A DNA stretch of 56,671 nt, from contig JAGVBT010000150.1 in assembly GCA_020059605.1 (NCBI GenBank), forward strand, positions 1 through 56,671, given 5' to 3'. The translations under genes were made by a program, and so were the position numbers. Positions 1 through 56,671 of the stretch are shown here, in pieces. The notes under the pieces were generated by a model. It did no database searches, was not told the origin of the DNA, and was given only the letters and a program-made list of their open reading frames with translations. This DNA comes from Deltaproteobacteria bacterium. GTDB lineage: Bacteria; Desulfobacterota; BSN033; UBA1163. Positions within the stretch are counted from its first letter, which is position 1. Each line of letters starts with the position of its first letter.

Positions 1-100
1 AGTGAAGTCCAAAATAGGCACGCAAAATGGCCTCCATGTCTGATTGCGCAAGCCTTTGGAAGCATTTCGGCATGCCAATTTCTGCAACAACGGGGTAAAC

Positions 101-2800
101 TTATATCTTTTCTTTTAACTCCATGGCTTCAAAGATCAGCTGGCTCACCTGGTCGAAGTTAAAGGGCTTGGAGATGATGAGGTCAATTCCATTTTCACTC
201 ATCTTCTCCCGGCTCAATTCCATCCCCCATCCGGTGATCATGATCACGGGGATTTTGGGATTCAATCCCTTCAGCGCCCTTCCCACCTCCCAGCCCGAAA
301 TCTTTGGCATCCCGAGATCGGTAAAGACCAGATCAAAGTCCTGATTCCTGAAGCGCTCAATCCCTTCTTCGCCGTTGCTCGCCACCTCAACTTGGTGGCC
401 CTTGGTTCTCAGCAGACGGGAGAGGATGTCGCGAACAGCCTCCTCGTCGTCGATCACCAGGATTTTCGCAGGGCGCATCATCCCCAGGGGTTTCTCCGCC
501 CTCTCGCCCACCTCCTTGGCCTCTTCCCCGTAACCCATGGGAAGATGGAGAACGAAGAGGGTTCCCTGTCCAGGTTCGCTCTCGACCAGAATCTCCCCTC
601 CATGGCGTTTGATGATCCCGTAAGAGACACTCATCCCCAGTCCGGAGCTGGTTACTCCCTTGGTGGTAAAGAAAGGATCGAAGATTTTTTTTCTGACTTC
701 ATCTGTCATGCCGACACCTGTATCGGCGATCCTCATCTCCACCCAGTCGTCCGAATGGGTCTGGGTGGATAGGGTGATCTTTCCTCCTTGCGGCATGGCA
801 TCCACGGCATTGAAGAGGATATTGGTGAACACCTCTCTCAATTCCGAAGGATTCCCAAGGATGGGAGGGATTTCTTCCAGGTTTTTGACCAAGCCAATCT
901 GGATTCCCTTTTTTTGAGCCTGGTCCTTCCACCGGGGTTCCGTGATCGCTGCTACCTCATGGATGAGTTGGTTGAGGGAAAGAGGGATGAATTCCCGGTC
1001 TTTTCTCCTCCCCGTAAAATCCTGAATGCGACGGACCGTCTCGGCCCCGTCCTTGGATGCCTTTTCAATGATTTTTAACCGTTCTTGAATCTCTTCCGGC
1101 CCGTAATGCTCAAAAGAGTGGAGAAGGAGTTGAATGTTTCCGAGGATGGCGGCCAGGACGTTATTGAAATCGTGGGCCACCCCGCTTGCCATTTCTCCCA
1201 TGGCCCTCAGCTTTTCGGCCTGGATGATCTGGTCCTGGGCCCGCTTTAATTCACTGAGAGTCTGCCTTAAATCGGAAAAGAGCTGGGCGTTTTCAATGAA
1301 GACGCTCACCTGGCTTGCAAAGGAGGAAAGGGCCTTTAAATCCTCTTCATCAAATCCGTGGACCTCCTTGCTCTCCATATCGAGAACGCCGATCACACGG
1401 TCCCTCACCTTGAGCGGGAAAGCCACTTCTGACCGGCCTTCCGGAGATCCGGGAATATATCTGGGATCCGTTGAAACATCGGGAACGTAGAGGAATTCTC
1501 CGGCATTGGCCACCCATCCGACGATTCCATCAATGCCCACGCGAAACCTTAAGTGCTTCACCTCTTCGATGTCTCGCCCGATCACCTTCCGGATGAAGAG
1601 CTCATTCTTCTCCTGGTCCAGCAACAGGATGCTGCACAAAGGATAACCCCATTGTTCCCTCAGAAGCTCCAGCGCATGCTTCAGCAATGTGTCAAGATCG
1701 AGGGTGGATGAAAGTTTTTTCCCCACCTCATAAAGGATCGTCAATTGCCTGATCTTCTTTAATGAGTCTTCGTAGAGTTGGGCGTTTCCAATGGCGATGG
1801 CCGCCTGCTGGGCTAATGCAAAAAGAAGGTCGATCTCGCTTTGCTGGAAATGTTTCTGGGGATCCGAGGTCCCGACCACCATCACCCCGATGACCATTTC
1901 CCTGACGATTAAAGGAACGCCCGCCACTTCCTTGAAGTGGATGGAATCGAGTTCTATTATCCGGTTGCGATGGTTTTCATAATTGTGATAGAGGACCGGA
2001 GCCTTCTTCCTTAATACCTCCCCGACAATACCCACCGAGGAGGGTGAAAATTCTTTTCCGTTAAAAGCTTCGGGCAACCCATGAATCATGACGTTCCGAT
2101 AGGTCTGTTTCCGATTGTCCCAGAGGGCAATGGATTCTGCATCAATCCCTAAGAGTTCGACGGTGCTGTTGACAATTTTTTGAAGAATCACATTGAGCTC
2201 AAGGCGGGAGGCAATTTCCTGGCTGATGGCGTAGAGGGTCTTCTGTTCTGCCAGGTGTTTCACATTTTCCGTATAGAGGGAGGCCCTCTCCAAAGCGGAG
2301 CTGATGATCCGGCCGATGGAATTGAAGAGGTTCCTGGCGGAAGAAGTAAACGGATAAAATTCTTTCCTGGCCACATTGAGGGTCCCGTAGACCTTCTCCC
2401 TCGATTTGAGGGGAATGACGGCCAAAGATTTCAAACCCTCCTCAATGGCGAAAGGGATGGCATCCGGATAGTCGGGATAATCATCGATGAAGAGGGGCTC
2501 CCCCGAAAGGATCACCCTGCCCGTCGCTCCTTCTCCCAGCTTCAGCCTCTTCATCCCTTTTGAAAAGGCCTTCGAGAATCCCTTGTGGGCCGCATAGACC
2601 AGCTCCCCGGTCTTCTCCTCCAGGAGGTAAATGCCGACCGACTGGATTTCGGTCATCTCCACAATCTTTTCCAGGCTCTTGTTCAGGATTTCGTCGAGAT
2701 CGATCGATTCGTTGACGGTCTGGCTGACGGCATTTAAGATGGAAAGCTCCCGGTTCAGCCTGATGATCTGTTCCCCATGATGATTCCGTTCATCTTTCAT
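101..2800 (-). CDS. Multi-GAF hybrid sensor histidine kinase with C-terminal receiver
   Basis: About 899 residues. The ATG at 2800 is chosen because it lies 19 bases after the stop of the upstream gene; a longer reading would run into that gene. There is no membrane segment, so it is probably a soluble sensor. Three GAF domains lie near residues 30-172, 195-340 and 365-505. They are followed by a dimerisation/phosphoacceptor helix (GEMASGVAHDFNNVLA, His543), an ATPase domain (NILFNAVDAMP, DTGVGM, GLGMSVSYGIIKRHGG) and a receiver domain (IDDE, phosphoacceptor Asp828 in VFTDLGMP, Lys878). The HDFNN box is typical of hybrid kinases of this kind. The receiver may act as an intramolecular phosphate sink or a relay. 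The ligand of the GAF domains cannot be read from the sequence. It shares an operon with the DUF2284 gene. Confidence 0.93.
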   Translation of the reverse strand: MKDERNHHGEQIIRLNRELSILNAVSQTVNESIDLDEILNKSLEKIVEMTEIQSVGIYLLEEKTGELVYAAHKGFSKAFSKGMKRLKLGEGATGRVILSGEPLFIDDYPDYPDAIPFAIEEGLKSLAVIPLKSREKVYGTLNVARKEFYPFTSSARNLFNSIGRIISSALERASLYTENVKHLAEQKTLYAISQEIASRLELNVILQKIVNSTVELLGIDAESIALWDNRKQTYRNVMIHGLPEAFNGKEFSPSSVGIVGEVLRKKAPVLYHNYENHRNRIIELDSIHFKEVAGVPLIVREMVIGVMVVGTSDPQKHFQQSEIDLLFALAQQAAIAIGNAQLYEDSLKKIRQLTILYEVGKKLSSTLDLDTLLKHALELLREQWGYPLCSILLLDQEKNELFIRKVIGRDIEEVKHLRFRVGIDGIVGWVANAGEFLYVPDVSTDPRYIPGSPEGRSEVAFPLKVRDRVIGVLDMESKEVHGFDEEDLKALSSFASQVSVFIENAQLFSDLRQTLSELKRAQDQIIQAEKLRAMGEMASGVAHDFNNVLAAILGNIQLLLHSFEHYGPEEIQERLKIIEKASKDGAETVRRIQDFTGRRKDREFIPLSLNQLIHEVAAITEPRWKDQAQKKGIQIGLVKNLEEIPPILGNPSELREVFTNILFNAVDAMPQGGKITLSTQTHSDDWVEMRIADTGVGMTDEVRKKIFDPFFTTKGVTSSGLGMSVSYGIIKRHGGEILVESEPGQGTLFVLHLPMGYGEEAKEVGERAEKPLGMMRPAKILVIDDEEAVRDILSRLLRTKGHQVEVASNGEEGIERFRNQDFDLVFTDLGMPKISGWEVGRALKGLNPKIPVIMITGWGMELSREKMSENGIDLIISKPFNFDQVSQLIFEAMELKEKI

Positions 2801-2819
2801 CAGATGATCCCTGCCCTGT

Positions 2820-3350
2820 TTATTCCACCAGGATGATTCCGTAAATATTCTGTTCTTCCTCGAGGCCCCGCACCACCCGGATGGGAAATCCATTTCCCCT
2901 GGCCGTCTTATAGACATCCACCCCGCAGGCCTCCATGGAAGGCCTCGCCTCCATCCCATGTTTGCAAGGACTGCTAAAATCGCATTCCTTGCAGAGGCGA
3001 CAGGGACCCGAGGTCATGCTCCACGCTTTATAATAGCCTTCAAGAAAAATTTCAATCTCCACTCGAACAATGATCTCGTTGAATTCTTTTGTCCTCTCCC
3101 TCCTCTTGGCCCCGCCGGGGATGCGTCGATGCAGGAGGATCGCTTTTTCATAAGAATCGATCACCTTCCGGGTAAGGTCCGGCGTAGGGCTGTGCGGAGG
3201 ACAACAAAGGCCCCTTCCAAAACCCGGGCATCCGAACTGGCACTTCAACCTAACCCATTCGGCCGTTACAATGGAGCTCGGCAGGATCGCTTTTGCCCCA
3301 TCCACTCCTCTCTCGAGGGCGAACTTGCAGTAGTCCTCAGCCGATTTCAT
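2820..3350 (-). CDS. DUF2284 family cysteine-rich predicted metal-binding protein
   Basis: About 176 residues. The ATG at 3350 has a GGAG six bases upstream; an upstream in-frame extension has no such signal. Cysteines cluster in two groups: CQFGCPGFGRGLCCPP near the N-terminal third and CRLCKECDFSSPC followed by a further Cys near the C-terminus. This spacing is characteristic of DUF2284, a predicted metal-binding (probably Fe-S or zinc) family of anaerobes whose function is not established. The gene ends 19 bases before the start of the histidine kinase, so the two are probably co-transcribed. A link to redox or metal sensing by the kinase is an inference only. Confidence 0.85.
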   Translation of the reverse strand: MKSAEDYCKFALERGVDGAKAILPSSIVTAEWVRLKCQFGCPGFGRGLCCPPHSPTPDLTRKVIDSYEKAILLHRRIPGGAKRRERTKEFNEIIVRVEIEIFLEGYYKAWSMTSGPCRLCKECDFSSPCKHGMEARPSMEACGVDVYKTARGNGFPIRVVRGLEEEQNIYGIILVE

Positions 3351-3454
3351 GATGTCTCCAATCCCCTTATTTTCTGGCTTTCTGCAACTGAATTTATATC
3401 CGGAGGTGCCTTTAAAATTCCAATCACGAAATCCCAAATCATCACTCCCCCTCT

Positions 3455-3477
3455 CCCCCTCTTAATTTAAGAGGGGG
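3455..3477. repeat. Near-perfect C/G-run palindrome
   Basis: An 11-bp stem (CCCCCTCTTAA against its exact complement) around one central base lies between two minus-strand genes. Related palindromes with C runs, a TTAA-type centre and G runs occur near 41305, 43293, 52927 and 53009. They look like a dispersed REP-like family. This copy lies upstream of the DUF2284/kinase pair and just past the 3' end of the M48 protease gene, where it could also act as a terminator, although no T-run follows. Confidence 0.6.
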
Positions 3478-3518
3478 TAGGAGGGTGTTATGGGTGTTTG
3501 GCGTTTGGTTATTATTCT

Positions 3519-4931
3519 TTATTTAGCCCCTCCCAGTGCCTTCATCTCCCTCTGGGCTTCCTCCCTTTCCGGGCTTCCCCGTTCCAACCAATCGAGGGAG
3601 GTCCTGAAATGAAGGAGGGCGTTTTGATGTTCCCCTCTCAATTTAAAATAGTTGGCAAAATGGAAGTGGGAGAGCCCCTTGCGGCCCATCCTTCCGTATA
3701 CGGAACCCAGGCTATGGTGGACATCCATCCACCTGGGGTGCTCTTTTTTGACCTCCAGGAAGAGCGGGAGGGCCCGGGCCATTTCTTCCTTTTCCTGATA
3801 GCATTTCCCGAGATAAAAAAGGGCCAACAGGTCTTCATTCCGTTCACCGCTGTCTTTAAAGAGTGATTGAACCGTTTCGAAGTTTTTTATCGCCTGATCT
3901 GGTTTTCCGAAAAGAAAAGAGGTAATTCCAAGCTCCCGCAACACATCCCTGTCATCGGGGGCCAAAGAGTGGGCAACCTGTAACGTCTCTTCCGACTTGT
4001 CCAGCCGTCCCATCTTCCGGTAGGCGAGCCCTAAACCATAATAGGCGTCTACATCCTTCGGACCGGAATCCACCATCGACTGAAAGTGGTGGATCGCCAC
4101 ATGCGGCGCCCTCTCCTCGACAAAGGCCTTTGCCTGAATCTTCCGATACGTTTCGGATGCTTTAAAAGGCCCCGCAGGTTTCGGCCCGGCCTGGAGAAGG
4201 TTTCCCATGAGAGAGATGCGATCTTCGATGGCCGGGTGGGTTGAGAGATAGACGGGTATCCTGGGCCCGGAGGTAAGACTGAGCCTGTAAATCTTATTCA
4301 TAAAAGTGATCAATCCGGAGGGATCATACCCCGCCTTGATCATGTATCGAAGGCTGTTTTGATCGGCCTCAACCTCCATCTCGCGGGTATATTTCAAGGC
4401 AAGGGCCTCCGCGGTGGCCATGGCGGTGGCCGCCACCGCCTCGGTGGCCTTTCCTCCTCCGCCTAAAAAAGCCCCTGCAATGATCGCTGCCATGGAAGCG
4501 ATGTTAATCCGTTTCGACCTTTCGATCATCTGCGCCACATGTCTCGCCATCACATGGGAAATTTCGTGGCTGAGAACTCCTGCGACCTCCTGCTCGTTTT
4601 CCGCCAGCACCAAGAGTCCTGTCGTCAGGAAGATGTGTCCTCCGGGAATGGCATAGGCGTTCGGATCCGTCCCATTGATTAGATAGAATCTGAATTCAAA
4701 AGGAGTGGGACCCGCCTGGGCGACCAGAGAATGGCCGATCCGGTTCATGTAACCCTGTAGGGTGAGATCCCTGACCCACTCCACCCTCTTCTCCATCTCG
4801 AGGAGAATCTTGCTCCCCAGTTTTTTTTCCTCCTCGATCGTCATTGCCCGCGGCTCCCGGACAAGGCTTCCGGAGAGAAGACAGAGGAGAAGTGAGATAA
4901 CACAAACGGTAATTTTTTTCTTGAGAATCAT
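3519..4931 (-). CDS. Exported M48 family metalloprotease with TPR repeats (BepA-like)
   Basis: About 470 residues from the ATG at 4931. That start places a signal sequence (KKK followed by a hydrophobic stretch ending near residue 25) at the N-terminus; the ribosome-binding site is weak and a start at 5024 cannot be excluded. The zinc site is SHEISH (His122, Glu123, His126), with the third ligand in the EMEVEAD motif near 186-190. A Gly/Ala-rich hydrophobic segment near 145-172 follows. The C-terminal 180 residues are tetratricopeptide repeats. The architecture matches the BepA/YfgC group, periplasmic proteases and chaperones of outer-membrane assembly. The gene appears monocistronic. Confidence 0.9.
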   Translation of the reverse strand: MILKKKITVCVISLLLCLLSGSLVREPRAMTIEEEKKLGSKILLEMEKRVEWVRDLTLQGYMNRIGHSLVAQAGPTPFEFRFYLINGTDPNAYAIPGGHIFLTTGLLVLAENEQEVAGVLSHEISHVMARHVAQMIERSKRINIASMAAIIAGAFLGGGGKATEAVAATAMATAEALALKYTREMEVEADQNSLRYMIKAGYDPSGLITFMNKIYRLSLTSGPRIPVYLSTHPAIEDRISLMGNLLQAGPKPAGPFKASETYRKIQAKAFVEERAPHVAIHHFQSMVDSGPKDVDAYYGLGLAYRKMGRLDKSEETLQVAHSLAPDDRDVLRELGITSFLFGKPDQAIKNFETVQSLFKDSGERNEDLLALFYLGKCYQEKEEMARALPLFLEVKKEHPRWMDVHHSLGSVYGRMGRKGLSHFHFANYFKLRGEHQNALLHFRTSLDWLERGSPEREEAQREMKALGGAK

Positions 4932-5005
4932 CTTTGCAGAACAGGCTAAGGTCAAGGATAACGTCAATCTTAACACTTTCTTTTTTTCTCTACAATGAAA
5001 AAAAA

Positions 5006-5066
5006 CCCTATATATCCTCTCCATTTGGGTGGGGTTTGGATGGTGGGAGTAAGAGGATATATAGGG
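5006..5066. repeat. Perfect 15-bp inverted repeat with 31-bp spacer
   Basis: CCCTATATATCCTCT at 5006-5020 is repeated as its exact reverse complement at 5052-5066. It lies 75 bases upstream of the protease start. The rest of the 331-base stretch 4932-5262 holds a smaller 7-bp inverted repeat (GTATCGA at 5150, TCGATAC at 5174) and no convincing gene. The repeat could be an operator, an RNA hairpin in the protease leader, or a small mobile palindrome. Confidence 0.6.
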
Positions 5067-5262
5067 CTAAATTCGTCTTTCGGTAAGGGTGAAGACACCC
5101 GTTTCGTATAAGGTCAAGGGAAATATTGTTTAATGGAGACGATGCTCAAGTATCGAGTGTCCTAAAACGAGATTCGATACGAGCTTCAACAACGATAACC
5201 GATCTTTCTCCGCTGCGGGCGCCCTTGCCCTGACCTTTCAACCAAAGACTTTTATTTTTCCA

Positions 5263-5430
5263 TTAATGTTCCAGGCAGGGATGGTGGATATTTGCTCCTC
5301 CGGTTTTGTCGAGTCTCCATTTTAACCAGTCGAAACTTCTCTGGAAGAAATTCCCCTCTTTCACCGGGAATTTCTTCTTTTCCTTCTTCTTCGGATGAGG
5401 TCCGTATCGTTCCCTGAGATTATCTTTCAT
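5263..5430 (-). CDS. Small basic protein downstream of cytochrome b (55 aa), function unknown
   Basis: Reading on the minus strand, an ATG at 5430 preceded by GGGGGGTGAAGG opens a 55-codon frame ending in TAA. The protein starts MKDNLRERYGPHPKKKEKKK. Its first half is highly basic, the centre is aromatic (FFQRSFDWLKWRL) and the end is HHPCLEH. There is no signal peptide. It lies 31 bases after the cytochrome b stop, so it is probably the last gene of the cytochrome operon. It may be a small accessory or stabilising subunit on the cytoplasmic face of the membrane; I do not recognise a family. Good ribosome binding and operon position make it credible despite its size. Confidence 0.6.
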   Translation of the reverse strand: MKDNLRERYGPHPKKKEKKKFPVKEGNFFQRSFDWLKWRLDKTGGANIHHPCLEH

Positions 5431-5461
5431 AAGCCTTCACCCCCCTTTTGTTTTCCTTAGT

Positions 5462-6289
5462 TTACATTCCCTTCCAGTTTTTTATGGATTCATTAAAGTT
5501 TTGAACCATCCCATAAATACCTTTGATGGAGAGTTTCTCCCTTCCCTCCTGCATCGGATAGACTTTTCCGCCTCCTGCCTTTGGCCCTTCATTCGAATGG
5601 ACCGACCCTCCCTTCTCCTCGGCCTTGATCCTCTCCAGTTCCAGTCCATGCTCCAGTTCCATCTCATGTTCGGTCAGGTTCCCGTTGATCCAGGCCCAGC
5701 TCATCGGATAGACATCGGGGTTGAAGACGACGGAATAGAAATGCCAGACGAGAATGGTCAGGGTTGCCAGGACAGCCTCATAAAAGTGGATCGCTCTTGC
5801 CACCTCAAAGGTCCACAACGGAAAGAACAAAAGCCATTCCTCTTTGAACCAGAGGATGCAACCGGTCACCGTCATCACAATCGTCCCCCAGATCAATCCT
5901 AAATATTCCAACTTCTCCCTGAAATTGAACCGTCCCATTTTGAGGACTTTGGCCGGCCGGTTGATGAAGAGATTATTCTTGAGGGTCTCCCAGAGGTCGA
6001 CGGCATCCTTCCACCCGGGGATCATGTCGACCACAATCTGTCTTCCCCTCTCCGTAAAGGCTAAATAGAGGAGGTGGTAGCCTCCCAGGGTGAGGGTAGC
6101 CACCCCGGAGAGCCGGTGGAGGAATCCCCTGAACGTCATCCCCAGAGGAACGTCCGTAATGGGAGAAACCCAAAACGCCTCCGGGTACTTCAGGGCAAAG
6201 CCGGTGATCACCAGAATCGTGAAATTGATGGCGAGATTGATGTGCTGAATCCGCTCATTCAATGTCATTCTAAGATATTTCTTCCCCAT
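5462..6289 (-). CDS. Membrane cytochrome b (cytochrome b561/FdhI-like), quinone-linked subunit
   Basis: 275 residues, with an ATG preceded by AAGGAG inside the tail of the upstream gene (20-base gap). Four transmembrane segments are visible. Histidines suitable for axial heme b ligation lie in or near them (IQHINLAINF, FLHRLSGVATL, GGYHLLYL, AIHFYEAVLATL, VWHFYSVVF). This is the fold of formate dehydrogenase gamma, hydrogenase cytochrome b and related two-heme cytochromes. The C-terminal ~75 residues are hydrophilic and charged. With the nine-heme cytochrome c encoded just upstream, it probably moves electrons between the menaquinone pool and periplasmic hemes. A comparable b/c pairing, fused in one chain, is found in CbcL of Geobacter. 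Confidence 0.88.
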   Translation of the reverse strand: MGKKYLRMTLNERIQHINLAINFTILVITGFALKYPEAFWVSPITDVPLGMTFRGFLHRLSGVATLTLGGYHLLYLAFTERGRQIVVDMIPGWKDAVDLWETLKNNLFINRPAKVLKMGRFNFREKLEYLGLIWGTIVMTVTGCILWFKEEWLLFFPLWTFEVARAIHFYEAVLATLTILVWHFYSVVFNPDVYPMSWAWINGNLTEHEMELEHGLELERIKAEEKGGSVHSNEGPKAGGGKVYPMQEGREKLSIKGIYGMVQNFNESIKNWKGM

Positions 6290-6309
6290 GACGCTTCGCT
6301 CCTTAAGAA

Positions 6310-7356
6310 TTAGGGCTTTCGATCAATCGTCTTTCTCAACCAATCCATGAAGTTGAAGAATGTCAGTCCTCCAATGACCATCACAATCAGAAGGATGTAG
6401 ACAACCCTCACCCATCCTACGACTTTCTCCCCGAAATCCTCCCCCTTGATGGAAGCCACCGAATGGATCTTTCCCTTTGCGAAATTCTCGGATGCCCTTG
6501 GATGACAGGTCCCACAGGTCTGCTGGAGGTTATCCCTGTGGATCATTGATTTCGGATCAGAGGATGGACGGATGTCATGGACGCCGTGGCAACTGGCGCA
6601 GTTGGCCGAAAAGGCATCTCCGCCCCGGTAGGAAAGGCCATGGAAACTGTCGTAATAGGATCTGACGGGCTGTGTGGTAAAACGGTACTCCCTCATGATC
6701 CGCTCTGCTGCATGACACTGGGGACAGGTGGTGATGGCAACTTTTCTAAAGTGGACGGGCGACTCCGGGTCGGATTTGGCTCTGATCGCATGGGTTCCGT
6801 GGCAGGTCGTACAGGTCGGCTGGTTGGGCCTTCCCCTGGAGAGTTCAACACCGTGGATGCTGCCTCCAAACTGTTCGCTTTCTTCAGGATGGCAGGCCCC
6901 GCAGGTTTGGATAAGATTGGTCCGATAGGTAACCGATCTCGGGTCCGTAAGAGGTTTGATATAATGATGCCCATGGCATTCCTTGCAGGCGATCTCCGCT
7001 CTCAAGCTATGAACGCTTGTTTTGAATAATTTCTCCGACATCTCGTGGCAGGCGCCGCAGTCCACCTTCCGGTCGGCCTCCTTCACCCCTTTGCCGGCAT
7101 GGGCATCGTCAAGGATGCGGGTATGGCAGTCCGTACAGGAAATTCCGGCATGAACCGACTTGCCGAACAGGTCCTCCGATACGTAGAGAGAAACTTTTTT
7201 CCCCCGGGCATCTTTTTTGGCCAGATCTTTGTCCTGATGGCAGCTCAAACATTGAGCGTTGCCCCCCCAGGCCGTCTCTCCCGGCCCCCCGAGAAAAAAG
7301 AGAAGAGAAAGAATGCCCAAAGGAACAATCCACGCCTTATTCTTCCTCCATATCAT
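6310..7356 (-). CDS. Membrane-anchored nine-heme cytochrome c
   Basis: 348 residues, with the ATG eight bases after GGAGG. An N-terminal signal/anchor (IVPLGILSLLFFLGG) is followed by nine CXXCH heme-binding motifs: CLSCH, CTDCH, CGACH, CKECH, CGACH, CTTCH, CPQCH, CASCH and CGTCH. Extra histidines between them can serve as distal ligands. A C-terminal transmembrane helix (VYILLIVMVIGGLTFF) anchors the domain on the periplasmic face. The first four bases overlap the stop of the receiver gene and cytochrome b follows after 20 bases, so the three are translationally linked. Probable role: electron carrier between membrane quinone and a periplasmic or extracellular partner. The terminal donor or acceptor is not encoded nearby. 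Confidence 0.93.
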   Translation of the reverse strand: MIWRKNKAWIVPLGILSLLFFLGGPGETAWGGNAQCLSCHQDKDLAKKDARGKKVSLYVSEDLFGKSVHAGISCTDCHTRILDDAHAGKGVKEADRKVDCGACHEMSEKLFKTSVHSLRAEIACKECHGHHYIKPLTDPRSVTYRTNLIQTCGACHPEESEQFGGSIHGVELSRGRPNQPTCTTCHGTHAIRAKSDPESPVHFRKVAITTCPQCHAAERIMREYRFTTQPVRSYYDSFHGLSYRGGDAFSANCASCHGVHDIRPSSDPKSMIHRDNLQQTCGTCHPRASENFAKGKIHSVASIKGEDFGEKVVGWVRVVYILLIVMVIGGLTFFNFMDWLRKTIDRKP

Positions 7357-7781
7357 GCCGGAATCCTCCTTGGAATCAGAAAAGGGAAAAATCCTTCTTT
7401 TAGATTTTCCCTCTCAATTTTTTCGAAAGCACACTCGACCGCCGACCGGATCTCCTCCAGATCGACCGGTTTCATCGCCTGGTAGAAAATCCCCGCTCCC
7501 CTGAGACGTTTCACCTGGCCGAGGGACGCCTCCGAAGAGATGACGATGACCTGGATCCTCTCGTTCATATTCTTAAAAAGCGGAACAAGGTCGGATGCCT
7601 TCACCCCCTCCATTTCGTCGTCCAAAAGGACGACATGGATATGTCCTTTTCTTACCTTGCGGATCATTTCGCTGACCATCTTCGCTGTCTCGACCTTATA
7701 CCCGACGCCGTGTAAAAAGGTGGAAAGCGACCTGACCCAGAATTCATCCTGATAGGCTATGAGGATTGTTTTCGATTTCAT
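7353..7781 (-). CDS. Stand-alone response-regulator receiver domain
   Basis: 142 residues, almost entirely a CheY-like receiver fold. The phosphoacceptor Asp lies in VVLLDDEMEG, a conserved Ser in VIVISSE and the conserved Lys in AMKPVD. The usual acidic pair after the first strand is reduced (AYQDEFW). There is no output domain. The stop overlaps the start of the nine-heme cytochrome (ATGA), which is unusual and suggests coupled synthesis. It may control assembly or activity of the cytochrome complex by protein contact, or be a phosphate carrier for a remote kinase. No histidine kinase adjoins it. Confidence 0.85.
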   Translation of the reverse strand: MKSKTILIAYQDEFWVRSLSTFLHGVGYKVETAKMVSEMIRKVRKGHIHVVLLDDEMEGVKASDLVPLFKNMNERIQVIVISSEASLGQVKRLRGAGIFYQAMKPVDLEEIRSAVECAFEKIERENLKEGFFPFLIPRRIPA

Positions 7782-7996
7782 CGCTGTCTCTCTCTTTCAT
7801 CTCTCAAACTCATCTTTTTTATTCCCGGCCTTCTGAACCCCTCCCTTTAAAGAACCGAACCTTTCTGGTGAACTGTGTCAAACACTCCTCTACATAAACC
7901 GTTCACCCTTGAGCCAGTCGAAGGGTGAATCATACCATTGGGTTCCGTTCACGGTTCGGTCCGGTGCTTCGCGGGACTGACCACGAACGGATGGGT

Positions 7997-8251
7997 CTAT
8001 GTCGCCCGGACAGGCAACCCATCCCTCCGGAAAGAGGAAAAACTGGTTCCGATGAAGGAAGAAAAGAGGACGCCCGCCGGGATCAACTGGGCCAAGACGA
8101 TGATGATCCCGAAGGTCAGAAAGAACCAAACTCCCAGAAGGCCTACCCCCCTGATCCCTCCTAAATAGGCGATGGCCAGGGAGAAAAGAGCAATCCCAGC
8201 CACCAAGGCCATGCTTAAAAGGATCAGAATCCGTCTCATCTTTCGATTCAT
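7997..8251 (-). CDS. Small two-helix membrane protein, paralogue of the next gene
   Basis: 84 residues. The ATG is seven bases after AGGAG. Two hydrophobic segments are visible (LILLSMALVAGIALFSLAIAY and a second holding FGIIIVLAQLIPAGVLFSSFIG). The second segment closely resembles the protein encoded at 8299-8595 (IIIGAVIVLLQLIPAAILFFTFIG), so the two arose by duplication. I do not recognise a named family. The gap to the upstream paralogue is only 47 bases, suggesting one transcript. The 215 bases downstream to the receiver gene hold nothing I can identify. Confidence 0.72.
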   Translation of the reverse strand: MNRKMRRILILLSMALVAGIALFSLAIAYLGGIRGVGLLGVWFFLTFGIIIVLAQLIPAGVLFSSFIGTSFSSFRRDGLPVRAT

Positions 8252-8298
8252 CTTTCAACTCCTGTTATCATTTAATCTTAATCCGGAGATCTCCTCTC

Positions 8299-8595
8299 CT
8301 ACTTCTTCACGGGGGCCGGTTCGTATCCGGGGAGCCCCATCTTTTCATCAACAATTTCCTTTTCCGCGGCCTTCTTCTTCAGAATGAGACCTGTGGTTGT
8401 CCCGATAAATGTGAAAAACAGGATCGCTGCAGGAATCAATTGAAGCAGGACAATAACCGCTCCGATGATGATAAAAACCCAGAGTGCGACTCCTGCATCT
8501 TTCAGGCTGATCGATCTTGCAAGGGCCGGGGTCGACATGAAACTGAATATTGCCACCATCAGCCCGATGATGAATGTTTTATATCTTTTTTCCAT
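8299..8595 (-). CDS. Small membrane protein with signal-like N-terminus, paralogue of 7997-8251
   Basis: 98 residues, with a strong GGAGGGATGAAGG before the ATG. The N-terminus (FIIGLMVAIFSFMSTPALA) looks like a cleavable signal peptide with an A-x-A site. It is followed by one long hydrophobic segment with the LQLIPAAILFFTFIG motif shared with the neighbouring paralogue, then a charged tail rich in Lys and Glu ending PAPVKK. The function is unknown. About 245 AT-rich bases (8596-8840) separate it from the next small gene and probably contain its promoter. Confidence 0.72.
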   Translation of the reverse strand: MEKRYKTFIIGLMVAIFSFMSTPALARSISLKDAGVALWVFIIIGAVIVLLQLIPAAILFFTFIGTTTGLILKKKAAEKEIVDEKMGLPGYEPAPVKK

Positions 8596-8840
8596 CCTTC
8601 ATCCCTCCTTCCAACAAGTTCCTATAGAGGTTATGCATTTCATGTGCCAACGTTAAACCAAAGAATAAATTCTTATAATAATTTGATTTTATTAGGTTAT
8701 TTTTAAATGGCTCCCAAATGCCGGCGGGAAATAGTATAATTAAAATATACAATTTTAAAAAAATATTTGAGCAAAAATTCACTAATTGCTAAAATTAATT
8801 GATATTTAATAAAAATAAAATTAATATGCATTAATAGTTA

Positions 8841-9047
8841 TTAGAATCCCAATGTACGGGCAAGTATCGAAAAAGCAATGATTGGAATAAGCCAGCAAAA
8901 AAAAGCTATAATAAAACAAAGACTTACATCATCTGTCTCTATCCGCTTAATTTCCCCGAATTTAACAATCAGGATCAGACCGAGGGCGGCAATCCCGACC
9001 ACAACGAGTGACCAACCCAATATCAGCCATTTAAAAAAATCCGACAC
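8841..9047 (-). CDS. Small two-helix membrane protein (68 aa)
   Basis: 68 residues starting with GTG, with GAGG seven bases upstream. Two transmembrane helices are visible (WLILGWSLVVVGIAALGLIL and LCFIIAFFCWLIPIIAFSIL), joined by a charged loop (KFGEIKRIETDD). Base composition is more AT-rich than its neighbours. I do not recognise a family. Its position beside two other small membrane proteins is suggestive, but sequence similarity to them is weak. Confidence 0.6.
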   Translation of the reverse strand: MSDFFKWLILGWSLVVVGIAALGLILIVKFGEIKRIETDDVSLCFIIAFFCWLIPIIAFSILARTLGF

Positions 9048-9130
9048 CCTAAAACCTCAATTACCAATGATCAAATGACTTACTATCCATTATTTTATTT
9101 GGTCATGGATCATTGCCCATTGGTATTTTT

Positions 9131-10534
9131 TTATTCTTCTCGTGCACGAAGGCCATATTTCCTCATCAAGGCCTGAAAATTTGGCCTGAGCATACCAACC
9201 TCCTCGGCTGCCCTCGTGACATTCCATTGATTTCGTTCCAGGGCGTTGATGATAAAGGCCTTCTCGATATCCTCCACCGCTTTCTCCCTGAGTTGTTTCT
9301 TCAATTCTTTTAATTCCTCGCTGGTCGCGGGAATGGAGCTTTCAATCCCCTCTCTCTCCTGTTGACCGGGCAGAATGAGGTGTTCGGCCCGCACCATTTC
9401 CTCGTCCATCATGACGACTGTTCGTTCGATGACATTCACCAGTTCCCTCACATTCCCCGGCCACGGATATTTCATTAATTTCTCCATAGCCTCCGGCGTA
9501 AATCCCTTGATCGGCTTCCCTATTTCCTCGGAACATTTTTTTAAGAAATGGACGGAGAGAACCGGAATATCTTCCCGGCGCTCCTTCAGGGGGGGCAGAT
9601 GGATGGGAACGATGTTCAGGCGGTAATAAAGATCCTCCCGGAAACTGCCTTCTTTGATCATCTTTTCCAGTTCCTTATTGGTTGCCGCAATGAGCCGAAT
9701 GTCAACCTTCTTGGTTTTTGTTCCTCCCACAGGGGTGAATTCCCTTTCCTGCAACACCCTCAGGAGTTTGGCTTGAATGGCAAGGCTGATATTCCCGATT
9801 TCATCGAGGAAGACCGTCCCACCATCCGCCACTTCGAAAAGCCCGGGCTTGGTGGTTACCGCTCCGGTAAAGGATCCCCGGACATGGCCGAACAGCTCGC
9901 TCTCCAGGAGATTCTCCGAAAGAACGGCACAGTCCACGGGAACAAACTGCTTCTCCCTTCTCGGACTGTTAAAATGGATGGCGCGGGCAATGAGCTCTTT
10001 TCCTGTGCCGCTCTGTCCATTGATCATGACCGTGCTATCCGTCGGAGCCACCTTCACGATGATCCTGTAGATCTCCTGCATCTTTTTACTTTTCCCGACG
10101 ATATTATGAAATCCGTATTTCTCCTGGAGCTCCTGCCGCAGATAGATGTTTTCCAGAAGGAGGTTTTTCTGCTCCACGGCTTTCTTCACCACGATGGAAA
10201 CCTCATCCGGAGTAAAGGGCTTCGGGATATAGTCGAAAGCTCCCAGTTTCATCGCCTCAACCGCTGTCTCCACGGTGGAAAAACCGGTGATCATGATGAT
10301 GATCGTGTCCGGGTGCTCCCTCCGGAAAACCCGGAGCACCTCCATGCCGTCCATTCCGGGCATTTTGAGATCGGTGATGACGATATCGAACGGGTTTTCC
10401 CTCATCTTTTTGAAGGCTTCCTCCCCGCTCAAAGCGGTTTCCACTTCATATCCTTCCTCTTCGAGTATCCGTTGACAACTTTCGCAGACGATCAATTCGT
10501 CATCAATGACCAGAATTCTTGGGTTTGTTGTCAT
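9131..10534 (-). CDS. NtrC-family sigma-54-dependent response regulator
   Basis: 467 residues. The ATG at 10534 directly follows AGGAGGAG. The receiver domain spans 1-120 (DDE near 11-13, phosphoacceptor Asp55 in VITDLKMPG, Lys105). The AAA+ domain carries Walker A GQSGTGKE (173-180), the sigma-54 contact loop as GSFTGA (220-225, a common variant of GAFTGA), Walker B GGTVFLDEIG and an arginine-containing DIRLIAATN stretch. A Fis-type helix-turn-helix closes the protein (NVTRAAEEVGMLRPNFQALM). It should activate sigma-54 promoters after phosphorylation. No kinase is adjacent, so the signal and targets are unknown. It is separated by 61 bases from the MFS gene upstream and may be transcribed with it. 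Confidence 0.95.
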   Translation of the reverse strand: MTTNPRILVIDDELIVCESCQRILEEEGYEVETALSGEEAFKKMRENPFDIVITDLKMPGMDGMEVLRVFRREHPDTIIIMITGFSTVETAVEAMKLGAFDYIPKPFTPDEVSIVVKKAVEQKNLLLENIYLRQELQEKYGFHNIVGKSKKMQEIYRIIVKVAPTDSTVMINGQSGTGKELIARAIHFNSPRREKQFVPVDCAVLSENLLESELFGHVRGSFTGAVTTKPGLFEVADGGTVFLDEIGNISLAIQAKLLRVLQEREFTPVGGTKTKKVDIRLIAATNKELEKMIKEGSFREDLYYRLNIVPIHLPPLKERREDIPVLSVHFLKKCSEEIGKPIKGFTPEAMEKLMKYPWPGNVRELVNVIERTVVMMDEEMVRAEHLILPGQQEREGIESSIPATSEELKELKKQLREKAVEDIEKAFIINALERNQWNVTRAAEEVGMLRPNFQALMRKYGLRAREE

Positions 10535-10595
10535 GCACTCCTCCTGAACGTCCTGAACCACCCACCCGAATCCTACCATAAACTGGAGAATCGTT

Positions 10596-11870
10596 TCAAT
10601 CTTTTCCCTTTCCAAGCCCTGCCGGTTTTTTTAAAAACCCCATCAAGACAGCGGCAACGAAGGAGGCGAAGGCCCCAAAGAAGAAAGGATATTGAAATGT
10701 TCCGGTCAAATCGACCATTCGGCCCGCCAGAATGGGCCCGGCCATCGCTCCTGTCCCATAGAAAAGGGTAAAGATTCCGATGATGGTGCCGGACACTTGT
10801 TTGGGGAAATAGTCTCTCGCGCAGACGGCATACATGGGCCAGATGGCCCCGTAAAAAAACCCGAACCATCCCATTCCCACCCTTAACAGGAGAATATTCT
10901 CACGCACGAGGACGATAAAAAGAATGCCGAGGCCGACCATGAAGTTAATCGCCACAAGAGATCTCTTCCTTCCGATGAAATCGGAAAGCGGCATCAGAAT
11001 GAGTCCCCCTGCAATCCCGGCGAAAGCCATCAGGGTAATCAGGGCGGAGGCGGTCGGATAGGGGAGGCCCAGTTCGGTCGCCCCGTAGGTGACGATAAAG
11101 TCCGACAGGATATAGGCCCCGACGGAAATAAACAGGTAGGAAATCCCGATCAACCAAAAATGGCTCTTTCTGAGAATGTCCTGATATCGAAAAAGAGGAC
11201 CGGATGGAATAGGAGGATTCGGTTGTAATCTCTCTCCCCAGGGAAGAAGCCCCATCTCCTTCGGATCATTTCTCAAGAAAAGGTAATTGATCCCCGATAG
11301 GAAGAAGGCTGAGATCCCCAGGATGGTCCATCCCATTCTCCAGCTATAGACCTCAACAACGATGGGGAGAAGAACCCCCATCAGGCCGAACCCCATGGCG
11401 TAACTCGGGGAAAGAATTCCCATGGCGAGCCCCCGTCTTGTCACCCCGAACCATTTTTGGACGAGCGCACTGACCGGAGTCCATATCGCCGCGGCTCCCG
11501 CTCCCACAATCCCATGGAAAAGGACGGCTTCTGTGAGGTTATCCGCCCGTCCCATCCAAAAGGTTCCCGCCCCGAGAAAGATGCAGAAGAAACTGATGAC
11601 CCATCTTCCCCCGATACGATCCATCAGCCATCCCGTCAGGGGTGAGAGGAGGATGTAGGCAAAGAAATAGGCCGCTCTGATTATCCCCGCTTGGGTCATG
11701 CTGAGATGAAGGTCCCTGATCATCCCGGGAAGGAGCACCGAATAGGCGCCGATTCGGATGCTGTAGTTGACGAAGAGGGTAATGAAACTTGAGGCAATGA
11801 CAACCCACGCCCAATGGAGTCTAAACGCATGCCTATGCTGTTCGGATGTCGTCTCCCCGATCATGGTCAT
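10596..11870 (-). CDS. MFS transporter, oxalate/formate antiporter-like
   Basis: 424 residues with 12 predicted membrane helices and no signal peptide. The start follows GAAGGTTGAT. The signature loop between helices 2 and 3 reads GWLMDRIGGR, and a second such loop in the C-terminal half reads PLSDFIGRKR. Overall shape and motifs resemble the monocarboxylate/OFA group, so a small organic acid is a plausible substrate, but specificity cannot be read. It starts 24 bases after the HAD phosphatase gene ends, and the NtrC-type regulator follows, so the three may form one unit. Confidence 0.87.
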   Translation of the reverse strand: MTMIGETTSEQHRHAFRLHWAWVVIASSFITLFVNYSIRIGAYSVLLPGMIRDLHLSMTQAGIIRAAYFFAYILLSPLTGWLMDRIGGRWVISFFCIFLGAGTFWMGRADNLTEAVLFHGIVGAGAAAIWTPVSALVQKWFGVTRRGLAMGILSPSYAMGFGLMGVLLPIVVEVYSWRMGWTILGISAFFLSGINYLFLRNDPKEMGLLPWGERLQPNPPIPSGPLFRYQDILRKSHFWLIGISYLFISVGAYILSDFIVTYGATELGLPYPTASALITLMAFAGIAGGLILMPLSDFIGRKRSLVAINFMVGLGILFIVLVRENILLLRVGMGWFGFFYGAIWPMYAVCARDYFPKQVSGTIIGIFTLFYGTGAMAGPILAGRMVDLTGTFQYPFFFGAFASFVAAVLMGFLKKPAGLGKGKD

Positions 11871-11894
11871 ATCAACCTTCAGAGGCTTGATTGA

Positions 11895-12563
11895 TCAATC
11901 TGGAATCCGCAATCTCCCATCTGCAATCGGAAGGAGCCTCTTCTCCAGGTCTCTCAGGTCCGAGAGGAAGGAGTCTTCGCTCTGTTTGCCCGAGCGGTCC
12001 AGATAGAAGGCGTGAATCCCCAGGGACCGGGGGACGAGATAGTCAAACTCATAATGATCGCCCACATGGACGATTTCCTCCGGTTCCGCCTTCAGGGCCT
12101 CACAGACCTGTTGGTAAAATCGGACCGTCTTCTTGACCACTCCGAAATCAGAGGTGGCCGAAAAGATGCGATCAAAATACCTTCCCAGGCCGGTGACGTC
12201 CATTTCGACGTCGATGAACTCCCTTCCTGCGTTGGAGGAAAGAACGAGAGGGTATTTTTCTTTTAAACGCCCCAGAATGTGGCCGGCATCCTGGTAGGCG
12301 CTGATCTTGCCGGCATAGTGTTCCATCAAGGCTTCCCAGGTCTCATCAAGTTCAAAGACCTTGAACCAGTACTTAATGTCATACCATTCGATCGCCCCTT
12401 CTCCGACCTTCCGATATTCCTCCACGACGAGGGCCCTTGCCTCATCGAAGGAGATCCCTCTCTTCCGGGCATAAAGGCGAGGGATGCCGTGGAGCCAGAC
12501 CCATTCCGTGAACTCCGGATTGACCAACGTTCCATCCATGTCAAAAGAAATAATTTTCGCCAT
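11895..12563 (-). CDS. HAD-superfamily hydrolase (phosphatase)
   Basis: 222 residues from the ATG at 12563, which starts directly at the fold (MAKIISFDMDGTL). An upstream in-frame extension would be translated repeat sequence and is rejected. Motif I is DMDGTL (nucleophile Asp and acid/base Asp), motif II is LSSNAG, motif III is the Lys in VVKK and motif IV is HVGDHYEFDYLVPRSLG. A helical cap lies between motifs I and II. The substrate is unknown; the size and the YEFD motif fit phosphoglycolate-phosphatase-like members. It is probably co-transcribed with the MFS transporter. Confidence 0.87.
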   Translation of the reverse strand: MAKIISFDMDGTLVNPEFTEWVWLHGIPRLYARKRGISFDEARALVVEEYRKVGEGAIEWYDIKYWFKVFELDETWEALMEHYAGKISAYQDAGHILGRLKEKYPLVLSSNAGREFIDVEMDVTGLGRYFDRIFSATSDFGVVKKTVRFYQQVCEALKAEPEEIVHVGDHYEFDYLVPRSLGIHAFYLDRSGKQSEDSFLSDLRDLEKRLLPIADGRLRIPD

Positions 12564-12611
12564 TATGTATGCCGTGCCTCTATTCTCGCCGATGGTAAAA
12601 TCGGCTCTATT

Positions 12612-12823
12612 ATGAAATCCGAAATTCGAATTTCGAAATCCGAAACAAATACGAATTTTCAAAATCCAAATGTCCTAAACATTTATTCGTTTTGAACATT
12701 GACAATTTGGGCATTTGAGTTTGTTTCGAAATTCGCCTGCCTGCGCGTAGCCCCGCCTCCAGAAGCCTTGCGGAGGGCAGGCGCTTCGGCGGAGGCAGGG
12801 GTTTCGTGCTTCGTATTTAAATT
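12612..12823. repeat. Long AT-rich palindromic repeat, copy A, with GC-rich insertion
   Basis: The left arm (GAAATCCGAAATTCGAATTT, then CGAAATCCGAAACAAAT) and right arm (TTTGTTTCGAAATTCG, then GTTTCGTGCTTCG) fold back on each other. Three further copies lie at 22094, 36219 and 40012. Here the right arm is interrupted at about 12735-12800 by a GC-rich block (CCTGCCTGCGCGTAGCCCCG ... GGCGGAGGCAGGG) that is itself self-complementary. The end of the repeat supplies the stop codon of the PPP phosphatase gene. Confidence 0.8.
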
Positions 12824-13593
12824 CTTTCAATGATCACATCCCTTGCATCCCGGATCTCTTTCTCCAGGTCAGCGACCACGATTGTTCGGATCGGGAAATA
12901 GGCGTTGGAAGTGAAAATGGTAATACACTTTTTCTGAAACATCAATGAAGGCGCATGGGGCTGATGGGACCGAATGAGTATATTTTTTTGATACCTATCC
13001 ATCAACCGCTCAAAATAGGTTCCTCCGAACTGAAGCCTTCCCCACCGGTCTCCGAGGAGATCTCCATCCCCTTCCACGAAGTCTCCCCAGACAATCCTGT
13101 CCCAGTTCGGATCTCCCCATTCGACCCGATCGATCTCTTCAAGGGAGTTCAACTCGGGCAATGCACCATGAAGAGCCACGATCCCATTGACGGAAGAAGC
13201 GCACAAGGGAAACAGGGAGAAAACCTGCCCATATTGTACCTGCTTCTCGAGCGGTAGAGATTCCCAGAAATTGGCAGGCCTCAACTCTTTGACCCTGTGC
13301 CCTTCGTGATTGCCGGCAAGAAGGAAAATATTTTCCGGATGCTCAAGCTTCATGCGAAGCAAATAGTTGATATTTGCTGCGGAGTCATCTCCCCGATCCA
13401 CATAATCCCCCAAAAAGACGATTCGATAGGGTTCTATCAGGTAACGCCGGAGAATTTCCTGCGAGGCATCAAGGTCTCCGTGGGTATCACCCACAAAAAC
13501 GGCTTTCCCTTCGGACGGAAGCTGGATCAACCTTGGTTCTTTTTCGAGTATCTGGCTTGCTCTATCGATAAGATCTTTTAGATTCATCTCCAT
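12817..13593 (-). CDS. PPP-type serine/threonine phosphatase-like metallophosphoesterase
   Basis: About 258 residues from an ATG at 13593 (another ATG at 13587 is equally possible; neither has a clear ribosome-binding site, and a GTG at 13689 is the longest option). The PPP signature is complete: GDTHGD, GDYVDRGD, GNHEGH, then a conserved His in ALHGALP and another in IRSHQPH. These bind two metal ions and the phosphate. The family includes bacterial and archaeal PP1/PP2A relatives acting on phosphoproteins or small phosphoesters. No matching kinase lies nearby. The upstream 150 bases (13594-13743) carry imperfect inverted repeats only. Confidence 0.87.
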   Translation of the reverse strand: MEMNLKDLIDRASQILEKEPRLIQLPSEGKAVFVGDTHGDLDASQEILRRYLIEPYRIVFLGDYVDRGDDSAANINYLLRMKLEHPENIFLLAGNHEGHRVKELRPANFWESLPLEKQVQYGQVFSLFPLCASSVNGIVALHGALPELNSLEEIDRVEWGDPNWDRIVWGDFVEGDGDLLGDRWGRLQFGGTYFERLMDRYQKNILIRSHQPHAPSLMFQKKCITIFTSNAYFPIRTIVVADLEKEIRDARDVIIERI

Positions 13594-13743
13594 TATTGCA
13601 TCAAGGATAAGGGTTTCGTCTGACGGCAACGGTAACGATGCCCGTATCGTTAATAAAAGGCTACGTTTATCGTCTCTAATTCTTTGCACGTAACCTTAAC
13701 CGATAACCGAAACGGGCTTCGTAACCCTAACCTGTAAACCTAT

Positions 13744-14148
13744 TTATCGGCCATCCGAAATCACTTTGACATAGACCTGCCTGCTTCGGGGTCCATCGAA
13801 TTCACAGAAGAAGATCCCCTGCCAGGTCCCGAGGAGAATTTTTCCTGAGTCGATGACAAGGGTTTGGGAACATCCGACGAGGCTCGATTTGATATGGGCC
13901 GGAGAATTCCCTTCGCTATGCTGATAACGGTCTTCGAAAGGAACGATTTTGTTGAGTTCCATCAGGATATCTCTTGGAACGCTCGGATCGGCATTCTCAT
14001 TGACCGTCACCGCCGCGGTGGTATGAGGGACATAGAGAATACAGAGGCCCTCCTTCACCCCGGCCTTGTCGACGGCCCCTTGAACAATCCGTGTGATATC
14101 GATGAACTCCGTCTGTTTTGAACTTCTCACCTGAAGGGCTTGAATCAC
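13744..14148 (-). CDS. YjbQ family (UPF0047) protein
   Basis: 134 residues from a GTG preceded by GGAGGAGGATAA. Motifs conserved in the family are VPHTTAAVTVNENADPSV, the histidine in RYQHSEGNSPAH and the C-terminal LGTWQGIFFCEFDGPR. The family forms a trimeric beta fold; some members have weak thiamine-phosphate synthase activity, but the cellular role is uncertain. The full family length is present. Confidence 0.92.
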   Translation of the reverse strand: MIQALQVRSSKQTEFIDITRIVQGAVDKAGVKEGLCILYVPHTTAAVTVNENADPSVPRDILMELNKIVPFEDRYQHSEGNSPAHIKSSLVGCSQTLVIDSGKILLGTWQGIFFCEFDGPRSRQVYVKVISDGR

Positions 14149-14311
14149 TTATCCTCCTCCCGGCACAAACCGATGATTCTTCTCATACCATATCCCTTGG
14201 ATAAACTCAATAAAACCTCCCCCGGATCCCGTACCATTTCGCCTGCCTCTTTTCGTCGGGCCTCTTTTTGCCGGGGTTGAAAGAATGGAAGGAGTGCATT
14301 ATAGTGAGTAA

Positions 14312-15016
14312 ATGAAGACAGATTCGGCGGACCCCCGTTACCTCAATCCCACGAATATCATCGACAGCGACCACAGGAATGTTCGGGATTATGCACAAAG
14401 GGTGGCTGGTTTGACCACCGATCCCGTTGAGTTGGCGGTCAAGATTTACCTCACAGTGCGCGATGAAATCCGTTATGACCCCTACTCGCCTTTCTATCTG
14501 CCCGAACATTACCGTGCGAGTTTTGTGCTGAAGCGGGGAAGAAGTTTCTGCGTTCCCAAGGCCTCCCTGCTCTGCGCCCTCGGAAGGGCCTGCGGCATCC
14601 CTTCGCGGGTGGGGCTTGCAACGGTCCGGAATCACCTGGCCACCAAACAGCTTCTTGATTTCCTTGGAACGGACCTTTTTATCTCTCATGGTTTTGTAGA
14701 ATTTTATTTGGGGGGAAGGTGGATAAAAGCCACCCCGGCATTTAACCGTGAACTTTGCCAGAGGCATCGTGTCTCTCCGCTTGAATTTAACGGCCGGGAA
14801 GATTCTCTTTTCCAGCCTTATAATCTGGAAAACAAAAAATTTATGGAATATGTCGAATTCGAAGGAATCTTTGCGGATATTCCTGTCGAGCACATTGTTG
14901 CAGGATGGAAAAAAGCTTATGGGGAGGACCGTGTAAATGGTTGGATCAAGAAGTTTGAAGACGGAGGGGAACACAGCCTTTCTGAATTTGAAAACGAGGA
15001 TATATTAAATGAATAG
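14312..15016 (+). CDS. Transglutaminase-like cysteine protease-fold protein
   Basis: 234 residues. The ATG follows an in-frame TAA, so no earlier start exists in this frame. The core has the catalytic-type Cys80 (RGRSFCVPKASLLCALGRAC) and His126 (FISHGFVEFYLGGRWIKATP). The third member of the usual Cys-His-Asp triad falls in KATPAFN, where Thr/Pro stand in place of the expected Asp-Pro. No signal peptide is present, so it acts in the cytoplasm. Family members cleave or modify peptides; the substrate is unknown. The C-terminal 60 residues are mostly charged and helical. Confidence 0.87.
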   Translation: MKTDSADPRYLNPTNIIDSDHRNVRDYAQRVAGLTTDPVELAVKIYLTVRDEIRYDPYSPFYLPEHYRASFVLKRGRSFCVPKASLLCALGRACGIPSRVGLATVRNHLATKQLLDFLGTDLFISHGFVEFYLGGRWIKATPAFNRELCQRHRVSPLEFNGREDSLFQPYNLENKKFMEYVEFEGIFADIPVEHIVAGWKKAYGEDRVNGWIKKFEDGGEHSLSEFENEDILNE

Positions 15017-15089
15017 GGGAATGAAACTTCTTGAATTCTCTTTTTAAATCGGGTATGGTGGAAGCAAAGATTAAAGGAGAGGAAAGAGG

Positions 15090-15329
15090 ATGGCCCAGAA
15101 AAAGGTTTCAGAGGTTTTGAAACTGATCGAATTCCTCAATGAAGAGGTGAAAGAAGTTTCAAAGAGATTAAGCAGGGTCACGCCCAAAGAGGTCAGTGAA
15201 AAATTGGGGACACTCGCCCTGATCAGGGAAAAGATCCTTAACCTCCAGGTGGAGGTCCCTCCGGAGATCGAGACCAGACTGTCCCAGGTCTACCCCTCTC
15301 TCGACAGAATCAAAACCAGACCCTCCTGA
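15090..15329 (+). CDS. Small helical protein (79 aa), function unknown
   Basis: 79 residues, with AGGAGAGGAAAGAGG before the ATG. It is strongly charged and predicted helical (KVSEVLKLIEFLNEEVKEVS, then SEKLGTLALIREKILNLQV), so it is possibly a coiled-coil or helical hairpin. I do not recognise a family. It lies 73 bases after the transglutaminase-like gene on the same strand and is probably co-transcribed. A strong hairpin follows. Confidence 0.7.
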   Translation: MAQKKVSEVLKLIEFLNEEVKEVSKRLSRVTPKEVSEKLGTLALIREKILNLQVEVPPEIETRLSQVYPSLDRIKTRPS

Positions 15330-15338
15330 TCTACAAAA

Positions 15339-15421
15339 CTTCGTTAAAGGTTAGAGGAGCGTCCCGCTATGCGGGACTTGAGGTTAAAGGTTAAACCTCT
15401 TACCTCAAACCTTAAGCGAAG
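15339..15421. terminator. Composite hairpin between convergent genes
   Basis: The outer arms CTTCGTTAAAGGTTAGAGG (15339-15357) and CCTCAAACCTTAAGCGAAG (15403-15421) pair imperfectly. They enclose a perfect 7-bp hairpin GTCCCGC-TAT-GCGGGAC (15361-15377). It lies between a plus-strand and a minus-strand gene and could stop transcription in both directions. It also belongs to a GGTTAAGG/CCTTAACC repeat type seen at 38897. Confidence 0.5.
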
Positions 15422-15430
15422 TGATCCTTT

Positions 15431-16768
15431 TTAATAGAACGCCATGCCGGCAAAGGAGACGACGGAGCGGGCCTCCGGAGTGAAGGCCTGGCCATATTTT
15501 AAGAGCCTGCCTTTTTCCGCCCCCATCACTTTGAGCGCCGTATAGATGGCCGGTAGTCCGCAGATTCGCCTCCGGTCCCGTTCTCCTGAAATGAAAGCAT
15601 AGAACCCCTCTTCGTCTGCCCTTTCCAGGTGACTGAGCATGTCCCTGTCTTCCTCTTCGAGGATCCGGAGGTCATACTCTCCGATCCCATCCCGGTCTCC
15701 GAACTGAAGCCCCACATGGGCAAGGTCAGCGCTGGCGATACAGCAGACCTTCCTGCCAAGCAATGATACGGATTCTTGGATGGCTTCGATGAACCGGCGG
15801 ACGGACGGAAGATCAATCGGTGGAATTCCTCGCTCCATCATCTCATGGAAGGACCCGCTCAGAATGGGAACAATCCTGATAGGAGTCGGGCCAGGATAGA
15901 GATAACGGAGGAAAACGCATTGAAACTCGATGGAATGCTCGGTCCGATGGATTCCCTCGTCCATGAAAAAATCCTCACGGCATCGGGATTGGATCGCATC
16001 GACCAGCTCGCGGTCCACTTCTAATTGGCCAAGGGGGGTGATGAAACTCTTTCGAGTCATGGAGAAGGGATGTTTCATCGGAACATGCGCCGTCCCAAAG
16101 AGGATGAAGCAATCCGGCAAAGGGCTGATCCATATCTCCCGATGGGCAAAGGCATAGCAGGGCCCTCCTCTCTGAAAATCGATATGGGGGGCAATCACTC
16201 CCCTCAACCCCTTGACCCCGTTAGAAAACCCCGTCCTTTCAAGGCAGCGAGGAAGTTGCGAATCGGAATTTGAATACCTTTCAGAAAAGGGAGGGCATAA
16301 CATCCCGTCTTTTCTAACGGGGCCCTTCTCTCCTTTCTCCGGAAGCGGTCCCGGACCCTCCGGGCCGGTAAAATATTCCGAAAGTTGAGCCCTCAGCTTT
16401 CCTTGCTCTTTCTCGTAACTCTTCCCGGAAAAAGCCGCCTCCCGAAAGCAAGACTTCCTGAACGCTTCCTCTTTTTGTCTCTGGGCTTCCTGAAATCTCT
16501 CCCCTTCGAGAAAGAAAGTTTCATCGAGTTGACGGATGATCTCCTCGATCTTTTCCGTGAAAAGAAACTCTCCGAACTTTCTCATATATTCGGCCTGAAT
16601 ATCCAGGACCGAATGGCGACCGTCAAAAAAGGAAAGGATGAAATGAAGCGGGGGAGGCAGAAAGAGAGCTTTGTCGCAGATATTCTGAGGGTCCTGAAGA
16701 CAGAGCATGGATTGCCCCGACATCCGGACGGGAAAGATATTTACATTTCTGAGCTTGGGAAAATCCAC
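15431..16768 (-). CDS. MEMO-family protein (AmmeMemoRadiSam protein B) with N-terminal PqqD-like domain
   Basis: 445 residues from a GTG at 16768, 16 bases after the Lon stop. The C-terminal ~255 residues are the MEMO fold, with GVIAPHIDFQRGG, LFGTAHVPM, TEHSIEFQ and ASADLAHVG, which place the conserved His and Asp residues of the pocket. The N-terminal ~95 residues (SFFDGRHSVLDIQAEYMRKF ... IEEIIRQLDETFFLEG) read like a PqqD-type winged-helix domain; a charged linker joins the two. MEMO proteins often occur with AMMECR1 and a radical SAM protein, neither of which is in this window. The function of the bacterial system is unknown. Its closeness to Lon suggests co-transcription. Confidence 0.85.
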   Translation of the reverse strand: MDFPKLRNVNIFPVRMSGQSMLCLQDPQNICDKALFLPPPLHFILSFFDGRHSVLDIQAEYMRKFGEFLFTEKIEEIIRQLDETFFLEGERFQEAQRQKEEAFRKSCFREAAFSGKSYEKEQGKLRAQLSEYFTGPEGPGPLPEKGEKGPVRKDGMLCPPFSERYSNSDSQLPRCLERTGFSNGVKGLRGVIAPHIDFQRGGPCYAFAHREIWISPLPDCFILFGTAHVPMKHPFSMTRKSFITPLGQLEVDRELVDAIQSRCREDFFMDEGIHRTEHSIEFQCVFLRYLYPGPTPIRIVPILSGSFHEMMERGIPPIDLPSVRRFIEAIQESVSLLGRKVCCIASADLAHVGLQFGDRDGIGEYDLRILEEEDRDMLSHLERADEEGFYAFISGERDRRRICGLPAIYTALKVMGAEKGRLLKYGQAFTPEARSVVSFAGMAFY

Positions 16769-16784
16769 AACACGTCCGGTTTGA

Positions 16785-19199
16785 TCAGGCGGTAATGCTC
16801 AATGCCCCATGTTCCGGCTTCTGGACTTCGGGATGCTTGAGGGCCAGGTCAATGGCCTCATCCATCTTCTGAATAAACTGGAAGCTCAATTGATTTCGAA
16901 TATGCTCCGGAATCTCCTCCAGATCCTTTTCATTCTTCTTCGGAAGGATGATCGTCCGGATTCCCGCACGCATTCCGGCCAGGACCTTCTCCTTGATCCC
17001 TCCTACGGGAAGAACGAGGCCTCTTAGAGTGATCTCGCCGGTCAGGGCCACATCGTTCCGGACGGGTTTGTTCGTCAAGAGAGAGGTGAGAGCGATAAAC
17101 ATCGTGATCCCGGCCGAGGGCCCGTCTTTAGGAATGGCGCCCGCGGGGACATGGATGTGAATATCATGCTTCTCAAAGAAGTCTTCTTCAATGCCAAGAT
17201 CTTTCGCTTTTGATCGCACATAAGCCAGCGCCGCCTGGGCGGACTCTTTCATCACATCGCCCAGCTGACCGGTCAAGGTCAATCCCTTCTCCCCCCTCAT
17301 CTTCGTCGCCTCCACAAAGATGATATCCCCTCCGGTGGGCGTCCAGGCCAGCCCCGTGGCCACACCCGGCTCAGAGGTCCGCTCCGCCACTTCAGGGAAG
17401 AACTTCACTGGCCCAAGAAATTTGTGGAGGAGCTCAGGAGTAAGGAGCACCTTCTCCTTATTATTCCCGGAGGCCACATCTTTGGCCACCCCGCGGCAGA
17501 TGGCGGCAATCTCCCTCTCTAGGTTTCTCACTCCTGCCTCGCGGGTATAGGAGCTGATGATGACCTGGAGGGCCGCATCCTGAAATTCGATGTGCTCTGA
17601 AGTCAACCCGTGTTCGGTGATCTGCTTCAGGATCAGAAATTCCTTGGCAATCATCATCTTCTGATCTTCGCTATACCCCGGAAGTTCCAGGGTCTCCATC
17701 CGGTCCCGAAGGGCCGGAGGAATGGTGTCGAGCACATTGGCGGTCGTGATGAACATCACCTTTGAAAGGTCGAAGGGCAGATCGATATAATGATCCGAGA
17801 AGGAGAAGTTCTGCTCCGGGTCCAGGACCTCGAGAAGGGCAGAGGAAGGATCGCCGCGGAAGTCCATTCCAATCTTATCCACTTCATCCAGCATGAAGAC
17901 CGGATTGTTCGATCCTGCCCTCTTGACTCCCTGGATGATCCGGCCGGGCAGAGCGCCCACATAGGTCCTCCGATGTCCCCGGATCTCCGCTTCATCCCTT
18001 ACCCCGCCCAAAGAGAGCCGCATGAATTTTCGTCCCATGGCCCTGGCGATCGATTTGCCGAGAGAGGTCTTTCCGACCCCTGGCGGACCCACGAAGCAGA
18101 GGATCGGTCCCTTCATATCGGACTTCAGTTTCCTGACGGCCAGGTATTCCAGAATCCTCTTCTTCACCTTTTCCAGATCGTAATGGTCCTCGTCCAGTGT
18201 TTTCTGGGCATTCTTAATTTCAAGATTATCCTCGGTCGCCTCCGACCATGGAAGTTCTACCAGCCAGTCGAGATAGGTCCTGGCAACCGTATATTCCGCC
18301 GAGGCAGGAGGGATCTTAGACAGGCGGTCTAGCTCCTTATCCGCCGCCGTCACCACCTCGGGCGGCATCTTAGCCTTCTTAATCTTCTCCCTTAATTCTT
18401 TGATCTCGCTGGAGTGATCATCCAGTTCTCCCAACTCCTTTTTGATGGCTTTCAACTGCTCGCGGAGATAATATTCCCTCTGGGTCCGGTCCATATCCTC
18501 TTTCACCTGGGACTGGATCTTATTGCCCAGTTCCAGGACCTGGACCTCCTTGTTCAGGACGAGGTGCACCTTGGTAAGCCGTTCTCGAACATCGAGGGTT
18601 TCCAGAATCGCCTGTTTTTCAGGAGTGGAGACATTGAGGTTCGAAGCGATTAAATCGGCGAGAATGGGAGGGGATTTGATATTGCTCACCATCGAACCCA
18701 GTTCCGAGGTCAGATAGGGGGCCAGCTCGACCGCCCTGTGAAAAAGATTTTTCAGGTTCATCATGAGGGCCTCGATCTCAACCCCCAAGACAAACCCTTC
18801 TTCAAGGGTATCGGTCCGCGCCTTGAAATAAGGTTCCCGCTGGATATATTCTTTCACCCGGATTCTTGAAACGCCCTGGACGATGACCCTCTGGCTTCCA
18901 TCAAGTTCTCGGATCATTCTGAGAATCAGCGCAGCCACCCCCACCGAAAAGAGATCGGTCTCCTTGGGGTCTTCGATTTCGGACCGCCTCTGGGTAACGA
19001 CGCCGATAATCCGGTTTGTATCCATCGCATCATCGATCAATTTGACAGACCTCTTCCTGCCTACCATGATAGGCAAGATGAGATCGGGATAGAGCACCGT
19101 CCCCCTTAAGGGAAGGATGGGAAGTTCGGAAGGAACGAAAATCTTTTCATCTCTTCCCTTCTCCTCCTTGTCCGCACCGCTCTTGGGTAAAAAAATCAT
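16785..19199 (-). CDS. lon: ATP-dependent Lon protease
   Basis: 804 residues, full length for bacterial LonA; the ATG follows GGAGGTTGCC. The N-terminal substrate-binding domain (about 25-230) and a coiled-coil region are followed by the AAA+ module with Walker A GPPGVGKT, Walker [12 protein letters not shown] and the [12 protein letters not shown] loop. The protease domain carries the catalytic dyad Ser695 (DGPSAGITM) and Lys738 ([11 protein letters not shown]). It degrades misfolded and short-lived regulatory proteins in the cytoplasm. The MEMO-family gene follows after 16 bases. Confidence 0.98.
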
Positions 19200-19312
19200 G
19201 GCAACCTCCTTTAACCCTCCTCAGACGCCTTTCTCAAATATAACATAATCATTCACAACCCGACTGTCAACGTAACCCGCCCCCCGATGGAAAACAACGA
19301 TGAGGACGATCA

Positions 19313-19549
19313 TCAGGCAGTTCCTTCCGCGCGGGGCTTCCCGCAGATATTGCAAACCCCCGTCTCATTGATAACCCCGATACAACTTCCGTCGCTGCAT
19401 AAGACCCTTTCCGATAAATCGGCCTCCTCGTCCTTCGCTCGAACCGGACTTCCGCACCAGCAGCAGAAACGGCTCCTTTCCGGTATTCCTTTCCCACATT
19501 CCTCGCAAAGAATGGTAGGCAGGGCTTCCTCGCATCGGGGGCACTTCAT
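19313..19549 (-). CDS. Small double zinc-ribbon protein
   Basis: 78 residues, with AGGAGGAAGG before the ATG; its start directly follows the stop of the gene upstream. Cysteine pairs are regularly placed: CPRC, CEEC, CCWC, then CSDGSC and CNIC, giving two or more zinc-ribbon sites. The remainder is acidic. Such proteins are usually structural or mediate protein or nucleic acid contacts; no family is assigned. Translational coupling with the upstream gene is likely. Confidence 0.72.
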   Translation of the reverse strand: MKCPRCEEALPTILCEECGKGIPERSRFCCWCGSPVRAKDEEADLSERVLCSDGSCIGVINETGVCNICGKPRAEGTA

Positions 19550-19765
19550 CTATCCTTCCTCCTCCAGATTGAGACTTTTGATAAACCGATCGATCTCCCT
19601 CTTGTTCCGCTTCAGGTCATGAAGAAGTTTTTTCATCCCTTCATCGGGAAACAGGCGATTCAGATCATACTCCTTCCCCGGAAAAAGAGCATTCAGATCC
19701 AAATCCCGTTTCTTCTCTTCCCCGGGTTGAACCTCCGGAGAAAGCTCTCCTTTTTCCTCCATCAT
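19550..19765 (-). CDS. Small acidic protein (71 aa), function unknown
   Basis: 71 residues starting MMEEKGELSPEV. Two near-identical short motifs occur (LDLNALFPGKEYDLNRLFPDEG), an internal duplication of an LN-x-LFP unit, followed by a basic/acidic helix (LLHDLKRNKREIDRFIKSLN). The stop TAG abuts the ATG of the zinc-ribbon gene. Together they look like a two-gene unit. I know of no named family. Confidence 0.65.
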   Translation of the reverse strand: MMEEKGELSPEVQPGEEKKRDLDLNALFPGKEYDLNRLFPDEGMKKLLHDLKRNKREIDRFIKSLNLEEEG

Positions 19766-19972
19766 ATCCCCATCACCGGCGAAGAGGATGCCCTTTTAGA
19801 TCATGAAGTTTCGAATTGGGTGTCAGGCGTTCTCATCCTTATTCTTTATAGGATACGCCCGCTGACTTTGTCAAATCGGCTCTTCTGCCCGGATAGAATG
19901 AATTTGCCAATCTGTGGGGAACGGTTTCAAACCTTTTCCCGCGGGAGTTCGAAACGTGATACTTGTCACCTT

Positions 19973-22084
19973 TCACCGAACTCCGAACTGGAGTTGATAA
20001 AGCCTGTAGTATAATCCTCTTTTCGCCATCAATTCCCCGTGGGATCCCGTTTCTCGAATTTTTCCCTTGTGGAGAAGGAGGATCCGGTCCGCGTGCTGGA
20101 TGGTGGAGAGGCGGTGGGCAATAACAACAGCCGTTCTCCCTTTGAGGAGCTGGGCCAGGCCTTCTTGAATGAATCGCTCCGTTTCAGGATCGACATGGGA
20201 GGTCGCTTCATCGAGCAGGAGAATTCTCGGATTGGCATAGAGGGCCCTTGCAAAGGCAAGGAGCTGTCTCTGCCCTGCGGACAGGACTTCTCCTCCCTCT
20301 CCCACCCGGGTGTGGTATCGATTGGCCAATCGCTCAATAAACTGATCCGCCTTCACCATCCGGGCCGCTTCCCTCACCTTTGCTCCATCCGTCCCCTGGT
20401 CTCCAAGCCGGATATTCTCTTCGATATCTCCTGAAAAGAGAAATGTATCCTGCAACACCATCCCGATCTGGGATCGCAGGTCGGAGAGTTCTCTCTCACG
20501 AATATCAATCCCATCGATCAGAATCCTTCCTTCTTGCGGTTCGTAAAACCGTTCAAGAAGATAGAGGAGCGATGTCTTTCCGGCTCCCGTCGCTCCCACA
20601 ATGGCAACCGTCTCTCCCTCGCGGACAGCGAAAGAGACCTCCGTGAGAACCCGGTCCTGGCTATTGTAAGAGAAAGAGACTTGTTCAAATTCGATGTTTC
20701 CCCGGATGTTTCCTCTGATTGGTGAAAACGGCGGCTGAACCTTCTCTTCCTGGTCGAGTAATCCGAAAATCCTCTCGAGGGAAGCCATTGCCGACTGGAG
20801 GATGGTATACTTTTCGGACAGGTCCCGGATGGGCTGAAAGAACATCCGGATATAGGAGAGAAATGCCACGAGGACGCCAAGGCTGATCGCCTCCTGGAGG
20901 ACCCTCCCTCCTCCGTACCAGATGAGAAGACCGGTGGCCCCCGAGCTTAGAATTTCGACGAGTGGGACGAAGAAGGCATAGATCGAGATCTGTCTCATAT
21001 TGGCCTGGTAGTGCCCCTCGTTGATCTTCTGGAATCGCCTGCCGTTCTCCTCCTCCCTTCGGAAGAGCTGAACCACGCGGATTCCCGCAAAATTCTCCTG
21101 GAGGAAGGCATTCATCTGGGCGATCTTGAAACGTATCTCCCGAAATGCGTCCCGCGCCCGGCGGCTGAAGAAAAGCGTGGTGATGAAGATCAGGGGAACG
21201 ACCGAGAAGGAGAGGAGGGCCATCGCCTTGTGGAGGTGGAGAAGGATGACGACGATTCCGATCAGGAGGACGACATCCCTGAAAAGGTTGACCAGAACGG
21301 AGGCGAACATCTCATGGACATTCTGAACATCATTAGTGAGCCGTGTGACCAACCTTCCCACGGGATTCCGGTCGAAGAAGGAGACCGGAAGGTTCTGGAG
21401 ATGGGAAAAAACCTTCATCCGGAGGTCATGCATCATCCTCTGGCCCGCAAGCTCCATGGCGTAGACCTGGATGAAATTCAATCCGAAATGCATGGCCAGA
21501 ATAAGGACGATGAGGACAGCGAGGTGAAGAACGCCCTCGATATCCCTTCCCCTCAAGCGGAGGCGGTCCTCCCTTTTTAAATCTTTCATCCGGTCCACGG
21601 AGATGAAAGCATAAGGGCCGCTCCTTTCGAAAAAGGAAGGATAGGCCGCGAGCAGGGCCTCCTCTTCCGGTCTCCGGGGACTGAAGAGATAGTATCGGTT
21701 TTCAGAAAGGAGGCCGGCTTTCTGGAAAAGCGCCGCGTCCCTCCGGTCCATCGACCTTAGGGCCTCCGGCGGAAGAAGAAATCTCCCCTCCTCTTCCGTG
21801 GGGATGAGATCTTTTTCGAATTGCCGCAGGAGCCGCCCCTCCTCCGGTGATCCGCCTCTCCGGAGAATCACCTCTCTGGCCGAAGTCACGATGTAACGGT
21901 CAATCGCCTCCTTGGTCAGGTAGGGAATCACCAGGTCCAGGGCAACCATGATCAGGACGAAGAAAAGGGAGAAGCCCATCAGGAACCAGTAGGGCCGGAG
22001 AAAAGCAGCCAACCGGACCATCAGTTTCAGGTCGTAGGGCTTCCCCAGTTTTCCCTCTTCCATATATCCGAAATCAGCGTACAT
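19973..22084 (-). CDS. ABC exporter half-transporter, BmrD/YheH-like subunit
   Basis: 703 residues: an exporter-type membrane domain followed by a nucleotide-binding domain. An insertion of ~110 residues between membrane helices 1 and 2 (about 70-185) matches the extended extracytoplasmic region of the BmrD/YheH subunit. The ATP site has Walker A GATGAGKTS, a Q-loop, signature LSAGQRQ (instead of LSGGQ) and Walker B LLLDEATSHVD with the catalytic Glu intact, then a switch His (AHRLST). It pairs with the 586-residue subunit upstream to form a heterodimeric exporter of drugs, lipids or peptides. The start at 22084 lies beside a repeat and has only a weak ribosome-binding site. Confidence 0.92.
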   Translation of the reverse strand: MYADFGYMEEGKLGKPYDLKLMVRLAAFLRPYWFLMGFSLFFVLIMVALDLVIPYLTKEAIDRYIVTSAREVILRRGGSPEEGRLLRQFEKDLIPTEEEGRFLLPPEALRSMDRRDAALFQKAGLLSENRYYLFSPRRPEEEALLAAYPSFFERSGPYAFISVDRMKDLKREDRLRLRGRDIEGVLHLAVLIVLILAMHFGLNFIQVYAMELAGQRMMHDLRMKVFSHLQNLPVSFFDRNPVGRLVTRLTNDVQNVHEMFASVLVNLFRDVVLLIGIVVILLHLHKAMALLSFSVVPLIFITTLFFSRRARDAFREIRFKIAQMNAFLQENFAGIRVVQLFRREEENGRRFQKINEGHYQANMRQISIYAFFVPLVEILSSGATGLLIWYGGGRVLQEAISLGVLVAFLSYIRMFFQPIRDLSEKYTILQSAMASLERIFGLLDQEEKVQPPFSPIRGNIRGNIEFEQVSFSYNSQDRVLTEVSFAVREGETVAIVGATGAGKTSLLYLLERFYEPQEGRILIDGIDIRERELSDLRSQIGMVLQDTFLFSGDIEENIRLGDQGTDGAKVREAARMVKADQFIERLANRYHTRVGEGGEVLSAGQRQLLAFARALYANPRILLLDEATSHVDPETERFIQEGLAQLLKGRTAVVIAHRLSTIQHADRILLLHKGKIRETGSHGELMAKRGLYYRLYQLQFGVR

Positions 22085-22093
22085 CGTTTAACC

Positions 22094-22229
22094 CGGAAAT
22101 CCGAAATTCGAATATCGAAACTCGAAACAAATTCGAATCTTTTAAATTCAAATTTCTAAACTTTTTCGAACATTTGAAATTTGGTCATTTGATATTGTTT
22201 CGGATTTCGTGCTTCGAATTTAGAATTTT
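22094..22229. repeat. Long AT-rich palindromic repeat, copy B
   Basis: An intact copy of the four-copy family. The left arm begins GGAAATCCGAAATTCGAATA and the right arm is ATTGTTTCGGATTTCGTGCT. The centre contains TTCGAACATTTGAAATTTGG. It fills the space between the two ABC exporter genes, and its right end provides the last codons and the stop of the upstream subunit. Confidence 0.8.
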
Positions 22230-23971
22230 TCTTTCTCAAGTTCCTCTTCCATCTCTCTTTCCCGGTAAAGATTCGCATAGATCCCGCTCCTGTCGAGAAG
22301 GTTCCGGTGGTCGCCCACCTCCGCCACCCTTCCCTGCTCCAGAACGAGAATCCGGTCGGCTCTCCGGAGCGGAGCGATACGGTGGGTGACAAGGATGCTT
22401 GTCTTTCCCCTGAGAAATCTTTCCAATTCGCCAAGGATCCTCTCTTCCGTCTGGATGTCCACGGAGGAGAGGCCATCATCGAGGATAAAGATCGGCGGAT
22501 TCACTAAGACGGCCCTGGCAATGGAAACCCTTTGCCGCTGCCCGCCGGAAAGGGTGACTCCCTTCTCCCCGATCACGGTATCCATCCCCGAGGGAAATTC
22601 CATCACCTCATCGTAAATCTGAGCAATCCTGGCCGCTTCATCCACCTCTTCACGGGAGGCGTCCGGCCTTCCAAATGCAATGTTCTCCCTGATGGTATCG
22701 GAAAAGAGAAAAATGTCCTGGGGCACATAGCCGATGTTTCCCCTCAAAGTCTTGAGCGAAATACGATGGATTTCGGTCCCATCAAAGAAAATGGACCCTT
22801 CCGGAGATTCGAGGATTCGAGCCAGCAGATGACACAGAACCGTTTTCCCGGCCCCTGTTCTGCCGACGATCACAATCTTTTCCCCTTCATGGATGTCTAA
22901 ATCGATGTCTTCGAGAAGAGGGGTCCCCCCATTGCCAGATGGAACGGTCAGCCCACGGATCTGCACTTTTCCTTTGAGGGGACCCGAGGAAATGACTCCC
23001 GGAGCGTCGCAAATCTCAGGCGTTTCTCCGAAGATCCGGTTTAAACGGTCCATCGAAGCCGCTCCCCGTTGAATCATATTGATCGCCCACCCGAGGGCCA
23101 TCATCGGCCATGCCAGCATTCCCAGGTAACTCATGAAGGCCACGAAATCTCCGGCGGAGATGGATTGAACGATCGTCAACCTTCCCCCTAAGTAGAGAAC
23201 AATGGCCATGGAAAGATTTGAAAGAAAGAGGAGGAGGGGAAAAAACATGCCCCAAATCCTTGTAACGCCGACATTTTTATTGACATAATCCCTGCTCACG
23301 CGGGAAAGTTTCTCCATCTCTGTCTCTTCCCGAGCGTAGGCTTTGATGACACGGATGGCAGCAATGGACTCCCTGACCCTTTCGGTAAGCTGGGCGAACG
23401 TCTTCTGGAGCACTTCGTATCGCTCGTGGATCCTCCGGCTGAAAACAAGGGTAATCACCGTGATCAACGGCATGGGAAGGACGGCGTACAGGGTTAACAA
23501 GGGGTGAATATAGGCCATAAAAAAGAGGGTCAAAACTCCCAGGATGACCGTGTCCACAATGAAAACCAGGCCAAGAGCCAAGGCCATCCGGACCGATTCG
23601 ATATCATTGACGGCATGGGCCATCAAATCCCCTATCTTTGTCCGGGAGAAGTACGAAGAGGAGAGGGTTTGAAGATGAAGAAAAAAACGCTCTCTCAGCG
23701 ATTTTTCCACCCGGCGGGAAGCTCCCAGCAAAAGATACCGCCAGACATACCGGAATCCGCCGATGCCCAGGGCTAAAATAAAAATCCATGTCCCGTAAAG
23801 GAGGAGTTGGGATGAAGAAACCCTTCCCTCGGTCAGGTCGTCGATGGCGTATTTCACCACTCTCGGAATAAGGAGCTGAAGGACGTCGACGATGAGAAGA
23901 GCGCCAAGTCCCGTCAGGATTCGCCATCGGTTCCTGAAGAGGTCCGCTTTGAGCGTTTTAAAAGATTTCAT
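22220..23971 (-). CDS. ABC exporter half-transporter, BmrC/YheI-like subunit with degenerate ATP site
   Basis: About 583 residues from the ATG at 23971 (a GTG three codons earlier is possible); this length is typical of BmrC/YheI. Six membrane helices precede the nucleotide-binding domain with Walker A GRTGAGKTV, signature LSGGQRQRV and Walker B FILDDGLSSVD. In the Walker B the catalytic Glu is replaced by Asp, as in the non-hydrolysing site of heterodimeric exporters. The switch His is present (THRIAPL). The C-terminal end (MEEELEKEKF) overlaps repeat copy B. It is encoded upstream of its partner on the same strand. Confidence 0.93.
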   Translation of the reverse strand: MKSFKTLKADLFRNRWRILTGLGALLIVDVLQLLIPRVVKYAIDDLTEGRVSSSQLLLYGTWIFILALGIGGFRYVWRYLLLGASRRVEKSLRERFFLHLQTLSSSYFSRTKIGDLMAHAVNDIESVRMALALGLVFIVDTVILGVLTLFFMAYIHPLLTLYAVLPMPLITVITLVFSRRIHERYEVLQKTFAQLTERVRESIAAIRVIKAYAREETEMEKLSRVSRDYVNKNVGVTRIWGMFFPLLLFLSNLSMAIVLYLGGRLTIVQSISAGDFVAFMSYLGMLAWPMMALGWAINMIQRGAASMDRLNRIFGETPEICDAPGVISSGPLKGKVQIRGLTVPSGNGGTPLLEDIDLDIHEGEKIVIVGRTGAGKTVLCHLLARILESPEGSIFFDGTEIHRISLKTLRGNIGYVPQDIFLFSDTIRENIAFGRPDASREEVDEAARIAQIYDEVMEFPSGMDTVIGEKGVTLSGGQRQRVSIARAVLVNPPIFILDDGLSSVDIQTEERILGELERFLRGKTSILVTHRIAPLRRADRILVLEQGRVAEVGDHRNLLDRSGIYANLYREREMEEELEKEKF

Positions 23972-24042
23972 CCCCTGCACTCACCTGGTTCTAAATTTAA
24001 TTGACCCTTCTCCTAAAAGTCAACGGAACAGATAAAAAGACC

Positions 24043-24178
24043 CAAATCCCGATTTTGGATATGGTCTTTGCAAGCGAAGCGAAGCAGCCTCGTTTTTCGC
24101 AATGAGATTGCCACGCACCTTTCAGGTGCTCGCCACGACGGCCTGCAGAAGGGCTTCCGTTTTCTAAATCGGGATTTG
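24043..24178. repeat. Inverted-repeat element between divergent genes
   Basis: CAAATCCCGATTT at 24043 is matched by its reverse complement AAATCGGGATTTG ending at 24178. The interior has smaller complementary blocks (GCAAGCGAAGCGAAGC; GCAATGAGATTGCCACG). This occupies about half of the 272 bases between the divergent ABC exporter and HEAT-repeat genes. No exact target duplication is visible. Confidence 0.55.
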
Positions 24179-24243
24179 AGAAAAGATTATTGCCTTGACA
24201 ACTTCTTGTCTATTTGTGACATTTAGGTCCGAAAGGAAAGAGA

Positions 24244-26388
24244 GTGGCCCTCAAACCCAATCCCACCTTAGGAAAAAAGACGTCGGGAGGAGTTCCGGAA
24301 CCCCTTGCCCCGGAAGAGGCCGAGCATTTACAGAAGCTTCAGATCAAGCTCACCGACTTTGTCCTTCATCTTATTCAGGCCTTCCTGAGAACGGGATATT
24401 ACACGGCGGATCATCCCGAATCGAAAAAAGCGAAGGAAGACCTCTACCGGAGGTTCAGAGGGCTTTTCGGGGAAGAAGATGAACTGGCCTTTCTTGTGAG
24501 GGAGGAACAGGGAGGGCAGGAGATCTATGTGGAAGGCGTTATGCCCGATGCTCAGAAATTGGGCAGGATGATGATGAAGGGGATGGGCGAGCTCTATGTC
24601 CCCAAGTTTGAGAAATATATGGAATGCAAAGGCCTGATCAGCCTGACCCTCAAAAGCAGGATGAACCGGGATGAATTCAGCGCATTCGTCGATGTCATGA
24701 GCGAGCCCTCCTTTGTGGACACCCGCCGCAAACAGGATCAGGATCGGTTCGCCCAGACCCTTTACAGCCTGGGAATCTTCAATATCTCTTATATCTTCAA
24801 CGAAGAATTCCTCGCCCCGGAACGGGAGATCCCCTGGCGGGCCCGGCTCACTGTTTCCCGGATGAGCAAAGACTTCAAAACGATTCCCCTCTTCCAAAAG
24901 ATGACGGGGCGGGACATCCAGGAGATCCGGGGGAACCTCCTCCGGGATGCCCTTCGGCCGATTCGCCAATCCGACCTGCTCTGCGCTGTTCTGCGGAATA
25001 GCGATCTCGTTTCCGCCTCCGAGCGTCTTGAGGAGACGATTGAGGATGAGATCGTCACCTCGTTAAAAAAACCGTACCTCTTCAATACCGCTAAAATCTT
25101 TTTGCGCGAACATCTCGACCTTAAAAAACTTCAGAAGCAGGATGCCTTTGAAAGGAAATCAGACCGGCTCGCAAAGAAGATCGCACACCGCTTAAAGGAC
25201 GAAGCCACCGGGGAGACGGAGGGCCTTCTCGAGGAATTTTTCAGGCATCAGATTATCAGCCTTGAAGATCTGCCCCGGAATTTAAAAGATAAGATCCTCC
25301 TGGAGAGGTTGACCGATAAATTTCTCAACTACACGGATCAGTTCTTCCAGCAACTCGATCAGGCCAAGGACAAGGAGGCCTTTCTCAATGTGGCCCTCTC
25401 CTTTGCAGGGATGATCCCCGAGCTGGTCCAAAGGGATCGCTATCCGGAGATTCTGCGGATTTTTGAAACCCTCAACCGCCATTTTCATGGGAAGAACATG
25501 TGGGCTCTCCTCGCTGGCCAGATTCTGGAGGAGATCGGCAAGGGAACCATCCCTCAACTGCTCAAAGAAAAATTTCTCAGGGGAAAAAAAGAAGTCCGGA
25601 TGGCAATCATCCCCCTGTTGGCCGCCCTCGAGGTCGGAGCCATTCCGGTCCTCATCGATATTTTAAAAACGAGCGAGGATCAATGGGTCAGGAAGAATGC
25701 TTGCGAAACCCTGATTCAAATCGGACCGGTGGCCGCCGTCCATCTTCTCAAGGAACTGGACCGCCAGCAGACCTCCGTCGAAACGACCTGCGATATCCTC
25801 AGGGTTCTGGGAGAGATCAAGTCCCGGGAGTGGCAGGTCCCTCTGGCGAAACTCGCAAAAAAATTAACCGGCCATGAACATGCCAAATTGAGGCAACAGG
25901 CCATCCACACGCTCTGCCAGGTTGGAGACCCGGAAGGAGAGGAAATTTTTCTTTCGAAGCTAAACGACCCGGACGTTGAGGTTCGAAAGAGAGCGGTCTG
26001 GTGTCTGGGAATCATCAAGAGCCCCCGGGGCATCGGAAAGATGGTCGAAATGCTGAAAGGACTATCGATGAACCCATCCCCCCAATCCGAGAAACTCGAA
26101 ACCCATATCTACCTTGCCTTTGGTCTTTCCGGGAATATTACGATTGACGGACAGACGGTGGAGCAGATGCTCATCGAAATATTAGAGAAAAGGGGGACCA
26201 AGGGATTACTGGGTTTTCTTCAGAAGCATCCTCTTAGCGATGAGTCCCTCGGTGCGATCTGTGATACGCTGGGGAAGATTGGCGCCGGGGAATCGATGAA
26301 GGTTTTAACCCGGCTGGAGAAATCCCAGAGGGGACCGTTGACTCTTAAAATGAGAGAGGCGATAAAAAAGATGGGTGATCGAACCTAA
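24244..26388 (+). CDS. HEAT-repeat protein
   Basis: 714 residues from a GTG preceded by AAGGAAAGAGA. The N-terminal two thirds are helical without a recognised catalytic motif. The C-terminal third (about 455-620) contains successive HEAT-type units, for example VGAIPVLIDILKTSEDQWVR and DPDVEVRKRAVWCLGIIK, with the usual Asp and Arg positions. These form a solenoid for protein binding. There is no signal peptide, so it is cytoplasmic. The partner is unknown. Its end overlaps the end of the convergent EamA gene by four bases. Confidence 0.85.
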   Translation: MALKPNPTLGKKTSGGVPEPLAPEEAEHLQKLQIKLTDFVLHLIQAFLRTGYYTADHPESKKAKEDLYRRFRGLFGEEDELAFLVREEQGGQEIYVEGVMPDAQKLGRMMMKGMGELYVPKFEKYMECKGLISLTLKSRMNRDEFSAFVDVMSEPSFVDTRRKQDQDRFAQTLYSLGIFNISYIFNEEFLAPEREIPWRARLTVSRMSKDFKTIPLFQKMTGRDIQEIRGNLLRDALRPIRQSDLLCAVLRNSDLVSASERLEETIEDEIVTSLKKPYLFNTAKIFLREHLDLKKLQKQDAFERKSDRLAKKIAHRLKDEATGETEGLLEEFFRHQIISLEDLPRNLKDKILLERLTDKFLNYTDQFFQQLDQAKDKEAFLNVALSFAGMIPELVQRDRYPEILRIFETLNRHFHGKNMWALLAGQILEEIGKGTIPQLLKEKFLRGKKEVRMAIIPLLAALEVGAIPVLIDILKTSEDQWVRKNACETLIQIGPVAAVHLLKELDRQQTSVETTCDILRVLGEIKSREWQVPLAKLAKKLTGHEHAKLRQQAIHTLCQVGDPEGEEIFLSKLNDPDVEVRKRAVWCLGIIKSPRGIGKMVEMLKGLSMNPSPQSEKLETHIYLAFGLSGNITIDGQTVEQMLIEILEKRGTKGLLGFLQKHPLSDESLGAICDTLGKIGAGESMKVLTRLEKSQRGPLTLKMREAIKKMGDRT

Positions 26389-27281
26389 CCCTTGCCCCAA
26401 AACATTCCCGAAGCTCTTCGGGTGGCCAGAAAGACCCCGAAAAGAACCATGCCTCCTCCCATCAACGTTATCGAGTGAATCTCTTCATTTAAAAGGAAAT
26501 GGGCTCCGATCAAGGTGACAAAAGGTTCCAGATAAAGATAGATTCCGACGACTCCCGAATCTCTCTTATCAAGCGCCGAATACCAGAAAAGGTAACCCAG
26601 GCCGGAGCAGAAGACCCCCAGGAAAAAGATGGATGTCCAGGCAATCCAGGACAGATGGAGGAGGTTGCTCCAACCCCCCTTTAAAAAACTCAGGGGAAGG
26701 ACGGCCAGGCAACCTGTCATCATGATGGCCGCCACCGTTGCCAGGGGCGGAAACCGTGAGATGAAACTTTTTCCCCCGATCGTGAAAACCGTCCAGGCGA
26801 TTGCGCTGGCCAGCACCAGGAAATCTCCGTAAGTGGAGGCCATCCGGAACAGGGAAAGGGAAAAGACCCCCTTGGAGATGATGAGAAAGACTCCGCAGAC
26901 ACCTAAGAAGATCCCCACAATTTTTCTGGGTGTAATCACTTCACCGAGGAAGAAACGGGCAGAAAGGGTGATCAGGATGGGATTGATTGCAATGATCCAT
27001 CCCGTATTGATGGCAGTCGTGTAGAGGAGTCCATAGGCCTGGAGAAGGCCGAGACCAGAAACGCCCACCGCAGCAAGGATGAAAATGTAAATCCAGTTCC
27101 GGGGAGAAAATATTTTAAAAAAAGTTTTGTCCCGGCCCAATTGAACAAGAAGAAGTAGAAGTGCGCCAATTGCATAACGGAGCGTCAGAAGTGTGAAAGG
27201 ATGGACTTCCTGTAACGCCACCTTGGTGGCAATGAATGAAAACCCCCAGAAGATAACTGCCGCCAATGCTTGCCAAGACAT
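26385..27281 (-). CDS. EamA/DMT family transporter
   Basis: 298 residues with ten hydrophobic helices arranged as two EamA repeats. The N-terminus reads WQALAAVIFWGFSFIATKVA, and the second half repeats the pattern near GDFLVLASAIAWTVFTIGGK. AGAGGGTTCATC precedes the ATG. Drug/metabolite transporters of this type usually export amino acids or other small molecules; the substrate cannot be predicted. It is monocistronic and convergent with the HEAT-repeat gene. Confidence 0.9.
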   Translation of the reverse strand: MSWQALAAVIFWGFSFIATKVALQEVHPFTLLTLRYAIGALLLLLVQLGRDKTFFKIFSPRNWIYIFILAAVGVSGLGLLQAYGLLYTTAINTGWIIAINPILITLSARFFLGEVITPRKIVGIFLGVCGVFLIISKGVFSLSLFRMASTYGDFLVLASAIAWTVFTIGGKSFISRFPPLATVAAIMMTGCLAVLPLSFLKGGWSNLLHLSWIAWTSIFFLGVFCSGLGYLFWYSALDKRDSGVVGIYLYLEPFVTLIGAHFLLNEEIHSITLMGGGMVLFGVFLATRRASGMFWGKG

Positions 27282-27440
27282 GATGAACCCTCTATTTCTT
27301 TTTCGATATAATTACCATTATCATAAAAAAATAAAAATTTCACTTGACCTCTAACAAATAGTTTGATAACAGTTCCGTCAAAAAACTCACAACGAAGATG
27401 ATTGAACTTTAACGTTGCGGTCTGAAACAAGAGGAGGACA

Positions 27441-27785
27441 ATGATGGAAACCCCGAAAACCAAGACCACACTGGGTATCGATGAGAACATCGAGGCGTTG
27501 CTCTCCTATGTTCTGGGATGGGTGAGCGGAGTCATCTTACTGGCTTTGGAAAGAGACAATCCATTTGTTCGTTTTCATGCCGCCCAGTCTCTGGCCGTTT
27601 TTCTGCCTCTCTTTGTGATGATAATCATCATCGGGGCCCTTCCCTTTGTCGGGTGGGCCTTATCCTGGATGATCTCAATCTTCACCTTACTCCTGTGGCT
27701 CTTCCTGATGTTCAAAGCTTTCAAAGGAGAGAAATACAAACTACCCATCGTTGGGGATTTCGCCGAAAAGCAGAGCTCTCTTTAG
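27441..27785 (+). CDS. DUF4870-type small membrane protein
   Basis: 114 residues, with GAGGAGGACA before the ATG. The pattern ENIEALLSYVLGWVSGVILL, then ERDNPFVRFHAAQSL, then two hydrophobic helices, is characteristic of DUF4870 (Tic20-like) membrane proteins of unknown role. It is full length with three to four membrane segments. It stands alone. Confidence 0.87.
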   Translation: MMETPKTKTTLGIDENIEALLSYVLGWVSGVILLALERDNPFVRFHAAQSLAVFLPLFVMIIIIGALPFVGWALSWMISIFTLLLWLFLMFKAFKGEKYKLPIVGDFAEKQSSL

Positions 27786-27845
27786 CCCTGCGCAGGTCAT
27801 CAAACCGAAACCCCTCGGGACACCTTCTTGGAGTACCGCTTGAGC

Positions 27846-28072
27846 TTGTTGGAAGAAAGGAGAAGCAGTTAAAATATTTTGAAGGTAAGAAAAAAGACAA
27901 GGATTATATATTTTTCGATAGCGCGAAGGTGGACAATGAAGGGGGGACAGCTAAAAACACCTGTAACTTGAAGGTTAAAAGCAACAACCATTTCGAAGGA
28001 AAATCATTTTCAGAGTATAGCCAGAGCGGAATAACGTTTAGTTGGGGATTCGACATTGAATTGAAGAGATAG
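27846..28072 (+). pseudogene. Possible remnant of a beta-rich protein gene
   Basis: The 355 bases from 27786 to 28140 hold no complete gene. From about 27846 an open frame without a good start reads protein-like text (LKYFEGKKKDKDYIFFDSAK, later FSEYSQSGITFSWGFDIELK) up to a TAG at 28070-28072. The alternating polar/hydrophobic ending resembles the C-terminal strand of a beta-rich protein. No ribosome-binding site or start codon is convincing, so I read it as a possible gene tail left after a deletion. Confidence 0.25.
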
Positions 28073-28140
28073 GTGAGATGGGGGGGGCGGGGCCTGCCTT
28101 TCGCATCCGTTTTGGAAAAACAAGTCCCGACCCTTTTCGT

Positions 28141-28860
28141 TTAGTCGCTTTTCTCCTTTGACTTCTCCATTTGTTTCTGCAACTCTTCAAGAGCCTTGGT
28201 TGCTTCTTCTGTAGCCTTTTGCATCTCCTTGGCGGCATCCTCTGTAGCCTTCTGCATCTCCTTGGTTACCCCTTCCATCTGTTTCTGGACCTTACCCGCT
28301 TCTCTCGCCATCCTTCTTGAACTGATTTCTCCGGTGATCGTCAAGAGAATCAATAGAGCCCCGATGATCCCGAAAACAAGCCATGCCTTTTGTGAGGGGA
28401 TCCGGTGAACCACGATGGTTGCTATAATGGTCAAATATATCGTTAGGGCAATACCCACTGCGCCTCCGATATATGGAATAATCCCGAGCACGCAGGTGAT
28501 AGGTGTCAGCGCCGAAATGTAAGCAATACACCGGTAGGCTGTCTCGTATTCTTCCTGAGAACCCATCAGCTTCCATATCAGAAAAAGGATCGCTGCACCG
28601 ACAAAACCGAATATCGCTATGACAATAGGCACCAGAATAATCGAGGCCACCCCCATCGCCAGTCCTGTCGCAACCTTCAGACCAATAATGCTGAATAGGC
28701 TCTGGATCATGCCTCCTATGACACCCATCACAATCATAAAGATCAACGGCTTAACGTACCCGCCTGTTTTGGGCATCTCTTTAAAAAAGGCCTGGGGTGA
28801 GGTTAATACTTTGATTGCAGTCTCTTTGATTTCTTTTAAATCAATGCTTTCCTTTTCCAT
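28141..28860 (-). CDS. Yip1-domain-like membrane protein with coiled-coil tail
   Basis: About 239 residues from the ATG at 28860, four bases after GGAGG. The N-terminal motif (TSPQAFFKEMPKTGGYVKPL) and five hydrophobic segments match the bacterial YIP1 family. The last ~50 residues form a highly charged helix with an imperfect 11-residue repeat (KEMQKATEDAA, KEMQKATEEAT), a likely coiled coil. The family function in bacteria is unknown. It is monocistronic. Confidence 0.8.
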   Translation of the reverse strand: MEKESIDLKEIKETAIKVLTSPQAFFKEMPKTGGYVKPLIFMIVMGVIGGMIQSLFSIIGLKVATGLAMGVASIILVPIVIAIFGFVGAAILFLIWKLMGSQEEYETAYRCIAYISALTPITCVLGIIPYIGGAVGIALTIYLTIIATIVVHRIPSQKAWLVFGIIGALLILLTITGEISSRRMAREAGKVQKQMEGVTKEMQKATEDAAKEMQKATEEATKALEELQKQMEKSKEKSD

Positions 28861-28947
28861 ATTTCCTCCTTTCAACAGGTTTTCAAAAGATTCTAAAATT
28901 TCGGAAATTTTTTATCAAATTTGGAATATTTCAAGCAAAAAAATAGA

Positions 28948-29337
28948 TCAATAAAGTGAAAAACCCTGGTCCTGAAAATCGGGATCAAAGGCCAAGACCT
29001 TTCCCACGCCTCTTCGCCTCATTACGATAAAACTTGTGCAATCCACCAAACTGATTCCTCGCTTGCCAATCCTTTCAAGTTCTTTTTCAGCCTCCTCATG
29101 CAAATTCTGATCAACCCATTCCACCTCAAACGATTTGGCATTCCTCAGAAAGAAAACCGCTGAAGTAAGCCCTAATCTTGCTTGCAAGAGAGCAACGCTT
29201 TCCAGCAGGATATAATTGTGTAGAAGAAATGCCTCTTCAGACTCCAAAACATTTTGAAATTTATTATACGCAGCAGCATGATGAGGGTCAGTCTTATCTG
29301 CCAAGGCATAAATGGCCGATGTATCCAGGAAAATCAT
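28948..29337 (-). CDS. PIN-domain toxin, VapC-like
   Basis: 129 residues, full length for VapC. The acidic active site is visible: Asp5 (FLDTSAIYAL), Glu46 (LLESVALL), Asp99 (SLVDCTSF) and Asp118 (AFDPDF), which bind Mg2+ for RNA cleavage. Its ATG overlaps the antitoxin stop by four bases, the usual coupling for toxin-antitoxin pairs. The target RNA is unknown. Confidence 0.92.
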   Translation of the reverse strand: MIFLDTSAIYALADKTDPHHAAAYNKFQNVLESEEAFLLHNYILLESVALLQARLGLTSAVFFLRNAKSFEVEWVDQNLHEEAEKELERIGKRGISLVDCTSFIVMRRRGVGKVLAFDPDFQDQGFSLY

Positions 29338-29585
29338 TTCTGGAGGACCTCCTCAAGGGCTTCGTCGTGTCGTTCTGATATGGGTTTAAGACGACCTTGC
29401 TTTGAATGACCTGAACCAATAAATGTAAAATCCTTTACCGAGAAAGTTCTATGGCGATCGGGTTGGAAAATATCTTTTTTTACGATTTCTCGTATCACTC
29501 CTGCAATCGATTTCTTCTCCTTGAATGCCCGATGTCTTAGCAGTTCATATACCTCTTCCTCTAATTGAATCTGAGCTCGCTTCAT
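29334..29585 (-). CDS. Ribbon-helix-helix antitoxin, VapB-like
   Basis: 83 residues, with AGGAGG before the ATG. The N-terminal half fits a ribbon-helix-helix DNA-binding fold (RAQIQLEEEVYELLRHRAFK, then KSIAGVIREIV). The C-terminal half would wrap the toxin. It is encoded just upstream of the PIN toxin and presumably represses the shared promoter. A MITE-like element lies about 80 bases upstream. Confidence 0.87.
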   Translation of the reverse strand: MKRAQIQLEEEVYELLRHRAFKEKKSIAGVIREIVKKDIFQPDRHRTFSVKDFTFIGSGHSKQGRLKPISERHDEALEEVLQK

Positions 29586-29667
29586 AATAAATGCCTCCTA
29601 CATCTTCTTATTTTTAAATTTAACATCATGATGTCATGGTGTCAAGCATTAATTTAAAAAGAGAATT

Positions 29668-29845
29668 AGAAGTGATGGTCTCGTAAAAAGTCCCGATTTG
29701 TCACCCTTCTGAACTCGTTGATTCACGTTCGTTCATCACTTCGTGCCAGGGTCTCGTAAGCGCCTGATTTTATTAGATGCTGAACCAAGTTCAGGCACGA
29801 CATTTTTCCTGTTTTTCGACTTTTTACGAATTTATCAGAAGTGAT
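29668..29845. mobile_element. MITE-like element with 12-bp terminal inverted repeats and 9-bp flanking duplication
   Basis: TCGTAAAAAGTC (29681-29692) and its perfect complement GACTTTTTACGA (29818-29829) bound a ~150-base interior with no gene. Outside them the same nine bases, AGAAGTGAT, occur at 29668-29676 and 29837-29845, as expected for a target-site duplication. The element lies in the 419-base space 29586-30004 between the VapB gene and the ferredoxin-type gene. The rest of that space holds the FNR-like promoter. Confidence 0.7.
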
Positions 29846-29930
29846 TTCAAATTTTAGGTTGACGAATGACTGGATATTTTCCATTCTTGAAATGTTTAAT
29901 TACTTCATGCACTTATAATTTTTTTATCTT

Positions 29931-29972
29931 TTGACTTAGATCAAGGAAAAAGCTTTCAAAGCAGGCTATCTT
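29931..29972 (+). promoter_or_regulatory. FNR/CRP-type box and -10 element for the ferredoxin gene
   Basis: TTGACTTAGATCAA (29931-29944) differs by one base from the FNR-type consensus TTGAT-N4-ATCAA. A -10-like TATCTT lies at 29967-29972. This puts the box centre about 41 bases before the likely transcription start, the position for class II activation. The gene start is at 30005 behind AAGGAGG. Confidence 0.55.
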
Positions 29973-30004
29973 TAAGTTAAAAATAACCCCAAGGAGGTTG
30001 TCCA

Positions 30005-30778
30005 ATGACGACGAGAAAGATTGTTAGGATTGATGAGGAAAAATGTAACGGATGCGGGCTGTGTATTCCCAACTGCGCTGAGGGAGCCATTCAGATCGTC
30101 GATGGCAAGGCAAAATTAGTGAGTGATAAGTTCTGTGACGGCCTGGGCGCCTGTCTCGGACATTGTCCTGAGGATGCCATCAAGATTATCGAGAGGGAGG
30201 CTCAGGCGTTTGACGAAAAGGCAGTCGAGGCTTTTCTCCATGCACAGAAGAAAGCACAGCTTCAACCTGAACCTCAATTCACCCGGTGCCCTTCATCAAA
30301 GGTCATGCAGTTTACAGCGCCTAAATCGGTTGATGAAATAGGTCCATCGAAATCTTCTGCCTCTGCCCTCACCCAATGGCCTGTCCAGTTAAAGCTGGTC
30401 CCCGTTGATGCCCCTTATTTTGAGGGTGCGGACCTCCTCATCGCGGCCGATTGCGTTCCGTTTGCTTACCCTGATTTCCATCAGGATTTTCTTAAGGGGA
30501 GAGCCGTGGTTGTAGGCTGTCCGAAGCTCGACGACATTCATCTCTATAAAGAGAAATTGACCGCTATCTTCAAGGAGAACGCGATCAAGAGCGTGACCGT
30601 TCCCTTTATGGAAGTCCCCTGCTGTTTCGGCCTGGTCAAAGCCACCGAGGATGCCATCGAAGCCTCCGGGAAGAACATCCTTTTTAAAAAGGTGAAGATC
30701 GGAATCCGGGGAGAGATCAAACCGGAACAGGAGACCGGGACGGTGGTTCGTTCACGCACCTTCGCCCACTCGCATTAA
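30005..30778 (+). CDS. Ferredoxin-type 4Fe-4S protein with C-terminal cysteine domain
   Basis: 257 residues. The first 65 hold two 4Fe-4S binding motifs (CNGCGLCIPNC and CDGLGACLGHC), each followed by the usual Pro/Glu-Asp region. A linker rich in Gln and Ser follows. The C-terminal ~130 residues form a separate domain with Cys in AADCVPFA, VVGCPKLDD and VPCCFGLVKATE. This resembles the ferredoxin-like proteins of anaerobes sometimes encoded with the hybrid cluster protein. It is cytoplasmic and probably a redox carrier or sensor. The FNR-like box upstream supports oxygen or nitric-oxide responsive control. Confidence 0.88.
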   Translation: MTTRKIVRIDEEKCNGCGLCIPNCAEGAIQIVDGKAKLVSDKFCDGLGACLGHCPEDAIKIIEREAQAFDEKAVEAFLHAQKKAQLQPEPQFTRCPSSKVMQFTAPKSVDEIGPSKSSASALTQWPVQLKLVPVDAPYFEGADLLIAADCVPFAYPDFHQDFLKGRAVVVGCPKLDDIHLYKEKLTAIFKENAIKSVTVPFMEVPCCFGLVKATEDAIEASGKNILFKKVKIGIRGEIKPEQETGTVVRSRTFAHSH

Positions 30779-30832
30779 TCGACCCTTGAAACGACGAGTG
30801 GAGGGGGAGAATCATGAGAGACAGGTTGGTCC

Positions 30833-31001
30833 ATGGAAAAAATAACCCAGGAGGTCACCGAACAGTTCTCGAAGGGGGTTCCTCCAGTTCTTTCCTCCTG
30901 AGGATAATCAGCGACTCTGGAGATTATTGGTCCAGAGGACCCTTGAACATCTAAATTTGGTTTCTAACTCTTTCTTGAGGTCTTCGCCTGAAAAAGAGTG
31001 A
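30833..31001 (+). pseudogene. Possible short gene with a frameshift
   Basis: An ATG at 30833 reads MEKITQEVTEQFSKG. The next frame then continues plausibly as FFPPEDNQRLWRLLVQRTLE to about 30950 (open to 31001). A one-base change near 30875-30890 would join them into one helical protein. It overlaps the FmdB-like gene on the other strand at its end. Evidence is weak: no family is recognised, and the join is inferred. Confidence 0.22.
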
Positions 31002-31128
31002 TGAGCTGCTCCGGTTTCTTTCCCCCGCACTTCGGGCACTTCGCCTTGCCTGCATCATGGTCTTTGATGCTGAGAATGAGAGAAAATTTCTTTTTACATG
31101 TCGGGCATCGGTAATCATAGGTGGGCAT
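30964..31128 (-). CDS. FmdB-like zinc-ribbon protein (54 aa)
   Basis: The minus strand from an ATG at 31128 encodes 54 residues beginning MPTYDYRCPTCKKKF and continuing with AKCPKCGGKKPEQLI. Two CPxC pairs about 20 residues apart form one zinc ribbon, the hallmark of the FmdB/CxxC putative regulatory family. AAAGGAGAAAGAGG precedes the start. Family members are small, often linked to formamidase or stress genes, with no proven biochemical role. It is monocistronic. Confidence 0.82.
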   Translation of the reverse strand: MPTYDYRCPTCKKKFSLILSIKDHDAGKAKCPKCGGKKPEQLITLFQAKTSRKS

Positions 31129-31213
31129 GGCCTCTTTCTCCTTTCCTGGTGAAGTCCGATGGGCTTCTCCTAAACCTCTCGATACGATAATATATAAACC
31201 CTGTCCTCTCCTG

Positions 31214-32440
31214 TCAAGTGGATTTCTTCAGCCGCGAGATAATCAGGGGACCCACCAGTCCGCCCAACCCCAGAACCATGAACGCCCAACCCCAATGGGG
31301 AACATATCCGAACCGGGTTAAGGCATCGGCCGGATTGGTGAGATCCAGTATATACCCGAAGGCGATGGGGGAGAGGGAGGCCGCCCCCCATCCGAGGAAG
31401 GATTGCAGGGCCATGGTCCTCCCGAGCTCTCCGGGCCGGGCCAGTTCCGTCACTCCCGTTGAAAGAACGGATGACTCGCCTGTCACCATAAACCCGTACA
31501 AGAGCGAAAGGAGAACGATCACGGAGATGGGAAAACCTCTCGTCCATCCGATCAGCAGGGAAAGAAGGCCGCTCCCAAGCATCACCACGATGATGGTATT
31601 GGCCCTTCCGAACCGGTCCGAGAGGGCCCCGCCCAGGGCGTTGGAGAGGGCTCCTGCCAGTGTGACCGCCCCGGCAATGACCGCACTGAGGCTGACCGCT
31701 CTTTCCAAATCATAATGGGCCGTGAGGAAACAGGCCGTGAGAAAAGCAACGATCCACCCCCTCATCCCGAACATCTCCCACATATGGGCGACATAACCTC
31801 CAATCATCATCAGGGCAGGCCGGTTCCTCAAAACCTCAACCAGGGGGAGTTTCGCCTCCTCCTCTCGCCCTGTCGTCGCCACCTCGCCCAGTTTGAAGAA
31901 AGCAATTACCCCGCCGACAATCGGACCCAACGAGGTGATGAAAAAGGCCCATTTCCACGGCAGAAGGGAGCTGAGTATCCCGGTCAGAAAAAGGGAGACC
32001 GCTGCGCCGAGGGTGAAGGCGCCCACATAAATGCCCACCGCCATCCCCCTTTCCGCCGATGGAAACCTCTCGGAAACCAACCTCAACCCGGGCATATAGG
32101 TTCCTGCAAAACCGATCCCCATCAGCGTTCTTAGAATCATCGCCGAATAGACTCCTTCCGCCCAAAGAGAAAACAGGATCCCTGCAAGCCCTGCCCAGAA
32201 AGAGGTGGCGAGATAGATATATTTCGGATGGGTATAATCCGTGAGGGAAGTGAGAAGGACGACCGCCAGAATGTAACCGATTTGGTACGAAGAGAAGATC
32301 CAACCCGCCTGGCTATTGGTCAGGGACCACTCTTTCTGAAGGATGGGCAGAAGGGCGGAATAGTTGTTAAAGACGAGCATCGTACCGATCTCGGCCAGGG
32401 AGATCCACATTAACCATCGGTACCGGTCATCGAGCCACAT
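31214..32440 (-). CDS. MFS transporter
   Basis: 408 residues with 12 membrane helices. The ATG at 32440 lies inside the end of the MrfB gene (14-base overlap), with AAGG..GGGA upstream, so it is translated from the same message. The domain-2 loop carries GGALSDRFGRA. Substrate is not predictable; the first helices (YRWLMWISLAEIGTMLVFNN) resemble nitrate/cyanate-like and organic-anion MFS groups. Its link with the DNA repair genes may be only transcriptional. Confidence 0.88.
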   Translation of the reverse strand: MWLDDRYRWLMWISLAEIGTMLVFNNYSALLPILQKEWSLTNSQAGWIFSSYQIGYILAVVLLTSLTDYTHPKYIYLATSFWAGLAGILFSLWAEGVYSAMILRTLMGIGFAGTYMPGLRLVSERFPSAERGMAVGIYVGAFTLGAAVSLFLTGILSSLLPWKWAFFITSLGPIVGGVIAFFKLGEVATTGREEEAKLPLVEVLRNRPALMMIGGYVAHMWEMFGMRGWIVAFLTACFLTAHYDLERAVSLSAVIAGAVTLAGALSNALGGALSDRFGRANTIIVVMLGSGLLSLLIGWTRGFPISVIVLLSLLYGFMVTGESSVLSTGVTELARPGELGRTMALQSFLGWGAASLSPIAFGYILDLTNPADALTRFGYVPHWGWAFMVLGLGGLVGPLIISRLKKST

Positions 32441-33716
32441 TCCCGACCTTTTTCTTCACCAATCGCTCCCTCCTCTGCAGGAGAAGCCCGATCTCCCTCT
32501 CCCGGTGAGAGGGGGTGAGCGCCAGCGCCTGATCAACATAAGCGATCGCTTTCTCAAATTCCTTGAGCCTGTGTTCATGATACTTTGCCAGCTCGATGTA
32601 GGGATGGGCGTCCCGTTGATGGGACCACCCCATCATCTCTTCCCAGAGGGACCGCGCCTTCTCATTCTTTCCCGTCTTTTTAAAGGCGAGCGAAAGCCAC
32701 TTCATCACCTCCCAGGCCAGTTCATCGTCGCACCTCTGGAGGGCAACTTCAAAACAGGGAACAGCCTTTTCATGCTCACCGTGGTCCCAAAACAGTTTCC
32801 CGAGAGAAAAATGTTCCACTCCTTTTTTCGGTTTCGCCGCATGAGGGTCGTGATAGGTCAGATGAATTCTCCCGGCCAGGGCCACCATGGTGAGAATATC
32901 CATCCGGTTATGGTAGAAGACGCGGTGGATCTTTCCCGCATCCCCGGTCTGAATATAGTCGAAATAGAGGGAAGGGATCCACTCCGAGGGGATATCATCC
33001 TCTCTCTCCATCCCCAGGAGTCTCGACTCCAGTGTCACCAACCGGCAATTCTCATAGGCTCCTTTCCAGATTTTTCTCGATGGATAGAGGAGGTCGAAGT
33101 TGGGCATCTCCCTGATTTTTGAACGCTTCCGGGAGAGGATGAACCGGGTTTCAAGGAGGGGTATGTCATAATGCCTGCCGTTAAAGGTGACCAGGAACTG
33201 AAAGGATTCGAGGATTTCCTGCAGAAGGGAGAGGGAAGCCTTCTCCTCCGAATAATCTCTCATAAAGAGCTGGCGGACCAGAAATCCGTCTCCCTGAAAA
33301 AACCCCAGCCCCACCATAAAGACAAATGTGCCTGTGCCGCCCGAAAGGCCGGTGGTTTCGGTATCGAGGAAAAGGGCTTTTCTGAAGTCCAGTTCTTTGA
33401 GCCGATCGTCCCTCAAGAGAAGATGGGCCGGGTAGGTAGGAATGTCGAGGATTTCGGTGAGGGTCATCCCTCCATACCGGGAGTGAGGGGGGAAATATTC
33501 CTCCGCCAGGAAGGTCTCTCCTTCGGGCGTGGAGATGATCTCCCCGGAGACCAGCTTTTCGATCGGAAGGATCTCCCTCTTTGGATAGACCTTCTCCGGC
33601 CGCAGAATACGGTCCAGACGCTCCCTCAGGTCCGCATTCCCTTTCTCCTCAAAGGGGAAAGCAGGGGGGGAGGTGATCAACGACAGGCGCTTGAGACGTT
33701 CTTTAAGATCAGTCAT
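32427..33716 (-). CDS. mrfB: MrfB/YprB-like DEDD exonuclease with TPR region
   Basis: About 429 residues from the ATG at 33716; no clear ribosome-binding site is seen. The central RNase H-fold domain has FLDTETTGLSGG (Asp118, Glu120), FNGRHYDIPLL (Asp184) and a final YHNRMDILTM, the metal-binding residues of DEDDh-type 3' exonucleases. The C-terminal ~130 residues form tetratricopeptide-like helices. In Bacillus subtilis the MrfA helicase and MrfB nuclease act together in repair of mitomycin C damage independently of UvrABC. Here the helicase gene lies immediately upstream in the same orientation. Confidence 0.87.
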   Translation of the reverse strand: MTDLKERLKRLSLITSPPAFPFEEKGNADLRERLDRILRPEKVYPKREILPIEKLVSGEIISTPEGETFLAEEYFPPHSRYGGMTLTEILDIPTYPAHLLLRDDRLKELDFRKALFLDTETTGLSGGTGTFVFMVGLGFFQGDGFLVRQLFMRDYSEEKASLSLLQEILESFQFLVTFNGRHYDIPLLETRFILSRKRSKIREMPNFDLLYPSRKIWKGAYENCRLVTLESRLLGMEREDDIPSEWIPSLYFDYIQTGDAGKIHRVFYHNRMDILTMVALAGRIHLTYHDPHAAKPKKGVEHFSLGKLFWDHGEHEKAVPCFEVALQRCDDELAWEVMKWLSLAFKKTGKNEKARSLWEEMMGWSHQRDAHPYIELAKYHEHRLKEFEKAIAYVDQALALTPSHREREIGLLLQRRERLVKKKVGNVAR

Positions 33717-33725
33717 AAGCAACAG

Positions 33726-33847
33726 GGTTCAAGGATTCGAGGATTCGAGGATTTGAGGGTTCAAGTGTTAATTTTTAGGGATGTAATGACTCATTAAACA
33801 TTCTTCATTTCCCTTGACCACTTGGACCCTTGGCCCCTTCTTGAACC
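33726..33847. repeat. Short tandem and inverted repeat between mrfA and mrfB
   Basis: GGATTCGA occurs twice in a row (33733-33748), followed by a third, degenerate unit GGATTTGA. The block reads GGGTTCAAGGATTCGAGG and ends GAGGGTTCAAGTG. It is partly complementary to CTTGGACCCTTGG and TTCTTGAACCCTTCTT near 33820-33847. It fills the whole 135-base space between the two repair genes and may fold into a hairpin in their message. Confidence 0.55.
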
Positions 33848-33851
33848 CTTC

Positions 33852-36203
33852 TTATTTTAATATTTCTTTGAGCAATACCAATGCCACTTCTTTCGATTTT
33901 TCACCGACTTCTTTTACGGGACCCACGCAGGAGGGACATCCATAGGGGCATTCGCATTTTGAAATGAGTCCCCTTGTCTTTTCAAGAAGGCTCAGCGTAT
34001 CGTCGAAGAGCTGGTGGCTGAATCCCATTCCTCCCGGATAATGATCATAGATGAAGAGAGTCGGTTCAAAGAGGTCGATCCTCTCCTCGGGGACCTCTTC
34101 CGGAGAGCTAAGGGAGGTGTAGATTCTTTTCGAATCCCTTGTAAGCCGGAGGAACCACCTGGCCCCCCTGTCGCCCACGCACCGGTTCAGATCCCGAGGG
34201 TCGCACATCAGGTGAAGGGCGGCCATGGAATGAAAGGCATAGCCCAGGCCGAGGATCCCGTCGATCACCTCCAGCCGTGGATAGGGAAGTCCCTCCACCA
34301 AATCCCTTCTGAAGGTGATCCAGTAGGAGGTGGTATGAAACTGGAGGTCGGGGAGCTCAATCTTACCATATCCCAAATTTTCAAGGGTATAGAACTTGAT
34401 CTTCTTATACCCGACGATACGGGTAGCCACTCCCACCTCGCCATGTTCGAAGGCAATCCCCTCTTTCTGTCCTTTTTCAAAACCCTCCAGGATGGAGACA
34501 TCGGTGTAATCGATCGCATCCGTAAAGTAGTCCCCGTCGGTTTTCTTCACATAGGCCCTTCGGTTCCCGTAGTCAAGCTTCTCCACCGTGTAGAGCTCTG
34601 ACTCGCACAGATAAACCGCCCCTTCATAAAGCGTGGTATGGGCAGCGGTGAAATCGACCTCTGCGATCACCTCTTCCTTTTTCCGGGTGGTATCGACCAC
34701 GACGAAATTCTCTTCGGAGGTCGAACGCAGGCTCACCTTGTCCGCCGGATAGGCATCCCTGTTCCAGTACCAGTGACGGTCCACATGATGAAGGATCCCC
34801 TTTTCTGCGAGATACTTCAACAGCTCGCCCAGATTTTCTCTGCCGAAACGATCGCCGTCCTGAAAGGGAAGTTCGAAGGCCGCGCACTGGATATGGCTGA
34901 GAAGGATGAGGAGATTGTCCGGATTGATTAATCCGCATTCCGGAGATCTTCCGAAGAAATAGTCCGGGTTTTCGATGATGAACTGGTCCAGGGGTTGGCT
35001 CCGCGCAATCAGGACCACCAACGATTTTTCCGCACGTCTCCCTGCCCTTCCTGCCTGTTGATAGGTGCTGGCAATCGTCCCGGGATAGCCCACGATCATG
35101 CAGACATCCAGGTCCCCGATATCGATCCCCAGCTCAAGGGCGTTTGTCGAGACAACGGCCTTCACCTCCTTCTCTCGCAATCCTTTCTCAATCTCCCTCC
35201 GGACTTCCGGAAGATAGCCTCCGCGATATCCTCTGACTTTCCCCTTATCCGCCAGTCTCTTCTCAAATCGATCTTTCAAATATTTGGTCAAAACCTCCAC
35301 GTTCAGCCGGCTGGTGGCAAAGAGAATCGTCTGAATCCCCTGCTTGATGAAGGGCGAGACCAGCCGTCTTGCCGCATGAATGGCGTTCCCCCGGATCCCC
35401 AGTTCCTTGTTGACCACCGGCGGATTATAGAAGAGAAAGATTTTCTCCGAGGAGGGCGCCCCGTTCCGATCAATCAGATGAACCTCTCTTTCCAGAAGCC
35501 TTTCGGCAAGCTCTTTGGGGTTGGCAATCGTTGCCGAACAACAGATGAACTGAGGCCTCGATCCGTAGAAGCGGGAGATCCGGTCCAACCGCCTTAGGAC
35601 ATTGGTCATGTGCGATCCGAAAACACCCCGGTAGGTGTGGAGCTCGTCGATCACCACAAATTTCAAATTCTGGAAGAAGGTCACCCATTTCGTATGATGG
35701 GGAAGGATTCCCGTGTGGAGCATATCGGGATTGGTGATGACGATGTCCCCCTGCGTGCGGATGGCCTGCCTCGCATCCTGGGGGGTGTCTCCGTCGTAGG
35801 TAAAGGTCTTGATCGGTTTTCCGATTCGTCCGATAAGGGTCTGGAGTTCGACCATCTGGTCCTGGGAGAGGGCCTTGGTGGGAAAGAGATAGAATGCTTT
35901 TGAAGAGGGATCGGAGAGCTTTCTGTTCAACACCGACAGGTTGTAGCAGAGGGTTTTTCCGGATGCCGTGGGAGTCACCACCACCACATCCTTGCCGTTT
36001 TGTATCCGTTCGATCGATTCGGCCTGATGAGAGTAAAGGGCTCCGATCCCAGCTTCTTTGAGCGCCTCCCTCAGCAAGGGACCGACAAAATGCGGGAAAG
36101 GCCGGTAGTCCGCTTCCCGTTTTTTAAAAACACGCAGGTTAGTGATGCAGGACGAAATATTTTTCGAACGTTTCCACGCCCGGACAATCTCCTCAATCGA
36201 CAT
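33852..36203 (-). CDS. mrfA: MrfA/YprA-like DEAD/DEAH-box helicase with C-terminal DUF1998 cysteine motif
   Basis: 783 residues; AAGGGGATATCGG precedes the ATG. Helicase motifs in order: Q-like region YSHQAESIERIQ, motif I TPTASGKT, Ia FPTKALSQDQ, motif II VIDELHTY, motif III CCSATI, then IV-VI with TNALELGIDIGD and QQAGRAGRR. The C-terminal ~250 residues are the DUF1998 region, ending in a four-cysteine metal site CECPYGCPSC. This layout is that of MrfA (YprA), a 3'-5' DNA translocase of an excision repair pathway. With mrfB downstream it forms a complete pair. Confidence 0.92.
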   Translation of the reverse strand: MSIEEIVRAWKRSKNISSCITNLRVFKKREADYRPFPHFVGPLLREALKEAGIGALYSHQAESIERIQNGKDVVVVTPTASGKTLCYNLSVLNRKLSDPSSKAFYLFPTKALSQDQMVELQTLIGRIGKPIKTFTYDGDTPQDARQAIRTQGDIVITNPDMLHTGILPHHTKWVTFFQNLKFVVIDELHTYRGVFGSHMTNVLRRLDRISRFYGSRPQFICCSATIANPKELAERLLEREVHLIDRNGAPSSEKIFLFYNPPVVNKELGIRGNAIHAARRLVSPFIKQGIQTILFATSRLNVEVLTKYLKDRFEKRLADKGKVRGYRGGYLPEVRREIEKGLREKEVKAVVSTNALELGIDIGDLDVCMIVGYPGTIASTYQQAGRAGRRAEKSLVVLIARSQPLDQFIIENPDYFFGRSPECGLINPDNLLILLSHIQCAAFELPFQDGDRFGRENLGELLKYLAEKGILHHVDRHWYWNRDAYPADKVSLRSTSEENFVVVDTTRKKEEVIAEVDFTAAHTTLYEGAVYLCESELYTVEKLDYGNRRAYVKKTDGDYFTDAIDYTDVSILEGFEKGQKEGIAFEHGEVGVATRIVGYKKIKFYTLENLGYGKIELPDLQFHTTSYWITFRRDLVEGLPYPRLEVIDGILGLGYAFHSMAALHLMCDPRDLNRCVGDRGARWFLRLTRDSKRIYTSLSSPEEVPEERIDLFEPTLFIYDHYPGGMGFSHQLFDDTLSLLEKTRGLISKCECPYGCPSCVGPVKEVGEKSKEVALVLLKEILK

Positions 36204-36218
36204 CCGATATCCCCTTGA

Positions 36219-36390
36219 AAATCCGAAATCCGAATATCGAAATTCGAAACAAATTCAAATTTTCAAAATCCAAATGTCATAAACTTTAATTTATTTCAAA
36301 CATTTGAAATTTGGTCATTTCCACCCAAGGCGGATCCGCTTTTGGCGGATGAGATCGTTTCGGATTTCGAATTTAGAATTTAGGATTTTT
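36219..36390. repeat. Long AT-rich palindromic repeat, copy C, with insertion
   Basis: The left arm AAATCCGAAATCCGAATATC with CGAAATTCGAAACAAATTC is matched by CATTTGAAATTTGGTCATTT and GTTTCGGATTTCGAATTT. The right arm is split at about 36321-36356 by CCACCCAAGGCGGATCCGCT and TTTGGCGGATGAGAT, a short GC-rich palindrome. The element lies upstream of mrfA. Confidence 0.8.
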
Positions 36391-36394
36391 GATA

Positions 36395-37537
36395 TTAAAT
36401 CTCTCCTCCCTCAAAGGCCTGGATAAAGGCTTCGACCACCTCATGATCGAACTGTGTGCCGGCACATCTCCTCAATTCTTTGATCGCCATCTCCTTGCTC
36501 AAGGCTCTTCGGTAGGGACGGTCCGTGGTCATGGCGTCAAAGGTATCGGTCACGGACACAATCTTTGCGATGATCGGAATATTTTCCCCCCTTAATCCCT
36601 CTGGATACCCTGTCCCATCGATCTGTTCGTGGTGATATTTGATCCCTGGAATGATGTTTCTCAGTTGCTTGATATGGTCGATGATCTCTGCTCCCATATT
36701 GGCATGTTGTTTGATCTGATTGAACTCTTCGGGGTCCAATTGTTCCGGTTTTTTAAGGATTTGATCGTCGATTCCGATTTTTCCGATATCGTGAAGCACC
36801 GAGGAGATCTGCAGCCACTTCACTTCCATGGGCTTCAACCCAAGGCGCCTTGCCGTGGCCAGACTGTATGTAGTGACCCTGTGGGTATGTCCACCCGTGT
36901 AGGGGTCCCGTTTTTCGATGGCATTGGCCAGAGATTCGGCCGTTTGAAAAAACATCTCCTCCAGCTCCTGGTAGAGGCGGGCATTGTCCAATGCGATGGC
37001 CACCTGGTCGGCGAGGGAGATGAAGAGAGATCGATCCTCGTCATCAAAGTCCTGCCCCTCCTTTTTGTTTATCGCTTCCAGAACCCCGATCGTCTTTTCC
37101 TTGACCTTGACCGGGACACAGATGATGTTTCTCGTTTTAAACTCCGTCTGGTCGTCCACCCCTTTAAAAAATCGGAGGTCTTGCTCGGGAGCATTGATGA
37201 TCAGCGGATCCCCCTTCTGGGCCACCCATCCCGCAATCCCTTCTCCGAGGTTGAGGGTGATTTTCTTGATCTTCTCTTCGTTATCTCCCAGAGCCACCTC
37301 AAAGCAGAGGTGTTTCCTCTCTTCATCGATGAGAAGCAGGGAACCCGCTTCCGCCTTCATTAAGCGGGTGGCCGCCTCCATCGCCCTTCTCCGGACTTCC
37401 TGATGATCCAGCGTGGAGTTTAGGATTTGGCCCAATTGCGAGAGGAGGACAAGTCTTTCCGTTTTCTCCTCAATCCGTTTCAATTGATCCATCCATCCGT
37501 TCAGATTCATATCCTGGTGGCAATTCTGGTCAGCCAT
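36395..37537 (-). CDS. GAF plus HD-GYP domain protein (probable cyclic-di-GMP phosphodiesterase)
   Basis: About 380 residues; the start at 37537 follows GCGGGGACC, with alternatives at 37558 and 37510. A GAF domain (about 35-190) with GEGIAGWVAQKG is followed by an HD-GYP domain. The latter carries HDIGKIGIDD (metal-binding His-Asp), HHEQIDGTGYPEGL (the HHE and GYP signature) and DTFDAMTTDRPYR. These residues are complete, so hydrolysis of cyclic di-GMP is likely. It has no receiver or membrane segment. The signal bound by the GAF domain is unknown. Confidence 0.9.
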   Translation of the reverse strand: MADQNCHQDMNLNGWMDQLKRIEEKTERLVLLSQLGQILNSTLDHQEVRRRAMEAATRLMKAEAGSLLLIDEERKHLCFEVALGDNEEKIKKITLNLGEGIAGWVAQKGDPLIINAPEQDLRFFKGVDDQTEFKTRNIICVPVKVKEKTIGVLEAINKKEGQDFDDEDRSLFISLADQVAIALDNARLYQELEEMFFQTAESLANAIEKRDPYTGGHTHRVTTYSLATARRLGLKPMEVKWLQISSVLHDIGKIGIDDQILKKPEQLDPEEFNQIKQHANMGAEIIDHIKQLRNIIPGIKYHHEQIDGTGYPEGLRGENIPIIAKIVSVTDTFDAMTTDRPYRRALSKEMAIKELRRCAGTQFDHEVVEAFIQAFEGGEI

Positions 37538-37629
37538 GGTCCCCGCAGCGGAGTTCATCCATCTTACCCCGTAAGAAGGAATGCCCCGCTCGGTTTCGAG
37601 TCGCAACGACTGGAATTTCTAACAACGTC

Positions 37630-38886
37630 TCACACCTCCAGGAGGATGAGATCGGGATCTTCGAGGCGGGCGATCACGGTGTTAAGAAAACGGGCTCCTT
37701 CTCCACCATCCACGACACGGTGATCAAATGAAAGGGAGAGGCTCAGAATTTTTCGAACCACTAATTTTCCATTTCTCACCAAAGGCGTGTCTTTCATTTT
37801 TCCGACACCGAGGATTGCCACTTCAGGGTAATTGATGATTGGAGTCGCATAGATTCCGCCTAATGCCCCGTAGTTGGAGATGGTGAAGGTCCCCCCCCTC
37901 AAATCGGCCAGGTCAATCGTTCGATTCCTGGCCTTTTCAACCAGCTGGGTTAACTCGTCCGCTATCTGAAGGATGGACTTATCCTTTGCATTTTTCACCA
38001 CGGGAACCATCAGGCCTTCAGGTGTATCGGTGGCGACGCCGATGTTAAAATATTTTTTCAGAATGATCTCCTCATGTTCATCATCCAACGAGGCATTGAG
38101 ATAGGGATGCTCGCTCAATCCGGCGATCACGGCTTTGACGATGAAAGGAAGGATGGTCAGCCTGATCCCCTTTTTCTCCGCCGTCTTCTTCTCCTTCTCC
38201 CTGATCTTCCACAATTCCGTGACATCCGCTTCATCCATCGTAGTCACATGAGGTGCCGTATATTTCGATTTGACCATCGCCTTGGCAATGGAGCGCCGAA
38301 CCCCTCTTAACGGAATTCGATCCACATATCCGTAAAGGTCATACTTCTTCACTTTTGTAATCTTCTTTTCCGGCTCCGGAGGTTTTCCCTTGGCATCGGC
38401 GAATTGGCGAACATCCTTCTCCAGAACTCGCCCCTCAGGCCCGCTCCCTTTCATTTTATTAATATCAACCCCCATCTCCTTTGCCAGAGATCGAACAGCA
38501 GGAGTGGCAAGCGCATGTTCGCTGACCAGGACTGTTTTAACCGGTTCTGCTGTAACGGTTACGGATGGGGCTTCTTCAGGCGCCTCCTCCAATTCACCCA
38601 CAACCCCCACTGATCCGGGTCTTGGAGGTGGAGCGGCCAATGCTTCTCCTTCCTCTCCGATAATGACAATTACCTGCCCTACCTTGATGATCTCTTTTTC
38701 CTTGGCCAATATTTTCAGAATGACCCCTGTTTTGGGAGAAGGGATCTCGGCAAGGGCCTTGTCGGTTTCCACCTCAACAAGAGGCTGCCCCTCTTTAACT
38801 TCATCCCCTTCTTTGACCAGCCAGCGTACGATCTCCCCTTCGGTCAGCCCTTCTCCGATATCAGGAAACTTGAATTCGAAAGCCAT
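37630..38886 (-). CDS. 2-oxoacid dehydrogenase E2 (dihydrolipoamide acyltransferase)
   Basis: 418 residues; TAGGAGG precedes the ATG. One lipoyl domain (residues 1-80, Lys43 in ETDKALAE), an E1/E3-binding domain (about 125-165, TPAVRSLAKEMGV) and the catalytic acyltransferase domain with HRVVDGG (His389, Asp393). Linkers are rich in Pro, Glu and Ala. It transfers the acyl group from E1 to coenzyme A, giving acetyl- or branched-chain acyl-CoA. It follows the E1 genes; E3 is not in the window. The substrate (pyruvate or branched-chain 2-oxoacids) cannot be fixed from sequence alone. Confidence 0.93.
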   Translation of the reverse strand: MAFEFKFPDIGEGLTEGEIVRWLVKEGDEVKEGQPLVEVETDKALAEIPSPKTGVILKILAKEKEIIKVGQVIVIIGEEGEALAAPPPRPGSVGVVGELEEAPEEAPSVTVTAEPVKTVLVSEHALATPAVRSLAKEMGVDINKMKGSGPEGRVLEKDVRQFADAKGKPPEPEKKITKVKKYDLYGYVDRIPLRGVRRSIAKAMVKSKYTAPHVTTMDEADVTELWKIREKEKKTAEKKGIRLTILPFIVKAVIAGLSEHPYLNASLDDEHEEIILKKYFNIGVATDTPEGLMVPVVKNAKDKSILQIADELTQLVEKARNRTIDLADLRGGTFTISNYGALGGIYATPIINYPEVAILGVGKMKDTPLVRNGKLVVRKILSLSLSFDHRVVDGGEGARFLNTVIARLEDPDLILLEV

Positions 38887-38896
38887 CTCAGACCTC

Positions 38897-38974
38897 CTAA
38901 GGTTAAGGTCGAGGTTAAGGTTCAGCCTAAGAAAAAATCTATTTTTTGCTCAACCTTAACCTTAGCCTCAACCT
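38897..38974. repeat. GGTTAAGG/CCTTAACC hairpin between E1beta and E2 genes
   Basis: CTAAGGTTAAGGTCGAGGTT and AAGGTT (38898-38922) face CAACCTTAACCTTAGCCTCA and ACCT (38951-38974) with a short A/T-rich centre. The stem lies just ahead of the E2 ribosome-binding site and might adjust E2 translation or message stability. Related blocks are found near 13700 and at 15339. Confidence 0.6.
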
Positions 38975-38981
38975 GGATTTG

Positions 38982-39959
38982 TCAAAAACTCATCACCTTT
39001 TTCACCGCTGCCACAACTCTCTTGGGATTGGGGAGATAGTAGTGTTCGGACTTCAGCAAGGGCATAGGGATATCGAATCCCGTCACCCTCTCAATAGGCG
39101 CCTGAAGAGAGAGAAATGCCTTCTCATTGATCAGAGCAATGATCTCAGCCCCCAGGCCGCAAGTCTTTGGCGCCTCGTGGACAACGACCGCTCTTCCTGT
39201 TTTTCGAATCGATGTGATGATCGCATCCACATCCATGGGCGAGATCGTTCTGAGATCGATGATCTCCATATCGATCTTATCACCTTTCAATTCCTCAGCC
39301 GCATTTAAAACCTCTCTCACCATTGCACCCCAGGCAATGACCGTCACATCCCTGCCTTCCTGAACCAATCGAGCTTTGCCCAATGGAATGGTATAGGCTC
39401 CTTCCTGAACCTCCTCGCGAATGGCCCTGTAGATGCGTTTGGGTTCAAGAAAGATGACCGGGTCGAGGTCACGGATCGAAGCAAGGAGCAACCCTTTCGC
39501 CTCAGAGGGAGTGGATGGGATGACCACTTTGATCCCTGGCGTATGGGCTAAGATCGCCTCTGGGCTTTCAGAATGATGTTCAGGCGCATGGATGCCACCC
39601 CCATAGGGAACCCGGATGACCAATGGACAGGTAAACCTTCCCCGTGAGCGATTCCGAATCCGGCCGATGTGGTTGGTAATCTGATCGAGGCAGGGATAGA
39701 GAAAACCATCGAACTGAATCTCGGCAATCGGCCGGAGTCCATAGAGGGCCATGCCCATGGCTGTGCCTACGATTCCTGCCTCCGCGAGAGGGGTATCAAC
39801 TACCCGCTCACCGCCAAACCTCGCCTGGAGCCCATCGGTCACACGAAAGACCCCACCCTCGCGGCCCACGTCCTCACCTAAGACCACGACCCTCTTATCC
39901 CTCTCCATCTCCTCCCGGAGAGCTAAGTTAATTGCCTCCACCATATTGAGACGTGCCAT
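38982..39959 (-). CDS. 2-oxoacid dehydrogenase E1 component, beta subunit
   Basis: About 325 residues from the ATG at 39959, nine bases after GGGGAG. The family core is present: [51 protein letters not shown] and [16 protein letters not shown]. With E1alpha it forms the thiamine diphosphate-dependent decarboxylase. It sits between the E1alpha and E2 genes. Confidence 0.95.
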
Positions 39960-40011
39960 AATCAAATTCTCCCCAACGAATCCTTTCTCTACTGAACTTG
40001 AGTCCCTGAAT

Positions 40012-40150
40012 AAATTCGAAATCCGAATATCGAAATCCGAAACAAATCCGAATGTTCAAAATTCCAATGTTTTAAAATTTTTTCATTTTGAACATTTGAA
40101 ATTGGGTCATTTGAAATTGTTTCGAAATTCGGATTTCGTGCTTCGGATTT
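40012..40150. repeat. Long AT-rich palindromic repeat, copy D
   Basis: An uninterrupted copy. The left arm is TTCGAAATCCGAATATCGAA, then ATCCGAAACAAATCCGAATG; the right arm is ATTTGAAATTGGGTCATTTG, then TTGTTTCGAAATTCGGATTT. It fills the spacer between the E1alpha stop and the E1beta start, so it would be transcribed within the operon. Confidence 0.8.
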
Positions 40151-40153
40151 GAT

Positions 40154-41224
40154 CTAAAGTGTTGCCTTCAAATATTCCATCTGTTCTTTCAACTGCGGCG
40201 TCATCTCTGCAAACACATATTTAAAAATATCTTCAACTTCGGGTACTGGAACCGCTTCAGCCTCCTTAACTACCTGGTCAATCTCCTTCTGCGCCTCTTC
40301 AGTCAACCGCTTTTCAACATCATCACTCCAGAGTCCCCTCTCTTTTAAATAGAGTCTAAGCCTGACCAATGGGTCCAAAGGTTTCCATGGCTCCATCTCT
40401 TCATCCGTCCTGTATTTGGTTGGATCATCCGCAGTGGTATGGGGACCGAATCGATAGGTCACTCCCTCAATAAGGGTGGATCCTCCTCCGGAGCGGGCTT
40501 TATCAACGGCTTCCTTTGTTGCCGTGTAGACAGCAAAGAGATCGTTTCCGTCCACCTGAATTCCATCAACTCCATAGGCAACTGACTTCTGGGCAATCGT
40601 CTCCGAGGCGGTCTGGATCTTTCTTGGAACAGAGATGGCAAACTGGTTATTCTGGCAGAAGAAGATGCTCGGAGTTTTGAAAACTCCCGCGAGGTTCATC
40701 GCCTCATGAAAATCACCTTTGGAGGTTGCGCCATCTCCAAAATAGGCGATGGTCACAATTTTATCTCCCCGGATTTTTGCCGCCCAGGCAGTGCCGACCG
40801 CATGAAGAGGATGAGTCCCAACGGGTATGGAAACTGGCATAACATTGATCCCCTCCGGAGCACGACTCCCTTCCTCATTGCCCATCCAGTAGAGGTAAAC
40901 CGTTTTAAGGGGAATGCCCATCATCAGGCTTGCGGCCAATTCCCTGAAGGCTGGAAAGACCCAATCCCCTCTTTGAAGCGCATAGGCGCTTCCAACCTGG
41001 CAAACCTCCTGCCCCCAGACAGGCGCATAGGTTCCCATTCTTCCCTGTCGCTGGAGCATCAAGGCCTTCTGATCAGCCAGCCGGATGAAGACCATCTTCT
41101 GATAAAGCTGGAGCGTTTCCTGATCGTTGAGCGGCGCCCCCATCTCCGAATAAAGCGTCCCATCAGGCTTAAGCATCTGGAACATCTTTCCCTTTAAAGG
41201 ATGGTAATCCTCAAACAAACCCAT
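40154..41224 (-). CDS. 2-oxoacid dehydrogenase E1 component, alpha subunit
   Basis: About 356 residues from the ATG at 41224, with GAGGGAGTAAAT upstream. The thiamine diphosphate site is GDGATSKGDFHEAMNLAG through FFCQNN. The phosphorylation-loop-like region reads YRFGPHTTADDPTKYR. The type resembles Gram-positive pyruvate or branched-chain 2-oxoacid dehydrogenases (separate alpha and beta chains). It is first gene of the operon E1alpha-E1beta-E2. Confidence 0.95.
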   Translation of the reverse strand: MGLFEDYHPLKGKMFQMLKPDGTLYSEMGAPLNDQETLQLYQKMVFIRLADQKALMLQRQGRMGTYAPVWGQEVCQVGSAYALQRGDWVFPAFRELAASLMMGIPLKTVYLYWMGNEEGSRAPEGINVMPVSIPVGTHPLHAVGTAWAAKIRGDKIVTIAYFGDGATSKGDFHEAMNLAGVFKTPSIFFCQNNQFAISVPRKIQTASETIAQKSVAYGVDGIQVDGNDLFAVYTATKEAVDKARSGGGSTLIEGVTYRFGPHTTADDPTKYRTDEEMEPWKPLDPLVRLRLYLKERGLWSDDVEKRLTEEAQKEIDQVVKEAEAVPVPEVEDIFKYVFAEMTPQLKEQMEYLKATL

Positions 41225-41304
41225 ATTTACTCCCTCATTTCCGATTTTAGATTCTAACACGCAAAATCTGAGAATTTTCTTCTAACATTTTGACCCACTA
41301 AGAA

Positions 41305-41402
41305 TCTCCCCTCCCCTGGCGGGAGGGGATTGAGGGGAGGGGAACCAAATTCCCTTTGTCCACCCCCACCTCTATCCTCCCCCGTCGAAGGGGGAGGAGG
41401 CT
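41305..41402. repeat. C/G-run palindromes upstream of the E1alpha operon
   Basis: TCCCCTCCCCTGGCGGGAGG (41306 onwards), continuing GGATTGAGGGGAGGGG, is a strong hairpin. It is followed by CCTCCCCCGTCGAAGGGGGA (41375 on). The pieces resemble the other C/G-run palindromes at 3455, 43293 and 52927. No gene is seen in 41225-41487. Confidence 0.55.
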
Positions 41403-41487
41403 TAGCGCCAAAATTTCAAATATTTTTGGTTAGATTTTAGATTTAAGATTTTTTCAATCCGTATTCCGCAATCTGCAATCCGAAATT

Positions 41488-41760
41488 TTATTCAAGGGCC
41501 CATTTCTTCAGCCGTTCGTAGTCTGCGGAACCGCATATCCATTTCCCGGTCTTCGTATTGAAGAAAAAGGGGACTCCCCCGCATTGTCCTTTATCGTACT
41601 CTCTCATCAGCTTGGCATTCGCTTCATTGTGCCAGATCTCAAGCCTGGCCACACGGATGCCCTCTTCATCCTCTAACCTCTCCACGAGAGGATCCATATG
41701 ATGGCAGTGCGGTCACTCTGCCCCGGTAAATTCCAAAAGATAAAATTCCTCCTTGGACAT
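41488..41760 (-). CDS. Thioredoxin-like selenoprotein: in-frame TGA (Sec16) in a U-P-H-C redox motif
   Basis: The minus strand from the ATG at 41760, eight bases after AGGAG, reads MSKEEFYLLEFTGAE, then TGA (41713-41715), then PHCHHMDPLVERLEDEEG in the same frame to 41488, 90 residues in all. The TGA occupies the first position of the redox-active pair in a small thioredoxin fold, where a Cys is expected: U16-P-H-C19. The downstream part has the family cis-proline loop (GVPFFFN) and further Cys in GQCGG and WICG. A hairpin of bacterial SECIS form follows the TGA. Taken as an ordinary stop, the gene would yield a 15-residue peptide despite an excellent start signal. Translation starting at the downstream Met would delete the first strand and active site. 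Probable role: thiol-disulfide reductant in the cytoplasm. It lies 14 bases beyond the prenyltransferase stop on the same strand? No: it is downstream of that gene in transcription, so it may be the last gene of the DoxX-UbiA unit. Confidence 0.8.
41677..41691 (-). promoter_or_regulatory. Candidate bacterial SECIS hairpin
   Basis: In the message, CCUCUC-GUG-GAGAGG forms a perfect six-base-pair stem with a three-base loop starting with G. Twenty-one bases separate the UGA from the stem, so the loop starts 27 bases after it. This fits the known bacterial SECIS form (loop roughly 16-37 bases after UGA, a G at the loop start). A competing outer pairing (AUCCUCU with AGAGGAU, 41668-41693) is also possible. 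Confidence 0.55.
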
Positions 41761-41774
41761 GCGATGTTCTCCTT

Positions 41775-42824
41775 TCATGTTGGAATCGTTGCCTCCCGGA
41801 CCTTATCTCTATTCCGCGGGAATAATATTTTCCCGATCAACCTTGCAATAGGAATGTAAAGGATGATTAAAACGAAAAGGGGAAGAGTCGATGCGACCAG
41901 ATTGCCTGACCCAAATCCTTCCATAAAATATGCGAGGATGAGCAAGATGCCTGTGAAGTTATGGGTGCAGATCATTCCCAGGTTGGCGGGCGCCATCTTC
42001 ACAGGATCCTGATAATTGCCTCTTAAAATCGAAATGGTCTTAAAGGCAATGGGAAGGGTCAGCAGGGAGATCAATCCAACAAAAGGAATCTTCCCTAAAA
42101 AGATGCCCATCAGGATGGCGCCATAAGCCGAAAGGAGGCTAAGAATAAATAGTTTCACTCCTGCCTCCCTCCCGAAGCGGGCGACCAAGTTCAGTTTTCC
42201 GGCTTTCCTGTCTTCAAGATAATCTGGAATTTCATTGATCGTAATCATCGAGAAGAGCATGATCCCGAAGGGAAGCGTTCCCCAGAAGGCTTCCCATGAG
42301 AGCTTCTGCGTCTGGACATAGTAAGCTCCGAGACCGATGCCCGGACCGAAGCAGAGGAGCTGGGCGATTTCCCCGAGCCCCCTGTAGCCGAATCGAATGG
42401 GGGGAGCCGTATAAAAGAAGGCACAGAAAAAACCAAATGCTAAAAGGAAGAGAACAAAAGATCCCCTCAAAATTCCTAAAAATATTCCGATCCCGATTGC
42501 AATGATATAGAAGCCCGCAAAGACGTGACGCATCTGATCGGGACTGATCAAACCCTTTGAAAGAGTGCCGCTTCCACCTGAATAAGGATTCCCATGCGAA
42601 TCGAAAGCATCGACCAGATGGCGGAAGTCATAATAGTCATCCGTCATATTGAGGGCCAGGTGGTTAAGGACGAGACCCAGCAACACCAGGAGGAAGTATC
42701 CCGTATGGAATTGGCCTTCAAAGGTCCAGGCAATCATCCCTCCCAATATTCCCGGTATGAAACTGGCGGAGGCATAGTGAAATCGGAAGGCCTTCCACCA
42801 GACCTGAAGAGATTTTAAGCTCAT
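41775..42824 (-). CDS. UbiA-family prenyltransferase, MenA-like
   Basis: About 349 residues from the ATG at 42824, two bases after the DoxX stop. Eight to nine membrane helices are present. The two Asp-rich motifs of the family are NMTDDYYDFRHLVD and DYLEDRKAGK, which bind Mg2+ and prenyl diphosphate. The pattern is closest to MenA-type 1,4-dihydroxy-2-naphthoate prenyltransferases of menaquinone synthesis, though other UbiA substrates remain possible. Menaquinone would suit the cytochrome systems elsewhere in the window. Confidence 0.85.
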   Translation of the reverse strand: MSLKSLQVWWKAFRFHYASASFIPGILGGMIAWTFEGQFHTGYFLLVLLGLVLNHLALNMTDDYYDFRHLVDAFDSHGNPYSGGSGTLSKGLISPDQMRHVFAGFYIIAIGIGIFLGILRGSFVLFLLAFGFFCAFFYTAPPIRFGYRGLGEIAQLLCFGPGIGLGAYYVQTQKLSWEAFWGTLPFGIMLFSMITINEIPDYLEDRKAGKLNLVARFGREAGVKLFILSLLSAYGAILMGIFLGKIPFVGLISLLTLPIAFKTISILRGNYQDPVKMAPANLGMICTHNFTGILLILAYFMEGFGSGNLVASTLPLFVLIILYIPIARLIGKILFPRNRDKVREATIPT

Positions 42825-42826
42825 AG

Positions 42827-43228
42827 TCAGTTTTTCTTTCCCCTGAAAAGGTAATCGAAGCTCAACCGGCCCGGACCGGCGGCGAGCAGCAGGAGGCACC
42901 CTCCGAACATGCTCATATTTTTCATGAACATAATCATCTGGACGCGATCGCCAAAATTGGTGTGAAAGATGAGGGTGGTCGGAATGAGGAAGATGAGGAT
43001 GAGGAGGGCTCCCCACCTGGTGAAATACCCCAGGATGATGCTCAGGCTTCCTGCCAGTTCAAAGACGATGGCGCCGAAAAGAAGAAAACGCGTATAAGGC
43101 ATGCCGAATTTGGCCATAACCTGGGCGGTTCCCTCAAAATTTCCGATCTTCCCGATCCCTGAATTGAGGAAAATAAGAACGAGAAGAATCCTGCCGATCA
43201 AACTGCCTAAGGCTTTCACCCATTCCAT
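42827..43228 (-). CDS. DoxX-family membrane protein
   Basis: About 133 residues from the ATG at 43228, with AAAGGGGAAGG upstream. Four hydrophobic helices are visible, with RILLVLIFLNSGIGKIGNFE at the start and GAIVFELAGSLSIILGYFTR in the middle, both typical of DoxX/DoxD-like proteins. The family is linked to quinone and thiosulfate chemistry in some organisms but mostly uncharacterised. Translation of the prenyltransferase is probably coupled to it. Confidence 0.85.
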   Translation of the reverse strand: MEWVKALGSLIGRILLVLIFLNSGIGKIGNFEGTAQVMAKFGMPYTRFLLFGAIVFELAGSLSIILGYFTRWGALLILIFLIPTTLIFHTNFGDRVQMIMFMKNMSMFGGCLLLLAAGPGRLSFDYLFRGKKN

Positions 43229-43292
43229 AACCTTCCCCTTTCCCCCTTCTTCACCCCATCTCGCCTCCCAATCTAACGCCCCATCCATCTTC

Positions 43293-43314
43293 CTCCTCTT
43301 AAGTTAAGAGGGAG
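43293..43314. repeat. C/G-run palindrome
   Basis: CTCCTCTTAAGTTAAGAGGG forms a near-perfect palindrome closely similar to the one at 3455 (TTAA centre flanked by pyrimidine and purine runs). It lies between leuD and the DoxX gene. Confidence 0.55.
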
Positions 43315-43350
43315 AAAGGGGAAGTTGTAAGGGTGGGGAGGGGTTATAGG

Positions 43351-43848
43351 TTAGAAGTCTAATCTTATGTTTCCATATTTCTTCACATGTTCGACCAGCC
43401 CTCCGTCGCTGAGGATTTGCTTCATCACGGGTGGAAGGGGAAGGAAGGAGACCGTTTCATCCCGGCTGTAGTTGACAATTCTCCCTTCCTCCAAAAAGAG
43501 TTCCAATACATCCCCTTCGCCAAATTTTTCAGTATCACAGATCACAGCAGGCAGACCATTATTAAAACAGTTCCGGTAAAAAATTCTGGCGAAACTTTTC
43601 GCCAGAACAGCCTGGATGCCGTTCATCTTGATCACAATGGCCGCATGCTCCCGGCTCGAACCCTGACCGAAATTCTCGCCGGCAACGATAAAATCACCGT
43701 GAGACACCTCCCCGGAAAAATCAGGCCGTTCATATTCCATGATGTGTTTTGACAACTCCGGTAAATTGGAGCGCAGGTAGAAGTAGCGGCCGGGGATGAT
43801 ATGATCCGTGCTGATGGCATCTCCGAATTTCCAAACCCTGCCCTTCAT
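43351..43848 (-). CDS. leuD: 3-isopropylmalate dehydratase (or homoaconitase-type) small subunit
   Basis: 165 residues, the size of the HacB/LeuD2-type small subunit. Signature: FGDAISTDHIIPGRY at the start, GENFGQGSSREHAAI (substrate-binding loop) and AKSFARIFYRNCFNNGLP. It forms the swivel domain of an aconitase-family enzyme. It follows the large subunit by 12 bases. Leucine synthesis is the most likely pathway, but the sequence alone does not exclude a homoaconitase-like role. Confidence 0.9.
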   Translation of the reverse strand: MKGRVWKFGDAISTDHIIPGRYFYLRSNLPELSKHIMEYERPDFSGEVSHGDFIVAGENFGQGSSREHAAIVIKMNGIQAVLAKSFARIFYRNCFNNGLPAVICDTEKFGEGDVLELFLEEGRIVNYSRDETVSFLPLPPVMKQILSDGGLVEHVKKYGNIRLDF

Positions 43849-43860
43849 TGAACCACCCTT

Positions 43861-45114
43861 TCAGAGATATTTTCTAGGATCTGCAATCTTCCCTTCGATG
43901 GCGGTTGCGCCTGCCATAGCGGGCGATCCCAGATAGATGAACGAATTGGGGCTTCCCATCCTTCCTTTGAAATTTCTCGGCTGGGTCGCCAGGCAGACCT
44001 CCCCATCTCCCAACACTCCCTCATGAAGGCCGACGCATGCCCCGCACCCGGGGGGCATCGTCAGGGCGCCTGCTTCGATGAGGGTCTCCATGGTTCCATC
44101 CTTGAGCGCTTCTATGTAAACCAAACGGGAACCGGGGGTAACAATCATCCTTGTCTTGGGATGGATTTTTTTACCTTTCAATATGTTAGCCGCAACCCGA
44201 AGGTCTTCCAACCGACCATTGCAGGAGGTCCCGAGATAGACCTGGTCCACCCTGACTTCGCCGATCTCGTCGATGGTCCGGATATGATCGACTTGATGGG
44301 GACAGGCAATGGTGGGGCTGAGGGTCCTTGCATCGATCTCGATAGTTTTCTCATAAATGGCATCAGGGTCGGGGGTCGATTTTTTAAAATCTCCAGGTCT
44401 CCCCATCCGGTTCAACCAGTCCCGAGTGATCTCGTCGGAGGAAAAGGTCCCCACTTTTGCTCCTGCTTCCACGGCCATATTGGCGATGGTCATCCTGCCC
44501 GCCATCTCAAGGCGCCCAATCGTATCCCCGGTAAATTCCAGCGCCTTATAGGTGGCCCCTGCCGCACCGATCCTGCCGATCAGATGGAGGATGATATCCT
44601 TGCCATAAACGCCCACCGGGAGTTCGCCTTCCACAACAACCCTGAGAGTCTCCGGAACCCTCAACCAGATCTTGCCAAGTGCCATGGCAACGGCGACATC
44701 GGTTGAGCCTGCGCCCGTGGCAAAGGCTCCCAGAGCTCCGCCGGTACAGGTATGGGAATCGGCTCCGATGACCACCTCACCCGGCTTTACCTCCTTTTCA
44801 GCCACAACCTGATGGGAAATGCCATATCCTACTTCTGAGACCTGACATCCTGTCCTTTCTGAAAACTCCCTCAAAAAATTATGATCATTGCTCAACTCAA
44901 ACCTCGGACTCGGAGCGGCATGGTCCAAAAAGAAGAAGGTCTTTTGCGGATTGGAAACCTTTTCAAACCCCATCTCCTGGATCTTCCTAACTGCCAAGGG
45001 GCCGGTTCCATCCTGAGCATAGGCAAGATCGACTTTGACAACGGCAATCTCCCCTGCCCTGACCTCTTTCCCCGAGTGTTCACTTAATATTTTCTCAGCT
45101 AAGGTCATTCCCAT
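43861..45114 (-). CDS. leuC: 3-isopropylmalate dehydratase (or homoaconitase-type) large subunit
   Basis: 417 residues; GAGG lies nine bases before the ATG. The aconitase-family Fe-S residues are visible: Cys in GADSHTCTGGALG, Cys in LGTSCNGR and the pair GCGAC with surrounding MPPGCGACVGLHEGV. These ligate the 4Fe-4S cluster. The length and motifs match the bacterial/archaeal HacA-LeuC subgroup. First gene of the leuC-leuD pair. Confidence 0.92.
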   Translation of the reverse strand: MGMTLAEKILSEHSGKEVRAGEIAVVKVDLAYAQDGTGPLAVRKIQEMGFEKVSNPQKTFFFLDHAAPSPRFELSNDHNFLREFSERTGCQVSEVGYGISHQVVAEKEVKPGEVVIGADSHTCTGGALGAFATGAGSTDVAVAMALGKIWLRVPETLRVVVEGELPVGVYGKDIILHLIGRIGAAGATYKALEFTGDTIGRLEMAGRMTIANMAVEAGAKVGTFSSDEITRDWLNRMGRPGDFKKSTPDPDAIYEKTIEIDARTLSPTIACPHQVDHIRTIDEIGEVRVDQVYLGTSCNGRLEDLRVAANILKGKKIHPKTRMIVTPGSRLVYIEALKDGTMETLIEAGALTMPPGCGACVGLHEGVLGDGEVCLATQPRNFKGRMGSPNSFIYLGSPAMAGATAIEGKIADPRKYL

Positions 45115-45186
45115 AACCGTTCCTCAAGCTTCTCAACGAAAATAATCCTTTTGTTATTTATATCATACAAGCCTGATTATTGCACC

Positions 45187-45215
45187 TTGAAATTTTGATT
45201 CGTCATTCTTAACTT
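45187..45215 (+). promoter_or_regulatory. Promoter candidate for the alpha-crystallin-like gene (shared type)
   Basis: TTGAAA (45187-45192), 17 bases, TAACTT (45210-45215). The ATG lies 25 bases after. The same TTGANN-17-TAANTT arrangement precedes the genes at 45721 and 48185. Confidence 0.45.
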
Positions 45216-45240
45216 TTTATTAGAGAAAGGGGGTGTTGTT

Positions 45241-45540
45241 ATGAACAAAAAAGTCAAAGTAACCCCATGCGCCTGTATTTCCCATGACAACGATCATGGA
45301 CGCCTCAAAGTCGAAGTGGAGATGCCAGGTGTTGATAAGAATGAAATCAAGCTGGATATGAGAAAAGACAGTTTTTGTGTCTCAGCCCCAAGGGGGGAGG
45401 ATACCGAATATTCGGGCTGCTACATGTTGGCCCATGAGGTGACAGCCGATAAGGCCGAGGCCCAGTATGAGAATGGCCTCCTAAGAATCTTCGCCCCGAT
45501 GAGAGACTGGGGGCATAAAGTGACTGTCCCGATCCAATAA
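45241..45540 (+). CDS. Small Hsp20/alpha-crystallin-like protein with N-terminal CxC
   Basis: 99 residues, with AAAGGGGGTG before the ATG. The alpha-crystallin core is recognisable (GRLKVEVEMPGVDKNEIKLD, then NGLLRIFAPM) but the protein is shorter than usual and lacks the flexible N-terminal arm. An unusual CAC motif near residue 10 and Cys47 and Cys60 suggest metal or redox sensitivity. Probable role: holdase chaperone. A strong terminator follows. Confidence 0.85.
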   Translation: MNKKVKVTPCACISHDNDHGRLKVEVEMPGVDKNEIKLDMRKDSFCVSAPRGEDTEYSGCYMLAHEVTADKAEAQYENGLLRIFAPMRDWGHKVTVPIQ

Positions 45541-45564
45541 AAAGGCGTTTCGAATAGAAGTCTC

Positions 45565-45597
45565 AAAGCCCTTCAAAACTTTTTAGAAGGGCTTTTT
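45565..45597 (+). terminator. Rho-independent terminator
   Basis: AAAGCCCTTC (45565-45574) pairs perfectly with GAAGGGCTTT (45586-45595) across an 11-base loop, and the T-run extends to 45597. It ends the alpha-crystallin-like transcript 25 bases after its stop. Confidence 0.9.
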
Positions 45598-45670
45598 CAT
45601 TCAAGACCCTATCCTTTCATCTCATATCCACCGTCCTTCCATAAAATGAGCAAATAGCATTTGAGTTTCC

Positions 45671-45699
45671 TTGACCTCTTGAGGAGGAATGATTAAATT
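45671..45699 (+). promoter_or_regulatory. Promoter candidate for the cysteine-rich peptide gene (shared type)
   Basis: TTGACC (45671-45676), 17 bases, TAAATT (45694-45699), then TAGTTTGAAAAGGAGGTG and the ATG at 45721. Five and four bases agree with the -35 and -10 consensus. The preceding terminator makes this a separate transcription unit. Confidence 0.5.
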
Positions 45700-45720
45700 T
45701 AGTTTGAAAAGGAGGTGTTC

Positions 45721-45852
45721 ATGATGAAAAAAGGCATCAAAAAAAATAGAACGGAGAAATCAAAAACAGCAACTTCCTCTGCCTATGATTGCTGTTGGTA
45801 TGAAGCATCCTGCTATGACCCATGCTGTGGCGGGGTTTGTTGCTGCTGTTAA
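45721..45852 (+). CDS. Cysteine-rich 43-residue peptide
   Basis: An ATG six bases after AGGAGG encodes 43 residues. The first 20 are basic and Thr/Ser-rich (MMKKGIKKNRTEKSKTATSS). The remainder holds nine cysteines: CC, C, CC and a final CCCC (from AYDCC to GGVCCCC). The last four residues are all Cys. There is no signal peptide. Such density suggests metal binding (metallothionein-like) or a modified peptide with a leader and a Cys-rich core, but no modifying enzyme lies nearby. I recognise no family. A promoter, a strong ribosome-binding site and conserved upstream region with two neighbours support it as a real gene. Confidence 0.7.
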   Translation: MMKKGIKKNRTEKSKTATSSAYDCCWYEASCYDPCCGGVCCCC

Positions 45853-45919
45853 GCGGTGGGGTAACCCACTGTTTGCGCTTCAGTTTAGGAATTCTGAATC
45901 GCTTGAATGGTAAAGTATT

Positions 45920-45953
45920 CCCAAGCCCCGCGTCCTGGAAGGGAGGGCTTGGG
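45920..45953 (+). other. Hairpin upstream of the cupin gene
   Basis: CCCAAGCCC (45920-45928) pairs perfectly with GGGCTTGGG (45945-45953) around a 16-base loop. There is no T-run after it, so it is more likely a leader structure or a boundary than a standard terminator. It lies between the cysteine-rich peptide and the cupin gene. Confidence 0.45.
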
Positions 45954-46049
45954 TAGCGTAGAGCGAGCCCCGGGATTGGACTTCTGGAATTTTCTGAGAG
46001 AATATTTCGGGTCCATAGCGTCTCATCTTATAAAAAAAGGAGATAAAAG

Positions 46050-46415
46050 ATGAAAACAGCCGAAAAAAAGAGCCTGAACGACCCGGAAGAGGTGCGGACA
46101 TTCGATAAAGGGAAATTGGAACTCATAAACATTGGGGGAGCCGCTATTGGGCGAGCAACCTTCCAGCCTGGATGGAAGTGGTCTGAATCTGTTAAACCAC
46201 TGTCAAAGACGGGAAGTTGTGAAGCTCCCCATTTCCAGTATCATGTGTCCGGGACGCTAAGAATTAAGATGGATGATGGTAAAGAAATAGAATGCAAGGC
46301 TGGGGATGTATCCTTGCTGCCAACAGGGCATGATGCCTGGGTGGTTGGAAATGATCCTGTGGTGGTGGTTGATTTCCAGGGGATGGTTGATTACGCGAAA
46401 GAATTAACGAAATAA
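46050..46415 (+). CDS. Small cupin-domain protein
   Basis: 121 residues, with AAAGGAGATAAAAG before the ATG. The cupin strands are visible (FQPGWKWSESVKPLSK, HFQYHVSGTLRIKMDDG, CKAGDVSLLPTGHDAWVVG). His residues in APHFQYHVSG and GHDAW could bind one metal ion, with fewer ligands than the classic motif. No enzymatic activity can be assigned. Confidence 0.85.
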   Translation: MKTAEKKSLNDPEEVRTFDKGKLELINIGGAAIGRATFQPGWKWSESVKPLSKTGSCEAPHFQYHVSGTLRIKMDDGKEIECKAGDVSLLPTGHDAWVVGNDPVVVVDFQGMVDYAKELTK

Positions 46416-46465
46416 TTTCCATTGAGCTCGCCGGGGGGGAGCGTAAAACACTGCATCAAACATCC

Positions 46466-47996
46466 ATGGGGAAAAACCGATTCAAAGAAGCCCTCCTCGG
46501 GAGAAAAGAATTTATCTACACCGTTGAGCTCGTGCCCGGAAGGGGATCCCGGGGAAAAACCCAGGATGATCTTTTAAAAATTGTTGAGAAAGCGGCCGGG
46601 GCAAGGCTTGTCCACGCCGTCTCCATTACCGATAATCCCGGAGGTCATCCAGCCCTCTCTCCTAATGTGATCGGTCTCGAAGTCTCCCGCCTGGGCGTCG
46701 ATCCGATTATTCACTTCACCTGCAAAGATAAGAATCGAAATCAGATTGAATCCACTCTCCATTCCCTGGATCGAATCGGGATTTCAAACCTCCTTTTGAT
46801 GACCGGTGACTTTCCCCTCTATGGATTTGAGGGAAAGGCAAAACCTGTCTTCGACCTCGACTTTATTCAGCTCATCCATCTTATCAATGAGATGAACCAG
46901 GGACTTGAAATTGATGGAAAGGCCCCCGGGGGAGGAGTGCGACTTCCTCCCACCCATTTTTTCAAAGGTTGCACCCTCTCCCCATTTAAAAAATATGAAT
47001 CGGAGGTGATGGCACAGTACTATAAACTTTACAAGAAAGTGAAGTCGGGGGCGGACTTTTTGATTACCCAGGTCGGCTTCGATGCCCGGAAATTTGACGA
47101 ACTCCTCCGGTTTATGCGCTGAAATGCCTTTCAAATCCCCATCATTGGAAATGTCTACATCCTCAATCAACCTGTAGCGAAAGTGATGAACCGAGGGGGT
47201 GTCCCGGGATGTGTTGTCACGGATGAACTCTACCGGGTCTACGAAGAGGAAGCTAAAAGACCTGACAAGGGGAAATCTGCCCGCCTCACAAGGGCCGCGA
47301 AATTGGTCGCCCTCTTGAAGGGGATCGGCTATGATGGAGTCCATATTGGAGGACCGAACCTGGTCTATGAAGATGTGGAATGGGTAATTGAGAAGGGAAA
47401 GGAGTTTTTTCTGAACTGGGAGGAATGGGTTCACGAATTCTCCTTTCCTCAGAAATATGGTTTTTATATCTTTCAGAAGGATCGGAATACAGGCCTGAAC
47501 ACAGAGGTTCCCGTTAATAGATTAACCAAACCGCGGAAGAGTCCGGGGCATGCCATCATGCGTTTCTTTCACCACCTGATGTTTACTCCCGATGCCCCCC
47601 TTTTCAGGCCGGCAAAATGGTTTTTCAAAAAGATCGAGGGGACCCGACTGGAAGGCCCTGTAACGGAATGGGAATACTGGATTAAGTTTGTCAGTTCACG
47701 CTGCCGTCGATGCGGCGACTTGCACCCTGTTGGAGGTCGCCTTTATCTGTCCCCATTCACAATGCCCTAAATATCTCTTCAACGGCCAATGTGGAGGTTC
47801 TCTGGAGGGATGGTGTGAAGTCTATCCCCAAAAGAAGAAGTGCATCTATGTGCGTGCTTACAACAGGCTCAAACCTTATGGAGAAGAAGAATCTCTAAAG
47901 GAGGGATATACTCCCCCCCGCAATTGGGCCCTGGATCAGACCTCTTCCTGGGTCAACTATTTCTTGGGCCGAGATCACCACAGCCAAAAAGAATGA
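46466..47996 (+). pseudogene. Methylenetetrahydrofolate reductase-like gene (MetF/MetV fusion) with in-frame TGA and a frameshift
   Basis: Read through, it would encode about 509 residues. The N-terminal ~300 residues are MetF-like (FIYTVELVPGRGS, FTCKDKNRNQIESTLHSLDR, LLMTGDFPLYG, GADFLITQVGFDARKFDELL), and the C-terminal domain is MetV-like with a zinc-type cysteine set (CRRCGD, ICPHSQCPKYLFNGQCGGS, KKKCIYVRAYNRLKPYG). Two lesions are seen. Codon 219 is TGA (47120-47122) followed in frame by NAFQIPIIGNVYILNQPVAK, and one extra T at 47720-47721 shifts the frame between CRRCGD and CTLLEVAF. The first alone could be recoding; both together suggest a broken gene or sequence errors. The intact protein would reduce methylene- to methyltetrahydrofolate in C1 metabolism. 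No ribosome-binding site is evident. Confidence 0.75.
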
Positions 47997-48132
47997 AGGC
48001 ATCAGGCTGGATTTTACTCCCAAAAGCCGGTGGTTGCCCCGGGTCTGACATACAAATTTTCGCATTCGTGACAGAGCGCCCCTCCTTCTTAAAACACTGC
48101 CTCCGCGGTCCTTTTTGGCAAATGGGCTTCCC

Positions 48133-48161
48133 TTGATTTTCCGAAAATGGGTGATTAATTT
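48133..48161 (+). promoter_or_regulatory. Promoter candidate for the short alpha-crystallin-like gene (shared type)
   Basis: TTGATT (48133-48138), 17 bases, TAATTT (48156-48161), then TAGATTGAAAAGAGGTGAG and an ATG at 48185. The downstream part closely matches the region before the cysteine-rich peptide (TAGTTTGAAAAGGAGGTG). Confidence 0.45.
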
Positions 48162-48184
48162 TAGATTGAAAAGAGGTGAGAGTG

Positions 48185-48349
48185 ATGTATGTCATTAAAG
48201 GAATAAAACAATGTTCATGCTATGAGCTGGATGATAAAGAAAGGCGAATGCTGGTTGAAGTGGAACTTCCTGGAGGGAAGAGAGAGGAATTAACCTTGGA
48301 AAGGGAGAAGGTTAATTTCTTTATTCCTTCGAGGGCTATTTGCGGCTGA
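48185..48349 (+). CDS. Short alpha-crystallin-like protein with CxC (54 aa)
   Basis: 54 residues starting MYVIKGIKQCSCYELDDKER, followed by MLVEVELPGGKREELTLERE and ending SRAICG. It is like the first half of the alpha-crystallin-like protein at 45241 (CACISHDNDHGRLKVEVEMP against CSCYELDDKERRMLVEVELP). It lacks the C-terminal strands, so it is either a truncated paralogue or a distinct small protein. AGAGGTGAGAGTG precedes the ATG. The 188 bases between the MetF-like gene and this gene hold its promoter only. Confidence 0.6.
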   Translation: MYVIKGIKQCSCYELDDKERRMLVEVELPGGKREELTLEREKVNFFIPSRAICG

Positions 48350-48369
48350 AACATTCACCTGGTTCGGGT

Positions 48370-49527
48370 CTAAAAGGTTCTTTCAACTTCCTGGAGCATC
48401 TGTCGGGCAATGATCAACCTCATGATCTGGGCAGTCCCTTCATAGATCTGAATGGCCTTGGCATCTCTCATCAATTTCTCAACAGGGTGCCACTTCGTAT
48501 ATCCCAATCCCCCGTAGATTTGAACCGCATCCGTTGTCACCCGCATGGCGACATCCGCAGCAAAGGCCTTGGCCATCGCTGCCTCTTGCGAGTTTTTCAC
48601 TCCCCGGTCGGCCAGCCAGGCCGACTTATAGACAAGAAGCCTGGCGGCCTCAATATCCTTTGCCATGTCCGCCAATAAGAATTGAATGGCCTGATGCTCG
48701 GCAATGGGAACTCCAAACTGTATCCGTTTCTTAGCATACCGCGTGGCCAGCTCCATGGCTGACCGGGCAACTCCCACTGCTCCGATAGCGATCATCGGGC
48801 GGGTGATGTCAAGCGCGGCCATCGCTTTTTTGAACCCCTCCCCCTCGCCCGCCAATAAATTATCTTTGGGAACCCTGACCTGGTTAAATCTCACCGCAGT
48901 CGTATTCGACGCCCTCTGCCCCATCTTGTCAATGGGTTCTCCATGGCTGACTCCCTCTAAATGGGAGGGGACAATCAGGCAGATGATGCCTTGATGCCTC
49001 TTCTGCGGATCCATCGTTGCAAAGACGAGATAGTAATCGGCATAGCCTCCATTCGTGATCCACATCTTTGTCCCGTTGAGGAGATAGTGGTCTCCATCAA
49101 GGGAGGCCGTCGTCTTCATGGAGGAGGGATCGGATCCCACGGTCACCTCGCTCAAACAGTAGGAGGCCATGCTGAACTTCGAGCAGATGGGCTTAAGAAA
49201 TCGTTCCTTCTGATCCTCGGTCCCAAATTGGATGATGGGATAGATCGCTAACGTGCTGACAAAGATGGAAACATAGATCCCCATGCAACCGGCGGCCAGT
49301 TCTTCCGCAATGATGCAATTATCCAGCACTCCCAGGCCCTGACCTCCGTATTCCTTCGGAACCAAGGGGGTGAGAAAGCCCTCCCGATGGGCCTTTTTCA
49401 TCACGTCAAGGGGAAAGGTTCCGTCACGATCATGTCTGGCTGCCACCGGCAGGATCACTTCTTTGGCAAATCGTCTGGCTTTCTCCTGCAGCCTCTTCTG
49501 CTCCGGTGTGAATTCAAATCCGATCAT
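48370..49527 (-). CDS. Acyl-CoA dehydrogenase
   Basis: 385 residues, full length. FAD- and substrate-binding motifs are visible: YCLSEVTVGSDPSSMKTTA, MWITNGGYADYYLVFA, the Arg/Gln region KRIQFGVPIAEHQAIQFLLA, and the catalytic-base Glu in AIQIYEGTAQIMR near the C-terminus, as in short-chain and glutaryl-type enzymes. It dehydrogenates an acyl-CoA at the alpha-beta position, passing electrons to an electron-transfer flavoprotein. The ATG overlaps the stop of the hydroxyacyl-CoA dehydrogenase gene, forming a two-gene beta-oxidation or butyrate-type unit. Confidence 0.95.
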   Translation of the reverse strand: MIGFEFTPEQKRLQEKARRFAKEVILPVAARHDRDGTFPLDVMKKAHREGFLTPLVPKEYGGQGLGVLDNCIIAEELAAGCMGIYVSIFVSTLAIYPIIQFGTEDQKERFLKPICSKFSMASYCLSEVTVGSDPSSMKTTASLDGDHYLLNGTKMWITNGGYADYYLVFATMDPQKRHQGIICLIVPSHLEGVSHGEPIDKMGQRASNTTAVRFNQVRVPKDNLLAGEGEGFKKAMAALDITRPMIAIGAVGVARSAMELATRYAKKRIQFGVPIAEHQAIQFLLADMAKDIEAARLLVYKSAWLADRGVKNSQEAAMAKAFAADVAMRVTTDAVQIYGGLGYTKWHPVEKLMRDAKAIQIYEGTAQIMRLIIARQMLQEVERTF

Positions 49528-50381
49528 CTCTTTTCTCCATAGGAATAGAATCCCCTTCCCGTCTTCACCCCAAGGTATCCGGCATCCACATATTTAATGA
49601 GGAGTGGACAGGGGCGATATTTATCTCCGAATGCCTCCTGGAGAACACACATCACGGAAAGAACGGTATCCAATCCCACAAAATCTGCTAGCTCCAGGGG
49701 GCCCATCGGATGGCTGGCCCCCATCTTCATGATCGCATCGATCTCTTCCGCCTTGCCCACCCCTTCATAAAGGGCATAGATCCCTTCATTCATGAAGCTG
49801 AAGATTAACCGGCTCGACACGAATCCGGGAAAATCATTGGCTTCCAGGGGGGTCTTCCCCAACCCTAAGCTGAGCGCCCGGGTGGTTTCAAATGCCTCGT
49901 CGGAAGTCGCCAGACCCCGGACAATCTCGATCAACTTCATCACGGGGACAGGATTAAAGAAATGCATTCCGACCACTCGTTCGGGCCTTTTCGTAAAAGA
50001 CCCGATCCGTGTGATTGATATCGACGAAGTATTGCTGGCCAACACCACTTCCCTCCGGGTGACCTCATCAAGCTTTTTAAAAACCTCCTCTTTCATGGGG
50101 ATGTTTTCAATGACTGCCTCGATCACAAAATCGGACTCCTTCAGGTCATCCAATCGCGTCGTCGTCGAGAGTCTTTTGAGAATGGCTTCTCTCTCGTCGG
50201 AAGTGATCCTCCCCTTTTGAACCCTCTTCTCCAGATTTGCTGTAATCCTTCTCTTCCCCCTTTCGATGGCCTCCTGGTTGACATCTCTCATGAGCACTTC
50301 GAAACCCGAGGAAACCGCAACCTCGGAAATCCCGCTCCCCATCTGTCCGGCTCCAACAACGCCTATCTTTTTAATCTCCAT
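49524..50381 (-). CDS. 3-hydroxyacyl-CoA (3-hydroxybutyryl-CoA) dehydrogenase
   Basis: About 285 residues from the ATG at 50381, six bases after GGAGGGG. The NAD site is GVVGAGQMGSGISEV, followed by SNTSSISIT and the catalytic region MHFFNPVPVMKLIEIV (His) with EANDFPGFVSSRLIF and a C-terminal helical domain (GASHPMGPLELADFVGLDT). It oxidises 3-hydroxyacyl-CoA to 3-oxoacyl-CoA or does the reverse in butyrate synthesis. It is first in the two-gene unit with the acyl-CoA dehydrogenase and divergent from the oxidase operon (133-base shared promoter region). Confidence 0.95.
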   Translation of the reverse strand: MEIKKIGVVGAGQMGSGISEVAVSSGFEVLMRDVNQEAIERGKRRITANLEKRVQKGRITSDEREAILKRLSTTTRLDDLKESDFVIEAVIENIPMKEEVFKKLDEVTRREVVLASNTSSISITRIGSFTKRPERVVGMHFFNPVPVMKLIEIVRGLATSDEAFETTRALSLGLGKTPLEANDFPGFVSSRLIFSFMNEGIYALYEGVGKAEEIDAIMKMGASHPMGPLELADFVGLDTVLSVMCVLQEAFGDKYRPCPLLIKYVDAGYLGVKTGRGFYSYGEKR

Positions 50382-50514
50382 CTTTTGCCCCTCCATCCGA
50401 TTTTCTCACATTATAACCCGTTCCCGGGCGTTTGAATATCTCTTTTTATCTTCGACCCCAATCTTTTCAAATTCGGATTGATTTTGGGACAGATTTGCGA
50501 TAAATTGATAAGGT

Positions 50515-51321
50515 ATGTTCGGCTATTCTTTTCATTCTCTTCTCACCAGAGGAATGATACTGATCCTGATTCTCTTTTATCAGGGCAGCCTTCCCGCCCA
50601 TACCGAACACCATCGTGAACAGAAGGGGGTCGGGATCGATGAGAAGCTGGGCCAATCCATTCCCCCGGATCTGATCTTCCACGATGAAAAGGGAAATCCG
50701 GTTTCCCTCGGGCAGTTGATTGACAGGCCGACGATCCTCGCCCCGGTCTTCTTGGCCTGTCCGGATGTCTGCAGTTTCTTGCTCGCCAATCTTTCAACTG
50801 TCCTGGGTCGATTCCCCGCGGAGCCCGGGAGAGAATTTTTGATCCTCACCGTCAGCTTTGATGAAAACGAGGGCCCTCTTCTCGCGATGGAGAAGAAGAA
50901 ACTCTATCTCAAAATGATCGAAAAACCTTTTCCGGAAGAGGCCTGGAAATTTTTAACGGGTGAGAGGGAAAACATTCTTGCGCTCACCGACGCCATCGGT
51001 TTTCATTTCAAAAGAGAGGGGAACACTTTCTTGCATCCCGTCTCCCTGGTCATCCTCTCCCCCGCCGGAAAGATCACGCGGTATCTCTACGGCACGGAGA
51101 TCCTGCCTTTCGACCTGAGGATGGCGCTCCTCGAAGCCTCGGAAGGAAAGACCGGGCCAACAATCAGCAAAGTGCTGCGGTTCTGCTTCAGTTATGACCC
51201 GAAGGGTCGAAAATATGTCTTCAATGCATTGAAGGTGACCGGGATCGTCACGCTGACCTTCGCCTTCTCTTTCATCCTGTTTCTCGTTTGGAGAGGGAGG
51301 AGGAGACCGGAAAAAGATTGA
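50515..51321 (+). CDS. SCO1/SenC-like copper chaperone of cytochrome oxidase
   Basis: 268 residues. A signal/anchor at the N-terminus is followed by a thioredoxin-like domain with CPDVC (Cys82, Cys86) and a downstream His174 in TFLHPVSLV, the copper-binding residues of SCO proteins. A C-terminal membrane helix (GIVTLTFAFSFILFLVW) anchors it. It delivers copper to the CuA site of subunit II, encoded 2.6 kb downstream. It ends six bases before subunit I and is first in the operon. Confidence 0.9.
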   Translation: MFGYSFHSLLTRGMILILILFYQGSLPAHTEHHREQKGVGIDEKLGQSIPPDLIFHDEKGNPVSLGQLIDRPTILAPVFLACPDVCSFLLANLSTVLGRFPAEPGREFLILTVSFDENEGPLLAMEKKKLYLKMIEKPFPEEAWKFLTGERENILALTDAIGFHFKREGNTFLHPVSLVILSPAGKITRYLYGTEILPFDLRMALLEASEGKTGPTISKVLRFCFSYDPKGRKYVFNALKVTGIVTLTFAFSFILFLVWRGRRRPEKD

Positions 51322-51327
51322 GAGAAG

Positions 51328-52914
51328 ATGTCCAGTTTCTACGAAGATGAGGGCCGCTTCAGGGGAATCCTGGGTTGGATCTTTTCCACCGACCATAAGA
51401 GGATCGGTCTTCTCTATCTTCTGGCAATTTTCGCTTTCTCCGCCGTCGGAGTTCTCCTTGGTTTTCTGATGCGTCTCGAATTGATGGCGCCGGGTCCTAC
51501 GATCATGAGGCCCCAGACCTACAATGCCATCTTTACCCTCCATGGGGTAATCATGATCTTCTTGTTCGTTATCCCCGGCATCCCGGCCATCTTCGGAAAC
51601 TTCTTTCTTCCAATCCAGGTCGGCGCAAGGGATGTTGCCTTTCCAAGGATCAATCTCCTCTCCTGGTGGATCTATATGGCCGGCGCCGGGCTGGCCGTTC
51701 TCTCCCTGTTCACCGGCGGCGGCCCAGTGGATACGGGTTGGACATTTTATGTCCCCTACAGCCTCCGGACCCCGGTCAATGTCCCCCTCGCCGTGTTTGC
51801 CGTCTTTATCCTGGGATTTTCATCGATCCTCACAGGGATCAATTTTGTAACGACCACTCACCAGCTCCGGGCGCCCGGGATGACCTGGTTTCGCCTCCCC
51901 CTCTTCGTATGGGCCATCTATGCGACGGCCTGGGTTCAGATCCTGGCCACCCCGGTGGTGGGAATCACGCTCCTCCTCACCCTGATGGAAAGGCTGGCAG
52001 GCGTGGGAATATTTGATCCTTTAAAGGGAGGGGATCCGATCTTATATCAACATCTCTTCTGGATCTATTCCCATCCCGCGGTCTACATCATGATTCTTCC
52101 TGCGATGGGAATCATTTCAGAGATCATCCCCGTCTTTGCACAAAGGACCATCTTCGGATATAAGGCGATCGCCTTTTCGAGTCTCGCCATCGCCGTGGTG
52201 GGCTCTTTCGTCTGGGGACACCATATGTTTGTCAGCGGGCAGAGTGACCTCGCCTCAATCATCTTCTCTCTTTTGACCTTTCTAGTGGCGGTCCCCAGCG
52301 GCGTGAAGGTCTTTAACTGGGTTTCCACGCTCTATAAGGGGTCCATCGAGGTCAGCCCGCCTCTTCTCTTTGCCCTGACCTTCATCTTCCTGTTCTCAAT
52401 CGGCGGGCTCACAGGCCTCTTTCAGGGAGCCCTTGCCACGAATGTCCATCTCCATGACACCTACTGGGTCGTGGGCCATTTTCACTATGTCATCTTCGGG
52501 GGAACGGGGTTTGCGATTTTCGGGGCCCTCCATTACTGGTTTCCAAAGATGTTTGGCAGAAGGGTTGGGAAAAAGATCCCCTATCTGGCATGGGCTTTGC
52601 TCTTCGTCGGATTCAACACCCTTTACTTTCCCATGCTCATCCTGGGTTGGGAAGGAATGCCAAGAAGGTACTATGATTATCTTCCCCAGTTCCACTCCCT
52701 CCATCTGGTCTCAACGGTCGGATCCTGGATTTTAATCGCCGGATTGATTTTAATGTTTGGACATCTCATCTATTCTCTCTTCAGAGGCGAGAAGGAGCGT
52801 TTGGAAAACCCCTGGGGTGGAGCTACACTCGAATGGCAGATTCCCTCCCCGCCGCCAAGGGAGAATTTCGCAGAAATCCCCCGCGTGGAACGAGGACCCT
52901 ATGAATTTAGATAA
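51328..52914 (+). CDS. ctaD: Cytochrome c oxidase subunit I, A2-type heme-copper oxidase
   Basis: 528 residues with 12 membrane helices. The helix VI motif reads YSHPAVYIMILPAMGIISE, holding the CuB His and cross-linked Tyr; the usual Glu is replaced by the Tyr-Ser pair, the mark of A2-type enzymes. HHMF and the final HFHYVIFGG give the CuB and heme a3/a ligands. This subunit reduces oxygen to water with proton pumping. Two G/C-run hairpins lie between it and subunit III. Confidence 0.96.
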   Translation: MSSFYEDEGRFRGILGWIFSTDHKRIGLLYLLAIFAFSAVGVLLGFLMRLELMAPGPTIMRPQTYNAIFTLHGVIMIFLFVIPGIPAIFGNFFLPIQVGARDVAFPRINLLSWWIYMAGAGLAVLSLFTGGGPVDTGWTFYVPYSLRTPVNVPLAVFAVFILGFSSILTGINFVTTTHQLRAPGMTWFRLPLFVWAIYATAWVQILATPVVGITLLLTLMERLAGVGIFDPLKGGDPILYQHLFWIYSHPAVYIMILPAMGIISEIIPVFAQRTIFGYKAIAFSSLAIAVVGSFVWGHHMFVSGQSDLASIIFSLLTFLVAVPSGVKVFNWVSTLYKGSIEVSPPLLFALTFIFLFSIGGLTGLFQGALATNVHLHDTYWVVGHFHYVIFGGTGFAIFGALHYWFPKMFGRRVGKKIPYLAWALLFVGFNTLYFPMLILGWEGMPRRYYDYLPQFHSLHLVSTVGSWILIAGLILMFGHLIYSLFRGEKERLENPWGGATLEWQIPSPPPRENFAEIPRVERGPYEFR

Positions 52915-52926
52915 TAAACCTCTATT

Positions 52927-53031
52927 CCCCCCCCTTCATTTAAGGGGGGATGAAGGGGGGTTAAGCTTGTATTGCCACGCGGTGAAGGTGGCTTATAACT
53001 CCTCCTCACCTCCCCTTTACCAAAGGGGAGG
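52927..53031. repeat. Paired C/G-run palindromes in the oxidase operon
   Basis: CCCCCCTTCATTTAAGGGGGG (52929-52949) is followed by GATGAAGGGGGG. A second hairpin CCTCCCCTTT-ACC-AAAGGGGAGG (53009-53031) has a perfect 10-bp stem. Together they fill the 146 bases between subunits I and III and could reduce or stabilise downstream message. Confidence 0.65.
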
Positions 53032-53060
53032 AATAAAAATAAGACTCTTCTAAGAGGACG

Positions 53061-53657
53061 ATGGAGAATCATAGAAACGATGGCGGTTCAAAATTGGGGA
53101 TGTGGCTCTTTCTTCTCTCCGAAATCCTTCTCTTCGGAGGGCTCTTCATCCTCTATTCTGTCTACCGATTTCAAAACCCCCAGATTTTCCACCTGGCCGC
53201 TGAAGCGTTGAATCGTCCGCTCGGCGTTCTGAATACACTGGTCTTGCTGACGAGCAGTTTAACCATGGCCCTCTCCATCTTCTTCCTTAAAAAGGGAAGT
53301 CCGGGGAGATCCTTGCTCTTCCTCGCCTCCACCCTTTTCTTGGGAATCTTGTTCCTCTTCAATAAATACCTGGAGTGGACCTGGAAGGTTCAACTCGGGA
53401 TCTATCCTGATGCGCCCCGTCTCCTGGAGAGGGAGAGAGGAGAGGTTCTTTTTTATGGGCTTTACTACTCGATGACCGGTCTCCATGGGCTCCATGTCCT
53501 TGTCGGTTTAGGCATCCTATCCGTGATGCTTTTCTTCATCCTGAAGAACAAGATCAATCACAACCATTCTGTCCCACTGGAAAATACCGGGCTTTACTGG
53601 CACCTGGTCGATATCGTCTGGATCTTCCTTTTTCCCCTTTTCTATTTGATCACATGA
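53061..53657 (+). CDS. ctaE: Cytochrome c oxidase subunit III
   Basis: 198 residues with five membrane helices, the short bacterial form. MWLFLLSEILLFGGLF at the start, YYSMTGLHGLHVLVGLG in the middle and ENTGLYWHLVDIVWIFLFP at the end are conserved family segments. It stabilises subunit I. It overlaps the next gene by four bases. Confidence 0.93.
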   Translation: MENHRNDGGSKLGMWLFLLSEILLFGGLFILYSVYRFQNPQIFHLAAEALNRPLGVLNTLVLLTSSLTMALSIFFLKKGSPGRSLLFLASTLFLGILFLFNKYLEWTWKVQLGIYPDAPRLLERERGEVLFYGLYYSMTGLHGLHVLVGLGILSVMLFFILKNKINHNHSVPLENTGLYWHLVDIVWIFLFPLFYLIT

Positions 53658-53935
53658 CTCCGGAAGGGTGTGGCTTGAAAACTTATATTTTAGTCTGGCT
53701 TGGTTTGGTGGTCCTAACAGGGGTTGCTGTCTCCGTGGCGGGAATGGATCTGGCGGGGTGGAGCACGGCGGTGGCCCTGATCATCGCCTTTTTGAAGTCG
53801 GGTTTAATCCTACTCTATTTTATGCACCTTAGAGAAGGAGGGGAATTAAGGTTCCTTCGGTGGATGATCCCCGGGGTCCTGGCCATCTTATTCCTCTTCA
53901 CCGGTCTGACCTTTCTCGATGTTGCTTTTCGATAA
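53654..53935 (+). CDS. Cytochrome c oxidase subunit IV-like protein
   Basis: 93 residues with three membrane helices. The motif FLKSGLILLYFMHLREG is characteristic of the caa3/bo3 subunit IV family. Its start overlaps the end of subunit III (ATGA). Its role is assembly or stability of the oxidase. Confidence 0.88.
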   Translation: MTPEGCGLKTYILVWLGLVVLTGVAVSVAGMDLAGWSTAVALIIAFLKSGLILLYFMHLREGGELRFLRWMIPGVLAILFLFTGLTFLDVAFR

Positions 53936-53947
53936 CGGTGGTGTTGT

Positions 53948-54868
53948 ATGATTGGCGGGGTTACCGGTCTTCCGGACCAGATTGTTGAGGATGTTTTCCT
54001 TTTCATCGCGGCGGTCTCCGTCTCGATCCTGGTCCTTATCACCTTTCTGATGATCTTCTTTACCATTCGTTATCGCCGTAAGAGAAACCCGAAACCCGAA
54101 GACATCAGGGGAAACCTCTGGCTTGAGATCCTCTGGACCGTCATTCCCACCCTTCTGGTTCTCTCGATGTTCTACTACGGGTGGACAGGGTTTCGAACCT
54201 TTAAAAAGGTCCCCGAAGGCGCCTTCACGGTTAAGGTGATGGCACGGCAGTGGTCCTGGCTTTTTGAATATGAGAACGGGGTGAAAACCGATGAGTTGAT
54301 TGTCCCTGTGGGAAGACCGATCCATCTCTTGCTCACTTCCCAGGATGTGATTCATGGTTTCTATATCCCTGCCTTCAGGGTCAAACAGGACGCCGTCCCG
54401 GGAATGGTCAATCCCTTATGGTTTCAAGCCAAGGATGTTGGAGCCTTCGATGTCTTGTGCGCCGAGTACTGCGGCCAGCAACACGCCTATATGCTCACCC
54501 GGCTAAAGGTCTATCCGGAGGAGGAGTTCAACCGGTGGTATGAGGAAAAAGGGAAACAGTTTGAGCAGGAGAAAGGGCTTCCCCGGGGCTCCCGGTTGCT
54601 TCAGGAGAAAGGATGCCTGGTCTGCCATAGCCTTGACGGGACCCCAAGGATCGGACCCACGCTGAAAGGCCTTTTCGGGAAAACGGTTCCCGTTATAACG
54701 GGCGACCGGGAGAGAAATGTCCTGGCCGACGAGGCCTATCTGAAAAGATCTTTGTTGGAACCGAATACCGATATTGTCAAGGATTTCCCGCCCATCATGC
54801 CTTCTCAGAAAGGGCTCTTGACGGGAGAGGAGATCGACGAGTTGGTCCGGTATATGAAGGAACTATGA
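53948..54868 (+). CDS. ctaC: Cytochrome c oxidase subunit II with fused cytochrome c (caa3 type)
   Basis: 306 residues. Two membrane helices (residues 15-40 and 58-78) precede the CuA domain with ligands His136 (DVIHGFY), Cys171, Cys175, His179 and Met182 (CAEYCGQQHAYM). A C-terminal cytochrome c domain follows with CLVCH (223-227) and Met284 (IMPSQ) as second ligand. The fusion makes it a caa3-type subunit that accepts electrons without a separate cytochrome. It lies after subunits III and IV, an unusual order. It overlaps ctaB by four bases. Confidence 0.95.
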   Translation: MIGGVTGLPDQIVEDVFLFIAAVSVSILVLITFLMIFFTIRYRRKRNPKPEDIRGNLWLEILWTVIPTLLVLSMFYYGWTGFRTFKKVPEGAFTVKVMARQWSWLFEYENGVKTDELIVPVGRPIHLLLTSQDVIHGFYIPAFRVKQDAVPGMVNPLWFQAKDVGAFDVLCAEYCGQQHAYMLTRLKVYPEEEFNRWYEEKGKQFEQEKGLPRGSRLLQEKGCLVCHSLDGTPRIGPTLKGLFGKTVPVITGDRERNVLADEAYLKRSLLEPNTDIVKDFPPIMPSQKGLLTGEEIDELVRYMKEL

Positions 54869-55737
54869 TGAAAAACCTGAAAGACCGAGGTTCTCTCTTA
54901 ATAGATCTGACCAGGCTCAGAATGTCGCTTTTTGTAACATTCTCCGCCTGGGCGGGCTTCATCCTTGCAAACAAAGAATTCTCCCAGGAGATGATCCCTT
55001 TGCTCCTGGGCGTCTTGCTGCTCGCATCAGGGGCCAGCGGCCTCAATCAATATCAGGAGAGAGGGGAGGACCGGAGGATGGAGAGGACGAACGGCCGGCC
55101 CATTCCTTCAGGAAGGCTTTCTCCCTCTTCGGCTTTGAAGTTGTCTCTGTTCCTTCTCCTTCTTGGATTTTCTATCCTCTGGGCCGGGACCAACGGGGTG
55201 GCGCTGGGTTTGGGCATGTTCGCCGTGCTCTGGTATAATGGAATCTACACGCCTCTCAAAAAGAAGACCGTCTTGGCCATCCTGCCGGGAGCGTTGGTTG
55301 GCACAACCCCCCCTGCCATCGGCTGGTTTTCAGGAGGCGGCCATCCGGACGCGCAACTTCTGGCCATCGCATTCTTCTTCTTCATCTGGCAGATGCCGCA
55401 CTTTTGGCTTCTTCTCCTCGATTACCGAAGAGACTATCAAAATGCCGGTTTCCCAACGGTGACTCAGGCCTGGGGATTAAACCAGGTCGGCAGAATCTCC
55501 TTCGTATGGATCTTTGCAACCGCTGTCAGCGGCCTCCTGATTCCCCTGTTCGGGATTGGAAACTCCGGGGCCATTCTCGGAGGCCTGGTCCTCCTGGGCA
55601 TCTGGTTGATATGGAACGCCTCGAGAATACTCCTGGGTCGGAATCGGACATCTCTTTTCCGCCCTGCTTTCAGGACGGTGAATATTTATATTTTATCAGT
55701 GATGGTTCTCTTCAGCCTCGATTATTTATTTCATTAA
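54865..55737 (+). CDS. ctaB: Heme O synthase (protoheme IX farnesyltransferase)
   Basis: 290 residues with nine membrane helices. The Asp-rich motif reads NQYQERGEDRRMERTNGRP, where the first Asp is Glu, a variant seen in this family; the second motif is DYRRDYQNAGFPT. The enzyme adds a farnesyl group to heme B to make heme O, a precursor of heme A for the oxidase. Its start overlaps subunit II, so it belongs to the same operon. Confidence 0.94.
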   Translation: MMKNLKDRGSLLIDLTRLRMSLFVTFSAWAGFILANKEFSQEMIPLLLGVLLLASGASGLNQYQERGEDRRMERTNGRPIPSGRLSPSSALKLSLFLLLLGFSILWAGTNGVALGLGMFAVLWYNGIYTPLKKKTVLAILPGALVGTTPPAIGWFSGGGHPDAQLLAIAFFFFIWQMPHFWLLLLDYRRDYQNAGFPTVTQAWGLNQVGRISFVWIFATAVSGLLIPLFGIGNSGAILGGLVLLGIWLIWNASRILLGRNRTSLFRPAFRTVNIYILSVMVLFSLDYLFH

Positions 55738-55868
55738 CGCAAAAACCTATACGCTTTTAAATAACGCTCGCCACGGTTTTCCTTGACAGGATGATACCCC
55801 ATCGAATATAGATAATTTATACTGGATCGATAGGAGCGGACCGCCGCGCTTCCCGGAAACAGTGCTTC

Positions 55869-56420
55869 ATGAAAAAGAGATTCGCCATTTCGATCGGCAT
55901 CGTCCTTGTTGTTCTCCTTACCCTTGTGTCCTACCACCGGTTTCCCGTTCAGACCAAGGGCGCCTTCTTCACCGTCTTTCCGATTTTTGCATGGGTTTCT
56001 GTCGATCAACCCGTTCTTTTTAACCATATACGCCATACGGAGGCGCTCAATCTGAACTGCAATTTCTGCCACCGATATGCCGAAAAGCATCGCTCCGCGG
56101 GTCTCCCCAACATTGAACTCTGCAAGGCTTGCCATGCCACCGACGCAATGAGCAAGAAGCCGGAAGCGCTTAAAGTCGTTAAATATGCGCAGGCGGGAGA
56201 AGAGATTCCATGGAAGAAGATGTATGAGCTCCCTAAGTTTGTCGTCTTTTCCCACTGGATTCATGTTCAAAAAGGTATCGACTGCTCTGTTTGTCACGGT
56301 CTCACGGGGAACAAAGAGAGGCCGGTTAAAATGGTCGATAGAAACTACATGGCCTGGTGTATGGATTGTCATCAGAAGCGAGGGGCCAGCAGCGATTGTT
56401 ATGCGTGCCACTCCAGTTAA
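55869..56420 (+). CDS. Five-heme membrane-anchored cytochrome c (ActA-like or cytochrome c3/c7-like)
   Basis: 183 residues. An N-terminal anchor (FAISIGIVLVVLLTLVSYH) is followed by five CXXCH motifs: CNFCH, CKACH, CSVCH, CMDCH and CYACH. Paired histidines outside them (FNHIRH, FSHWIH) suit distal heme ligation. The shape resembles the pentaheme ActA subunit of alternative complex III, which feeds electrons from quinol to caa3 oxidases, and also small cytochromes of the c3/c7 group. No other complex III genes follow in the remaining 250 bases. Confidence 0.88.
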   Translation: MKKRFAISIGIVLVVLLTLVSYHRFPVQTKGAFFTVFPIFAWVSVDQPVLFNHIRHTEALNLNCNFCHRYAEKHRSAGLPNIELCKACHATDAMSKKPEALKVVKYAQAGEEIPWKKMYELPKFVVFSHWIHVQKGIDCSVCHGLTGNKERPVKMVDRNYMAWCMDCHQKRGASSDCYACHSS

Positions 56421-56453
56421 CCCCCTCACCCCCTCCCTCTCCCCCGAGAGACT

Positions 56454-56671
56454 GTGTCGTAATATGAAAAAACCGACTTTTTGAAAAGGGGGAGGGGCGG
56501 TCGGGTGGAAAAGATTTAGAGCGGTAACCTTTAGCCGTTCGGATTCAAGCGTGTCAAGCATATGAAAACATTCGATTTTATACAAACAACGATTTCCCAT
56601 CACCTAAAAGACCCGCATTCTAAATCTTTGGAGCCTGACTGCCTCTCCCCCTTTGCCTGCTATTACGACAC
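56454..56671. repeat. Long inverted-repeat element reaching the window end
   Basis: GTGTCGTAATA (56454-56464) matches TATTACGACAC (56661-56671) exactly. Inside, nested complementary blocks occur: AAAAGGGGGAGGGGC (near 56482) against GCCTCTCCCCCTTTG (56640-56654), and GAAAAGATTTAGA (near 56509) against TCTAAATCTTTGG (near 56620). The whole element would fold as a long imperfect hairpin. It ends exactly at the edge, so it may extend further. Confidence 0.6.

Follow-up and report, generated by a model that had tools for sequence, protein, structure and literature searches.

The window, by which we mean the whole stretch of 56,671 nucleotides that was analysed, carries on its minus strand, at positions 41488..41760, a gene for a thioredoxin-like redoxin of 90 residues in which an in-frame TGA (41713..41715, minus strand, codon 16) is almost certainly read as selenocysteine (Sec), making the product a selenoprotein. 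The frame opens with an ATG at 41760-41758, separated by an 8-base spacer from a ribosome-binding site AGGAG (41769..41773, minus strand), and runs through 15 codons, the TGA and a further 74 codons to a TAA at 41490-41488. These coordinates were re-read and agree with an earlier sequence-only reading of the locus, which had described the start, the in-frame TGA and the distance to the stop. That reading had also expected automatic annotation to take an internal Met, and the mechanical list of open reading frames does begin the redoxin at an internal ATG at 41697 (69 aa), with the consequence that the active-site residue is lost. The active site would be E-U-P-H-C, containing Sec16 and Cys19, the motif of ordinary thioredoxins being WCGPC. 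A thioredoxin fold is predicted, close to ordinary thioredoxins, with the U/CxxC motif at the first helix and a cis-proline loop presumably formed by V63-P64, in line with the thioredoxin-like U-x-x-C protein first proposed; a phmmer search of PDB with a Cys-containing copy as query ranked repeat-protein artefacts first, with PDI and thioredoxin lower. When the whole window was scanned loosely for in-frame TGA codons beside a Cys (UxxC, CxxU, UxxU, CU), seven candidates came up, among which homologues were sought for the redoxin alone, the only one of the UxxC type.

Downstream on the same strand lie genes for the pyruvate dehydrogenase E1 alpha subunit (40154..41260 from its mechanical start; TIGR03181, 477 bits, over cut-off), the E1 beta subunit (38982..39965; NF006667, 330 bits, over cut-off) and a dihydrolipoyl acyltransferase E2 (37630..38886), which has the lipoyl-lysine motif ETDKA and matches acyltransferase models below their cut-offs. 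The redoxin gene and the mechanical start of E1 alpha are 227 bases apart, and this interval includes a GC-rich palindromic stretch (41300-41405) resembling a dispersed intergenic repeat or a terminator. On the upstream side, again on the minus strand, a MenA-like UbiA prenyltransferase gene (41775..42824, matches below cut-offs) ends 14 bases ahead of the redoxin ATG, and beyond it are what we take to be a gene for a DoxX-like membrane protein (42827..43288) and, upstream of the operon, genes for LeuD- and LeuC-type hydro-lyases (43351..45114). The region of the latter (43351-45540) also holds an open reading frame on the opposite strand that is presumably small heat-shock-like, and in three relatives genes that we take to be citrate-synthase-like lie further upstream of the operon.

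Homologues of the redoxin were found in 12 of the 17 genomes of the window's order, every one with TGA at codon 16, and the 11 more distant homologues all have TGC or TGT at that codon, as was to be expected if the TGA replaces a redox Cys. These 11 come from seven Desulfobacterota genomes and from four contigs titled Aenigmatarchaeota, Micrarchaeota (two) and Woesearchaeota. In wider samples, the order, class and phylum sets being nested in one another, the gene was present in 13 of 23 genomes of the class and in 15 of 395 sampled in the phylum; 12 further loci were taken from named genome contigs, and the eight TGA copies among them coincide with eight of the order's 12 and were counted once. 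The 12 distinct TGA copies come from a single family (f1) within one order and are therefore not independent. Across the 23 copies the Cys or Sec residues at positions 16, 19, 60 and 76 are invariant, the second pair having gone unremarked in the earlier reading, and so are W43 and H44 among family members. The dN/dS ratio (NG86, over defined pairs only: 19 of 66 before and 43 of 66 after the TGA, with 47 and 23 undefined pairs dropped) is 0.036 ahead of the TGA and 0.041 after it, which indicates conservation of the protein on both sides, and each of the 12 TGA loci has a GGAGG-like box at the matching position (GGGGG in one case). Against this background it is very unlikely that the TGA is a true stop, with the frame a remnant, the codon a sequencing error or the gene starting from the internal Met. 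Such a reading needs the standard code only and takes some support from the missing selC in the window's assembly (see below); it is opposed by the sharing of the TGA among 12 genomes, by the strong constraint on both sides with the ATG and the ribosome-binding box kept, and by the active-site residue that a start at the internal Met would drop.

The hairpin that had been pointed out as a putative bacterial SECIS element, CCUCUC-GUG-GAGAGG with a G opening the loop, was located at 41677..41691 on the minus strand; its 6-bp stem starts 21 bases, and its GUG loop 27 nt, after the UGA. The bacterial SECIS model, as given in the accessible part of PMC13188914, has a loop of 3-9 nt with a G in the first two positions, a stem of 4-16 bp, a UGA-to-loop distance of 16-37 nt and an energy of at most -7.5 kcal/mol. 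With a loop of 3, a stem of 6, a loop start of GU and a distance of 27 nt the window's hairpin lies within these ranges; its core, at -6.9 kcal/mol, is short of the energy limit, and the segment +1..+45 after the UGA folds at -9.5. Folding of the single window copy is unremarkable (z-score -1.0), so that the strength of the hairpin comes from comparison. In codons +8 to +12 the TGA copies show silent differences in only 22 of 310 comparisons (7%) versus 45% gene-wide; in the Cys copies these codons vary freely (73% silent differences). The Leu codon CTC of the hairpin, although sixfold degenerate, is identical in all 12 TGA copies, and all 72 hairpin pair cells are kept across these copies, changes being confined to a loop base in one copy and the outer pair in two (one U-A for C-G, one U-G). 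Silent change this low occurs in only 19 of 100000 random sets of five codons, and 217 of 20000 shuffled codon orders contain any window with as little, counts that are not strict probabilities because the TGA copies are related. Rules applied to the hairpin on its own discriminate less: the rule of at least 6 bp with the -7.5 limit, which the window's hairpin misses on energy, lets through 93 of 2000 shuffles of the window copy's codons, and it accepts six of the 12 TGA copies and one of the 11 Cys copies. A single compensatory (both-sided) pair was found, a level of covariation reached in 85 of 500 shuffles and too weak alone, and an Rfam scan gave 40 matches at E <= 5, all below gathering score and none to a SECIS family. 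In the 17 over-cut-off selD copies of the order, the loop of a hairpin starts 20-21 nt beyond the gene's own TGA, its first base being G (GGA in 12 copies, GAUC in five); SelD of the order (L099-L112, L116-L118) is itself a selenoprotein with one in-frame TGA, and two copies are present in G008, G009 and G011.

The rest of the window's genome had been named as the place to look for selA, selB, selC and selD, with the absence of all of them as grounds for dropping the selenoprotein claim. Three of the four are present: selA at 533 bits, selB at 372 bits (over cut-off) and selD at 392 bits with one in-frame TGA. The fourth, selC, was not found in this assembly of 167 contigs, where the best match to the Rfam tRNA-Sec model (47.0 bits), the only one at cut-off, is tRNA-Ser(TGA) according to ARAGORN and where a search with the tRNA-Sec of a relative gave nothing. 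Across the order tRNA-Sec is present in 15 of 17 genomes at 76-83 bits, all 15 called tRNA-Sec with anticodon TCA by ARAGORN, and over-cut-off matches were obtained for selB in 16 of 17 and for selD in 14 of 17. The two genomes in which tRNA-Sec is missing are the window's own and G004, so that 10 of the 12 redoxin-bearing genomes have it; with assemblies as fragmented as these (60 to 530 contigs), the absences are probably due to gaps. A genome-wide reading of UGA as another amino acid has a negligible probability. No evidence in favour of such a code change was found, and it is contradicted by the UGA codons that terminate the E1 beta, E2, UbiA, DoxX and LeuC genes of the same cluster, by the lack of internal UGA in the nine other genes checked, by a tRNA-Trp with anticodon CCA in the window's genome and by Cys as the residue aligned to the UGA. 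The pairing of TGA with Cys, the sel genes and the silent-site freeze of the hairpin all support the selenoprotein reading.

In the unrooted redoxin tree there is one change between Cys and Sec (support 78/86), and Sec looks like a gain in one family. The notion that the Cys copies mark places where Sec decoding was lost was rejected, as six of the seven Cys-bearing Desulfobacterota genomes have tRNA-Sec; the Cys form in these genomes also means that the ability to make Sec is not by itself enough for Sec to be retained. No relative of the redoxin was found in phages, plasmids or viral contigs.

The Pfam and NCBIfam scans turned up no model specific to the family, and the window's redoxin is over no cut-off in either. 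Its score against PF00085 is 21.6 bits (cut-off 23.5); all 23 members match PF00085 at E <= 0.01, and nine of ten Cys copies scanned singly reach 23.5 bits, one of them exactly, with L031 at 19.1. Against the thioredoxin equivalog TIGR01068 (cut-off 96.8) the window protein scores 12.7 bits and the ten Cys copies 31.6 at most. NF047660, NF040730 and NF045500, the models of the catalogued UxxC thioredoxin-like selenoproteins HUIPC, SaoT and GOS_C, do not match the window protein at E <= 1, which places it outside all three in spite of the shared UxxC thioredoxin-like character; one of the 23 members matches NF047660 weakly (16.9 bits versus a cut-off of 105). The UxxC thioredoxin selenoproteins assigned to PF00085 in the accessible part of PMC13188914 resemble the redoxin in their thioredoxin fold, in a UxxC that opens the first helix, in having Cys homologues and in an in-frame hairpin of the bacterial SECIS type. 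The redoxin differs from them in its EUPHC/ECxHC motif, in two extra invariant Cys residues and in its placement in a pyruvate dehydrogenase operon. The open-licence literature used for comparison included the accessible parts of PMC13188914, PMC9312934 and PMC12013277; we did not meet the family in published selenoprotein catalogues such as the available portion of the first of these, nor, among the papers listed in searches of the open literature, one whose entry names a thioredoxin-like selenoprotein of a pyruvate dehydrogenase operon. A UxxC thioredoxin-fold selenoprotein is a known kind of protein, and, as judged from sequence and from these portions of the literature, this family and its tie to pyruvate dehydrogenase appear to be new.

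The tie, which the earlier reading had not noticed, is seen in gene order. E1 alpha is found downstream of the redoxin in 22 of the 23 loci, followed by E1 beta, and E2 comes next in 15; three of the eight loci without E2 (L142, L144, L034) reach a contig or locus end, and L152 is the sole locus with no E1 nearby. In the 12 TGA loci the upstream side is kept as well, with UbiA in 12, DoxX in 11 and the LeuD/LeuC-type genes in eight. The linkage of redoxin and E1 spans four Desulfobacterota families and contigs titled as three archaeal phyla, and it is very probable that the redoxin is dedicated to the pyruvate dehydrogenase complex. That the redoxin is a thioredoxin-like selenoprotein of general function, present in the operon only as a passenger, is improbable: the nearness of the fold to ordinary thioredoxins and the PF00085 matches given above speak for it, and against it stand both the retention of the E1 linkage over this taxonomic range and the additional invariant residues W43, H44, C60 and C76.

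In the archaeal loci genes of lipoate metabolism are interposed. L032 and L033 have LipA (over cut-off) between redoxin and E1 alpha, and an LplA-like gene, in both cases with matches far below cut-offs, lies between redoxin and E1 alpha in L031, whose E1 alpha is over the TIGR03181 cut-off, and between E1 alpha and E1 beta in L034. The E1-E2 linkage in distant taxa together with these archaeal lipoylation genes makes lipoyl-E2 or E1 the simplest partner. To our knowledge, AhpD, Ohr and OsmC are not thioredoxin-fold homologues of the redoxin. These thiol proteins obtain electrons from lipoylated proteins of the E2 type, and the accessible part of PMC8945050 describes none of them as a selenoprotein or as belonging to an E1-E2 operon, unlike the redoxin; on this precedent we propose a thiol/selenol exchange between residue 16 and the lipoyl disulfide. 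The explanation that we favour, and hold to be reasonably probable as a whole, is that the gene encodes the Sec form of a family of lipoyl-dependent pyruvate dehydrogenase redoxins engaged in Sec/thiol exchange with lipoyl-E2, and for its central element, direct action on the lipoyl group, we incline slightly to the affirmative. The UGA would be decoded as Sec by SelB and tRNA-Sec with the help of the hairpin, whose loop is 27 nt downstream. The selenolate or thiolate of residue 16 would attack the lipoyl-E2 disulfide with Cys19 as the resolving residue, or the redoxin would accept electrons from dihydrolipoyl-E2, either direction being conceivable. The complex could in this way exchange electrons with the thiol pool besides E3, or have its lipoyl arm and thiols kept in the right state in an anaerobe, and Cys60 and Cys76 might form a second dithiol.

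By the usual thioredoxin geometry, positions 60 and 76 presumably flank the active site, and this, with the invariance of all four Cys/Sec positions in 23 of 23 copies, would also fit a protein in which residues 16, 19, 60 and 76 bind a metal or an Fe-S cluster instead of acting as dithiols. We consider metal binding distinctly unlikely, because Pfam zinc-ribbon matches are weak and few and because such sites rarely use Sec as a ligand.

A partner other than the lipoyl group is suggested by family f53, in which four of five loci (L150, L151, L153 and L154) have E1 alpha and E1 beta with no E2 after them, and tblastn in these four, covering 4.4-5.0 kb past E1 beta, detected no E2. In L151 and L153 a gene that we take to be DJ-1/PfpI-like occupies the place of E2. 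A lipoyl-E2 partner does not suit the four loci, unless their E2 is encoded elsewhere. The redoxin might instead act on cysteines of E1 or E2, or serve as a protector or assembly factor of the pyruvate dehydrogenase complex, a possibility that we rate as minor though real and that fits the same conserved gene order. Motif contexts picked out by eye add to it: E1 alpha has an extra Cys (GQEVCQVG) in 12 of 12 Sec-family operons and E1 beta another (YPCLDQI) in 11 of 11, each position being Ala or Met in 10 of 10 Cys-family operons. The extra Cys residues could reflect ancestry or co-evolution with the selenol, the two being confounded because all Sec copies belong to one family, and the archaeal LipA and LplA-like neighbours point to lipoate.

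E3 (dihydrolipoyl dehydrogenase), a flavoprotein of a different fold from the redoxin, oxidises dihydrolipoyl-E2 in ordinary complexes. The TIGR01350 model of E3 has a length of 461, and E3 is over its cut-off in 14 of the 23 genomes, including the window's, where it lies elsewhere, beside a LipA-like gene (489 bits). A constant role of the redoxin as substitute for an absent E3 was accordingly rejected for the window's genome, where no such replacement is needed. No over-cut-off match was obtained in nine of the 23 (G009, G022, G100, G129, G229, G380 and three of the four archaeal genomes). Scoring covered all first-look candidates in G129, G229 and G380 and 44 of the 61-108 in Sec-family genomes, which makes an E3 miss such as that in G009 weak. 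Among the nine are three 99%-complete Desulfobacterota genomes in which, with all first-look candidates scored, the best match was only 123-131 bits. These misses, and the four f53 loci with no E2 detected downstream, speak for a reading that nevertheless seems to us doubtful: that the redoxin is a fourth component of some pyruvate dehydrogenase complexes, taking electrons from dihydrolipoyl-E2 instead of E3, and that in Desulfobacca-type loci without E2 its U/CxxC disulfide oxidises the hydroxyethyl-TPP of E1 and acts as a transient acyl acceptor.

The locus presents a conserved redoxin, Sec-containing in one lineage and Cys-containing elsewhere, placed in the pyruvate dehydrogenase operon of bacteria and reduced archaea; in the window, standard gene prediction would truncate it. 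The gene order suggests an unrecognised redox partner of pyruvate dehydrogenase, the best-studied complex of central metabolism, and if that partner is lipoyl-E2 the redoxin would provide a second redox outlet or a guard of the complex in anaerobes. One of the Cys homologues belongs, we infer, to the cultured sulfate reducer Desulfobacca acetoxidans, which makes the question of the partner testable now.

Three genomes of the order, all among its five without the redoxin, have a tRNA with the Cys anticodon GCA that scores 52-57 bits against the tRNA-Sec model and is called tRNA-Cys by ARAGORN (L057, G011:C36:25300-25389; L058, G015:C152:9262-9351; L059, G010:C188:2306-2395). Variants of tRNA-Sec that place Sec at Cys codons have been published, and by analogy the GCA locus may do the same. 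The three tRNA genes lie within 60 bases of a second selB, with a second selD alongside in G011.
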